Shown here in pieces: positions 1-64,000 of a stretch of DNA of 64,000 nt. The position numbers were made by a program, and so were the translations under genes. The stretch comes from Paramecium tetraurelia. Taxonomy: Eukaryota; Ciliophora; Oligohymenophorea; Peniculida; Parameciidae. The notes under the pieces were generated by a model. It was not told where the DNA came from. It made no database searches and was given only the letters and a program-made list of their open reading frames with translations. The number at the start of each line of letters is the position of its first letter. Position 1 is the first letter of the stretch. The stretch lies in contig NW_001798967.1 of NCBI RefSeq assembly GCF_000165425.1, positions 531,657 to 595,656 of the forward strand, given 5' to 3'.

Positions 1-934
1 TAGCAAGTGCCAAAGTTGTTACTCCATCAATGTGTCCTGAGAAGTCCTCTTTCATTTCCCAGTTTTTCATTTCATAAACCCTGATTTTTTTATCATCTGT
101 TCCTACATACAAATATGGATCATGAACAAGCATGCATAAAGCCCATCCATGTAAACCTACAATTACTTTAATAGGTTGTGGATTAGGCTAATCTAATTAT
201 GAGAGTTCATAGATGTGTATAAAATTATCAATGGTGCCAAGAATCAAAAGATTCTTATGTACTAAATATGACATGATAGTAAAATTAGGGAATTGAACAC
301 TTCTAACAATGGATTATTTGTAAGGATCTACTTAGACGATGGTGTTTTTGCCATATAATAAATTAATTTCCTTATCGAAGACCACATTCATCATATTGAT
401 TGGATATCCTATATTGAATATAACTTCGCATTCATTGCTAGTGGTATCCCAGAGTCTCACAGTACCATCTAACGAACTGGATGCCAGTTATCTGATATTT
501 AGGAAATGAATTGATGTAATCTAAGCCTTATGTCCTTGATAGGCATAGACTGGCTCTCCAGTTTTTATGTTATTGGATTTGATGAAACCATCGTCATATC
601 CAACATAAATGTTGAATTCAGAAAATGTTGCAGCACATATGATGTTTCCCTTCATGCTTTATTGATTTTCATCTTAATCTTATACTGTAGTGTCATCCGA
701 GATTTTGGATATCAGAAATTTGGATGCAATTTATCTATTCAATAGATCCCAACCTTAAGTAGTTATATAAATACTTTTAACATTTCCATCTCTGGATGCA
801 GAGTAAAGGTAATTGCCATTATTTCCATATGGACTAATCAATGTAATGATGGCATCTTTGTGTCCTTTGAGTCTGTCTTTAAATGCCTTGCTCTTAATCT
901 GTTTAGGAGGTTTTGCAAATTATTATTAATACAT
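1..934 (-). CDS. WD40-repeat protein, C-terminus cut by window edge
   Basis: Translated with TAA/TAG as Gln, this strand is open from a start near 934 to the left edge. Several WD40 blades are visible, each with a GH...(S/A)...D...V(R/K)xWD pattern, for example LKGHKDAIITL, SRDGNVKSWDLLN, YQGHKAQITSI, SSLDGTVRLWDT and FSGHIDGVTTLAL. WD40 propellers are protein-interaction scaffolds; the partner cannot be named from this sequence. A 21-bp intron at 754-774 is needed to keep frame between the first blade and its WD. The start MYQQQFAKPPK is the first plausible Met after AT-rich DNA, but an upstream exon cannot be excluded. The protein runs off the window, so its full length and the number of blades are unknown. 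Confidence 0.8.
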
Positions 935-969
935 ATAAATATGAATATTAATATTAATATATATATGAA

Positions 970-2400
970 TCAATATGACACTGATTTAATAATGTTGACT
1001 TGTTATTGATCTTCATTTGAAAATGAAATGGCTTCATAATTACCTACAATTAATAATTAAAAATACATTTTTCCTTATCAATACCAGCTACTTCAGCATC
1101 TGAATCAATTCTCAAAACAGCAAATCCTTTGAGAACTATCAAGATGAAGAAAACAAAGAAGGCAACCCAGACTGTGATAATCAATAATCCTAACAATTAG
1201 CATCCCAATAATTTCATTCCTTTTCCATAGAATAATCCTCCATTGACATCCAATAATCCTGTAAATAAGACTCCAATGAATCCGCCATGCTAAAATATGA
1301 ATTAATTGAATACCAAGAAAATAGGGACAACTTATACTGGATCATCTAATTTGACTTTAGGTAAGGCTGTAGCTGTTAAGGTATAAACAATGCCAGCAAT
1401 AGAAGCAACAATAGTAGTAGCCCAAATCTAAGATTCATGAGCAGCTGCTGAACTGGCCACCAATCCAGCCAATATTCCTCTAGAGATTGAAAATAGACTT
1501 GTTGTTTCTTTTGTGAAGTATCTTGTAAGAAAACTCCAAAATCCTCCTGCAGCTCCAGCAACCAAAGTATTAACTGCCACCAATCCTTGAACATATGGAG
1601 TTGCTTAGCCAGATTAAATTTAACCACCATTTATGAACATCCATGTAGCGAAGAGTATGACTGTTCCAAATGCCACATAGATTGAAGTGAATGGTTAAAA
1701 GTTCAAAGAAGAATTTGGATCAAATCTATATTTTCTTGGTTTGGATACAACTGTCACTACTAATGCAGCAACGCCAGCTGAATAGAAGATGAATCCTGAT
1801 CCTGCCATGTCTTTGTATCCTAATTTAGTTAACCAACCGTTGGAATTTGTCCAATGAACTATTGCAGGTGATACAAATCCTGAATAAAAGAGGGCCAAAA
1901 CACCCCAGGCTAAGAATGTTAATCTTTCAGCTGCTCCACCTGATACAATTGATACTCCAATGCAGGATAATGTAGCTTTGAACACTAAAATAATAATTAA
2001 AATTAACTACCAAAATTTGAATAATCATTTTATGCTTCTGTTGCTGCCCAATTGTATGCTCCAAGCTTTGTGCCTCCCAAGAAGAATGTTCCAAAATCAT
2101 CACCATAAGAAAATCCATAGCCGAACTATTTTGAATTATTAACAATTATCTTACCAACCAATATATCAATACTGTCAAACACATTCCAAGAAATACCTTT
2201 ATAACTATTGACTAGGCATTCTTATATCTAACAGATCCAGCCTCCAAAAATCCAAAACCCAATTAAGAAAAAGCTAGTACAATACCAGCAATCAGCAACC
2301 AATCTTCATCTAAATGACTTGCACCAGGTGCTCCTGCTGGTGGATTTGAGACTGGAGGAGGATTTGCTGTGTTAGGGCTGTCAAGATAATGTTGTTACAT
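970..2400 (-). CDS. Ammonium transporter, Amt/Mep/Rh family
   Basis: Membrane channel for NH3/NH4+ uptake. After removing three short introns (2126-2154, 1985-2010, 1044-1066) the frame is continuous to a TGA at 970-972. Family signatures seen in order: a hydrophobic N-terminal segment (WLLIAGIVLAF), FGTFFLGGTKLGAY, the block FVSPAIVHWTNSNGWL with the first pore histidine, several hydrophobic helices, and FQHGGFIGVLFTGLLD with the second histidine of the twin-His pore. The C-terminal cytoplasmic tail includes DSDAEVAGIDK. Length (about 450 residues) fits the family. The start is the first Met before the Pro-rich N-terminus. It is followed after 30 bp by the stop of NOP53 on the same strand, with no sign of shared regulation. 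Confidence 0.93.
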
Positions 2401-2430
2401 AGTTTGAAATATAAATTAATATTTTAACAA

Positions 2431-3461
2431 TCATTTTTCTTTAATTTTAAATAAGGGAACTTTGGCCTTTGATAATTTATTTGATTTTGATTTAGGTTCA
2501 ATCAATCCTCTTCTTACAAAACCATCAAATTCACTCTTCACCAATAAATCTCCTTGAGTTACATGTCTCAAGTGACTCTTCAATTAGTCATCTAACACAA
2601 ATTCATCTTATGTTACTTCCACTCTTCAAATATATATAAAAACACTTACTTTTTATTTCCTACTTTTATTGGCACCAAATTTCTGCCTGACAATTTCCTT
2701 GCTCTCTCTAAGAGTTTCTTCTCTTTTCTTTATTACTTTCTTTTTTCTTGTCTCAACTTAGCTTCAGCATTAAGTTCTTTCTTTATTTTTTTGACTAATA
2801 AGAGTTCATGATTCTTCTTCTTTTCAATTAATCTATCAACCACTTCTTTTCCATGAACTTTTTGAATCATACTCATTTTTCTCTTCTTCTTTTTTTCTCT
2901 CTCTCTAATTTAGTTATTATTTATATTAAATACCTTTAGATCAACTTTTATGCCTTCTCTGTTTCAGTCTCATCATTTTATAATCTCTAATGTGACCTAA
3001 TTTCTTTTTTTACTACATCATCTAGTAATTCATTATAATCTTTTAATTAAGGATTGTATGATTATCCAGGATGAGGAGTAACAATTGCTTTGACTCCTGG
3101 AGTTTAAATTTTTCTGAATCTTCCTTCCTCTGCCCATACATCTTAAATTTCATTTTTTTTCTCTGGTTATTATTGCTTTTTAGTCTACTCTGCCATATTT
3201 TAGATTTTTATTTTTTCTTATTTAGATTGTTTCAATGGGTCTGCAGGCTTCTTCTTGAATCTATCCTTATTTTCATAGATATTGATAGGCTGAGCATCAA
3301 CCTAAAAATCGACTGGCTTAGCGTCTTTTTATGTAAAATCTATATTCTCAAATTCACCCATTTCCACGATGATGTTCTTTCTCCATCTTTGTGTTCCTTA
3401 TCTGGCTCTCAGATTTTTTTTCTTAATATTTACCATGTATTAATTAATTTTAATTATACAT
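2431..3461 (-). CDS. NOP53: Ribosome biogenesis factor NOP53 (GLTSCR2/PICT1 family)
   Basis: Nucleolar factor that in yeast and humans recruits the exosome helicase during 60S maturation. Seen here: an N-terminal RWRKNI block (family SWRKNIDL), a central VWAEEGRFRK followed by VTPHPGQSYNP, which is the family hallmark, then a long Lys/Arg coiled region. The C-terminus reads LRHVTQGDLLVKSEFDGFVR and continues RRGLIEPKSK, matching the family's SLR..EG..L..R(F)..R.LIEPR end. Two introns are needed, one near 2902-2930 and one near 2624-2649. The start at 3461 is chosen because the SWRKNI-like block lies upstream of the nearer Met; an alternative is a small 5' exon. Assignment rests on motif recognition without a search. 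Confidence 0.85.
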
Positions 3462-3685
3462 AAATTTAATTTCACTAAATATTGTTTCAACCCACCTTGA
3501 CTATTAAAACATGTTCCAATCCCAGTTTTTTTAATGAATTTAGTTTGTGATAAAATAAGTGGAGAATGAAATACATTATTTTGATTATATATATCAAGAG
3601 AAACATACATAAATTAGTGAAACAAAAATGTAGAAATATTTGACGTATTGAATTAGTATATTTTAATTATTAATCCATTTATAAA

Positions 3686-5191
3686 TCAATAGAATCGATT
3701 GTATTAATAATTCTGTTGTTGCATCATGTAAAATTGTTGCTATTAGTATAGCTATTATTACATATTGTTGTACAATTATTATTATTAGAATTATTGTAAT
3801 TGTTCTTATTATTTTAATTGTTGTTATTGTTAAAATAAATTATAATAATATGAAAGCTAATTATTATAATTAAGAACTTAACTATTATTATTATTGCATT
3901 CATCATATTAGGATATGTATTAATTACACTATTTAATTGATAAATGAGTATCTATTTAGTTCTCATTATTCTATTCCAGCAATTTAGTTTATTTAACTAT
4001 CAATTATTCCTCTTAATTTTTAGATTAATAATTGATTAAGCTTTTTTAATTTATTAAATTAGGATACACTTACTTATAATGATACTTTATTCTTGAAATA
4101 TCTTCAATGGGAATATAACCCTCAGGAATCTAATCCTCTTTCAAGAAGAGCATAAATATATCATTTTCAAAAATTTGAGATATTTCATAAACCTTTTGGA
4201 TATTCTGTAAATATTTACCTTCTTAAATTCCTATTCGTTAGTTTAATCAACTTAAAAGAGTAAGGCCATTTCTTTATTGGAATCCCTTCTCTCCTAACTT
4301 GATTGCATCAGAATGCTCTACACTCTTAAAATGGCATCCTTTGAATTTTTTACAAAAAGGTCTTTCTTCAAGTACAATTTGACACATTTTTCGAATTTAA
4401 GAGCTAGAAATAAAGGGTGTTTGATTTTATGTCTGATGTTCTGAGCTGTGAAGTAATTAATTAACCCTTGGATTGTATTATCAACTTTTAATAAACATTT
4501 AGGTTAATTTTTTCTTTCCTTCTTTACAAATTATTTCTCCAAATTCTCTGGTAAAAATGGGTCAATAATAAGTTGAATATTATTATTGAGGGCCTGTTGT
4601 CTGGCATGCTTCCGAGAATCGACAAATATATAAGGGGAGCATTTAGCATCGATAACGGATTACTGGCCGCTATTGATTTAACTAACCACCACCACTATTT
4701 GGAACTTTTGAATACTTAATTTTATCATAACATATAATACTTCATTCTTGTATGAAGTTGTATTGAACTTTAATTATCTTATTATTGAGATGCCATTCCT
4801 GAAGACACCTTCAGAACAGCCTTTGCATCCTATGCTCTCCATTTCCATTTTCTCATAATTATGTTTTGACAATATAGATATTTGCCACTATCGTTAGTGT
4901 ATTCAGTACATGATGATCCAAATCATTATCGATCTAGAAGTGATAGTGTGGTGATATTACTTTTAATTAACACTCTAGTTCGGGGATGTTCCAAGATTTG
5001 TGCCAATTCCATCCAATATTCGTATTAAATGGAAAGGGTTTCCATAACTTTAAGTCAAGTTAATAGCTCTGGTTAGAATTCTAGTATTTAAGAACTTTGG
5101 AAGCTTCTATTCTTAGAGCTGACCCATTATGAATAATATTATTATTGAATGGCTGCCATTCCCATCTAACTACTTCATTTGATAATAACAT
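3686..5191 (-). CDS. Gln-rich protein of unknown function
   Basis: Not recognised. A continuous frame is obtained with a 22-bp intron at 4888-4909 and a second near 4206-4231. The N-terminal third has two Trp-rich stretches (VVRWEWQPFNNN and NTNIGWNWHKSWNIPE). The middle holds CKGCSEG and mixed alpha/beta sequence. A later stretch (VYEISQIFENDIFMLFLKED then QIPEGYIPIEDISRI) resembles the second half of a La-type winged helix, which is only a suggestion. The last 110 residues are almost entirely Gln, Asn and Tyr. Such tails are common in Paramecium because TAA/TAG code for Gln in AT-rich DNA. Start is the first Met of the open frame; stop is TGA at 3686-3688. Confidence 0.6.
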
Positions 5192-5259
5192 AGACTAATT
5201 TAATTATGCAAAGATTCAATTTATGTTATCACTTATATATGAATATAAAGTAATTCAAA

Positions 5260-5589
5260 TCAAAGATTAATTAACTCTTAAATGTGAATGAAAAAAATAT
5301 AACTAAGCCATAAAATTTAATTAAACTTTATTTCATTCAAGTTTATGTTTATATAAAAATTAATTAATATAAGATTATTTTAATTATTATCCATATTTGT
5401 GTTTACTAAATAATATTTAATTCCTTTCTTAATTTCCTAGAACCTCTATCTATTATTTCCATAACACTGTCTTACGTACTTATGTTAAATTTTTCCTTTT
5501 TTGACCATTTTAAGACAAATCTATAAACAAGTAAATTATAATTTAGCTTCATTCTGAGGCTCTGATTGATTTTCGAAATTATCATCCAT
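5260..5589 (-). CDS. Possible small protein, unknown
   Basis: A 109-codon frame starting MDDNFENQSEPQNEAKL, with a basic middle (KMVKKGKIQHKYVRQCYG) that looks protein-like, ending at TGA. The last 40 codons are very AT-rich and may be spurious, so the true end could be earlier or spliced. No domain is recognised. It lies between the Gln-rich gene and NAA50 on the same strand. Existence as a gene is uncertain; it could be non-coding spacer that happens to be open, since TGA is rare in AT-rich DNA. Confidence 0.3.
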
Positions 5590-5731
5590 CTTCTCAAAAA
5601 CTTAATAAAATTTATTCTTAACCAACAAATTCTGGAGAATCAATTAATAAATTATATAGAGTCAAGAATTCACAAAAATAATTAGAATAAATTTGCTTTA
5701 TATTTATTTATTAATGTTACTAATATATACT

Positions 5732-6296
5732 TCATTATTGTGCAATTTCCGATTCTTTTTCAGTGTCTTCTTCCGTATAAGGAATGGGAGGATCAACATC
5801 AGGGTAGAGACGCTTTGTTAAAATATAACAATGGGGAGGCTCAATATCTGTATAGTAATTTCTTTTGTACACAGTCTTCTCAAAACCATGTCTGGAATAA
5901 AATTGAAATCCTATTTCGTTGCTAACCCACATATGCAAATATATGGTTCTGATTTCCTCATGAGTTTTCACTCTGTTGATTAATTCATTCAATAGCTATG
6001 TGCCAAATCCCAAACGACGGTATGCATCCAAAACACCGAAGGTCATAATATAGGCAGTCTTCTTCCCATCCTTATCCTCGATCCTGGCTGTTATAGCGCC
6101 AACTGCAATGTCATTATAATAACCTGCGCATTACTTAAATTTCAATACCAAGAGTGGAAAAGTCTGAATAAGTGAGAATTTTTATATAAAAGTTTTCGCT
6201 ATAACTTACAGGCAAGGTCTTCTAAGTGATGACCTTGAATTGTTCCAAATTTTTGTAGTTGATTTCTCCAAAAGCCAATTTTGGTTTCTATTCCAT
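5732..6296 (-). CDS. NAA50: N-alpha-acetyltransferase 50 (NatE catalytic subunit), GNAT fold
   Basis: Acetylates protein N-termini, typically Met followed by a hydrophobic residue, from acetyl-CoA. Seen in order: [24 protein letters not shown] (human LPVSYNDKFY type), [15 protein letters not shown], then the acetyl-CoA loop region [15 protein letters not shown] (consensus R/QxxGxG/A, here RRLGFG), [21 protein letters not shown] and [14 protein letters not shown]. These match human NAA50 closely along the whole protein. A 25-bp intron at 6124-6148 is required between the tyrosine-rich loop and [11 protein letters not shown] at 5732-5734 is the true stop; a TAA two codons before the end is Gln. 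The adjacent divergent gene (PEX12) starts 21 bp away at 6318. Confidence 0.92.
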
Positions 6297-6317
6297 TAAT
6301 AAATATATATAAAATTA

Positions 6318-7137
6318 ATGGATAGCAGAACCGAATTTGACGGAAGAATTCACTTTTTTGAATACTTTTCTCTTGAAAAATTTGAAGAGTACTTAATCAT
6401 CCAATAATCATCATAGATCATTAAGAAATGCCTTGCAATATTCAATAGGAATAATTACACAATAAGATCGATTTATATAATATTATCAATATTCAAAAGA
6501 AATCGCTTATCTGATTGAATTTTGTATTAATCTACCTTATGCCTTAAAGTATAATGCTTCTTACGCCGAATATTTTTATGGATTCTTTTTATCAGAATAA
6601 AAACAAAATAATAAAGTTAAAAGAGTTTTAACTTTGATGTTAAGGATTATGATTCCTTACGTTTTACAAAAACTACATGAATACTCAAACAACCCAAATT
6701 AAGATAGAAAAAAGAAAATTATATAATGGTTATACAGAGGATTTAAATTGATTGATATTTCAATGAAATTTTAGTACTTATTAAATGATGAACAAAAGAG
6801 CTATGCTGTTTTCTATTATTTCATAAGATAGGATCTAATCAGATTCAAGATGGAATCCCCATACAAATATGGGATGCTATTTGTTTATTTGGGATTGAAA
6901 TTTTTAGATTTCTATTTTTCCAAAAAGAATAATAATGTTTAATAAAAGAATTAGGTGATTCAAGCACCAAAATAAGTAGATGCTAAAAATGTACAGAAAT
7001 ACTGTCCTAAATGTAAAAGAATCCCATAGATTCCTAGTGTCTTAAAAACTACTGGATATGTTTATTGTTTAGAATGCTTACAATAAATGGTAATTAAGAA
7101 TGAAATCACTAATCATCATATAATAAAATTATTTTGA
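6318..7137 (+). CDS. PEX12: Peroxisome assembly protein PEX12
   Basis: Peroxisomal membrane RING-family protein of the PEX2-PEX10-PEX12 ligase that recycles the import receptor PEX5. Seen: N-terminal FFEYFSLEKFEESLRNAL, SYAEYFYGFFLSE (human SENFYGLKR region), a hydrophobic helix YGMLFVYLGLKFLDFYF, and a C-terminal reduced RING: CPKC, then VLKTTGYVYCLECLQQ and a final HHIIKLF, which mirrors the human PEX12 ending (TSGYVFCYRC...HLIKLY). Only two Cys pairs are present, as expected for the degenerate PEX12 RING that binds a single zinc. A 28-bp intron lies at 6389-6416. The TGA stop ends one base before the stop of the convergent NAA35 gene. PEX2 or PEX10 would have a full RING, so PEX12 is the best fit. 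Confidence 0.88.
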
Positions 7138-7138
7138 A

Positions 7139-9148
7139 TCATTATTATAATGCAATTAACTCTATTTATGGTACAAATGATATTGTTGTTTTCTTGAATG
7201 AAACTTAGTATTTTTGATTTTGGATTAATTTCATAGCATTTACAGATGTCACAACGCATATCTAATGAAATGTTAATCAATAATAAATTACCATAACCAA
7301 ATCCTTTGATTGATCTTGCATCTGCTAAGACACCATTTTATTGTCTTTTACTTGAGCAAAAAGCTATTGTGCCTCACTTAGAGAGGAACTGACAAATTTG
7401 AGGGTTTCTTAGAATGAACCGTAAGATTTCATCTTTTGGGTGTATTCTTCAAATCTGATGGCTTTGATGTAATAACAAGCGTCAAAGATTTTCATTCTGT
7501 TAGAATATCGATGATCCATATCTTGGACTTTCTTAATGAACCCATTTTCCATTAGGGTATAATATAACCTTGATAAACCCTGTTATTATAATAACATCTT
7601 ACTCTAAAGAGACAATTCAATCCCTTCCAATATTAAATCTCAAAGTACATTTGATCAATCTATGGAGATACCTTGGGTTTCTTTTTGTTTTGGTTCTGTA
7701 ATTATTCTCTTTATGAATTGGTCAATTGATTAACATAATTAGTTCGATTTCTGTCAAGAATGGTCGTCAAATACTCTAGATAAAAGTAAATGCCAGCATA
7801 ATCTACATCCGAATAGAGTTCCAGATCAAATCCATATTGTAATTATTGGATCATGGATTGTACAGCAATCTCATAACTGAAAATCATCAAAGGGTTTTTA
7901 TTTTTGAAGATGTCTTGATCAATTTGATTGCTGTGATGAACGAGTATCGATAAATGAGAATAATTCTTATGAAAATCTCTGCTCTTTCTGAATTTCGATC
8001 TTAATTATTTAATTATGTATTCATAAGTAACAGGTACTAGGCAATCTTGATATTCCTTGAACACATTTTGATATAATTGATCGAAGTTCTATGAAAACAT
8101 TTTATTAAGGGTTCCGATGACGATATTAATCCACGGAGTTTAATGGAAATAGAGGAATTAATCGTATTTAAATAGATTTTACTCTAGATAGGCTCTAATT
8201 AAAATATTCTTAGGATAATCATGAATCAAAGCACAAATTTTCTATTAGATGCTAAAGTAATTGCGTTCTCCACTTAAATCAAGAACTGCTTCTAATTAAA
8301 TTAGCATGGTACTAAAGTATTCATAAGGGTTTTCCATCTGAGGTATTTTCCTCATGCTGATCATGGATTTGAGATGTTTAAGAATTGTCACGCTTTAATA
8401 GTTTGACATATCCTTCCCCATAGCCTTAGTTTACACTACAGCGTCAAATCTTTTTCTAATGAATTCGATGTGATCTGTTATTTATTTTTATGATTCCGCA
8501 TTGAATGGTTATTAGAGAGATTGAACAATTAAACAAAAACCTTTTAGCAATTTAATTCTAGAGGAGAGCGCATCTGCTATAGTTAATTGCTTTGATTTCT
8601 TAACTTTGCCACTTAATTCGGTATCCAATGGATTTAAAGTAGTTGTCAATAACTCCTAAATAGTGGGTATTCTCTTGTTTCTGAAACTGAACACAGAGGG
8701 ATTATAATCCTCTTCTCTGAGGAATGGAGCTTCCTTGATTATTTTGAAGATTTGGCTGCCTACTGTATTCAGTGTATCAAACAATGCTTTAACAAATGGA
8801 TTATCCCATAAAGAATCATCATACTAATACACTAATGTGTAAATGGTCTAAGCTAATGCATTTCCATTAAGCCAACATGTAATTTTCTGAATGACTAAAT
8901 CAAAGAGTCCCACAAGCTACATAATCATTTTGAATATGGTTTACTTCTTCATTAGTTAATTGTGATCCTGCCTTTATCTGCTGTGATTACAGTAATTTCT
9001 AAGGTGTATCAGCATCAGCCAATCCCAGTTTTACATCTATTTTCTTGTCAAATAATTCAGTTGCTGACATAGCCTCAAATAATGAAAATCCTTCTGCCAA
9101 AAGAATCTCTCCATTTTTGAGACTCCTAAGTTCTGCTGTAATATCCAT
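7139..9148 (-). CDS. NAA35: NatC auxiliary subunit NAA35 (MAK10)
   Basis: Large non-catalytic subunit of the NatC N-terminal acetyltransferase. The N-terminus carries the family signature: SLKNGEILLAEGFSLFEAMS then ATELFDKKIDVKLG (family GELL...LFEAMSA.E.MDPKMD.G). A second conserved block is CWLNGNALAQTIYTLVY. The rest is alpha-helical and Phe/Leu-rich as in the family. Two introns are fixed by conservation or frame: 8917-8944 and one near 7257-7286; others may exist. Start is the Met directly before DITAELRSL. The C-terminal residues end at TGA 7139-7141, with a single base separating it from the PEX12 stop codon on the other strand. Confidence 0.87.
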
Positions 9149-9193
9149 TAATTAAATTAATGTCTAAAAGTAAAATGCAATTATACTAAGACT

Positions 9194-9904
9194 ATGAATA
9201 TGTACAACCCCAAGCGAATGTTAATTTAATCAACACTCACAAATGCATTAAAGCAAAGAAGTAAAGGTTACATATATGTTAGAATACGAAAATTCAAAGT
9301 TCCCCAAATATCCAAAAATAATTAGATGACTCCAAATGGCTAATTAATATGTTCATAAGAAACTACAACTAATTACTCATCAAAACCCTCTCAATACAGG
9401 AGAGAAACAATATTTTCTAAAAATAAGGAAAAATATCATTGTTTTCATGGATTTTATAATGTGAATCTTGGAGCTCTTTAGTAAAACGCGAATAAAGAAT
9501 TATTGGATGTTGAGTCCCATTTTGTTGAGATGCAAAATAGTTCACATAAATAGATATTCCTTCCATTGCCTCCAATTAAAGAAGTTGAAGAGTATGTGTT
9601 ATACTAAGTATTTATATTAAAAGCAATAAGAGTAAACTTAAAGAAGTCAAGATAAATGAGTAACTGTATTCTTAAGACAATTTGGAATTGATTTTACTTA
9701 AAATTGACAAGTAACACAAAATTAAAATTGAGTACTATATCCAAATAAGTTAGACCAAGCCTAATTGAAGGTTTTATTATAAATGACAAAATCTGGAAGG
9801 ATCAACTTATAATTTACTTAGAATGTTATTCATTTGAAAGAATTTACGAACTGTAATTAGAATTTGAGGATTAATATGATTGCGAATAATTTCAATTATT
9901 TTGA
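9194..9904 (+). CDS. Unknown protein
   Basis: Not recognised. The frame begins MNMYNPKRMLIQSTL and needs a 32-bp intron (GTATGT...AAAAG, about 9591-9622) and a 22-bp intron (about 9749-9770) to stay open to TGA 9902-9904. The protein has a basic N-terminus, a Cys/His cluster KYHCFHGFYNVNLGAL in the middle and an acidic C-terminus ending DQYDCEQFQLF. It lies divergently from NAA35 with only 45 bp between the two starts, so any promoters must be shared or very short. Coding status is supported by two consistent introns and by codon content; function is not inferable. Confidence 0.6.
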
Positions 9905-10240
9905 ACAATTTAAAAACAAGCATTCTTTTTTGTATATTTAAAATATTATGTTTAAATTGAAATGTTAGAGAGATACACCTCTAAATCATCCTATTTTTAG
10001 AGAATTCTAGGATGAATCATTACAATATTTAATATATATATATAGTTATAGTTATAGTCAGATAGTTTTAAGTCCATGCGTAACAAGAGTTTGGAGACCA
10101 GACTTGATTCCGCAATTGGATTTAATTCTCGCTCATCATTTGGTCAATCTGACCAGGGAAGGATCGAGGAAAATAAATATATATTAATTGTTTAAATATT
10201 TATCACAAATCTCAAATTTTATGGGTTATTAAAATAAATA

Positions 10241-10874
10241 ATGAATTTTTAAATCCTTGGACTTCTGTCATAATTGCCATCTAAGAAATATGTTAGGAAA
10301 TTATTTGAATACGCTTATTTATTTAGAAACAAACTCAACTCATTTTAAGAATTTATGGAAACACCTGTGAGTGCTTCATTGCCTTAAGATTTATAAATGA
10401 CTGAGAAATAAGCTCATACACTCATAATAGGGTTGGTAAAACTCTTAGAGAATGCAGAATTACTTCAATGGAATGAGTAAGCCATTTTGTAGCTATTTCC
10501 ATCGACTTTTGATTAGCAATTAGCTAAATTGTTGACAGATTCTATACTTTAAATCTCCGAATGTAAGTGCTTTCTAAACTCTTATTATAGTGTGCGATAA
10601 AATTACAAATAGAGAGATCTGTTAGGCAGATTCACTGATTGACATTGATTGGAGAGTGGATATATAAATTTAGACGCATAATTAATAGAAGGTAAGGTTC
10701 TTTATAAATAATTAATAGGTTAATATGCCAGTCTTGTTTTTATAATTGGAGACTCTGAATACTTAGAAAAATACAAAGGAGAATGTGACATTTCAGCTTA
10801 ATTAAAATGAAGTTAATAATTTTCACAACAATTTGTGTAAAATAAAAGAATAATTATAAACTTTAGCTTAGTGA
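10241..10874 (+). CDS. COMMD9: COMM-domain protein, COMMD9-like
   Basis: Subunit of the Commander (CCC) complex, which acts with Retriever in endosomal recycling. Seen: LGLLSQLPSKKYVRKLFEYA, AILQLFPSTFDQQLAKLLTD (human COMMD9 AILALFPENFHQNLKNLL) and the COMM domain with the hallmark DIDWRVDIQIQTH, MPVLFLQLETLN, and NVTFQLNQNEVNNFHNNLCK then IKEQLQTL at the end. A 28-bp intron lies at 10563-10590. The start at 10241 matches the family's N-terminus; an in-frame Met at 10076 would add 55 residues (MRNKSLETRLDSAIGF) of normal coding texture, so a longer isoform or a fused small exon is possible. Placement in the COMMD family is strong; the exact paralogue is by resemblance to COMMD9. Confidence 0.85.
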
Positions 10875-10902
10875 TTATTATTTATATAAATTTAAAAATA
10901 AA

Positions 10903-11545
10903 ATGACAGAAAAAGTTAAAATTCTTATGTTGGGTGAAGGTGCTGTGGGCAAGTCATCCCTTTTAAGTCGTTATGTTGACGAAAAGTTTTCTGAAAATAT
11001 ATAGGCTACATTGGGAGTGGAGTATAGATAGAAAATTCTTATTTAAGGAGAAAGCTAAGTGACTGTTTAAGTTTGGGACACAGCAGGTAATTAAAATTCT
11101 AGAGGTTTAGGTTAAGAAAGATTCAGAGTTATTACTCCTATTTTTTATAGAAATGCTTAAGGGGTGTCTTTAGTTTATAGTGTTATTGATAAAAACTCAT
11201 TTTAATAAGTTTAAACTTGGATTGATAATTTAAAAGAGCAAATTGATTGTGAATAAATCTCCATTGTTTTAGTTGCAAATAAGTGTGATATAGCATAAAG
11301 AGAAGTAACTACTTTGGAAGGGTAGCAATTAGCATAAAAAGTACATTGTTATTCTATTCTAGTATTAAATCAAATATTTTGAGTGCTCTGCAAGAACAGG
11401 GGCTTAAGTAAAGGAAATGTATACAGAATTAGTTTAATAAATCCTTGTTAGACGAGGATAAAATCAAAATTCTCAGAACGGAGAAAAAATTCCAAAAAAT
11501 ATCTAAATTGATGGAGGGGAAACATAACCACAAAAATGTTGTTGA
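10903..11545 (+). CDS. Rab-family small GTPase
   Basis: Membrane-trafficking GTPase. All G motifs are visible: GEGAVGKSS (P-loop), TLGVEYRQK (switch I with Thr), WDTAGQERFR (switch II), NKCD (guanine specificity) and ECSARTG (SAK-type). The C-terminus PQKCC is a double-Cys geranylgeranylation signal. Introns at 11087-11110 (splicing exactly restores WDTAGQERF) and 11341-11362. About 198 residues. It starts 28 bp after the COMMD9 stop on the same strand. The exact Rab subfamily cannot be set by eye. Confidence 0.92.
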
Positions 11546-11865
11546 TAAGTCTTATATAATAAATGATAGAATTTATTATCCAATTTAATTACCACATAAG
11601 TTATTTTTCAGTTCATTTGTTGAATTTTTATAGAGCCAAATTGCATTATTAATATGATTATTCTTAAACAGTTAGAAATTTAATTACATACAAAAAGATC
11701 CAGCATTTAATAAAAATGGATTAATTTAAAATATTATGCTAATGAATCAAGGTATGGTTGTTTTAATTGATATTTATTCTTCAAATAATATATTATTATA
11801 TATTTGCATATTATAGTTCTGATATTTATTTATAATAAAGCTTATATTTAAACTATTATTTCATT
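11546..11865. other. Convergent 3' spacer
   Basis: 320 bp of AT-rich sequence between the convergent stops of the Rab gene and the MGNIC protein. No conserved coding frame, hairpin or RNA was seen. Confidence 0.5.
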
Positions 11866-12516
11866 TCACAAGTAAGGAAATTATAATAATTATGACATAC
11901 TTCTGCTTACATCTGGTTACTTTTCTACTCTTAATGCATTTATCATAGGTGACAAAGATCTTGAGTTTCTTGATTTGCTAGAGGCAAAGCTGAAAGTTAC
12001 AGTACGCGAGCTTTTATTCTTATAGAAACTATTATAGGATGGAATTTGTAATTTTGCGTGAGATTTGAGAATACTTTTTGGCTATTCGAATTTTTACAGT
12101 GAAACCTTTTTATTTCTTTTTTTTAATTAATTATGTTTCTGACCTCTAAGGATCACATCGTTGTTGTTTTAATGATGTTTAGACATCTATTGTTATTGAT
12201 GATTCTGATGAATCTCATAGTTGTCATCTATATGACATAAAGAAGGGCATTAAATTAAGTTCAATCGATTAATTTCCTCAATTGTTGACCCTAGTTTAAC
12301 CTTTCTTGTGCTCTGATTTCTATCTATATCAGGCTAGAAGTCCAAAATAAACTCACTTTTATAAAAGTCTTCTTCAAAAGTATCCAAGTTTTATGTCAAA
12401 TTTTAAATACTAGGTACTAAAATCAATTTGTTAGGACAACTCAAGCGAGGATATCCAATTATTTTAATAATTTTTGCTCTCTAATCTTCTTATTTATGAA
12501 TACAAATATTCCCCAT
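11866..12516 (-). CDS. Unknown basic protein with N-myristoylation motif
   Basis: An uninterrupted 216-codon frame from Met to TGA 11866-11868. It begins MGNICIHK: Gly2 with small/uncharged residues and a Cys at position 5 is a typical myristoylation plus palmitoylation signal, so membrane attachment is inferred. The body has DTFEEDFYKSEFILDFQPD, a His/Gln/Asn-rich stretch, and a Ser/Arg/Lys-rich C-terminal half (SSKSRNSRSLSP) that looks disordered and phosphorylatable. No catalytic domain is recognised. No intron is needed. Confidence 0.6.
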
Positions 12517-12982
12517 TAAAATTAATTTAATGCAATATCATAAATAAAATGTAAATTTCCTTTATAGAGGTACGATAGATTTCCAGAAACTCAATCCGCA
12601 ATATAACGATAATAATTTTATTAGTATTTCGATCAAAAACCAATCTCAACATTTTCTGTTAAATAATAATATTGGAAATATAATTAAAATCACTGGGTTT
12701 TTAAATAAATTAATAAAGAAGTAAACAAGTTATATTAAGAATTTGATGATATTTGATTTAAAATTAAAAAATAGTTAATTCCCTTAATAATTTCTACAGT
12801 ATCAATCACCTTCAACCCACCAATTTGTAACAATACGATTTGATGAATTGTTGTCTATTTCAACATTGTTTTTAAAATTTCAGCTTAGAATTGATAAAAT
12901 ATGAAAAATAGATGACGTAAATTGAATAGTTAATAAAAATAAATATTAATAATATAATTAATATTTACATATAAATTACTTA
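12517..12982. other. Divergent intergenic region
   Basis: 466 bp between two divergent starts. It is AT-rich, without a recognisable gene; promoters of both neighbours must lie here but no motif stands out. Confidence 0.5.
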
Positions 12983-15146
12983 ATGGAAGCGAAAAATAAA
13001 ACTAAACCAAAATCTACTAAATAGAAAGCAAAACTATAGTAAATAATGGCAATTAGTTTTGAAAATCTCTAGAAAAAGAGTAGTCCTTCTGACAATCAGA
13101 AACCAGTGATTTAAGAGGAACAAGAGGAATCAGCGCAATAGTTTTAGAAAATTTCGGAGGATGAATATTAAAATTAATTAGATGCTTATTATCAAGAATA
13201 AAACAAAAGATTTTCGTTTAGTTAGCCCATGCCTGATTTGTATTAAGTGTAATTGCAATAATAACAATAACAATATTAACAATTGTTGAATAAATAATAA
13301 GATGTTACTCCAGTGTCACCTAAGTATAAGCAATCCTAAAATCAAAATTAGTCTCAACAAGTTTATAGGTAATAATAGCAACAAGAATAGAATATCAATG
13401 AATCACATTTAACTAATATAACTTAGTAAAGTCCTGTGTTTATTCCGCAATTACCTATTAATTAAGTGTTCTAGTAATAATTGGATAGAAGTACTAAAAA
13501 ATCAAGTCATCAGCATGAGGAGTTATTCTAAATTAACTCATAATTGGATGATAGTCAAGACATACCATAAATGAAAAAGATGTCCATAAAATCTGAACAT
13601 ATTAAAAAATAATCAAGATAAAATAATTCTAATACAAATAATATAAGTAACATTTTAGATAATTTTCTGAGTCATAGATAAAAAATAACTGATTAATCAG
13701 GACTCTATTAATCAGAATTATTTGAGTAACCTTAATTATAGCATTTTGGTGGAGGTTAAAATGAGTAATCTGTAATTCAATAATAATCTCTTTTATAATC
13801 TATACATAATGATACAATGGAAATTGTTAAAGAACAGATATAACAATGTCATTTCGATGATATTTATTAAAATGCAAGAAAAGACTCATCAATGTAGAAG
13901 TCTCTTGTGAATGACAAAGATGAAGAAGACTTAGATAACTTATTATAAGATCTGTATGAATGCACAACTAAATAAATACCAAAGTAAGTTATTGAGTCAA
14001 ATCCGAAATTAGTAAACTAATAAGCTTAGGAAGTAATGAGCAATGTGTTTGAAAAGGTCCCTTAAGAAAAATAACCTTAAAATACTAAACCTGTTCCTTA
14101 TTTGACAGGCAGTAAGATTATAAGTGAATAAAAAAATGACAATTCAAGTCCTGCTTATAAGAATAAATTATAAGATGAAGTTGCCAAATTTTCAACTCAG
14201 GAACAAAAGAAGGTTAGTATTGAAGATTATTTTAATTTGAAACAACAATCATCATAAAACCAATAGAGCAACTAAACTGTTAAAACTCAATAAAATACAA
14301 ACAATTAAGTATTTCATTATTAGTCTATACAAGACAAGTTGAAAAACTCAATATAAGTCAAAGAAGCTGAAATTTAAAATTAAAATTAATAGTAATCCTA
14401 AATGAGCTTCAATACTAAGCCTTTTTAAATAAGTTCTACTGATAGAAATTACAAAGCTAAACAAAGTTTTGGATATGAACTAACATTTCGACAACCCTAA
14501 AAAACATTTACTCACTATTTCACAATACCTTTTTAAATATTCCAAATTGATATAAGAACCAAATTTGAAGAGACTTTCAGAAATCAAAGTGTAAGCTGTT
14601 ACTGATAACAATAAAAGTCATTTCATTTAATGTGAGTAATATGATGCTAAATAATTTAAGGACTTATTAAAAGAAAAAGATTCTGAATTTTTTCAATTGT
14701 GTTCAACAAATTTTATACTATTTTAGCAGGGAGATGCCAATGAGAATAATTCTGCCTGGACAAAATGTTATATGCTATCTGAGAATTTAAAAAGTTATTT
14801 ATTTTCTTTGGGATTTATTGTTGATAATGTAAATCTAGAAAATATCTTAAAAGAAACTTATTTATATTAAGAAAAAAATAGCAAAGATAAATATTAATTA
14901 GACTTAGATGCAGCATACTTTAGCGTGTATCTATCATTTAAATTGATTTATCCTGATTGTGATAAATTAATGGAGGTTGTAAAGTTTTTCTCAGATTCAG
15001 AAACAAATTTAATTGAAGTATCAACAGCGAAACTAGTATTAAATAAAATGATGGATGAAAAGTAGATTAATAATGTTTTTAAATGGCCAGACTCCTCTAT
15101 CAAATATGATTAATTATTTAAAGTGTTAACTTTGTTACCTTATTGA
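12983..15146 (+). CDS. Large Gln-rich protein with a folded C-terminal part, unknown
   Basis: Starts MEAKNKTKPKSTKQKAK and remains open for about 480 codons of Gln/Asn/Ser-rich, probably disordered sequence with poly-Q runs written mostly as TAA and CAA. A 34-bp intron near 14432-14465 then joins a region of normal composition (about 220 residues: LDMNQHFDNPKKHLLTISQY, NNSAWTKCYMLSENLKSYLF, DAAYFSVYLSFKLIYPDCDK) ending at TGA 15144-15146. The C-terminal part is helical and contains conserved-looking Trp, Cys and Pro residues, but no family is recognised. The splice is chosen because it is the one consistent with both frames; other junctions were shorter than usual Paramecium introns. Confidence 0.6.
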
Positions 15147-15231
15147 TAGTAGTATTATTATTATTAATCATATAAGATGATGATCAATTGAATTCATTTT
15201 ATCATTAGAAACATATAAATATATAAAATTA

Positions 15232-16611
15232 ATGAAATTATTTGAGGGTCAAGAATAACCAAAGCTCAAATTGAAAATAAATAAGAAGTATGCAAAGAAG
15301 TTTTAGAAGAAAATTAATGGCTAGGATTGGAGAAATTCTAGATTAAGAAGAAAGAAGCGAAGTTTAGATTCCAGAAGAAGAAGAAAATGGAGATTTATTC
15401 AATGACAAAGCAACATAAAAGTTCATCGAAACTCTTGCCAAAATAAAATATAAACATCCAGAAATTTATTGAAATAAAGAGATATTTTAAGAGGAAGATT
15501 TTGATGAGCCTGAAATCAGAGATGAAAAGCTAAAGAAGGTCACTTATACGAAACTCTAAGGTAGGGAGTCAAAGATGAATAAGAGGAATCAGAAGAAGAA
15601 GAAGAACCAAATATTGGCATGACTCCTAATGAAGAATAAATCTAATTAAAAAAAAGGATTTATAGATGCAGAGAAGAATACTACTAATAAAAGAAGGACT
15701 TTTTAAAAGTTAAACAAAAGACAGTTTAAGAAATAGAGGATGAAAATAAAGAATTTGAAAAGCTATTAAAGAATAGAAGCCTGAAGATTAAGAAATATTA
15801 TAAAGGTTTGGGGAAGGAAAGAGAATCGGATGAGATAGATAAATTCCTAAGGAAATATATATTAACAAAAGATTGATTCATATAGATGATATTAATGAAA
15901 TTATTGATTCATTTGAAGACGAAGAGAAATGGATGCCCAATCATTTTAGATGGGACTGCCATGTTTGCGAAGATTATACACTTTGTCAGGATTGTAATCA
16001 ATAACACTCTTAACATAAATTGAAAAGGCTTTAGTTCCTAAAACTTGCAAGCCTCCTAAAACGGAGGAAGGTCAATAATTAATTAGCCCATATAAGTATT
16101 GTAGAGCATGCTAAATTAATACGACTTAAGAAAATGATTATTATGAAAGTAAGTAGGATTATCTATGTGTGGATTGTTTTGAAAAGATAAAAATTAATAG
16201 AGATATGAGTTTGTAGAAGCAGAGATTTTAGACGCTAATAAATTACTTGAAGGAAACCCTGAATGATTAAAAGAAAAACTGCCTTCTAATCTGAAGAATA
16301 TCATTGATGAATACTATAGTTTAGACTTGAGAATGTCGTAGCAGGGGGAATCAAGACTAAATTTAAATATATCAATGTTGAAAAAATAAGATTTTGGATT
16401 GAAAAACGATGATTTGCTTTATGCAGATGTTAAATTATTGAATTAATATGTTTCAATAAGGAAATTGGCTCCATATCTATTAAGATGGGTCAATTAAATT
16501 AAGAAGAATAACGCTGAAAAACCATTCGCTTAAATTAGAAAAAGTACCAAAAGAAATACGAAATTAATTCTTAAAGGAATAGATCCAAGAGAGTTTTAAA
16601 AGCATAAATGA
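15232..16611 (+). pseudogene. KRI1: Degraded copy of ribosome biogenesis gene KRI1
   Basis: KRI1 is a nucleolar protein needed for 40S assembly. Its blocks appear in order but in different frames: KLKINKKYAKKF; LFNDKATQKFIETLAKIKYK then HPEIY; a Glu-rich tract with MTPNEEQIQLKK; DFLKVKQKTVQEIEDE; FLRKYILTK; FRWDCHVCEDYTLCQDC; LPSNLKNIIDEYYSLD; ENVVAGGIKTKFKYINVEK; and DFGLKNDDLLYADVKLLNQY near the end. Joining them needs roughly eight disruptions: several one- or two-base shifts, an in-frame TGA at 15470-15472, an A8 tract at 15648-15655 where one extra A displaces GFIDAE, and a TGA at 15874-15876. No set of 18-35 bp introns repairs them all. Otherwise the protein is well preserved, so loss looks recent, as expected for an ohnologue after whole-genome duplication. 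Confidence 0.8.
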
Positions 16612-17018
16612 ATCAAAATAACAAGTCTAATTAGAAGTGGAATATGTAGTAGAAAATACACCCCTGTAGGTTAATTCGAAGTGACTTAAAACTTATGGAG
16701 TGTGATTTTATATATTTGTGTTGTTAATAGTACTTAGAGTTCTATTATTATTATTCACATTCTGATCATCATGGTAGTCAATTCGAGTTTAGGTTGTATA
16801 ATTTAGTAAGATAGTATATAATGAATAATCACTTATAAATGAGTAAGATAATAGATTCATTTTTAAATTAGTATTCATAAAAAAAATGGTTTTTTTAAAA
16901 TATTATATTCTCATGGTGTAGAAAGGGTTTCAAAATATTGAAGGATGAATTTAATAGCATTATTGACTACCAAGACTACCTAAAGATCCTATTATTAAAA
17001 ACACTATATAATGATTAT
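16612..17018. other. Spacer between KRI1 remnant and kinase
   Basis: About 400 bp, AT-rich, convergent context. No gene or RNA was seen; the short open frames here are not protein-like. Confidence 0.45.
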
Positions 17019-18376
<1,358 letters not shown>

Positions 18377-18539
18377 TTCTGGTATTACTAAAAATAAATA
18401 TGATTAGCATTATTAAAATAGCTGACTATTTATATAATAATTTATGAATCATAATTAAAATTGTTAAATTTTATAATAATCTTTAGATTTTAATAAAATG
18501 TGCAATTAAATCTTTTAATGAGTATAATTATATGAACTA

Positions 18540-18830
18540 TCAAAGGGAGCACTTGAATCTAATATCTCTATTGGGAATTTGATTGGTGGATTGGGATGTC
18601 CACTTCAAATAATTGAGTAATTCTTTATCCTCTTGTCGAATGATATTGCCAATGACTAGCCATTAGCTCTTTGGTCCATCGAACTCCTATTTGTTGAGAA
18701 ATATAGTGTAGGTTTAATCAACTTCTCCAGATTCAATGTTCCTCTTCTATCCGATGGCTCCAAATTGAGTGTGTAACTGGTTGATTTCTGATTTCCACTT
18801 CTTATTCACAATTGGACTTGTAATTTCCAT
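18540..18830 (-). CDS. Small protein, unknown
   Basis: A 96-codon intron-free frame, MEITSPIVNKKWKSEINQLH to DIRFKCSL then TGA. It contains Trp, Cys and well-mixed residues (EFDGPKSQWLVIGNIIRQED) unlike random AT-rich translation. It sits upstream of the kinase on the same strand. It could instead be a 5' exon of the kinase gene, but no normal-sized intron joins the two frames. No domain recognised. Confidence 0.5.
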
Positions 18831-19043
18831 TTTTGATTCAGAAATGTGACTCATTCTGAAATCTTAAATTTCTTATATATTGTGACAAGATTTTGGAGTT
18901 GAGTCACATTGCAATTAGAATGACAAGTAACCTTTTTCAATTCCGTCAACTTTCACATCGCAATATAAAATTTAAGCAACAACATAATTTAATAAGAACA
19001 GAATTATCATTTTTATTTAGAATAAATTTTATTTTGTCAGTTT

Positions 19044-20254
19044 ATGCAAGACATTCGCTAAATGAGGTAAAAATATGAAACCTTAAAACAATCGAATCCT
19101 AACACTCCCAAGAAATGCCTCACTCCTTCCATATCAGCTCAATATGTTAAAACTAGTCCAGGTTTATAGATGACTCCTCCCTCGAATCCAAAACTTAAGA
19201 AAGTTTGCAATAATTGTCTGAATCGATCACTCATGAGACAGAAGGAGTGCAGAGTGTAATAGGAACGATAGGAAGATCAGGTAATTATAATCTCATTGAT
19301 CAATTAGAAATTGTACTAATAAGTCAAATAATCGATAGATCAAGAAAATCAATATAGGGATTAGTTGGCTGAAGAAAATAGAAGGAAATTCTTCACTTAT
19401 CACAAGATTAATGGGGATTTAATACAATAGCATCAATAGAGAGTTAAAACTGAATAATCTAATGAGAAAGCCGAAGTAGCTAACTTCTTCAAATAGTTAG
19501 AAAGGGATGAATATCTTCACAAGATTAAGAAATAAGAAAAGAAGGAATTATTGCAATAATATTATCTGAGAGATCTTAAAAATTAAATATCATTTAAGGA
19601 AGAAGAAAAGTTTCAATAAAAGTTATAAAACAACAAATCTGACATCATAGAGTCTTAGTATTGGACCTAATTGGAGAGTGAGCAAATTCATAGTCAATAA
19701 ATTAAAGCCCAATAGTAACGGTAGATGATAAACTATTGGAAATACACATTAGGGGAAAAACAGAAATTGAAACAGGAACAGGAAGAAATGAATAAAATGG
19801 AATAGGAACAACTCAAGTATGTACAAAAAAGCAATGAGAAATTGAATAAAGCAGCTGAATTAGCAAAAAAGCAATAGATGGAACAATTCAAATAAGAAAT
19901 CTAATATCAAGTTAAAATTAATGAATAAAAAAGAAAAGATGAGGAAAACAAAAAATAACAGGAATATTACACTATGATTTAATACAAACAATAAGAAGAA
20001 TAACGTGAAAAATAAAAGTAACTGGATAAATCCATGGAGAAATAGGCCCTTATTAAAGAGATTGAGTAGTAGATTATTTTTAAGGTAAATATCCTTTAGT
20101 AATGTAGTAAAAAGTATAGAAAGAGCAAAAGGAAAAAGAGTTGAGTCAAAGCGAAAAGAAATTATTGATTTAGGAAGTTCCTATAAAATTGGTCTGCTGT
20201 GATGAATGCAAACATACTTGTCCATCAAAAGTTATTACTAATATATTATAATGA
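19044..20254 (+). CDS. Coiled-coil protein with C-terminal Cys cluster
   Basis: Starts MQDIRQMRQKYETLKQSN, then a short Cys pair (KKVCNNCLNRSL) and about 300 residues of Glu/Lys/Gln heptad-like helix with regular Leu/Ile, strongly predicted as coiled coil. Two introns (27 bp near 19281-19307 and 23 bp near 20084-20106) keep the frame. The last 20 residues hold LVCCDECKHTCPSK, a possible zinc-binding knuckle. Such proteins are often cytoskeletal or basal-body components in ciliates, but that is inference. It ends at TGA 20252-20254, 50 bp before the SET-domain gene. Confidence 0.7.
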
Positions 20255-20304
20255 TAATAATTTTAAATTAATGTAATTGGATGAGAGTAATAAAACAAAG
20301 AAAA

Positions 20305-23300
20305 ATGAGTAGTCCATCCTTAAAGAAACCTCCAAAAACAGAAATGTAATTACCCATAATTATCATGCAAGATAGTTTCTAAATTACAAGGAAATCCTGC
20401 ACGATTATAGGGATTGAAAGATAGTTTCAAATACTTTACATTGTTAAAAAAGAATCAATATTTGGAAAGAAAACAATATAGAGTTAGCAGAGATGAGACA
20501 TTGGTTTGTTCCTGCATAATGTGTCCTGAAGATCAAATATAAAGGTACATTAAATCGTAAAAATAGTCGACCTTAAGGTCCATAATATTCGTATAATTGC
20601 GGTGAGAGATGCTTGAATAGATTCACTTGCACAGAATGTGATGTAGAGTTGTGTCCATGCGCAGAACAATGCAAAAACAGAAGATTTTAGAAACATGATG
20701 ATGCATGTGTATATCCATTACGTTGCGGAGGAAAAGGGATGGGTTTGTTTGCTGGCGAACGTATTTTGAAAGGACAATTCATAATGCAATATGTTGGCGA
20801 GATATTTCAAATAAATAGTGCATTTGGGAGAAGACGAGTGCAGGAATATTCGGTTTGAATTGTGTGTTTATTTTAGAAATCTACATGCACTTATTTAATG
20901 AAACTCAACAATTAAGAAGTTATTGATCCAACATCGAAAGGGAATCTAGCAAGATTTATAAATCACTCTTGTGAGCCAAATTGTATTACTGAGAAATGGA
21001 ATGTGTTAGGTGAAGTATGTATAGGTATATTTGCCATACGAGACATAAATGAGGATGAAGAATTGACCTTTGATTATTAATTTGACGTATTTCATACACC
21101 CTTGACTAAATGTCTCTGTGGAGCTAATAAATGCAAGGGATACTTGGGATTGAAGCCAACTGATGTTACATAAGAAGAGTGGGAAGAACATCTGGAAAAT
21201 ATGGTATGCAAAATATGTCAAACTAAAACACCATAAGATGATGAATAACTATTGTTATGTGATAAATGCAATTGTGGATTCCATTTATTATGTCTTGTAC
21301 CTCCATTGTCATCAGTACCAAAAGATGCTTGGTATTGTTAGGAATGCTAGGATGAGAAAAGAATATTGGCTGAATCTGAAAAAGAGAAAGAAAAAATAGA
21401 AGGCTTATTGTAGTAGAAAGTTAAATAGTTGAATAATGAGAAAAAGAATAAGAAAAAGATGGATTCATCATCTTCTTCAAGTGATTCTGATAGTGAATAT
21501 GATAACAGATATAAGATGATGAAATCTTTAGAGAAATAAACAGTCAGAGAATATTTATAATAGAAATAACATTAATAATAATAAATTAATAAATTAGAGG
21601 AAGATGTCAATTATAATAAAAAAGAAGATTTGGATACTAATACTTCAGATTTACCTCTGACTTCAAAGGGCATCAAATCTACAGGCACTTCATTAAACAA
21701 CTTAGATCAATTTGTTAAACAGTCCTTTGAATTTTAATCACAGAACAGTGGTAAACTATAGTAGATGCAATCTATTGTTGATGTAGCCTAAAAAAAGTTT
21801 GAAGAACAGTATAATGATAATAATGAATTGCAATAATAAATAGAATAGATTCAAGTGTAAAATATCTAAAATATTGATACTAAAAAGGAATGTTTTAAAA
21901 TCAATATTCTTGAATAGAAAGTAGTCAAAAAGAATGCTCCATTAATTTATAAGATTGGAAACAAAATCAGTTTTGAATAAATAGATCAATAATATGCAGA
22001 TTTCTTCAAGAAGGAGAACAACTTGACTGTCATTGGTTCTGTCTAATAGATAAGTATCTTCAGATCAATCCTAATCATGATTGAATAAATTATCAAAGAG
22101 CTGAAGAAAGAACTCGGAATCATAGAAGGGTAGATTAAAGTACCCATTATCTATTTAAAAAGATTAATAATGAAATTGTAATTATTTAATTCTAATTCTT
22201 AATAGCAACAGTTTAGATAAAAAACAAGAAGTTAACATCATATATAATAAATCATTAGCTCATAGTGAAGAGATATTTCCAATGGACAAAGCTACTCCAA
22301 TTAAAATTAAGGGGTCTAAATAGAACATCGAATCAACTGTCCAAGAGATATCAAAAATCTTAAAAACATTATGTGTTTAAAGACTGTATATAAGTAGAAG
22401 TGAAACTAAGACTGTTTAGCAAAACATGTATCATCTAAAATAACATGCTGAGATCCGTATATCGAGAGATTCCGTTTACAATGCAAAAGGCGAACAAACT
22501 TAGAGAGATATCAATCATCCATTCTTTTACATATAGTATAGGGAGAAGGAAGTCTGTTTGATTGGAACTCTTTAACAGATTTAAGATACTAGTAATGCTA
22601 TTAAATTACTTCTGGAATAAGAGACCAATAATGAAAAGGAGATGACTTATTTCACTGTTCTCATTTCTCCACAATATAAGGAGCAATGCAAATAGGTTAA
22701 ATAGAGGATTGAAAAGGATTCTTCTTCTACCAAAGTACTCTTGTTTGAAGCCTCCCATCCTAGAAAGAATATGACGATATTGATATTGTGTTTAAGAAAT
22801 CAGATTAAATAAACAAAGCAAATGTTTTTTGAAATGATTTAAGAGGATTGTCAATTAAAATTGGAATAGTTTTAAGATTAAATGTCTATGTAAATGTGTA
22901 GATATGTTTTTAAATACCTTTAAAATACAATGATGACTAATGATATGGCATTTATGAAGAATTGGGATCTTATTACACCATATTTTTATTAATTCAACAT
23001 TATGAAGTATAGAGAATAGAAATTCGATAATTGGTTTGTTAAACGCTGCTATCCATCCTTACTTAGAGATTATGAAACCTAATTGTATATCTAATATTGT
23101 TTAGGAAAGGAAATCTAAAAGAATTTAACTGATTAGGAGTAAATGTTGAGGAAAAGGAATTTAATCCTATTAACCCGGAAAATTCTAAATGCAATCTTAG
23201 GATTTAAAAGACATCAGCCAGAATAAGCACAAATAGATGGAAACTTTTAATAAGATTCATTTAGAAGATATAACAGTTTCTAAGAAGATGACACTCCTAA

Positions 23301-24014
23301 ATTTTAAAATTTGTCTTTAATTTCATTGATATCTCATACATCATAATTCAGCAAAAAAAGTGATAGATAAAAGGAAAGTAGTGATAACAGTTCTTCTGAT
23401 TCAAGCAATAATTAACATTAAAAAAGATAGAGCAGTTCTGAATCAATGAAAAGTAGAGATTTATCTACTAAATAAAAGCATAAATCTCATCATCATAGAT
23501 ATAACTATAATTAAGAGAGTTCTATTGATAGGTATGATAAATATAAATATGAAAAATCACACAATTATGATAAATCGAAGTAGAAATATAAATATTAGAA
23601 TTATAAATATGAGAGGCCTAGAACTAGTAGAAGATATTATGAAGATAATGATCACTCCAGAAATAGGGGGTATAATAAGAGAAGTAATAATCTAAACTAA
23701 TTTAAGGATCTAGCAGTGAAGGCTCACAAAAATCATAAGATTACAGAAGAAAAAGATAGGAATCTGTAGACTCTGATAAATATAAAAATAGTAAGTATTA
23801 TAGTGGATTTTAATTTGAAAGAAGACATTCCAAGAGTTACAAATATGATTATGAAAGTAGTTTTTTAATTTATTTATTAGAGTCTACAAAAATGCAAGAA
23901 AGCAAAGAAAGATCTCGATCAAGACAAAGAAACAAATCAGATAGTAGCGATGGTTATAGAAGAAGATCTAAATCAACTCATAAATCCAAGAAATACTATA
24001 GGAAGTATTAGTGA
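20305..24014 (+). CDS. SET-domain histone methyltransferase with AWS, post-SET, PHD finger and SR-rich tail
   Basis: Probable H3K36-type lysine methyltransferase. In order: an AWS-like Cys cluster ([40 protein letters not shown]); SET domain with [33 protein letters not shown] (NHSC catalytic motif), [14 protein letters not shown]; post-[16 protein letters not shown]; then a PHD finger ([29 protein letters not shown]). A long Lys/Gln linker and a second mixed region follow, and the last 200 residues are rich in Ser, Arg, Lys and Tyr like an SR protein. Introns near 20544-20565, 20855-20878, 22180-22207, 23683-23705 and 23860-23883 are supported by frame. The first exon joins the AWS only through a 16-bp intron, so the start is uncertain. 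The SET-then-PHD order is reminiscent of ASH1. Confidence 0.87.
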
Positions 24015-24035
24015 AAATTAAATATATAATTTATT

Positions 24036-24722
24036 ATGGATTAAGTTAAGCCAAAAGTATTTTTTGTTTTGGGAGGTACATTCTTTTCGATTAATCAATC
24101 TAGGACCTGGAGCAGGAAAGGGTACTTAAAGTGCAAAAATGGTCGAGAGGTATCATTTTGTTCACTTATCTGCAGGTGACTTATTGAGGGAGGAGGTATT
24201 AAATAATTGTATTTTAAGAGATCTAAAAAAACACAAAATGCTGAATTGATTGAGGAAATCATTAAGAGTGGGTAAATTGTCCCAGTAACTATGATACATA
24301 AATTTCTAGAGTCACATAACAATTAGTTTACTAGAATCAGCCATGCAAGCTAAGGGTCTTGATAAAATGTTTTTAATTGATGGATTCCCCAGAAATTAAG
24401 AGAATTTTGATGTTTGGATTAAATTGATGGGTGATAAGGTGGAATTTAAAAAGTTATTTTATTTTGAATGTGATGAGGAGACCTTAAAAAATAGAATTAA
24501 AATCAGGGCTTAAGAAAGTGGAAGATCAGATGATAATGATGAAACACTTGTTAAAAGATTGAAAACATACAATGAATCTACAAGACCAATTATATGTATA
24601 CATTTATTATAATATAATTAGAACATTTTGATTCCCTTTCACAATGTATCCATATAAAGGCAGACAAACCTATTGAAGAAGTGTTTCAAGAAATTACAAA
24701 GAAGTTAGATGAAATCTTATGA
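24036..24722 (+). CDS. UMP-CMP kinase (adenylate kinase family)
   Basis: Phosphorylates UMP/CMP with ATP. The P-loop reads VLGGPGAGKGTQ once a 28-bp intron is removed inside GG. Next FVHLSAGDLLREE (NMP-binding), a 23-bp intron, LIEEIIKSGQIVP, an intron, ITISLLESAMQAKG, FLIDGFPRNQENFDVW, LFYFECDEETLKNR, ESGRSDDNDETLVKRLKTYN (lid, close to human CMPK1 GRSDDN) and ESTRPII. A fourth intron precedes the C-terminal helix ending KKLDEIL. The short lid and GRSDDN favour UMP-CMP kinase over long-lid adenylate kinases. It starts only 21 bp after the SET gene's stop on the same strand. Confidence 0.92.
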
Positions 24723-24736
24723 TATTATATTTAGTA

Positions 24737-25369
24737 ATGCAAGAAGATTTATTTCTAACCATCAAATATAATCCATTTAATCATATTTTAAGTAAAACTA
24801 GATCTTATCCATTTAATAAATATTGCTTCTTCTCAATCTCTAATAATAATTTTAAACGTCATAATGTTCATTTTATTTACTAAACTTCTAACCATAGAGA
24901 CCTTAACTTGATTGCCTTATTACTCATATTAATTACGAAATTTAAGTTTATGAAAGAATTATTTTAAATTATAATCAAATATTTGAAGAATAATTATAGT
25001 TTAATGATAGGGAATAATTGTTTATTAGAATTAGAAATTCCTCAATTAATAAATATAAATTGAAAAGCTCTCAGCGATTATTTAAAATAAGCTAAAATTA
25101 CAATTGAATATCCTGTTTTGAAAATGAATTAATTGTATAAGGCAATAATTACTTAAGAAGAAATCATTTATGATGCTCTATTAAAACATATTATTATCTT
25201 TTGAGACTATGAAAGTTATTATATGAGCGAAAAACAGAAGACAAGATTATTTTGATTTTTGAAACAAAAGTGTTCTGAAATGAAAAATAGAGAAAATATC
25301 TAGTATTAATGTACAGCTTATCTATTTAAATAGATTAAGCTATTTTTAACATATAACCTGAATTATTGA
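24737..25369 (+). pseudogene. ORF interrupted by three in-frame TGA codons, unknown
   Basis: From ATG 24737 one frame reads MQEDLFLTIKYNPFNHI and continues past TGAs at 25061-25063, 25202-25204 and 25253-25255 to a TGA at 25367-25369 with no frameshift. The stretches between the TGAs look like real protein (KALSDYLKQAKITIEYPVLK, DYESYYMSEKQKTRLF, FLKQKCSEMKNRENI). TGA is a stop in Paramecium, so this is best read as a decayed gene in which Trp (TGG) codons became TGA. A spliced gene is possible but no introns of normal size remove the three TGAs. AT-rich sequence is often open by chance, so confidence is modest. Confidence 0.4.
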
Positions 25370-25463
25370 TTTAAATCAATCTTACAGATTTCTAATTTTA
25401 TTTTAATTATAGATTTGAATTGCAGATTTACATTTAAATTCCTCTTCATAAAATATTATGATA

Positions 25464-26872
25464 TCATTCAAAGTCTATACTAAATCCAAGATGTTCAATC
25501 AAAGTCTTTTATATTTCTTATTTGTCTTTTCCCAAAAAGATTAGCTTAAATGAATTGCTATAAATTACTTTATCATTCGTCCTTGTAGGTAAGAAAGGCT
25601 TTAACATTTTATAAAATCCCATTACAAAACCAGACATATTAATGATAAACACCTTATTTTATCTCTCTGGAAAAAACTGTAGCACCATATTCAAAAGGCT
25701 TTTGGTCATTTGGAGATCGAAATTGGAAAAGCCAAATCCATCTACATCTAAAATGGTAATATAGGAATCTACGAATCCTTTGCAAGATCTACAGACATCC
25801 TCTAGAAAACCGATGAAATACCATTTATATCTCTCGAGATCTCTAAATATTTTAAATGAATAATTACATTTTATCAGGTTACAATTTAGACTGCTTTGTA
25901 TATACAACTTATCTACCACACTTGCTTTCCCCCACAATATCCAAGATTCCTTTAAATTCTGGAAATTATTTTGCCGATAAACGATTGATTCTGTGTTGTC
26001 TTCTCCATTCCTAAGATTAATAAATATATCATACAATCCAATTCATTATGGCTGCATATGAAGCATTGATATCGAATCTAAAATTACAAATTGCTATAAT
26101 TACACCCTCTTGCAATGAGCCATCTTATCAAAGTATTACTTGAGAGCTTGTATTCACTTACAATTTAAAATAGTTTATAATAAATATCTTAGTCTTCTTA
26201 ATCTAACTAAGTTACTCTATCATTTAGTAAGAATATATCATACCGATAATGTTCATTGATATATTTTTCATCAGTTTCTTTAGGTTAAAATTCATTTGTG
26301 TCATTATAGTTGCATACATATTTATTTAATTCTTCCTCATCTTCATCTAAACGTAGTTCTGATTAGATCGATTATTTTTCAAATAATTCTGCTACTTGTA
26401 AACTTGAGTAATTAATAATGCATTCTCGTAAAAACTTTAAAAAACTATAATTTGGTTATGATTTTAGATGTTATAGGATTGTTAAAGTTGTTCTTGATTT
26501 TTCTACTTTATAAAACACTAATTGTTAAACCATAATCCAATCATCATACTTTCTGTGAATTCCTTAAGTGGATTCATTAATTTTGAAATAGTGATATTTA
26601 TATTTAAGAGAATATATTTAATTTTTGAATTTGCATCTCTCAATTAAGCTTCCATCAGATAACTATTCTTTCCCAATTCTAAAATATTAGACTCTCTCAT
26701 CCAATGAGGAATTCAGAGGGAGTAGGAAATCAAAAACTATATCACCTCTTTAGTAGAAGCTATTTGTTCCTGTATAAAATATTTTCAAATTTGGCAATTA
26801 TTTAGATTAGATCCAATGCATTTTTTAGCATTATTTGAGAGTCTAAAGGAATTCCTGTTCTTGTTAATTCAT
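25464..26872 (-). CDS. CRAL-TRIO (Sec14-like) lipid-binding protein
   Basis: Hydrophobic-ligand transfer domain. With introns the frame reads LIRWLIARGFDINASYAAIM then NWIEWRRQHRI (CRAL-TRIO N-terminal helix), GESKCGRQVVY, TILDVDGFGFSNFDLQMT (Sec14-type D.xGx), LLNMVLQFFPER, KVFIINMSGFVMGFYKMLKP and FLPTRTNDKVIYSN, typical of the lipid-binding gate region. The stop is TGA 25464-25466. The N-terminal 250 residues (NLKIFYTGTNSFYQRGDIVF and an acidic stretch LDEDEEELNKY) have no recognised domain. Start at 26872 keeps a long open frame; a nested Met at 26700 in another frame would need a 32-bp intron. The 5' end lies 45 bp from the U4 snRNA 3' end on the same strand. Confidence 0.83.
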
Positions 26873-26916
26873 AATTTAAATATATATATAAATTTCGTTT
26901 GTTTAATTTATTGAGG

Positions 26917-27056
26917 GTGTGAGTCTTTCGACCCTTCAGAAATTGGTGAACGACTTCACAAGGAAGTCGTACACTCGCATTGGAGTAGTTTTCAATTAGC
27001 AATCTCGCGTATCCGTTGGTACGTCACTTACAGCGATATTGCCCCTGAATAAGGAT
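26917..27056 (-). ncRNA. U4 spliceosomal snRNA
   Basis: The minus strand matches U4 snRNA element by element. The conserved stem I/central segment GATTGCTAATTGAAAACT is almost identical to human U4 (TATTGCTAATTGAAAACT). The 5' part has AGGGGCAATATCGC (human AGTGGCAGTATCGT) and a 5' stem-loop with TGA...GGA spacing of the k-turn that binds 15.5K/SNU13. The central hairpin is CGACTTC-loop-GAAGTCG with a 5-nt loop, followed by the Sm site AATTTCTGA and a 3' stem GGGTC-GAAA-GACTC. Length, about 140 nt, fits U4. The GC content is far above the surroundings. The ends are estimated from the alignment to within a few bases. A protein frame runs through it on the same strand by chance. Confidence 0.93.
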
Positions 27057-27188
27057 AAATCTCCAACAATTCAAGTTTAATTTATATAATGAAGGCAATT
27101 ATTTAATTTTATGGGTTTCTATTCTCTAATTCATTTAAGTTAATTTTAGTAATTATATATAATAAACCTAATATTGGTCATTTTAATG

Positions 27189-27272
27189 AAGCAGGTGTTT
27201 AGTTCCCTTATTGGCAACACACTGCTTAACGTTTCTTATGGCTATCCTTTGGAATCCTTAATAGTATACCAT
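27189..27272. ncRNA. Two-hairpin structured element, candidate small RNA
   Basis: A GC-richer island in AT-rich spacer about 130 bp upstream of U4. Hairpin 1: AAGCAGGTGTT (27189-27199) pairs with AACAC-A-CTGCTT (27216-27227), eleven pairs with one bulge and a 16-nt loop. Hairpin 2: ATGGCTAT (27238-27245) pairs with ATAG...CCAT (27261-27272). The layout of two hairpins and a hinge recalls H/ACA snoRNAs, but no ACA box is obvious on either strand and it is shorter than usual. It may also be part of a snRNA promoter. Strand is undetermined. Confidence 0.4.
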
Positions 27273-27878
27273 AAATCATTCCAATTCAAGTAAATTCCAA
27301 ATTTTGTTAACAATATCTCTTTCAATGTTAAAGTGATAAATCTATAAATCCAAATTAGAATATTTATTAACAAATACAATCAAATCCGTAAACAAGAAGA
27401 TCCAAATTAATAAAATCTAAAATTGTTGAATTGATTGCATCTATTTTCCCCTTGTTTTAAAATCATAATCTCTTATTGCTATATATCATACAATTCTATA
27501 TACATAATTTCAATAGAATGATGAAAAAATAATTTGAAATTCTATTTCAGAATAATGAATAATCAATGATAAATGTTTCTTTAGATTTTGATGGATCATT
27601 TCTACAGTTTCATCTAAACCTTATCAATATGAAAAATTTATTATAGAATTTCTATTTATGTATATTTAGTTCCAGAACTAATTGTAACTTACACATTCTT
27701 ATATTTAATTATAAATTGGCATAGCATTAGCTAATTTAAAGATAAACTAATAATTTTCTGGTATAATATATTTTCTATTTTTCTTTAATTTAAATCTAAT
27801 TAATTATAATGACTTTGGGCTTTAAGAAGGTTCTGGAAAATGAAGGAAAAAAATATTATTTTTTTTAAATTATTTCTA
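27273..27878. other. AT-rich intergenic region
   Basis: About 600 bp with no frame of protein-like composition and no further RNA-like structure seen. It contains the promoter region of the TPR-DnaJ gene. Confidence 0.45.
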
Positions 27879-29580
27879 ATGGAAGTGGAACACAATACAG
27901 GAATAGATAGACTTAAATAATAGGCAGAAGATCATAAAAATAGAGGAAACGATTATTTTAAAAGATCATAATACTCTAATGCTGCAGAGGAATATGAAAA
28001 AGCTATTGGTATCAATAATCTTCCTATTTTAGAACTTTGTCCAAATGAACCGAATTATTATGGTAATAGGGCTGCTTGTTTCCTTCAAATGAAAAAGTAA
28101 TTTTTATTAATAATCTATTTAGGTATAAAAAATGTTTAAAGGACTGTGAAAAGGCTCTAAGCTTAGACCCCAATAATGCTAAGTTTCTAAGAAGAAAGGC
28201 TTTGAGTTTGTAACATTTGGGATTGTTAACAGAGGCCAAGCCTATTTTCGGGCAAATTGTTAGTTTAGATAATAGTGAGTAATCCATCAAGGAACATAAA
28301 CAAATTAACGAATTAATCTATAATCTGTAGTAGACACAACAGAAATTGGATGCCAAATAATATAAAGAAGCTTTATATTATATGGAAAAAGTTGCAAAGG
28401 AAATTCCAGATGCTGTCGACATTCAAATTCTGAATTGTGAATGTTTAGCCAGAACAGGCAATGCTAATTAAGCTTAGGAATAATTAAGACTAATTTAGGA
28501 GAAGTTTGGGACAAGGGCTGAATCATCTTATTTAAAGGGTCTAATAGAATTATATGGAGGAAACCCAGATAAAGCAAAATCTATCCTTTAAGAGGGAGTA
28601 AGACAAGATTACAATAACAAAAAATGTTTATTAGCTTTTCAAATGGCTAAAGATTCAGATAATTATAAATCTAAAGGAAATGATTGTTTAAATTCAAATA
28701 AATTTAATGAAGCTATTGATTATTATACCAAAGCGTTGGAAGTGGATTCTAACAATTTTAAATTCAATTCCATAATTTATGCCAATAGAGGATTGGCTTA
28801 TTAGAAATTGAAGGATCATAGAAAGGCAGTCGATGATTTTGATAAATCAATTGAATTGAATGACCGATACTTCAAAGCCTATTTGAGAAGAGGAGATTCA
28901 AGATAAGAATTAGGAGATTTGGATGGTGCATAAGGTGACTATTAGAAAGTGATGGAGTTAGATTAAGGATCAATATAACAAATGAGATAGAAGATAAATG
29001 ATATTACAAGAAAACAGAAACAATTATCGAAGAAAGATTATTATAAAATCTTAGAAGTTGACAAAAATGCTTCAGATACAGATATTAAGAAAGCATATAG
29101 AAAATTAGCTTTGCAATGGCATCCAGATAAAAATAAAGAGAGTGAAGAATAAAAAGTATAATATTTATAATATTATTATAGAAATTAGCTGATAAGAAAT
29201 TCAGAGAAATCGCTGAGGCATATAGTGTGTTGAGTGATAAATAGAAAAGATAGCAATATGATATGGGAGTAGATCCAAATGACCCAATGGGAGGAGCAGG
29301 AGGATTTGAAACAAATATTGATCCCTCCCAAATATTCAAGATGTTCTTTGGTAGTGAAGGAGGAGCAGACTTTGGTTTTGGGAACATGGCAGGAGGAGAA
29401 TTTCCAGGAGGATTTAAAACTGTTTTTACAACTAATTTAGGAGGAATGGGTTAGAACATGAGAGGAGGACAAGGATTTCCATTTTAATTTGGAGATTTCT
29501 CATAGTAAGGAGGAGCAGGATTTTCTGGATTTTCATTTCCAGGGATGCAATTTACATAATAGCAACAAAGAAGAAAATGA
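27879..29580 (+). CDS. TPR and DnaJ co-chaperone (DNAJC7-like)
   Basis: Links Hsp70/Hsp90 clients. Starts [12 protein letters not shown]. Tetratricopeptide repeats fill the first 370 residues ([95 protein letters not shown]). A J domain follows: [31 protein letters not shown] with the HPD motif, then [20 protein letters not shown]. The C-terminus is Gly/Phe-rich (GGEFPGGF) with a Gln/Arg end. Introns at 28097-28122 and 29156-29181. The architecture matches DNAJC7/TPR2; a long Gly-rich tail is also seen in other J proteins. Confidence 0.92.
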
Positions 29581-29755
29581 TTGATATTCTCTATATAAAT
29601 TAGTATTTTATATATATTTAATTAATATCTGAATACAAGTTGATTGTTTATTAAAGATACAAAAATTTATCTCCACCAAAAAAACGCTAATGAAATAAAA
29701 AGATTAAATTATGAAAATCTCAATATAATTAAATTAAAGAATTATTTTCAATTTT

Positions 29756-30204
29756 ATGAATTTCTACCCTATTGACTTTGAAGAACAACATTCATAATGT
29801 ACTTATTCTACTTATTTCTAGAGTTAATTCATGAACCTCTTATTGAATAAACAAATGAATCATAATATTATGAATATGAACAAAGTGCTCAATAGGAACC
29901 AGAATAACTTAATACTTTTGATGGGTATTTATAGGAAGAACCTGTCCTTTTGTTTAATTATGTGGAGGAAGCCCCTAAAAAAAAGACTAAGCATGTTATC
30001 AGAAAATCAAAAAAAATTAGAAAAGTTGATTCTGAAACTGATGTCCCTTCAAAAAAAAGTCTGAAATCTCACGTTACTAATAATGATGTCTTGAAATTAT
30101 AGTAATGCTAGAGATTAAAAACAATAATCTCTCAAATGGAGGCTTTCTTATAATAGACAAGAGCTTCAATACTCAAACAATATATTAACAATCACACCAA
30201 GTGA
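29756..30204 (+). CDS. Small Lys-rich protein, unknown
   Basis: A 23-bp intron at 29799-29821 joins MNFYPIDFEEQHSQ to an acidic/Gln stretch (YYEYEQSAQQEPEQLNTFDG), then a strongly basic part (PKKKTKHVIRKSKKIRKVD) and a helical end (LQQCQRLKTIISQMEAFLQ). TGA is at 30202-30204. The Lys-rich block could be a nuclear localisation signal. It is 141 residues long. No domain recognised. The same DNA is open in another frame in the standard code; that frame is rejected because of its composition. Confidence 0.6.
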
Positions 30205-31123
30205 CTTTTCCAATGATTAAATATATCGAGTTATATATATATAATTGTAATAATTAGTATCAATATCTCTTCTTACAATTTAAATAGAAACATCAATTTC
30301 CTAAATAGAATCTTGTATTCAAATTTTTTCAAGATTCAATATTGAAAACAAATTCTTAATAAGTAAATCGTTTAATAAAAATAGATAGCTTGTAAAATAA
30401 CAATAGTGTTATATAATATTTTTTAAATAAAATGAATATGGTATTTTTTTTGAAATATGTCTTGCTCTAAGGTATAAACATAAACTTTAAGAAAATGAAA
30501 GATTAAAGTGCATCCTCTACTGTTTATATCAACATTCACCTTCAGGTTCATTATAATAATAATTAATAATATGAACGGAAGTGATTGCATTAATTATAAA
30601 ATAAGATATTTTGCATATTAAGTATTTATATAAATAATATATTATTTTTTATAATTAATTTTTATAAACTTGAATAATAATAAAAGGGTGACAAGAAAAA
30701 TATCCCCTATATTTGATTAATGCTACTAACCTTTAAAACATTCCAATTTTAAAGACTACCACATCAAGAAGTGAAATTAATTTATACTAAGAATTAATTG
30801 AAATTTAAATATTAAACAAAATCTCACATTTGATCTTAATTGGATAAAAATTGATTTGAAAGGCAAATCAATAAATAACAATAAAGTTTAATCAGAGTAT
30901 TGATATAAAATGGGCAATCTTAACAAATTATCAATTCAGTAAAGTTTTAATAATAAATACAATATTTTATGCTCTTTTTATAAAACAAACTCTATAGTAT
31001 ATTATTTAACAAAGTTATTTTAAAATAAATTACAATAAATAGCCTCTCTTTCTAAATAATTGTGATATTTTTATATATATTATTGGTTTCTATAAAATAA
31101 AAAAATATATTATCTGATTTTTT
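30205..31123. other. Long AT-rich intergenic region
   Basis: About 920 bp between convergent genes, unusually long for this window. No gene, repeat or structured RNA was recognised. Confidence 0.45.
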
Positions 31124-34100
31124 TCATTTTAATTTTGATGCTATTTTAGTAATATTATATGCACTGGGCATTTTAGTAGGATCAAATCTCGAAAGTAATC
31201 TATTATCTGATTTTTCTTCTAATTATTATCTAGTAATTTTTTCATGATATCCATACTGATATCTGTTTCTAGAAGCAGTTGGTTTATCTATTGCATCTCT
31301 TCTTTTATTATATTCTTTATATTATATTAACTACTCTTTCTTTTTAACAATTGATATTGACTTAAAAACCTTTTGTTATTATTAATCAGTAGCTTTAAGG
31401 ATCGACTTTAGATTTTTGTCTTTAAATTTGATTTCATCATAATAAGGTAAAATGTAAACATCAGTAGGTCTCCTTAGATGTTCTTTAGAAGGTAGTCTTT
31501 TTATCTATTTTTGTGGTTCATCAACATCGAATCCCTCAATTTGGCTATTCTCACTAGAAATCTAGGCATCAACATCACTTTCAGTAAAATCAATAGTATT
31601 TTGCACTTCACCTGCAACAATAAAAAAATGTTCTGAGAAACTTCTCCAAGCCTTCAATGCCATCTTAAGATATAAATATTCCTATAGAATGTTGAAATTA
31701 CTTTAAATATCCACCTTTTCATTTACTCTTTCCCTTCTAAAGTGATGAGATCGCTGATTGTACAATCTATATTTTATTTTCTTATCATTTTCCTTCATTA
31801 TTGTTTTACCAGCCTCAGTAGTAATTTTGAATACACTTTCTTTGAAAGCTTATTTAAAAACTTCGTAAAGAAGATTCCTAAAGGTAAGACAACCTGCAAA
31901 ATCCTTTTTTAATTCAAAACTTGATGCTTTTTTGGCAGCATCCCAAATGTTGTCTCCTTTTAAAGCTCCTAATGGTTCCTCTAAATCTAATAGAAAATGT
32001 CCTAAGTATTTAGTTTGCATTTTTGTCCCTTGAAATTCTTCAGTATATTTGCACCATAAAGTTCTAAATTTATCTATTGTTTCTACATAAGTCTCTAAAC
32101 AACTGCTGCTTGTATCATAAAATTTTTCAAATTCTTAAACCAATTCACAAACAATTAAATTCATCAATACTCTAGCCCCAATAAATATTAAACTATAATA
32201 AAACACAGAAGCTAAAACCCACGGTTTGTTTTATTATTTCATATAATTTTAAGAATCAACAAAAATAAATCTCCATCCATTTTCGGTTGTGCATTTAAAA
32301 CTAGCTAGTAAACCAAAAAAAAAATTATTAAAATTTAATTAATCATTTAGAATGGAACCTGAGTTTGCCTCTCCAAAAAGAGCACAACCTACATATGAAT
32401 AACATGATAAAACAGTAATAAATAATCCCAAAATTCTCAGTATAGCCATTTTATTGAAATAAATAACATTTAATAATTTTCGTATTCTTGTAAACTACTA
32501 GATAATTAATGACATTCTTAGACATCTATTCAATATAAAAATTCTCAACCAAATAAAATATGGATCATCTCTGCTGGCTCTTGCATATCTCATATAAAAG
32601 TTAAACTAAATATCGATGTAGAAATCAAGTAACGATAATAACACAAAAATCAATTACATTTATCTCCAAATATCATCAAAATATCTTTTAATATGATATG
32701 TAAACAATTTTAGAATACAGTCTATTAATAGAATAAAGCTAAAAAAGTGATTGAGCCAATTCAGAGTTTGTAAAAATCTAGTACTGCCTTACTCATAAAA
32801 TAACATCAAAGTAACTAAGATTATTAAAACAATTACATAGATTTAGAATTAAACTTAGTTTAGTAATTAAAATATAAGATGAATTTTCCAGAAGTATTTT
32901 AGCCTTTAATCTCAATCCTTTCTTTGGTGGTTTTGAGTAATTCGGAGTATCCAACATTATAATCTCAGTTAATTTTAAAAATAATTCTTAATCTAAGGTT
33001 AAATCAGGATTCAAAAGTTGCTGCTTATTTTATTAAAAGTTAACAAAAATAACTCCTGCAAAGAATTATAAGAAGAACAAGGCTCCTATAAAGGTGAAAC
33101 TGAAAAAAAATAAATATGAAATCCATTCATTATTAAATCGAATTGGTCCTGTTTATTCTGAAGCACTGTTAATACAAACAAAGAATGTTATTCCCCAACC
33201 ATCAAGAGTAGAAATAATAAATAAGGATTGCATAGCTTCAATTATGTTATTAAAATTATGAGGGTATACTTTCCATTCTCCTTAACAGTCCTATCTTCCC
33301 ACTCCATAATTAAAATAAGAATCACAATAGCCAAGCTTATCTTTATAAATAGTCATTCCAAAAATAGCAAAGATGAACCAAAAAAGTAAAATAACATAGA
33401 AAATTCTTAAGATATCAGAAAATGATTTCATTATAGCTCCTCTTTCATTAACGAAGAATCCATAAGTTGATGTTACTTTGAGGGGACGCAAATAGCCCAA
33501 ATATAATATCCATTTCAAAGCAGAATGATTAGATGCTAAATAAAGAAAATAAGTAACAACATATGCAAAATCAATACTAACCCATATACTACTAAAGTAT
33601 CCATCCTATGCAATAGCTCCATAAGTAATTATTTAAATTATTGCATCGATCAATATTAATAAATTAAATAGACATTAAATTATCTCAAAAGGATTCCAAA
33701 AATTTTAATCAGTTTCATCATAATAAGTAATCAAAATTAAATTAATTAAACTGCTCCATAAAACAAAACATAATAATAATTTAATAGGATAAATTTCAGA
33801 GATCATAAAGCATGTCTTCCTTAATGAATTACTTTTCTAAATTATGAACAATGAATATTCATTTTATATGTTATAATATTTCTCTTTGTTTTCTGGTTCA
33901 ATTAGAGTTTCAAGTAAACTCTTCAAATTTATATTGTTATTATCTTTCTTTACTAAACTCTCTTTTCTTATTTCTGAATCGTAATGATTAAAATTCAAGA
34001 CTACACTTTGTTCCTTTTCTTCTATTGATTATGTTTCCGACTCCTTTGCACTATCCAAATAGTTTGCAAATCCATCAAGAATAATAACAAAAGATAATCC

Positions 34101-37100
34101 AAATCCAAAATAGTTAACTATAAATACTAAAGAAATACAAAATAAGAATCCGATGTAATAGATTCCATAAGTTGTACTTAGTATAACGACACCATACCAA
34201 TCATCACCAGTCGATATATCATATACTGCTATCCAAGATTGATAAATATTGCCAAAATAATGATACATTTTTAATTCATCAAATTCAGGGAAATCAAATA
34301 TTTACAATGAAAATATTGCATAATTCAACATTAAAAAGAGAAGTAACAATGCCATTACTGCATAATTTGGAAATGTTTAGTAGGATATCATTATCATATT
34401 TTGTGCAAATGTATTATATTTGATGACTCTAAAGAAAAAGAGGGACTTTAGTATTTTTATATATATAAAAATTTCGAATGTTGGTTCCTATTCATCAAAA
34501 AGTGAAAAAAATAATATTCTCTCAATTAAAATAAATGTAATTATTAGTACACTCAGAACATTAGTGAAATTTTACAAATACTTATGAATTGTCAAAACCT
34601 TTAAAATGGTTTCCAAAAATAACAGTATTGTTACAATTAAATCAAAATAATCTGCTATTATTTGGTCATAAAAATCAGAAAATGTTAATATTAAAATATT
34701 TAAACAAACAAATCCATCTAGTAATATCTAAATAATTTAATTAGTAATAAAGTAATATAATTAGTATTGAATTTTGATAAGATAAAAACGTATTCCTTTC
34801 AAAAAATAATAATTCCAATATTTATTTAAATATTAGACCACAGATTCAAAATGAAATCTCTCTATCAAATCACTACCAGACCATTATTATAGGTAGATTC
34901 CTTCTTAGGATTAATTTCTTTCTTGCTCATACACTTCTTCATAATTTGTAATTGAAATAGTTTCATTTTTTAATTTAAGATTTATCATTGCAACCACATC
35001 ATCATAGTTAAGATTAAATTAATTAGGATTTATACTTGTTCTACTCTATGTATTCATTTACAATAATTTTTAATTTTTATTCTTTTTTTAAAAAGGATTT
35101 TGCTATTTACTTTCTTATTAAGAATATATAACAAAAATATTGTTTCCCATCTTCTATTATTAGAAATGCTCATGATTCTACTTTACAGAACTTGATTACA
35201 TACTACTTTCATTCATGCTTGAATTTCCTAGGCTTTCAAAGAACTCTTCATCATTATGCATGTGAACTGTCTTTTTCATGTAAGGAAATCTTGGTTTTGG
35301 TCTATCATTTGTTTTAAAGTTGTTTTAAACTTTTTAAACAATAAAATATTGTTGATGTAAATGTTACTTCTTCATAATTTTTCCCTCTTTCTATTTCTTT
35401 TTAGGATCTTCTTATATCTGTATATCTTAAATTGATGCAAAATCATAAGGCACATTATATCGAACTTCTGTATAAATACTCAAATAATCTAAACTTCTTA
35501 GAGTGTAGAATGTTTCCAAATGTGAAAATTTACTTTCATTATTATTGATAAGGTTTTAAATTTATGATTGTAATTAATGATATGGAAAATAAAAGGAAAT
35601 TATCCAAGACTGATGAGTGTTTTGTTTCAAAATTAGTTCTCTTTCATTCTGTTAATCTATCTATTAACGTGCAGATAAGTATTTAACATTATTATGTTCT
35701 TGAATTGGTTGCATACTTAGCTTTTGCTATCTACTTTTTGGGTCTAATCGATATTATGTATTAAATTTGTAATTTTAATAGTTGAAAATTTCCATCTTAA
35801 CCGTTTTCCAAATATCAGTTTCTAACAGCTATGACATGTTTATTTTAATTTAATCCTCTGAAAATTCAGGTTTAACAGGATTATTGATATAATATTCCTA
35901 AGTTTTATGATAATAGACTTTTAGAACAGCAATTAAAAGCTGAAAGTAAAATTTGTTAATCGCAAAAATGATGAATACATATAAAATACAGACGAAAGGA
36001 TTGAATTATTTCATTAGCATATACATGGTTATCGTCCAATCATTTACTATACTAGTTCTTATAGTTTAAAAGTAAGCAAACAGAATATTATCAAAATTAG
36101 TTGGAACATCAATACTCTATAATTGTCGAGCACATACAAAGCCAATCTCGCATTCCTTATATCCACAGACTGCAATTTCGTATGAATTCAAGGAAAAAAT
36201 TCCAAGTTCCTCGTGCATGCATCTATATTTAAGCACTCCATTAAAAGCATATAGCATAAATATTGCAATTAAAATTGTAAACAGAATTAATATTAGCAAA
36301 TTTTCTACAATTTGTTTTACTGCTTCTTTAATTGATAATAAAATGATATTTAACTTATTGCTAATACGTCCAACATAGATTGGTATTCTGATTAATCTAA
36401 AAGTAGATACATCAAAGGGTATGTAATGGTTCTATAAAATGTATAAAAGATAGAGAACGAGGATTAATAAATCATAAATATTCCAAAATGATTATATGTA
36501 CTTTTTAAACCCTTAACCAGCTAAATGTATAAAAGCGTCAATAAAATATAAAACACAAAATAAATATTAGTATTCGCTTATTTTAGGTGACTCTTAAGGA
36601 GATCTATTCAAAAATAGGATAATATTTGCTAATGTTACCAACATTTCATATAAATCAAAAATAGTGGATTATAATAGCTTGTAGCATAATATTTCTATTG
36701 AAATGATTATTGTGACTATTATCTTTCTAAAAAACAAGAATCTAAGCCCATCCTAATAATACGAAACCTCCTTTTTCAACCATTAAAAATTATGAGAAAC
36801 TCTTAAATTGATAGAATGATTCAAATTTTTCTAATCTATTAATTATTAGTATTCAAGCTCAGGATTGAAATCTAATTGAGCAACTTTTTCCTTTTCTTCC
36901 GCCCACTCCTCCTTTCTTAATATTTGGTCAATATTGTCTATTTTCCGTATTTTAGTGTTCTCAATCTAATTCCTTATATAATTTTTCTCTTGCATTTCTT
37001 CCAAACAATCGTCTAATTCATATAATTGAGCAAAGGCCTATTTAGAAGCTTATCTCTGAAATTAATCGTTTAACTTTATGATTGAATCCTCTTATTCAAT

Positions 37101-37499
37101 ATTGAAAACACTATTCATCTCAGATTCTGATTATTCTTCTTTAATGGGTTTTTTAGAGACTAGATGTTCTTCTGTTTGAGGAGATTTCATTTACTAATTT
37201 GAATTGTTTTTATGTATTGATTTTTGGATGGATTTTGATTAGTTTGATTGCTTCATACTCTCTTTCATTGTTTAATTAGTTTATATTATTTGGGATTTAT
37301 GTCTTGCTTTACCTACAGTTGACTTTTACGAGACAGCTTTTTTGAATTATTTGATTTCGACTTTCTAATCGAAAGGGGAATCATTTATTTTTGTTTTATT
37401 TAAGAATTTATCTTTTTTAATTTCTCTAGATGGTTATGATTCTTGAGATTCTTAATGTTACGACTTCTACTCATAGAATCTTTCCTTATTGTTTGACAT
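31124..37499 (-). CDS. Four-domain voltage-gated cation channel alpha subunit
   Basis: A protein of about 2,100 residues. After a long charged N-terminus starting MSNNKERFYEQKSQHQ, hydrophobic clusters form four repeats. Each has a pore helix, a filter ending in Trp and a hydrophobic S6. Repeat I: NFDNILFAYFQTIRTSIVND then WTITMY. Repeat II: SWIAVYDISTGDDWYGVV followed by S6 VNYFGFGLSFVIILDGF. Repeat III: NNIIEAMQSLFIISTLDGWG. Repeat IV: NNFFFGLLASFKCTTENGWR. Pore and S6 spacing match Ca2+/Na+ channel alpha subunits, here of Cav/NALCN type. The residues at the EEEE ring are N, D, D, N. The C-terminal tail is charged and ends AYNITKIASKLK. Short introns are certainly present but were not all mapped. 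Likely located in plasma or ciliary membrane. Confidence 0.83.
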
Positions 37500-38024
37500 T
37501 TTGATTGACACTTAACTTTATTCGATTTATTAATCAAAATTATTAAGTGAATTATAAAAGTTCCAAAATGCTTAAGTCTTATATACTATATTTCATCCCC
37601 CGGAGAGTAAATACTCCAAATCTATTATCCATTTTATAAAATACTGTATAAAACTAAAGATTTGAGAAATTATATTTTCAATTTCCGTTATCCACTATTT
37701 ACTTAATAATAGAACAGGAGGTGAAAAAAATTAAATATTGAGTTATTTGATCCAAGAATATCATAAAATGATTGCTCTAAGAGGTCAGCTAAATATTTTT
37801 TATTTCTAATAATATGGCTTCGAATCTTGAATAAGGAAACTAATAATACCATTTTGGATGAAGAATACTTACAATGAGTTGACTTACCTTAATATTTCTT
37901 ATATTTGAATCAAAAATTGACTCCTTGCGTTGAATAATTTACATTATCAATTAAATAATGTATTCAAAATTTCATTAATTAAGATTAAGTTAATTAATGT
38001 TGTAAAATATTTAATTATTATAGA
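37500..38024. other. AT-rich intergenic region
   Basis: About 525 bp upstream of the channel gene and downstream of the phosphatase. There is a short GC-rich patch (CCCCCGGAGAG near 37600) but no gene was seen. Confidence 0.45.
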
Positions 38025-39156
38025 TCATTAAAAGGAAACTGTGAATTAAGCAAAAACAGGTCTATGGTCACTACCTAGGATATCGAAATTTGCATCATAA
38101 TTTTATAATTTAATTTGTGATGGTTAATTTTCGTTGAAACCTTGAGTAGATGATAAGGTCTTAGATTGTTTATTTTCTTTAAATAGAATTCTATCACACC
38201 ATCCAGGTATTCTGAAATCATTTCCTACAGCCCATTAATTTTAGTATTCTAATAGTTTATAGGTCGGCGGAAAGAAAATCATTCCTTCTAAGAATTAGGT
38301 TTGGTAATCTATTTATAACCAATTGAATACTTAATGAATTATTTCTACTTAGATGCATCTAATCTTTTGAAAGCCATCCAAAAAAATCTGAATGGTTTCT
38401 TATGGTTTAAGTTGTAATTTTTTAATCTATCCTTGAATTAAAGTCCCCAGTCCAGATCAAATAATCGTATGGTACATTCTTGTGACTAGAATAAACTTCA
38501 TTTTCAAAATGAGATTCGAGCTTAGAGAACTATGTCTACCTCTTAGCCTCGGCATTCTATCCACTTTCAAGGTGACTATTTGCAAATAGGAATATTTTCT
38601 CATTAATATTAACTGAGATGGCTATGCCTCCTTTATTACCTACTATTCCCATGAAACCTTGTGAGAGTGTATATGGCCTTCCATTTTTAATTTTAGGGAC
38701 CAATAATACATGAGCAAATACGATTAGATGCATAGCATTGAGTGTTGCAGATTAAACTTTCACATAATTTTTGCCTAGTTCATCTTTTAACTTGGATTCC
38801 CAACTTCCTTTTGATTCACAAAGCAGAGATACAGCTATACTTCTTGAACATTCTTAGGTGCCTATAACAATTAAATCATGGTGAATTGATTCTATATTGA
38901 AGAGTCTCTTCAAAGAGTAACCAGGTATCATTCCATGCATATTCCATGTTATCACAAGTATTCTAATATCATTATCGAGAGTCCATTCAGATTTGAGTTA
39001 GTTCATCCATTTATATGTGCACTTATGATTAAGATGTAACATCAATTAATTGAGATGTCCAATTAGTTTTTAATCTTAAGAGAATTCACCGAAAAACCTC
39101 TAATTAAATAAAGGGAACGGAAGATGGTCTTATTGAGGAATAGATGTATTGTTCAT
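38025..39156 (-). CDS. Inositol polyphosphate 5-phosphatase-type enzyme (IPPc domain)
   Basis: Removes the 5-phosphate of phosphoinositides or soluble inositol phosphates. Seen: RILVITWNMHGMIPG (first Mg motif), VIGTQECSRSI, VGNKGGIAISVNINEKIFLF, ANSHLESGQNAEAKR, LIWTGDFNSRID (WxGDxNxR), and FPPTYKL then RIPGWCDRILFKEN (PAWCDRIL, second signature) and ILGSDHRPVFA. All catalytic motifs are present. A 22-bp intron near 38320-38341 is needed before QFLEGMIFFPPTY. Start is the first Met; no membrane anchor or extra domain. The exact substrate cannot be told. Confidence 0.9.
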
Positions 39157-39855
39157 AATCTATATTTTCCAGTTTTGATTTTTGATTTTATATTAAATTA
39201 TATATTTGGATTCCTTAAGATAACTGAAACTAATTTACTTTAATTCCTCAACCGATGGGTCAATTAATTAAGTGAAAAATTTCATAAAACTGAAGTCTAC
39301 AGGTTTAAATTTCAAAAAAATAATAATATTGAAAAATTACCGGTTTCAAAAAAACCAAAGTAATATTCTTATCCTTATGTAAATAATCTGATGTTATCTT
39401 AGGATTAAATAGCTGTAGAAATATAATTTAGGAGTTCATCGAATATTTCTATCCTCAAAATCAAACGATTATATTTTAAATGGTTACATTTATATGATAC
39501 AAATCTAAATTAGAAAGGAATTAAAATATTTATAAGTTCTCAATCAATTTACAATAGAACCCCTGATATTATTAGGTTAATCTATTTAGTTTAATTCTTA
39601 ATAAAAATAGGATGGGATATTTTGATATATATATTTGATGGAATGCATGAATTCCAAATCCGCAATTTTTATCATATGAGGTAGAAGTAATTAATGCTAG
39701 TGGTTGAATTTATGGACGATAGGGATGTTGTTTCTATCGTGGAATGAGTTTGAAAGGTATAGGAGAATACAACTAGAAAAAGTGATTATCAGAATAATAA
39801 ATTAATATTGCTAAAAATGAATATTCTTTATAGGTATGTGTGATGATGTAAATGT
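39157..39855. other. Intergenic region with a short hairpin
   Basis: About 700 bp. At 39716-39740 a perfect 7-bp stem ACGATAG/CTATCGT encloses an 11-nt loop. The region around it (39650-39800) is less AT-rich than the flanks but has no coherent protein frame on either strand. Confidence 0.4.
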
Positions 39856-41367
39856 TCATTTAATGTTTTAATTTTCTCCAAACTTCTCTTCAATCCATCT
39901 CATAGTAATTGATCCTGGTCTTTCAATTGGTAATCCGAAGGCTCTTGACCAGATGAGGTTGGCCATACATCCTAATGCTCTTGAGACTGCGAAAACAACA
40001 GTGTAATATTAGAATTCTCTCATTCCATAATGATAAAGGAGGACTCCTGAATGTGCATCAACATTTCTATGATAATAATCTATAAATACGGCCATGGGTT
40101 TTAGATTTTTCCGATGGTCTTCAAAACAGGTGGAATAACATGATAGCATTGTCTGACTAAGTCAACCAAGGGATCATCTTTGATGTGTCTAGCAGCAAAG
40201 TCCTTTTGATGGATGAAACGTGGGTCTGTATATCTTAAAACGGCATGTCCATATCCTGGGATGACCTTTCCTTCTCTGATGGTTGTGAGAACGTAATCTT
40301 GGATTTTTTCGTTTGAGATGTTTTCACCCAATTCTTCCTATAAAAGGTTTAATATGTTGAGATACTCTCATTTCCAAGAGCCATTTGAGAACTTCTTAGT
40401 TTGCAAGACCATGTAATGGACCAGCCAAACCATTGACACCAGCAGAATATGACAAATATGGATCTGCCAATGCTGATACCAACCAAATGTGTTGTGTGTG
40501 CACTCACATTACCTCCTTCATGATCAGCATGAATGCTTAAATATCCTCTCAAACATTCTCTAACCTCAAATGTATTATATCCAAGCATGTGAGCATAATT
40601 ACCAGCCCAGTCCAAATTGTCATCAGCTGAGATGATTTCACCATTCTTAAGTCTATAAACAAATAAATACCTTGTATTTGTGTCTGTAGATCAAGGCAGC
40701 GACTCTTGGGATTTTGGCCAATAAATCCATGGCATCTTCATAGAAGTATTCCCAATATTATGGCTTTGAAACCTTTCCTTGGTCATAGACTTGTTGGAAT
40801 TGAGAGTCCTTTTACAAAAACAACAATGTTTAAGATAACATTGTCATTGGGTGAGCAGCCTTTGGTAAACTCAAAATGAACTTTTATGTCTCACTATCCA
40901 ATTGTCCTCTTTATTTCCATTCTTATTGAACGTCAGCGAATTCTTGTTCGGCTAAAAGATATATAATAACATATATGTACATGGGAAGTCACCTGTGCAC
41001 AACAACCAAAACAAGGCTTCTGGTAAAGGCTCATGTCCATTCTCAGCCTTTTAGAGATATTCCTACAATTCAGGGATGTTGTAATCTCTCATTGTGATAC
41101 CCTATATGTTAAATATGGATGTATTACTGTTTTAGCATCCAACAATGATGCGTCGTAGAAAAGACCGAACACGTTTCTCATTCCTCCGATTGCTTAGTCG
41201 ACTGTCACTTTGCACACCTCCTTTGCTCCATATCTCTTTCTGACATCTCGCAATAAGGCTTATTTCACAGGCACGAGCTCTCTCATTCTCTTCTTCAAAA
41301 GTCCATGTGTATTGTTATACACACTTCTGTAAAACATTTACACTGCACTTCTAGAGTTCACTTACAT
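39856..41367 (-). CDS. CS: Mitochondrial citrate synthase, with a one-base frameshift
   Basis: Condenses acetyl-CoA and oxaloacetate, first step of the TCA cycle. Seen: a basic N-terminal presequence ([19 protein letters not shown]), [78 protein letters not shown] (catalytic His), [51 protein letters not shown] (second His), [18 protein letters not shown], and [15 protein letters not shown]. Five short introns fit. Between HLVG and SALADP the sequence is GGT-A-TCA, one base too many (around 40476-40478), so the frame breaks. A 40-bp splice there would repair the frame but delete the catalytic His. Either the gene is recently broken or the base is a sequencing error. Confidence 0.88.
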
Positions 41368-42692
41368 GATGATATATTATAATTATTAGCAAAAATTCAA
41401 GATATTATTTGCATTTATACATACCCTATGCGCATTAAATATAGCATAATTAAAAAGATTCGCTAATTTGCTAATTATTATAAAAATTATTTTTATAATT
41501 AGATATTTATTTTGTGGTTAATACTTTATTAAAAACTATTGATAACACTATTATTGCAATCAAATTATTCAAAAACTTGAGTAATCTCCAAAATTCCTTC
41601 CTCCAACTTCAATATGCCTTATTCCTCTTATTGTTTTGAAATCAACAAATCGCAATAAAAATATTATATTCCTTTAATTCTATTGATATGTCTACTTGTA
41701 TTTTCTTTCTAACTCATATATTGAGTTCAAATTATGAGAGGAATTTAAATAACAATTGCAAATCTGCGATATATATAAATTCATTTTATTTATCATAAAG
41801 AAGAAGGAATTGATATGAAGTAGTATTACCAGAAAATATACATATAATTAATCCTCTTTTGTCTGTTTGCTTTTCAATTAAATAAAATTCAATTTACAAC
41901 TTAATTGGGATTAATTTTACAATTTATTAATTATGATTTCTAGAATTAATAAATAAATCAGTTTTTATCTTCAAAATTCTGTTGAAGAAATCTAAATTAA
42001 GCTAATACTTGTCTTGCTTAGATTTATCTCTTTGATTTATGAACTAATTAGGGCAAGAATCTCATAAGATATATATGTATATATGAATAAAATTAATTAA
42101 AATTAAATTTAGAACATTATAGTTTTCTACTTTTAACTTCTTCAGAATTTAGATCATTCAAAAAAACCATTTATAAGGGGAAAGAGGTGTTAATTATTAA
42201 AAAGATATACAAATTAATTAGGAAGACGAAAAATCATTTAAAATATCAAAATACAAAATAAATAACACAGTTCTAGGTGAACTTAACAAATAAACAAAAT
42301 AATTTAATTTCATAATTCATTAAACTAAAAATATATATAGATTAAAATAATAGAGATGAATGTAAGTAAGAAGTTATATTTCAAAAAAAAATCTTAAATT
42401 AATGAAAATTATAAAGAATTATTTGGATAGACAAATAGGATCTGGTATTTAATTTTAATTTAAATGTTGTTAGTAACTTGAAAATGATGATTTAATGTAA
42501 CAAACATTAATTTATGGAGTTAAATAAATTATATTTGCTTGTCAAATAAAAGAGGATTGAAGAAAGCAAGATGGAATTATCTCACGATGTTCCTTCAAAT
42601 GAATAAACGATATAAGATGAGATAGGTAGTGATTAAAGACACTTAGATCACAACATATTAGTAACTTAAGCTGATTATAATTAATATAATTA
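41368..42692. other. Long AT-rich intergenic region
   Basis: About 1.3 kb between divergent genes, the longest gap in the window. One frame at 42571-42690 begins MELSHDVPSNEQTIQDE with protein-like composition and could be a 5' exon or an upstream small gene for the next feature, but no ordinary intron joins them. Nothing else was recognised. Confidence 0.4.
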
Positions 42693-43704
42693 ATGGATCA
42701 ATGTAAAACCTATTCTCACATTCGATCAATATCATCATATAAGTCTAAACATAGAATTTCTTATGAGTCTCGAGATTAAATCGACCCTAAAAAGAGGTCA
42801 ATAACATTTAGCGGTGACATTGATTTAGTCCAATCAATAAGTTGCCAAGAAAACTTGCTTGATTTATTGGGGAAGGTACAGAGATAGAAGCAATAATAAC
42901 GTTTATCTCTTTAAACTTCCTAAATGAAATTGCTTCCTCCTTTGAAAGTTGGTTAGGATGAAAATAAGATATAAAAACAGCAAGCAAGAAAATAAGTTAG
43001 TAATCATTATAACGAATTTACTATCCCAATGGATCCTTATAAAAAGCAGTTGTATTAAAAATTAAATATATATGGAAAATTCATTGAGCCAACTAATTAT
43101 AAAAAAGTGGATTATGAGGAAATCTAAGCATTGTATTATTTATTATAATTATGTTAGCAAATCAACAATTTCTAAAATATAATTTTAACAATATAGTCAG
43201 AATTAATAGACTATCAAAATATAAGAGCAAGATATATCATAAAATATGGATAAGTTATTTTAATAAGATTATGATACTTAAAAATTTGAGCAACAATATA
43301 ATTCAACCTTTGATCAAGATTATGATCTATTTTCTGAACAATAGAAAATGAATAAAATTATCAATGAAGCTTTGAAATTTAAGCAATAAAAAAGAGATCC
43401 TATAAATGCATCAAAAAGTGTCAAATAGAAAAGAACGTAAATGAGAATATATCTCGAAAATCAATACTAGAATGCATTAAACACTGTAATGAAAGAGATA
43501 AATGTGAATAAAGATGAGGATGACCTGCTTCTTAAAAAGAGATTTTAGAAAAAAATAAAATTAAATGCTTCTTCTCATCCTTCTAAAATCACTTCCCAGT
43601 ACACCAAAAAAGCTATATCTTCTTCAGTTATCCATCCAGACAGATAAAAGTTTGTAGATAAGACTCTAGAGATCTATGACAGATGCAATACTTCTCTTAG
43701 TTGA
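42693..43704 (+). CDS. Unknown Lys/Gln-rich protein
   Basis: Starts MDQCKTYSHIRSISSYKSKH, continues through SFSGDIDLVQ-like and LLDLLGKVQRQ segments, and uses a 25-bp intron near 43132-43156 before KSTISKIQFQQYSQ. The C-terminal half is Gln/Asp/Lys-rich (EQDISQNMDKLFQQDYDTQK) and helical, ending DKTLEIYDRCNTSLS. TGA is at 43702-43704. About 325 residues, likely disordered in part. No domain recognised. The start is the nearest Met after an upstream TGA in frame. Confidence 0.55.
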
Positions 43705-43733
43705 TGTATACAATATGATAATTTTTTTAATTA

Positions 43734-44483
43734 ATGTAATAATCTTTAATTGATTCTAACATTATTTAATCTACAACTGTTAAAACAATAAAAGAACTCA
43801 AAAAATTGGGAGACTCTCGAACTAACTTAGAAGCTGATGAGAATGAAGTAAATGATTCAACTTTGAGTGGAAAAAACACTCCTGAAGATGAAACTTCGAA
43901 AACATAAAACACTAAAATCACACTAAACAAGAAACCAAAATTGACCTTCAAACTTCAAACGCAAAATAGAATCACTTCAATGAAATAAACAGTTGTCAAG
44001 ACTACTGATGATGTGGCTGAATAAAGCAATGGGTTTAGAAAAGCATCACTAAGATAAGGTTCATTGAGGCTTTAAAGACCTCAACCTTAATTATAATTAG
44101 AATCAAATGATCCTGTTGATATGAATAATGCACTTAACTTAATTTTAACGAAATGTAAAACCATTAAAGAAGAATTTGAGTAATTATAACTCACTAATAC
44201 ATTGATAAATAAATACATCAAAAATGATAAACACTTTCATTTTTCATTTTAAGCATTTTTAGACAATTTAGTTTCAAAGGGAAAATTAGCTCAGACATTA
44301 ACTAATATATAAAAGCCAGTTCTACAAAGGATAGAGTTATTTACAATAAATCATGTTAAAAGATGCATATAAAAAAATTAAATATCTCAACAATTTGAAG
44401 AAAAAACTAAGCATGTTGACCTTCTTTTCAATCGGTATTACAAAGAGTTAACAAATATTGAATAAAATATCAAATATTTCTGA
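43734..44483 (+). CDS. Unknown protein
   Basis: A 249-codon intron-free frame, MQQSLIDSNIIQSTTVKTIK to NIEQNIKYF, ending at TGA 44481-44483. The first half is Thr/Lys/Ser-rich (EDETSKTQNTKITLNKKPKL) and probably disordered; the second half is helical (LNLILTKCKTIKEEFEQLQL, KHFHFSFQAFLDNLVSKGKL). It starts 29 bp after the preceding stop. No family recognised. Confidence 0.6.
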
Positions 44484-44768
44484 TCTAATTGATTAAATTT
44501 GTATTTAGTATTTAAAGAATGTTTAGAGAAATCACGTTATGAATTAAGTCACCATATTTTACTTCTTATTTTTTCTGATTCTAAAATTAGATTTTCAAAT
44601 TTAAGAAATATCTGGAATTTAAATGGAAATTTTTACATAACTTTCAAAAGAAAAGGAAAGCATTATCTTAAGTAAAATAAAGTATAAATTTTGGTAATAA
44701 TTATTTCTGTTTTAGATTTCTCTAATTATATTGAATGTACTATATAATTTTATATTATATAAAAATAA

Positions 44769-45200
44769 ATGATAAATTAAGAGGTTAGATTAAAATGGTT
44801 TTACAATTCTTTTAAGTCTGAATAAATTGAGTGTGCAAATATCTTCTCATGTTCAACCTATAAAAGATTTTTATTAGCAGTACGCCTAGGAGATGATACT
44901 TTGTTTAAAATAGATCAGAATAAATATGTTATTTTCCAAAACTTTGCTGGTAAACAAGGATAAAAATTTTATAAAATATAGATGAAAAATGATTTAAAAT
45001 TGATTGATAACAAAATACTAAGAAAGATCATTCTTTTGTTTAAGGTTCACTTGTTTCTTTTTACATAAGAAGTTGTTTGTAAAGGGCTTATAATTGATTT
45101 CTATGAAGCTCTTCTCTAGAAAATTGGATTCTTTTTTATCACATATGGGCTTTCATCTTGGCTTTAAATTTAGATTTAAATTTAGCTCCGTACAGATTGA
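44769..45200 (+). CDS. Unknown small protein
   Basis: A 143-codon frame, MINQEVRLKWFYNSFKSEQI to LRTD, ending at TGA 45198-45200. Composition is normal, with Trp and Cys (CANIFSCSTYKRFLLAVRLG, GLSSWLQ). No intron is needed. The previous gene ends 285 bp upstream in AT-rich spacer. No domain recognised. Confidence 0.5.
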
Positions 45201-45405
45201 GTAGGTTAAGATTTTGAAGGAAGTTTAGAATTAATGCATCCCATTAATTTATTTTAAATATTTATTTAAAACTGACTTATTCATGCTTATATACATGAAC
45301 ATATTGGTATTAATTATCCTAGATGACCATGTCTTATGATAATTTTATATAAATAAGAATAATACATAAGTAGTTATTTAAATAAATATAGAAAATATGG
45401 GGTTA

Positions 45406-45708
45406 TCAAATTTGTGTATTTTATTAACTTTCTGATAAACTTTTAGCTGAATAATCGGTATGTTCCATCTCATCTTCTGGGGAATCATATAAATTTAGAT
45501 TCTTAATAGCAAAGCTATTTTTTCTATAGACAGTTTATAATGGGGAATCATTTTCAATTTGTTGCATTATTTCATCAAATTCAAATTTCGACTTACTGTA
45601 ATTTGCACTCTAATTCATTTAGTAATTTGTAAATTTATTATTATTATTATTAAAGATAGTCAGGAATGCTTTATAATGTCTGAAATATCTTCTGATTTAA
45701 TTATACAT
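45406..45708 (-). CDS. Small Asn/Ser-rich protein, unknown
   Basis: A 100-codon frame, MYNQIRRYFRHYKAFLTIFN then an Asn run, SKSKFEFDEIMQQIEND, NLYDSPEDEMEHTDYSAKS to NTQI and TGA 45406-45408. The C-terminal part is acidic and Ser-rich, and looks like a phosphorylated tail. It could be a separate small gene downstream of the CK1 gene on the same strand. Confidence 0.5.
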
Positions 45709-45788
45709 TATTTTACATATATATAATATGTCATATATCTTTGTTAATTAAAAATATATTATTGATTAAAGAGAAATAATAATAAAAA

Positions 45789-47292
45789 TCAGTCAAGGAA
45801 ATTATAATGAATTGCCTTGAAATCTTGAATAGGGTTTTTGTAATTGTACAGTATTGATTTATAGTATAACAGGTTATACTTGAGTTCTAAATCTTGTTCT
45901 TCAAATTCTTATAGTTATTTTTCTGATTTAGGAGGCATGATTAATAAGTCCTAAGGATTGGCATCAAGAGTAGAGACTCTGGCTCTCTCTTTTTACTATT
46001 ATTAGATGGGACTTTTATTGTGTTAGGAATATCTAGAGAATTTTGATGGTTCATAGCTAATTGAATATCCGACCTTAACACTCTCTTTACTCTTTTTTTC
46101 ATCACTCAGACTGCTTTATTATTGGTTATCATCACTGGAGTGATAAACAGTTTTATCTTGGGACTCTGGAAACACAATTGTTTTATATAATTTTTTAATA
46201 GGAGTTTGTGATTATAGAATGAGTTTTGAGGATGATTCTTAAGGGATGTTATTTTATGTTTTTCTGAATTGTGATTTAGATTTGCTGAACACTTTTGCTG
46301 ATTTCGAGGTTTTAATGGACTTATTAGAATTCATTTTGCGATTTGCCTTTGCTCTTTGATTCCAGTCAAATGGCATATTCGGTTATACGTTAGTAATGGT
46401 AAATAACTCTTTTAATTATGAATAGCTAGGTTTCACTTTAGCAGACAGTCCTTTAACATACTTCATATATCTATACTAATAATAAGTTTAGGAATTTTAC
46501 TTAAAAATTGAATTTGGTAAGTTTTCACACAATTCTTCAGGAGACATATCTTTTTTTAAAAGTCCTATTTTCTCAAGTCTTTCATTGTCATCCTTGTCTA
46601 CACTCATCCAAGGGAGACTCCCATTGAGGAAATAAAGGATAATGTAGCCTAAGGATTCTAAATCATCTTTCTTATTTTATTCTTTTCCCAGATGAGCAGC
46701 TATACTTGCATATCTAGTAGTTCCAATGAATGATATTTTCTCCTTGCCTTTTTTGTTTGATTCTAAATTCTTAGCAATTCCAAAATCGATGAGATGTAAT
46801 TTGTCTGATTGTGATGCACCAAGGATGTTTTCTGGTTTAAGATCTCTATGGATGATGTTTCTTCATATTTTGAGAAAACGAATACTTCTTATGAATTTAT
46901 TCGAGGATTCCAATCATCTAATAAGCAATGTTACAAACACATTCATAAGAAAACTTCTTCATTTTTTTCTAATAATGTATGAGATCTTTTCCCAATAGAT
47001 TTTGGATCATAATCCTCATTCCTTTTTCTGATCCAGACCAGATAACTTTAGGCACACACGGAACTCCTTCCAAAGTTTTCAAAATTTCAACCTAATCACA
47101 ATTTACTATTGAGAATACCTCTCTGATTAAACTATTAAAATATGAAACCTCAGCCTTTTCTACTTTAATTGCTACATTCATGTTTTTTTTCTAAGATTTT
47201 CCCAAATATACTTTTCCAAATGACCCCTGTGCCAACATGGTGACTATTTGATATTCCTAGGCTATGACATCTCCAGGCTAAAAGTCTTACAT
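45789..47292 (-). CDS. Casein kinase 1-family protein kinase
   Basis: Seen: YQIVTMLAQGSFGKVYLGKS (Gly loop), NVAIKVEKAE (Lys), GVPCVPKVIWSG, MIQNLLGKDL, IHKKNIIHRDLKPENIL (a 25-bp intron is removed just before NIIHRD), LHLIDFGIAKNLESN, IGTTRYASIAAHLGKEQNKK and DDLESLGYIILYFLNGSLPW. The TTRYAS...DDLESLGY...GSLPW segment is diagnostic of CK1, which lacks the usual APE. The kinase ends at KPSYSQLKELFT, then a 180-residue Lys/Ser/Gln tail follows. TGA is at 45789-45791. CK1 kinases act on pre-phosphorylated or acidic sites; the target here is unknown. Confidence 0.92.
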
Positions 47293-47369
47293 CAATTTTA
47301 TATAATATTTTTTTTTAATTGATTATTTTAAATTAAATGATATTACACTAATTGTAAATAAACAGGCTA

Positions 47370-47928
47370 ATGTCTTATCATTACATCTAAGCAGATAGAT
47401 ATCGAAGATTAGAAAGCATTGCGCAGAATAATTAATATATTTTGGTAATATGTGCGTTTGTAATCTATCAAAAGTAAGGACAACTGTTGAGGGAAGAACA
47501 GAAAATTCTATCTTAATTTTCTATAATTATATTTGTATTGGGTACCATTCTTTGACCACGACAATCCTTTGTTATAGATAAATTTAGATTAAGTTGATTA
47601 TTCCGATATGGTAGTAGGCAATCTTGCTGCGGGATACCGATCATTAGAATATGGTTTTAGATTTGAATTACGAGAATTATCAAGTGGCGAGTTTATTTCT
47701 ACAATCGAAAGCTCAGGACTTATTGGCTAATTTTATATGCATCCCATTAATCTATGTTATTTTTAAATTAGAATATTAATTAAATTATGGCAAAAAATAA
47801 AAGCAAAGCTGTGCATGCTATCAAAATCAAACATAATGCTCCTTTTAGTTAAAAGATAAAAAAGAAGGAATAGAAGGGATAAAAGTAAAGGAGAGTGGGA
47901 GGTTTTAGATCATTGGCCAATTTCGATG
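47370..47928 (+). CDS. Small membrane protein, unknown; end overlaps RPF1
   Basis: MSYHYIQADRYRRLESIAQN, then a hydrophobic segment (YILVICAFVIY) and, after a 28-bp intron near 47474-47501, YWVPFFDHDNPLLQINLDQV and GNLAAGYRSLEYGFRFELRE. This strand is clearly coding to about 47750 (SGLIGQFYMHPINLCYF). No TGA occurs before 47926-47928, so as read the frame overlaps the first 140 bases of RPF1 in another frame. An unrecognised terminal intron or an upstream end is more likely than a real overlap. Function unknown. Confidence 0.5.
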
Positions 47929-48803
47929 TGAGTAGAATTAAGAATAAAGAAAAAAGAGTTCAGATCTTGGAGAGAAAATAAAATGAGTAGAAGAAAACAA
48001 AAAAAATGGAAAGAAAAGAAAAAGAAGCAAATCCCGATAGAGAAAAACTAGGTCCATTGACTATTGATGACAAAAGAGAATTGGATGAAAATTTTGTATT
48101 TGATGAAGATGATCAAGAAGAATTATAAAATGAAGAATTAATTGATGAATTCTAAAATTACTTCTAAGAAGGTCAGGATCCTAAAATTATTATTACTACT
48201 AGCGAAAGACCTTCTAGATAATTATTCGATTTTTTAAAAGATGTTAAAGATGTCTTTGGACCAGAAACTCATTATTGGCCTCGTAAACAATTTTCAATCA
48301 AAGAAATACAAGAGTATTCCATTAACAAAGGATATACAGAACTACTGGTATTCAGAGAACATAGAAAAGAAGTTAGTTAATTAATTTATGTGCATTTACC
48401 AGCTGGACCTACCTATAAGTTTAAATTAACTAATTACACACCCTGTGATGAAATCCATCATCATGGTAGATTCACTGATCATAATCCAGAATTGATTCTC
48501 AATCACTTCAATACAAAAGTAGGAAGAAGAGTAGGAAGAGGATTAGCAGCTCTCTTTCCTTCCAAACCTCAGTTCAGAGGCAGAAGAGTAGTCACTTTCC
48601 ATAACCAAAGAGATTTCATCTTCTTTAGACATCATAGATACATGTTCTAAGAAGAAGGATAAAAAGTTGCCTTACAAGAGTTAGGTCCTAGATTTACACT
48701 TCAATTAAAATAACTAAAATTGGGATTATTTAATGATGATGGAGAAATAGAGTTTGAAGCTAGAGATGATTACTATATAAAAAGAACAGCTGCTTTTTTG
48801 TGA
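47787..48803 (+). CDS. RPF1: Ribosome production factor 1, Brix domain
   Basis: Nucleolar 60S assembly factor that binds 5S rRNP partners in relatives. An N-terminal Lys-rich arm (KNKSKAVHAIKIKHNAPFS) precedes the Brix domain: KIIITTSERPSRQLFDFLKD, YTELLVFREHRKEVSQLIYV, HLPAGPTYKFKLTNY, LILNHFNTKVGRRVGRGLAA, LFPSKPQFRGRRVVTFHNQR, DFIFFRHHRYMF and LQELGPRFTLQLKQLKLGLF. These match human RPF1 throughout, including FHNQRDYIFFR and LGPRFTL. Intron-free, 339 codons, TGA 48801-48803. Confidence 0.95.
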
Positions 48804-49349
48804 TATTTATAATATCTTAATTTATTAATCAACTTTAATCTTCTAATAGACCTTAACAAAATTCTTATATGGTTCCAAATACTAATTCTCTTTTTATCTT
48901 TTCCATGTAATTATTATAAAATGTTCAAAGTGTTTAAAACTTCCTTTTATCAGCATATATTCTTCATCAATTTTTATATATAGATTTAATAAAGACAATT
49001 TTTACAATTAAAATATTTATTATATTAAACCATATTCAATTATATTATAATTTTTATCTTCTTATAAGAAAGAATCATAAACCACATAAGATTTTTATTT
49101 TAATACCCTGTAAACATAATTATAAAATATCTTTTTACTATGGTTTTAATAAATCTATCATTATTAAAGTTCTCTAATATCTATTAAGGGTTATTTCTTT
49201 TATAATAAACTTCATATATCATATTTGAGTATTATTCTAGAGTACTTTTAGTGATAAGTTAAATGAAGAGAGGGGGGGAGATACAAAATCAAAAATCAAT
49301 AATAGCAAATTCCAATATTTAAAATTTAATAATACTAGTTGTTTAATTA
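48804..49349. other. AT-rich intergenic region
   Basis: About 550 bp of AT-rich sequence with no gene seen. It contains a run of seven G (around 49272) inside a purine tract, which is unusual for this composition. Confidence 0.45.
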
Positions 49350-52031
49350 ATGTATTTCCAACGAGCAACTAATTCTGTGTAAAGAAACGTTCCTTCAGTA
49401 TAAACATAAATCGCCATCAGCAATCAATAATTTGTAAGGAATATTAATGATTTTAGCTGTCTCCTGTTGGCAAGCATTCTTCAGCTTAAAGTTAAGGGAA
49501 GTCTATATAGGAGACTCCTAATGGGAATTTCGTTAAGGAACAACTTGATTCATTATTTATCAATCTGAAGAAGGAAAATTAAGTTCTAAAAGAGAAACTA
49601 TCCTTGATTAGCTCATAAGTTGAGGATGCAGAGCAAAAATTATAACTATATAAAAAAGTCTGATATACAGAAATAATGTGAGTTTTAAATTTTATTATAT
49701 AAAATTATGAAAAAAAATTGTGAAGGGTAAAACCAACAACTTAATCCAGAGTTGTATTCAGCTCCTTAGAAATTAAAGGAGGAAGTGATAAATCCAATTA
49801 TAAAAGACAAAAAAGAAAAGAGAGGGTTGAAGATAAAAATAAATGAAATGGCAATGAAGAATGAGGACTATAGTGAATTAAGTATTTAGTTGGAAGATAA
49901 AAGAACGAATATCAAAAATAAATACAATGAATTCTAAACAAGAATGAAAGAAGTATTGTAGAGATTGCTCTATTATAAAAACAAAAATTTCATGAGATTA
50001 AACCAGAACTACTATGGGAAGAATAAAAAGATAATTAAGAGCTTAGAATAGTTGGTTAAAGACCTAGGGTTGAATATAAAAGAGGTTGGATTGTTGGAAA
50101 AGGATATCGTAATATATAAGAAGGAGGATATTGAGAACAACTTTTCTATCTATCTATCTTAGAAGAGAAATGCTGACCATGAAAGAGAGAAAAACAATTA
50201 GAGAATAACCAAAGAGGATGTATAATAGGAGGAAAATTAATAAGAGGATAATTAAAAAGAAAATAATAATAAAATTGAAGAGGTGTAGAATCAAATATAG
50301 TAGAATAACAGACCTCCATTACCTCCAGATGTTATCAATCAAGTGATTATTGAGAGAGAAGGTGACAAGGAATTAACAATTTCTATTATATTTGAAAAAC
50401 CAGAGGACTATGGCTATGAGATTATAAAATATGCAATCTATTAGTTGGATATGAATGATACGTCATTATCATTGTAACCAAGTAAAAGAGTAATTTTAGA
50501 ATTCGATAATAATAATGAGAAAGTTTAGAGAAAGAGTCTAGTCTTTAAAAATAATCCAAATGGTAAAGGAGAATTAGCATTCAATGACATGATCTATCTT
50601 TCAGTAGAAGCACTCAATTGCAATGGGTGGTCTTCAGATTTAGAGTTGTCACCAGTCAAAATCTTTCTCAAATCCTTTCAGGCAAGTTCTCTGTTTGTAA
50701 ATGGAGTAATTAATACAAAATTATTTAATGAAGATTAATCCTTTATTGAAGTAATAGACATTCCAAAAAAGATTGAAATAGATTAATAGTCCTATTACAT
50801 GATCGAAGACTTTAGTTTAGTATTGATTGAGGAGAACAGAATCAAAATGGTTAGTACCAAATACGGGTATACCTATTTCTAATATCTAGAACTGTGGGAA
50901 TGGTCAATACATCATTTGAAGTGTCTTAATTCGGGAACATACTCAATTTTGAAGACACCTCAATTACTTCAAGTGAAATGGTGGATCCAAAAAGAGATTT
51001 CGATATCTCCACACCATATTAGATTTATACTTTACGAGCTGTAAGCAAAATAGCTTGTGGCTTGTATCATTCATTAGCTGTGACCGTAGACGGAAGTTTA
51101 TTGTCCTGGGGATACAATAATTTTGGCTAATTAGGGAATGGTAACTAATTCAATATATAGTTTATTAGGGACAAATATAAGTACAATGGATGCATAAGAA
51201 GTCATGTTTTTTAGAAAAAATCATTTATACGTTGTTGATATCTCAGCAGGTGAAGGGATTTCAATTTGCAGAACTGATTTAGGAGATGTGTTTACTTGGG
51301 GGTGTAAGTAAAATTATGAGGGAAATGGAATGATCAAAGTATTGAATTCCTATAAAGAAACCATAAATTTATAATGCTCCAGTCCAACTAATTGTTAACT
51401 AATTCCTCGCAAGATTAACTTAAAGGCTAAAGCTATTTCAACTGGGTATTCATGTTTTGGAGCACTCTCATTGGAAGATAAAATCTATATGTGGGGTAGT
51501 AATGACTTTGGTGTTTTTGGATTTGATCAATGTCCAGAATTAGATGATCAATATATATTTCATCTTCTTGAACCTATGAGAATCAATATCGAGAATTACC
51601 TTATTAAGTAAAAATTCAATATAATCTAGAGACTTCTAAATAGGGGCTTATCATTGTATAGCCAGAGTCTAAGGAAAAGACAAGAATTATGAAGAGTACA
51701 TTTCGTGGGGCAATAACGCTTATAAGTAATGTGGATAATCATAACAGTTTGAATTCTCTACAGTAAAGGGGGATAAATATTGTAAGAAAAACATAATGGA
51801 GTATTAAATATGATTTAATTAGTCTCTTGCCTAATTAGAAGTATAAATCTTATAGCTGTGGTTACAATAACTCAGTATTTTTATCAAATGAAAATATGAT
51901 TATTTCATTTTAAAATGGAGTGATGACTTAGAAGAAATGCAATGTTTTTGGACATGTAAGTATGGATGATTATATGATATTAGTAATTGTTTACAGGAGA
52001 TCTCATGACCATACTTTTGGGGTCGGAGTGA
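49350..52031 (+). CDS. RCC1-repeat protein
   Basis: Beta-propeller protein of the RCC1 superfamily. N-terminal 400 residues: a coiled coil (KEQLDSLFINLKKENQVLKE), a charged helix and a Pro-rich hinge (NNRPPLPPDVINQ), then mixed beta sequence. RCC1 repeats follow: KIACGLYHSLAVTVDGSLLS then WGYNNFGQLGNGN; VVDISAGEGISICRTDLGDV then FTWG; AISTGYSCFGALSLEDKIYM then WGSNDFG; and YHCIARVQG...ISWGNNAYKQCG. Introns include 23 bp before LSPVGKH and 28 bp before the last exon ending LMTILLGSE. RCC1 proteins can be GEFs or scaffolds; function is not inferable. One junction near 49670-49730 is unresolved. Confidence 0.78.
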
Positions 52032-52105
52032 GCGTATCTGAAGTATTATTTCTATGTTAAATATTAAAATATTTATTATTTAAATTATCTTATAAGTGTT
52101 AGAAT

Positions 52106-52433
52106 ATGTCCTCATCTTCATAAGCTTAATACAGAGTGTTCTTAGGAGCCAGGGTTTTGTGGCCTCCCGATTGTCCCGATGACATTCTTGAAGGAGCAAT
52201 AAATGAAACTTAGAGTTGCTTGAAAACCTTTGAAGCTAAGGATGGACAAAAAGTAAATTTCTGATATCATTTAGATGGCAGAACATATTAAGAAGTATCT
52301 AGATACTAATTTTGAACCTCATTGGCATGTGATTTTTGGTAAGAACTTCGGGTGTCATTCCATTCATGAGAAGAGGAGATTTATCTACTTTTACATAGAT
52401 AAAACTGCATATCTATTTTACAAAACATAATGA
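52106..52433 (+). CDS. Dynein light chain, LC8/DYNLL family
   Basis: Light chain of dynein motors and general dimerisation hub. Seen: MAEHIKKYLDTNFEPHWHVI (family IK.e.d..y...WH.IvG), FGKNFGCHSIHEKRRF (NFGSYVTHE), IYFYIDKTAYLFYKT. The protein has a short N-terminal extension (MSSSSQAQYRVFLGARVLWP) and a 22-bp intron at 52253-52274 between Lys and MAEHIKK. About 100 residues. TGA 52431-52433. Ciliates use many such chains in cilia. Confidence 0.9.
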
Positions 52434-52483
52434 CAATAATTTTAATGCATTTGTATCGATAATTTCAAATATAAAACATAAAA

Positions 52484-53036
52484 TCATTTTAAGGCAGGTC
52501 CACCTTATTAAAAATTAACATTTGATTGATATGGTGGTTGATATGCATTCGGTTGATTTTGAGACGGAATCTAATAAGGGTTCTTTGCTTCTTCCGCACT
52601 CCATCCAAATTTTTTACTCTAATGAATGACATTATGCTTTTTATACAAATAGTTGCATCAAAATGTAAATTAAACCCACGACAAACAATACGACGGCACA
52701 TGTAATCTACAAAGGCGAAAACGATGATATCATTAAAGTACCCAAACTTGATTAGTAATTCAGATTTACAAGAAACAATACAATCCTCTTCCAAAATAAC
52801 TTGTCAAAACTTTGAATTTTTAATGAATATATGCAAAACGAAACTCTGCTAAAATCAACACAGCCCCCATCCATCTAACCTTAAAGAAACAAATTTTACA
52901 TATAATGAATTGTAAGAATAAATTGCTATGGATGCTCAATAGACAGATTCGTAAATCTAGATATTGCAAGCGCAATAATTAAACCTCCACAAACAATTGT
53001 TAGTATTTTTGTTGCACAATGAACATCGCATTTCAT
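52484..53036 (-). CDS. COPI-associated / TVP15-like membrane protein
   Basis: Starts MKCDVHCATKILTIVCGGLI. After a 25-bp intron the membrane core reads WMGAVLILAEFRFAYI, VLTSYFGRGLYCFLLGTLMI (FxGRGxxxxxLG motif of the COPI-associated family) and ITCAVVLFVVGLIYILMQLF, giving four hydrophobic helices. A further 28-bp intron near 52621-52648 leads into a cytosolic tail SKKFGWSAEEAKNPYQIPS, Gln/Asn/Pro-rich, ending QGGPALK and TGA. Family members are small Golgi tetraspan proteins found with COPI vesicles. The three introns (25, 23, 28 bp) are inferred from restoring one continuous, family-like protein. Confidence 0.7.
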
Positions 53037-53274
53037 AATATTAATAATAATATCAATTTAAATAATTTATAGAGATTCCCATTCTAAAATAATCATCATA
53101 CCAATCTTTCTTTTTGATCTTTGCTATTTTGATAGAATGTTCATTATGAGACATTTCGTGTTAATCTGATTGAATATACTTTTGAAATATTTGAAATAAA
53201 TTTCTAATACATTACTTTATAAAATTATTAATTTTATTCTCTTTATATAAATATATTAAATAATTATAAAATAT

Positions 53275-53749
53275 TCAAGGATAATATGTAGGATAATATC
53301 TGATGCCAGGATAACTAATTACAGAACTATTGAATGACATATCAATTTACTTATTAGTCTCATATTGTTATTTGTCAATCACATCCTTGTAATATGGTTT
53401 TCTGACTCCAAAATCTCTTCTTGGTTCATATTGAGTTAATGGTTAATCGGGTATGATGTAGGCCAACAACCCATAGTCTTCTGACTTCAACTCAAGGGTA
53501 AACTCTTCTGAAAAAACAAGGGAAGATTCAAATTGAGCATCGTTTTTAAAAAGAATGATATTCCATCGATACTCTAGATAGATCGTTAAATTTACTAAAT
53601 CGTTACTCGATCTCTGACTTAATGGTTTGAGCTCTTTTGCTTAAGAGATAAGGATCTTCGGTGTCAGTCATAGAAAAGAGATTGACTAATTCATCTCTTA
53701 ATTGGTTGGTTACTTGATTTCCCTGTTTTAATACTTCAATTTTATTCAT
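53275..53749 (-). CDS. Unknown protein
   Basis: MNKIEVLKQGNQVTNQLRDE, then a 31-bp intron and LKPLSQRSSNDLVNLTIYLE, YRWNIILFKNDAQFESS, LVFSEEFTLELKSEDYGLLA, YIIPDQPLTQYEPRRDF and a Tyr/Pro-rich end ISYPGIRYYPTYYP before TGA 53275-53277. The spliced protein, about 145 residues, looks folded. It is on the same strand as TFIIS and starts only 10 bp after the TFIIS stop. No family recognised. Confidence 0.6.
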
Positions 53750-53759
53750 ATATAATTAA

Positions 53760-54650
53760 TCAAATACGAAATTTATCTCCGCAATTAAAGCATTCAAAAA
53801 ACTTAGTAGTAGGTTCATCTGCACATCTAGTTTACTTTTCTTCAACTAGATACACTTTTTTTTAATGGCATCCTTTACATTATTTCCCTTCGACTCCATC
53901 CATCTCTCTTTTTGAAACCTCCTTGTAGAACCCAATCTAATTGATTTCGAGTTCTTCCTTTTGGGCTGCCTTTTAATTCAGTTTAGTTTTTTCATCAATC
54001 CAATCCTCAGATTTCAATTAAGCAGCTTATTGATAGGAGAGACTTTTATTGAATACTCGTATGAGCACATCTCCAGACTTATCTCTTTTCATAAACTGCA
54101 CCAAGGTTTTGATGTCCATCTCATAAGCCAGCTTTTTGGAGTCTTTGAAAACATTTCTCAAATAAATCTCCTTCTCTAAGCCTATAGTGACTTCTTTGAC
54201 TTTGTCAATTGAAATTAATTGTTCCTTATTTGATTGATTCCAATTCTTGAATATATGTAAGATTAGATTGCTAATGAGATTAAGATTCTGTATTCTATCC
54301 ACGTATCCTGTGAATTGCTACTGGTATCCAGAGAATAAATTATATTTTTTCATGGGTTCCGGTTTATCCTTTTCCACTTCCATTTGTAGGGGTTATCTCA
54401 ATATTTTAAGGATGGATTTGGCCTTGTCTATCATTTTCTCATAATCATACGATTTATATATGGTATTAGGAGGTATTTCATGCAATTGGGCTAACTTTTA
54501 GACAGCTTATAAGAATTTCTGATGCACAATTCTGTTGGAGTTGAAATTCTGAGTGCCTATTTAATCCAATAGATTATAGAGGGTGGTTGGAGATGAGTTC
54601 TTCCACTCGATAAGTTTTTTTAAGGTTTGCGACAAGTCAACTTAATCCAT
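53760..54650 (-). CDS. Transcription elongation factor TFIIS
   Basis: Stimulates RNA cleavage by stalled RNA polymerase II. N-terminal TFIIS LW domain: MDQVDLSQTLKKLIEWKNSS, IVHQKFLQAVQKLAQLHEIP. Central domain with helices (GYVDRIQNLNLISNLILHIF, VTIGLEKEIYLRNVFKD, VQFMKRDKSGDVLIRVFNKS). C-terminal zinc ribbon: CKGCHQKKVYL then TRCADEPTTKFFECFNCGDK, giving four Cys in CxxC...CxxC and the acidic Asp-Glu pair of the catalytic loop. The canonical RSADEPMT loop is RCADEPTT here. Intron-free, 296 codons, TGA 53760-53762. A dedicated Rpb9-type protein would lack the LW domain. Confidence 0.92.
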
Positions 54651-54882
54651 AATAAAATAAAATAAAGCGAAATTTGAGTTAATTCTTGAAATAGGGAAAT
54701 AATAATTAATCATTGAAATAAAATGGCAAAAAATAAAAATAAAAATATAAATTGGTTCAAATCAAATGCTAAGTTTTTATTAAGATGAGGAATTTCGATT
54801 CACCTTAAAATCCTAAAAGAAATATTCAACATTCTGCACTAGTAAATTAAAGTGATGAACTACAACCTTGGCTCCTTATAGA

Positions 54883-56025
54883 TCAGAGATATCTATAGTT
54901 TGTGGTCTCAAGAAACACGGGGCAAACACAATTGATAAATTATTGAGTCCCATCTGAGTTTAAAATACAATTTACCAGATTCTCTGATTCATAGCCTGCC
55001 ACGCGGAATAACAATTCAGCTATTCTTTTTGTGGTTTTGCGATTGACTTCTGGCATATAAGCAAAAAATACTTCGAACATCTCCAACAATTTCTCCTTAC
55101 TTGTATTAACTAATTCGATTAACAATCATATTACTTTATGTCTCTTTAAGAATGTCATACATTTCAAATGGGAATATCGGCTTTTTTAGTTAGCACAATA
55201 GATTCTTAAACACAGTAGAAACAACATCAGGTTCGTATTCATTAATTGTCGTGTAATTTCTTTTTGTAAACTATTGAATTAATTTCTGTTCTTATTAAAC
55301 TGATCCCGAAATCCTAAATACACCTATCTTACTATACAGTCTTACCTTATGTTTTTAGATAATCATCGTGATCCTTGTAAAATTTTAAAATTACTTCCAA
55401 ACACTCAGGCACACCTGTGTTAGCTATTGGGTATTCTGAGAGATCTCTTCCATAAAAGGGAATTTCTTCTTAATAGTTATAATTGATTCTAGATAAAAAT
55501 TCAATCTGATATTGAGTTAGTTCAATATTGTGACTGGCCAATTCATTCAATCTATATGATATTTGTAATTACTTCATAACCAGATGCACTTTATTTGCTA
55601 AAACTGATGACCATCCACTCGGTATGGCATTAACCAATTGTTAAAGTTGGATCTTCTCGCTAATAACAATCAATTTATCTATTCTTTAGAATTGTTGTAA
55701 GGGAATGTTTCTTGCAATTCAACTAAATATAATACTTGTAGAATGGATTCAGCATTTATTTTAAATCGCTGAATTCTAATGGTAATACCTATTGGTTACA
55801 AATAACCCAAGTAAATGGACTAAATTCTAATTAATTAAAATACCTGAAGGCATGGATGGTTTATAAATATGAATTCATCTATTGGCTGACTTCCTTCATG
55901 TCTTTTATTTGATTCAAGATCAAAACATAGATTGGTTAGTTTCCATTTAATAATCCTGGGGTATTTCAATAAAAGATACCTGTCTTAAGTAATCCAGGAG
56001 CCAGATAACATTTTTGCTATTGCAT
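54883..56025 (-). CDS. BCH/CRAL-TRIO-like plus RhoGAP protein (ARHGAP1-like)
   Basis: N-terminal part: MQQQKCYLAPGLLKTG, LEFSPFTWVICNQ, KLIVISEKIQLQQLVNAIPS, helical and resembling the BCH lipid/GTPase-binding domain of ARHGAP1. RhoGAP domain: YPIANTGVPECLEVILKFYK, then after an intron GVFRISGSVQQEQKLIQQFT (arginine finger in the FRxSGS motif), VVSTVFKNLLCQLKKPIFPF and EMYDILKET. The following helices read LLEMFEVFFAYMPEVNRKTT then KRIAELLFRVAG. Introns of 24, 25, 22 and 25 bp are needed. RhoGAPs switch off Rho GTPases. TGA 54883-54885. Confidence 0.87.
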
Positions 56026-56287
56026 TTTTAATAAACTATATTCTGATTTTAAAACTAAACTTTATTAATCAAATATCATAGCTTTAATCCAATAACTCTA
56101 AAATCTCAAATAAAAAAACAGAAGTGAAATACATCAAATAAATTGTTATCAATACACATAAATATTCTTTATTATAACATATCCACTTTTGATAGAGAGG
56201 AGAATATCGTATAAATCAATAATGTTTCGTATGAATGATCGATATTTATTATTATAGTGCTAAGGATAAATTTTAATCAATTATTTT

Positions 56288-58017
56288 ATGAATAAAATTG
56301 ATAATTATAAATATGACAATAAAGACTATTTAGGGAAGGGTTCATTTGGAAAGGTCTATAAAGGGATTATGATAGATAAAAATTAAGAAGTCGCAATTAA
56401 AAGTAAAGATTCATTAACTATTATAGTAATGAACATGTCATAATTTTAAGGCAAAAGTATGTTGATATCCTTGGAAACTGAAATTACTGTAATGAAATAG
56501 TTCCGACATGATAACATTGTAGAATTAATTGATGTTTTTGGGGATGATAAATACACCTACATGATAATTGAATTATGTGATGGGGATCTGAGAAATTACA
56601 TTAAATCGAAAGGGGGAGTTTTGGAAGAGGCAGAAGCCCTTGGAGTCTTAAGACAATTTATGTTAGGATTCTAGGAAATGATTAAGAAAGGGTATATTCA
56701 TCGAGATATAAAGCCAGAGAATGTTCTTTTTAAAGGGAACTGTTTCAAAATTGCAGATTTCGGATTTGCAACAAAAGCTGAAATTAAAAACAATGTTAAG
56801 ATTTTTAAGTAGTCTGTTGGAACTCCTCTCTATATGGCTCCGCAACTCCTAGAAAAACATGCTTACACTGCCAAAAGTGACATATGGTCAATTGGAATCA
56901 TGGCTTATGAAATGGTCTATGGTAAATAACCATGGCCTTGCAGAGACATTCCTTCCTATGCATTTAATATCAAAAATCAGCCTTTGAAGTTTCCTGTTGA
57001 TATTAGAGTATCCGATGAATATTAAGACTTTATTAAACAATGTTTAAAGAAAGATGAGAAAGACAGGATTTCATGGGATCAGTTGTTTTAACATGTGATA
57101 CTGAATGAAATAGAGAGGAACTATGTAATTGTGATTATTCTATTTATAGAAAATGGAGAACCCTTTAGATTAAGAGTGCCAGCGGATCTTGGCTTAAATA
57201 TAGAAGATAGTTTAGAGTAGAGGATTGGATGTTTTTGTGTAGTTCCAGAAGTATGACAAGGATGAAGGAGGATCATTGGATTTTTCAGAATTTTTCACTT
57301 TTTTGATACAATTGGATCCAAAATTAACTGGAAAAGAAATAAAGTTATTGTTTGAGAAAATGGACATAAATAAGGATGAAACAATAGGATTTGAGGAATT
57401 TAAGAGGATATTCTTTGATTACGATTACGTGAAGGAGGATTTTGCTGAAAGAATAATTATAGACTTAAGAGAAATAATTAGAGCGAATAATTTGTAAGTA
57501 GAAGACATCTTTGCTAAATATGATAAAGATCAGATGGGGGATTTGGATTATGAAGAATTCAGTTTTATGATTAAGGAGATAGCAAAGGACATTAAAGAGG
57601 ATGATATCTAAGCTGTATATATGTTGAATATGTTTAGATCTTTGATAAATTCGATACGAATAATGATAGGACCATCAATATCGATGAATTCAGGGAATAA
57701 TTGATAGTAAAACAGGACACTCAAAGATTTTAGATCAAAGAGAACTTAATTTAAGTAAGATTACAATATAATCATCGTAGAATTTTATTAAGGATTTGAG
57801 AAGGATAGTGACTGAGAATAAGATTGACATTGAATTGATATTCAAGAACTTTGCTAAGAGCATGAGAGAGGAAATGAATTAAACAGAATTCTCAAAATTG
57901 TGTTTAGTTATAGATCGACGATTGAAACCATATGAAAGGGAATAAATATTCAAATATTTGAACTTAAATGATAGGGATGGGATTACACTTGATGAATTTT
58001 CACAAATATTTAAGTGA
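56288..58017 (+). CDS. Protein kinase with C-terminal EF-hands (CDPK-like)
   Basis: Kinase: [35 protein letters not shown] then [63 protein letters not shown] and [18 protein letters not shown]. After an intron the protein continues with pairs of EF-hands: [78 protein letters not shown] and a last degenerate [15 protein letters not shown]. Canonical Ca2+ loops (D-x-D/N-x-D/G) are visible in at least four. Introns include 56403-56426 and others of 25, 23 and 26 bp. The kinase is likely Ca2+-activated. The catalytic domain resembles ULK/CDPK types. Confidence 0.92.
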
Positions 58018-58045
58018 TTTATTATTTAAATTTTAATCTAATAAA

Positions 58046-59151
58046 ATGCTTGATTACGCGGGGATTATAAGTTTGAAAAGAGAGTAATTTCATGTGAATA
58101 TCCGTAAATAAAGAAATGAAAAGTAATTCAAGGAATCAAGAAAAAATTACATTCAATCTCTGTTCTCCTAATAAACAGAAATGCAGGAAATGTCCAATAC
58201 CATCAGAGATAAACTTGAAAAGGGGGAAAACCTTCAAGGGCAAGTTCTCTAGATGATGGTGGATACAATATTTGAGGTACTCCACAAAAATAATAATATG
58301 AATCTATTGGATGTAAGGATGAGAATTAATTTAGACTATCGATGCAGCTGTTTGGATGTTGAAATCAGTCGAAGAATTGACTTATGAGGATGAACTGAGT
58401 GATAATTTGAAAATGCTAAGAATTGTAGATAAGATGATATTGTATTCATAAGGATATGATATTGAGAATCAGCCACTCAATTCGTAAATAATTATCTATG
58501 CAGCTAAAGTTAGAGTATATTTTAAACTAGTTCCTGAAATATTGGACTTAAATGGAGGATAAATCATTACATCTTAAGTTTGGGGAAATTGCAGAAACAG
58601 TGTATTTCTTGCTCAATAAATAAGAATAGATGTTTGTTAAGAGAGGAGCAGATATCTTGTATAATTTGGCTTTGATTGATAATGGCAACATATTGAATTA
58701 GGTACATGAACTCACAATTTTTGGCCAAAAATTAGTTAAACCTATTTGTACTATATTAAAAACAAGTCACAATATAAAAATCTTACGCACTTTATGGAGA
58801 GTGGTCTTGCAAACATTTTTAGATTAAGATAGAAGTGGACAATTGCAGTATGTCCATTTCAACATCTATGAAAATTAGGAAAACATTAAATTTTTTAATT
58901 TGTTGGTAAATCAGGTAATAGAGTCAGAACAACAGAATCGAAAATTGTTTAAGAACTAATTGCATTTGATTCAGCAGATACTCGATTATTATTAATCAGA
59001 TGATCAATAAATCTATGAAGAGTTCAAGCAATTGTTACTTACATCTCAATTTTCTATCAAACTGAAAGACATCTGGCTCTTTAATAAATGGAATTCTATA
59101 GCTACGACTGCACATGAAATTTAGACACATTTGGATGAATAATAACAATGA
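58046..59151 (+). CDS. Importin-alpha-like protein with IBB domain
   Basis: Starts MLDYAGIISLKREQFHVNIR. The basic N-terminus (KREQFHVNIRKQRNEKQFKE then SRKN) fits an importin-beta-binding domain. The rest is about 300 residues of alpha-helix with armadillo-like spacing (DTIDAAVWMLKSVEELTYED, LYNLALIDNGNILNQVHELT, TIFGQKLVKPICTILKTSHN, ILRTLWRVVLQTFLD). Two introns of about 22 bp each (after NMNLLD and after IIYAAK). It is shorter and more divergent than canonical importin alpha and lacks obvious ENC/WxxN arrays, so it may be a divergent adaptor or remnant-like paralogue. It starts 28 bp after the kinase. Confidence 0.6.
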
Positions 59152-59153
59152 AT

Positions 59154-59501
59154 TCAATACACAGTTTTGTTCTTCGTTTTTTATTTTAATTTCATTCTAA
59201 AATTATTCAAAGCCAATTATTTTTAATCAAATTGGAGTGGTTTACTATTTTGGCCAATTACATTATTATTGTTGTTCAAGATATCTTCATTTCTATTCTT
59301 CTGAATCACTTTATAATACTCAGTCCATGATATCGAATTGTTCAATAAGGATTTTTGGAATAGAGTCTTTATGCATGAGTTCCTATACTTCTGAGTTGAA
59401 TTCTTTCGAGGAGACAGACTACTCTTCTAGAATGATTGCAAATATTATTTGATTTCTATTTTAGGACAACTATCCTGATGACTTGGATAATTGGTTTCCA
59501 T
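59154..59501 (-). CDS. Unknown small protein
   Basis: A 115-codon intron-free frame, METNYPSHQDSCPKIEIKQY to KQKTKNKTVY and TGA 59154-59156. Composition is normal: Ser/Lys/Gln-rich (QKSSLSPRKNSTQKYRNSC) with a central Trp (SISWTEYYKVIQK). The stop lies two bases from the stop of the convergent importin-like gene. A second frame on this strand (MSEKDANKNPIEDS) overlaps the 5' end but ends early. Confidence 0.55.
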
Positions 59502-59720
59502 TGATCTCCTTCTGGATTGAGTTGCTATCCTCAATGGGATTTTTATTTGCATCTTTTTCGGACATATTTATTTCCTATCCTATTTAAAAATGTGATCGTA
59601 ATTTCCATTCCAGGGTTCCAAATTCAAAGGATTTTAAAGTCTGTTGTTAACGTTGTTCCACTCTTCCTCAATATTTAGTAAAGTAAATTAAGGATCATTA
59701 TATTACATTAATAAAATATA

Positions 59721-61102
59721 ATGATTCATGGTCCCAACTCTTCTTTCTCAGGTGCCTTTAGTATTGGCAAAAAAATACAAGGTAATTTAATGATGAACTT
59801 CCTTAGCACATGGAAATCAGAACAACACCCCTGGGTATTGACTATTCAATTAATGTTAGACCTGATCATTACAATTTGGCAACTCCTCAATCCTCAGGAT
59901 TCAAATTTTCGAAATCAGTCCGCAAATAACTTTATGAACCTAAACCAATTCCAGAGCCAGGAACATACGATCCAAATCTATCGGTATAGAATCATGAAAT
60001 TAGATTATTCAACCCAATCCTCCAAACATCAAATTTAGCAAAGCTCAAGAATAAGAGAAACTCCCTCTTGACATCGGACCAGGCACTTATAATTGGAGTG
60101 ATCAAAAGAAATCTCCAGCATTTACTTTCTAAAATAAATTCGAAAATCCTGGAAACGATGTTCTAAATACTCCAGGACCTGGCCATTATGATGTTAAAGA
60201 AAGCCATTCACTTCAACCAATAAATAAAGGTTTTACAACAAGCAACCGCTTAAATATGCTGCTTTCTAATGGGCCTGGGCCGGGTTCTTATAACTTGGAA
60301 ACTCTTAAATTACAAACTAGCATTAAGTAACCGTTTGGAATAAGAAGGTTAGGTTTCCAAAGCAATAGAGGACTATTGATAAACTCGATCCTACTCCTGG
60401 ACCTGGGGCATTCCTTACAGTTGTGCCAAACAAGTAAGGGATTTCATTTGGAAAGAAATTGTAGGCCTAGAGCGAAAAGTAGTTTGTGCCTGGTCCTGGG
60501 ACATATCAATTGAAATCTTTTGCTGAACAAATCTCTAAAGGAACTAAGTATATTTTACATTTGATGCTTAAGGATTGGAACCTCTAATAGAAGCCAGATG
60601 TTATTGTAATAAGGACCTTCTCCTTTGAATTATGACATCTCTCAATATAAGCCTCCCTCTAAATATTCAAGTTTTGGAAATGCAGAAAGGAAAACATTAT
60701 AAGAGAAAAGTGAGTATACTCCTGGGCCTGGAACTTATTATTTGGGAGTCAGTCTTTCTAAATTGGGACCTGTAATTGGCAAGTCTTCAAAGGAATAATT
60801 GGTTATTCATGACTCTCTACCAGTATTTGATAAATTTGATTTTTAAGGGACCAGGAAAATACAACTTAAATGATACTTTCTCAAGAGGACCCAGTTACCA
60901 TATTGCAGGAAAACATGAGAAGCAATAAGAACAATCTCTTGTGGGTCCAGGAAGATATTAGATCAATAGGGATATTACTGATGGTCCTAAATTCAAGTTT
61001 TCTACTAAGGAAAAGACAGACTCTAAAGATCATTCTTAATCATAGTTCTATGATATTCAGGCTAGTCTGGGATTTATACCAAAATATTTACTATAAAATT
61101 GA
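59721..61102 (+). CDS. SHIPPO/ODF3-type ciliary protein with PGPGxY repeats
   Basis: Protein of flagellar and ciliary microtubules (CIMAP/ODF3 family). Start MIHGPNSSFSGAFSIGKKIQ. Repeated STPGR-type motifs: EPGTYDP, GPGTYNW, TPGPGHYDV, GPGPGSYNL, PGPGTYQLKS, GPSPLNYDI, TPGPGTYYL, GPGKYNL, GPGRYQI, each followed by a basic or aromatic stretch with SFGK/FTF-like ends. The C-terminus ends FIPKYLLQN, like family members that end PKYLLP. At least four introns (25, 25, 20 bp and others) are needed. TGA 61100-61102. Such proteins line the outer surface or lumen of doublets. Confidence 0.86.
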
Positions 61103-61150
61103 ATATGTTTTTAATATACTATGTATAAAACGGATCATTAATTAAAATAA

Positions 61151-61944
61151 ATGAGAATTGCTATATTGGCTCTGGTAGTTATTTGTGCAGTATGTGGTCA
61201 CAATATGAGACATAAGAAGAGGTATGTCTTATTAAATAGACAAGCACTGTAGGAGAGGTTCATGACTTGAGCAATAATGTTGGAGTGATCAGCAAATCTG
61301 AAGTGTAAGTAACACCACCTCTTACAAAATAACAATTTTAAATCAATAAGGCTGCTAAATCAACAACTCACGCCATTGAATAAGCACTTAAGCATTCACC
61401 AGCCACAGCCTTAATTGAAATGGAATAATCTTACAATGATGATGTAATCGACAACATTCCTTACGTTGAAGAAACCCTCGATTAGATGGAAAGTGCAAAA
61501 CCAGAAGTAGTCTATTCAAATGATGGCAATTCACCAGACATGGGTACAAGTGCTGAGAGCTTCGAAGGATCAGAGGCTCCCATGACATCAGAGGATAGTC
61601 AAACTACTCCCCAAGATGAATACTATGCCACAGAAACTCTCATCACCAACGAGGAAGTCTCATTAATCCAATTAGGAGAAATCGATGCACTTGCAAACAT
61701 TGACACAAGCATGCCCTTATTTGATGAAGACTTCAAAATCGACGAACAAGCACTTCAAGAAACCCCATTGAATGTTGGTGTCAATGATATTCCTGAAGTT
61801 CAAGCTGATTCAAATTAGAATGAGGAAATGTCAGCTGATTTAGAAAGACAAACTAATGAGATCGTTGAGGCCTTGATGAACGAATAGGACATTATGATAA
61901 ATGAGGTTTAACTCATCCAAGTTGCAGATAGAGGATTCTATTGA
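61151..61944 (+). CDS. Secreted acidic protein, unknown (trichocyst/vacuole type)
   Basis: A clear signal peptide (MRIAILALVVICAVCG) followed by a 23-bp intron and a mature protein starting STVGEVHDLSNNVGVISKSE. The chain is rich in Glu, Asp, Thr, Ser and Ala (YVEETLDQMESAKPEV, TSAESFEGSEAPMTSEDSQT) with no Cys after the signal. Codons are more GC-rich than in neighbours, suggesting high expression. The protein ends IQVADRGFY. Composition and size are compatible with secretory-granule matrix proteins of Paramecium, but no trichocyst motif is recognised, so the identity is not claimed. Confidence 0.65.
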
Positions 61945-62073
61945 TTAATGTATTCAGAATAAAATAAACATCATTTCTTCTTTCATTTTCCCAGTCCCCT
62001 AATGGAAGTTGTCTAAATTGTTCATAATATTTCTAAAATAGTTTTGAATTTTTAATTAATTAATTTTAAGCTA

Positions 62074-62871
62074 ATGTACAGAAGTGGGAAGTAGCCACCA
62101 AAACCGGAATTGCCTTTTTATGCTGATGTCACTTATTGGATTAGCTTTATGTTGTCAATCTATTTCAAAGACGAGAAGATTTTGCACGGGATATTTTCTT
62201 GTTTGCCATTGTTTATGATAGTTCATTTGACTTTGAATAGATTGGTAAGGGGAGAGTTGGGATCGACAGTAATGATGCTATCTTTGCTTGCAGAATCAAT
62301 CGGTATGAATGATGGATATTTGCAGCCCATTTGTTTCACCAATTTGCACATGATGAGAGATTCATGAATTTATATTTCTTTGAGCATTTGATTTGTGGAA
62401 TGTTTTTGGCTATGGGGAATTTCATTTATGTGTTTGAAAAAAGGTAGAAGAAGGAGATTTTCCGTAAAAAGAAGGCTTATCTGAAATCAAAATTACCAAA
62501 ACCTCAATCTATAATAGTTTTCCCTATAATTGCTTCAGGATTTTATTTAATGCTATACGAAACTAAAAATGACAATACAAATTGGATATTGTATTATATG
62601 AAAGTGTTTTATAGTATACCATTAACAATTTAATTAATTTATGCTATTCAAAGATATTAAGCCACATCAAAAAAGAGTTATTGTAATAATATCATATAAT
62701 TAATAAGTTTGTGGCTTGGCTGCCTCAATCATTTATGTGTTGTCTGATTTGTCATACCAACACTTCCCATTATATCACAAATTGTTCCATCGCTTTAGCT
62801 TGTACTTGCAGACTCGATAAATATTCTACCACATCAAATGGTTCCAGAAGAACAGATACAAATTTGAATGA
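62074..62871 (+). CDS. Multi-pass membrane protein, unknown
   Basis: MYRSGKQPPKPELPFYADVT followed by hydrophobic segments (YWISFMLSIYF, IFSCLPLFMIVHLTLNRL, STVMMLSLLAESI, YFFEHLICGMFLAMGNFIYV, SIIVFPIIASGFYLMLYE, FYSIPLTIQLIYAI, LAASIIYVLSDL). His-rich loops: HLFHQFAHDERFM and SYQHFPLYHKLFHRF. Introns of 23 bp (restoring HLFHQFAHDE) and 25 bp (restoring CGLAASIIYVL) are required. The C-terminus is aromatic/basic, FYHIKWFQKNRYKFE, then TGA 62869-62871. The conserved-looking histidines suggest metal or haem binding, or an ER enzyme, but no family is assigned. Confidence 0.65.
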
Positions 62872-62900
62872 ATCATAAAGTTAATCAATTGACTATAAAA

Positions 62901-64000
62901 TCACAAATATTCTTAAATTGATTAGAGATGAGATTAGACTCTCATCCCTTTTAATAGAGAATCTTCGATTTCTGGATCCGTGTAATTTGTGCTTCTTAGA
63001 TGTTAGAGTGAAGTCAAATCCTGATCTGTTATTTGTAACTTCTTTTTAATCTAAATGCAAACTTGATAACATATTTACTTTGTTGTATTCGCTAACTTTA
63101 TCCAAAAAGAGATCTAAATCAGAGAGATTTGGAAACAACTCCTTTCCATTTTCAGTTTTATTTTTTACTATCTCATTCAAAGAATTTATCATCTTCTCCT
63201 TGACCTTCAAGATCAATTGACCCTTATTCAAACAAATCTAATCCTTCTTTGATTTAGCTATCAACTCAAAGAACTGAGCATTCTTCACTATTTTAACTGT
63301 GCTCTTCCTACTCTTCTCCTTCTTAACAGCATAATCTAAAATCTCCATCTTCACATCTTCATAATCATTGAGAATCCTAAGAAAAGCTTCCTTACTGATC
63401 TTCCATACTTCTGCCTATGATTCTGCGATTGCAGACTCTCCTCTTGCTCTAGATACCAAGATATCCACTTCTCCAAAATATGATCCCTCAACATGGATTA
63501 GAGTTCTAATCTTTCCATTTTGATCCTCACATTTTGTAGCCAATCTACCCTAGATAACAAAGTAAACAAAATCAGCAGGTTCTCCTCTGAAGAAAATGGC
63601 ATCTCCTTTATTGAGAAATACTGGAACCATTGATCGAAATAGTCTTCTTAAGAAACCCCTAGGTTTATTTTGAAGGAATCTAATTTTCTCGATAATATCC
63701 TTAAATATAAACTCACACACTAATCCTTAAACTAAAGGTGGCAATTCTTGTATGATGTCTTCTTCATTATAAAATTCTAACATTTAGTTTGAATGAGAAA
63801 AAATAGAGTTTTAAATGGACATCAACAATCTTTCATGTGTTTCTTTGGGCAGTTGATAAGTGTGAGCCAATTCATTAAAAAATATTTCTCTTTCCTTAAT
63901 CATGGTTAATTTTTAAGAGAGTTTAGCAAATGTAAATGTCAATGTACCCATGACATAAGCAAAGAAGGCTACTCCCAGGAATTGAAAGATGATTCCCACC
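62901..64000 (-). CDS. Cyclic-nucleotide-binding ion channel, C-terminal part (cut by right edge)
   Basis: Reading from the right edge: a hydrophobic S6-like segment (QFLGVAFFAYVMGTLT), a helical linker (FFNELAHTYQLPKETHERLL), then a cyclic-nucleotide-binding domain: FLRRLFRSMVPVFLNKGDAI, FFRGEPADFVYFVIQGRLAT, GSYFGEVDILVSRARGESAI (phosphate-binding cassette with Arg) and AEVWKISKEAFLRIL. After the domain comes a Lys-rich helix region (VKKEKSRKSTVKIVKNAQFF, LNKGQLILKVKEKMINSLNE). A 28-bp intron near the end gives the stop TGA 62901-62903. This is the layout of CNG/EAG-type K+ channels of ciliates. The N-terminus lies outside the window. Confidence 0.9.

Follow-up and report, generated by a model that had tools for sequence, protein, structure and literature searches.

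A full-length U4 snRNA gene on the minus strand

The window, by which we mean the whole 64-kb stretch of DNA analysed here, carries a U4 snRNA gene on its minus strand at 26917..27056. An Infernal search (cmscan with Rfam 15) confirmed this identity, which a sequence-only reading of the DNA had proposed. RF00015 (U4) matched positions 26922-27056 of the minus strand with 85.5 bits and an E value of 1.3e-17 (gathering score 46), and the match covered the model in full length, from position 1 to 138 of 138. This was the sole match at or above the gathering score across the whole 64 kb, and ARAGORN found no tRNA in the window. The 3' end of the gene is uncertain by about 5 nt, since it lies at 26922 according to the model and at 26917 according to the sequence-only reading. 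The fold of the RNA had a z score of -2.49, which was equalled by none of 200 dinucleotide shuffles.

The U4 landmarks listed in the sequence-only reading were all present: AATTGAAAACT, a 5' stem-loop with a k-turn, a central hairpin, an Sm site and a 3' stem. From the 5' end onward, the RNA runs through AUCCUUAUUCAGGGGC, the k-turn stem-loop, UGCUAAUUGAAAAC, the central hairpin, AAUUUCUGA and the GAAA-capped 3' stem. The 5' stem-loop (27005..27037, minus strand) was delimited by the RF00015 alignment and structure. Applying the k-turn motif rule to it gave a predicted k-turn at 27009-27031, read from the sequence as GUA-AGU-GA-CGU / ACG-GA-UAC; AGU-GA faces GA here, with the stems GUA/UAC and CGU/ACG on either side. 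The central hairpin (26946..26974, minus strand) has the form GUG-U-ACGACUUC-CUUGU-GAAGUCGU-U-CAC in both the RF00015 alignment and the fold, and its arms in DNA letters are ACGACTTC/GAAGTCGT. Next comes the Sm site AATTTCTGA (26936..26944, minus strand), recognised from the sequence and aligned to AAUUUUUGg in RF00015. Compared with this model consensus, the AAUUUCUGA of the window departs at the sixth base and at the last position. The same form is common to both U4 copies of the genome, and the U1 genes carry the same AAUUUCUG. As in members of the U4 family, the Sm site is followed by a 3' terminal stem, GGGUC-GAAA-GACUC (GGGTC-GAAA-GACTC in DNA; 26921..26934, minus strand), which was called from fold and sequence.

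The block AATTGAAAACT at 26987-26997 has a chance expectation of 0.40 in the window and is not significant by itself. Therefore, the U4 call leans on the full covariance model. Together with the 5' stem-loop, central hairpin, Sm site and 3' stem, the full-length match and the partners of stems I and II described below make up the likeness to RF00015. The U4 of the window is an ordinary member of its family.

Pairing potential between U4 and U6

When the U4 RNA was co-folded with the U6 RNA of locus L003, one of the three U6 genes found, stems I and II both formed in the canonical way, which answers the pairing check suggested in the sequence-only reading. Stem II paired U4 1-8 with U6 69-62 and U4 10-16 with U6 60-54, which places its U4 strand at 27041..27056 on the minus strand. 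Stem I paired U4 56-63 (26994..27001, minus strand) with U6 51-44 in eight consecutive pairs, one of them G-U. The two stems flank the 5' stem-loop of U4 and thus give the canonical Y shape. The 8-base runs U4 1-8 and U4 56-63 were ungapped against all three of the three U6 genes.

The energy of the duplex with the L003 U6 was -45.1 kcal/mol (shuffle mean -31.2, sd 4.5). With 6 of 1000 shuffles as good, this energy is not extreme on its own. The longest ungapped match between the two RNAs was non-canonical: U4 116-127 with U6 1-12, 12 nt long for L003 and 11 nt long for each of the two remaining U6 genes. It joins the Sm and 3'-stem region of U4 to the 5' hairpin of U6, and we consider it probably a chance match. 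An 8-mer of the central hairpin loop of U4 was also able to pair with U6 61-68, and the minimum-energy fold of U4 alone ties up part of the U6-pairing 5' end inside U4.

Shared signals in the flanks of snRNA genes

Two short elements in the flanks of the U4 gene recur at other snRNA genes. Upstream lies the PSE/USE-like element AAACCCATAAAAT (27106..27118, minus strand), in which AACCCATA starts at -61. Across the genome, AACCCATA starts between -59 and -67 in all 16 of the 16 spliceosomal snRNA genes found; the whole window holds four occurrences of it on both strands. Downstream lies the 15-mer TTAAACAAACGAAAT (26892..26906, minus strand), a candidate 3' box. This 15-mer is shared across the U1, U2, U4 and U5 genes and stands 10-18 nt beyond the model 3' end in every one of the 13 found. 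None of the three U6 genes has it; they end in T tracts instead. The gene class of the window U4 is thus marked by an element that lies just past the RNA end and is absent from U6.

The exact 15-mer has 20 copies in the 69-Mb genome, compared with 0.86 expected under an order-3 Markov model of the window. Thirteen of these belong to the snRNAs, one to a U3 snoRNA gene and six to copies of an orphan RNA, so that all of them adjoin an RNA gene or an orphan copy. The U3 gene (L038 1521-1761, minus strand, on contig C201) matched the ACEA U3 family RF01848 with 99 bits, and has the 15-mer downstream and ACCCATA upstream at -61. U3 is not spliceosomal and shares only these gene signals with U4.

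The exact 14-mer TTAAACAAACGAAA had 22 occurrences in the genome, and its reversed control had 7, close to the 7.84 expected for the reversed 14-mer by the same order-3 model. Two of the 22 (L027 and L030) lack the last T, and no upstream element was found within 500 bases of either. When up to one mismatch was allowed in the 15-mer, the 75 sites found were at background level (96 for the reversed control), and therefore only the exact form is informative. The 55 one-mismatch sites were judged together rather than one by one; the two that could be linked to an RNA gene are the orphan copies on contig C193, and one-mismatch forms were rejected as 3' boxes.

In animals, SNAPc recognises the PSE of snRNA genes for either polymerase, and Integrator recognises a 3' box at polymerase II genes only. 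The position of the 15-mer, its restriction to Sm-class snRNAs and U3 with U6 left out, and the upstream element shared by all fit this logic. The 15-mer may function as a 3' box of the Integrator type.

Alternatively, U4 may be real while the 15-mer works at the DNA level, as a termination or promoter element, for example for the protein gene 19 bp further on. The 15-mer does sit between U4 and the next ATG, and a candidate 3' box is known here from its position alone. But the same 15-mer also trails the U1, U2, U4 and U5 genes without exception, as well as the U3 gene and the six orphan copies, and its exact form occurs nowhere else in the genome. Being confined to RNA loci, it therefore tracks the RNA gene class and not one neighbour. 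We consider such a DNA-level role rather unlikely, and keep the candidate 3' box as our preferred reading. The spacing itself is short at both U4 copies: from the candidate 3' box to the next same-strand ATG there are 19 bp in the window (26872-26906) and 23 bp at the second copy, on contig C200.

A second U4 copy and the snRNA gene set of the genome

The genome assembly searched comprised 69,072,372 bases in 231 contigs. It contains at least two U4 genes, the window copy and one at C200:589310-589444 (83.5 bits). The other major snRNA genes number at least three for U6, four for U1, four for U2 and three for U5; these copy numbers are lower bounds, because the family searches scored the best candidates only. 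The window U4, itself conventional, completes the ordinary major-spliceosome RNA set of the genome.

The two U4 RNAs showed four differences in the 135-nt match. Two of them lie in helices, where a standard pair is retained: a C-G pair of the central hairpin changes to U.G, and the G.U in the 3' stem of the window copy is A-U in the C200 copy. The remaining two lie in the internal mismatch of the central hairpin and in an unpaired position before the hairpin, and a fifth difference lies just beyond the 3' stem. The helices are kept in the C200 copy. We also compared the flanks, taking 300 bp from the 3' side of U4 and 200 bp from the 5' side, and they aligned everywhere but in the final stretch of the 5' flank.

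The presence of two copies leaves room for the idea that the window gene is a decaying or silent one while the C200 copy does the work. However, the window copy scores slightly above the C200 copy (85.5 vs 83.5 bits), the few differences between the two leave the helix pairs intact, and both flank signals are intact as well, so that a pseudogene seems very unlikely. An RNA of the minor spliceosome has even less in its favour. U4 and U4atac have the Y-shaped pairing in common, but the U4atac model RF00618 had no match at E<=1 among the best 48 of 3732 candidates genome-wide, while RF00015 matched the locus in full length. The U4atac reading is disfavoured at the level of the sequence models, and we regard it as highly improbable.

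That the region codes for a protein and resembles an RNA by accident is hardly conceivable and is already refuted: open frames do cross parts of the U4 gene, as is usual where TGA is the sole stop, but the RF00015 match has an E value of 1.3e-17, no ATG-led minus-strand frame spans the gene, whether the ciliate or the standard code is used, and the C200 copy differs at only four positions in the 135-nt match. The base composition is 28% GC, and the open frames were read under the ciliate code; these two traits and the size of the genome suggest a Paramecium. The 66-codon same-strand ORF described in the sequence-only reading was not recovered. The minus-strand frames touching U4 measured 353, 93, 83, 61, 44, 28 and 11 codons from stop to stop in the ciliate code, and at most 73 codons in the standard code; a length of 66 codons occurred in neither.

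Overall, the locus very probably holds a functional ciliate U4 gene, whose flanks carry the two signals of the genome's snRNA-class genes. Four lines of evidence point to this: the match to U4 in sequence and structure, the potential to pair with U6, the second copy with its matching flanks, and the position and specificity of the flank elements.

The neighbourhood of U4 appears to have been duplicated along with it. A protein frame of 332 codons lies downstream of U4 (25874..26872, minus strand), with its ATG 19 bp past the candidate 3' box; it had no match in Pfam at E<=0.1. Over 248 bases, the frame in the window and its C200 counterpart showed 18, 3 and 26 differences at codon positions 1, 2 and 3 respectively, a bias as expected of a duplicated gene that would still be coding. 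We infer that the two U4 copies and their neighbours are a pair from a whole-genome duplication.

The U2 genes form two pairs, on contigs C153 and C191 (L010-L013). The members of each pair lie about 65-67 kb apart on one contig, and the pairs have identical RNA scores and near-identical promoters. The two pairs are likely paralogous segments.

On the other side of U4, the plus strand of the window at 27840-29233 encodes TPR repeats followed by a DnaJ domain, apparently split between frames. Paramecium is a ciliate with tiny introns, and small introns are perhaps the cause of this split.

A possible expression mechanism and its relation to known systems

The flank signals matter more than the U4 gene itself. 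The exact 15-mer is a handle for finding small-RNA genes of polymerase II in ciliates, and for asking whether, in these organisms, a 3' box defined by its sequence is where Integrator cleaves. In the mechanism that we propose, a SNAPc-type factor would bind AACCCATA about 60 bp upstream of U4, and RNA polymerase II would transcribe the gene. The 15-mer, as the 3' box, would guide an Integrator-type complex (IntS11) to cleave. For U6, with a T run at its end and no 15-mer, the same upstream element would serve transcription by polymerase III. The mature U4 would bind Sm proteins at AAUUUCUGA and Snu13/Prp31 on the k-turn, and would pair with U6, keeping U6 inactive until the spliceosome is activated. 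Sm binding, Snu13/Prp31 on the k-turn and the inactive state of U6 are established for U4 elsewhere.

Candidate factors for such a mechanism are encoded in the genome. A SNAPC3 domain was found (PF12251, 49.5 bits). There were two Beta-CASP matches, one IntS11-like (C121) and one CPSF73-like (C10). For the IntS11-like fragment, of which 363 codons were read, the best score was 331 bits with IntS11 vs 172 bits with CPSF73; the other match gave 368 bits with CPSF73 vs 245 bits with IntS11. The support for Integrator comes from this IntS11-like gene fragment, the sole subunit searched.

The signals of the U4 gene are alike to the metazoan 3' box and PSE in several respects. The downstream element follows closely on the RNA end at Sm-class snRNA genes and is absent from U6, one shared upstream element lies near -60, and relatives of SNAPC3 and IntS11 are encoded. 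The difference is one of sequence. The metazoan 3' box reads GTTTN0-3AAARNNAGA, whereas the element here is a single 15-mer that hardly varies and has 20 exact copies.

Part of this gene set may already be on record, since the Paramecium ncRNA genes reportedly described by Chen et al. in 2009 (RNA) may already include the window U4 and perhaps the orphan RNA. U4 in a Paramecium is already known. In the parts consulted, a 2026 paper on Paramecium bursaria describes U1, U2, U4, U5 and U6 found with Rfam models and no U11/U12, and contains neither sequences nor flanking elements (PMC12862383). Likewise, a 2022 paper on Stentor describes all five major snRNAs, found by Rfam models, and no minor snRNAs (PMC9505925). 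A Paramecium annotation pipeline uses Rfam for non-coding genes (PMC5485702), and PMC6461891 deals with the alga Cryptomonas paramecium. Among the titles listed from the open-licence PMC literature, none dealt with a 3' element of ciliate snRNA genes or with the orphan RNA.

An orphan RNA family carrying the same signals

The 15-mer has already led to an RNA family without a name. Eight copies were found: one each on contigs C33 and C185, a tandem pair on C57, two on C187 and a divergently oriented pair on C193. They were covered by loci L018, L020, L021, L031, L032, L033 and L045. The reversed control of the search pattern had no matches. The exact 15-mer is present in six of the eight copies, and the C193 pair carries TTAATCAAACGAAAT. 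The upstream AACCCATA is likewise exact in six of the eight, with variants in the C33 copy and the C193 minus copy. The conserved core comprises ATCCAAGTTTAAACC and two hairpins, the longer of which ends in a loop region reading TCCTATTCCGGAA. The distance between the upstream and downstream elements suggests a length of about 95-110 nt. We put it at about even chances that U4 belongs to a small gene set with AACCCATA upstream and a near-invariant 15-base 3' box, and that the same code exposes an apparently unreported eight-copy family of structured RNAs of this length, transcribed like snRNAs.

In the consensus of six copies, the core was paired with the 3' box and no compensatory change was seen. 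In the consensus of all eight, 97.7% of the cells pair, a value as high as in none of 500 shuffles, and none of 500 shuffles reached the covariation score. Four base pairs were changed on both sides between two subgroups, compared with none at each of six slid registers. These four double-sided changes were reached by 34 of 500 shuffles, and all of them rest on the two related C193 copies. The number of further pair types was reached by 327 of 500 shuffles. When three copies were folded singly, 3, 0 and 18 of 200 shuffles were as good, the third fold not being significant.

We compared the orphan with known RNAs. No Rfam match touched it at E<=1 in the six copies scanned, and the C193 pair gave only a U2 fragment (E 3.8) and a bacterial RNA (E 6.8). 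With no convincing match, a known Rfam family was rejected. U6atac appeared at E 0.55 in L030, below its gathering score and away from the box. Nor was an antisense guide to snRNAs or U3 convincing: between three of the eight copies and a single gene for each of U1-U6 and U3, perfect complementarity reached 10 nt at most (U5), and otherwise 5-8 nt. A loose Sm-like pattern occurred in one of the eight copies, weakly and in the variable part, and was not a clear Sm site. We would guess at an RNP RNA of the nucleus or nucleolus, transcribed by polymerase II.

The orphan-RNA model R1 also matched the window twice. The match over U4 at 26892-26980 (E 0.058) was taken as an effect of the shared 3' box plus hairpin, and the one at 11164-11222 (E 0.045) as chance.

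The 5' hairpin of the orphan is variable in sequence. In the C193 minus copy (L045 1590-1607, minus strand), it matches stem-loop I of U2 at 17 of 18 positions, a likeness that none of 500 shuffles equalled and that was absent from the two other copies tested. It looks as though this copy had received a piece of a U2 gene by exchange.
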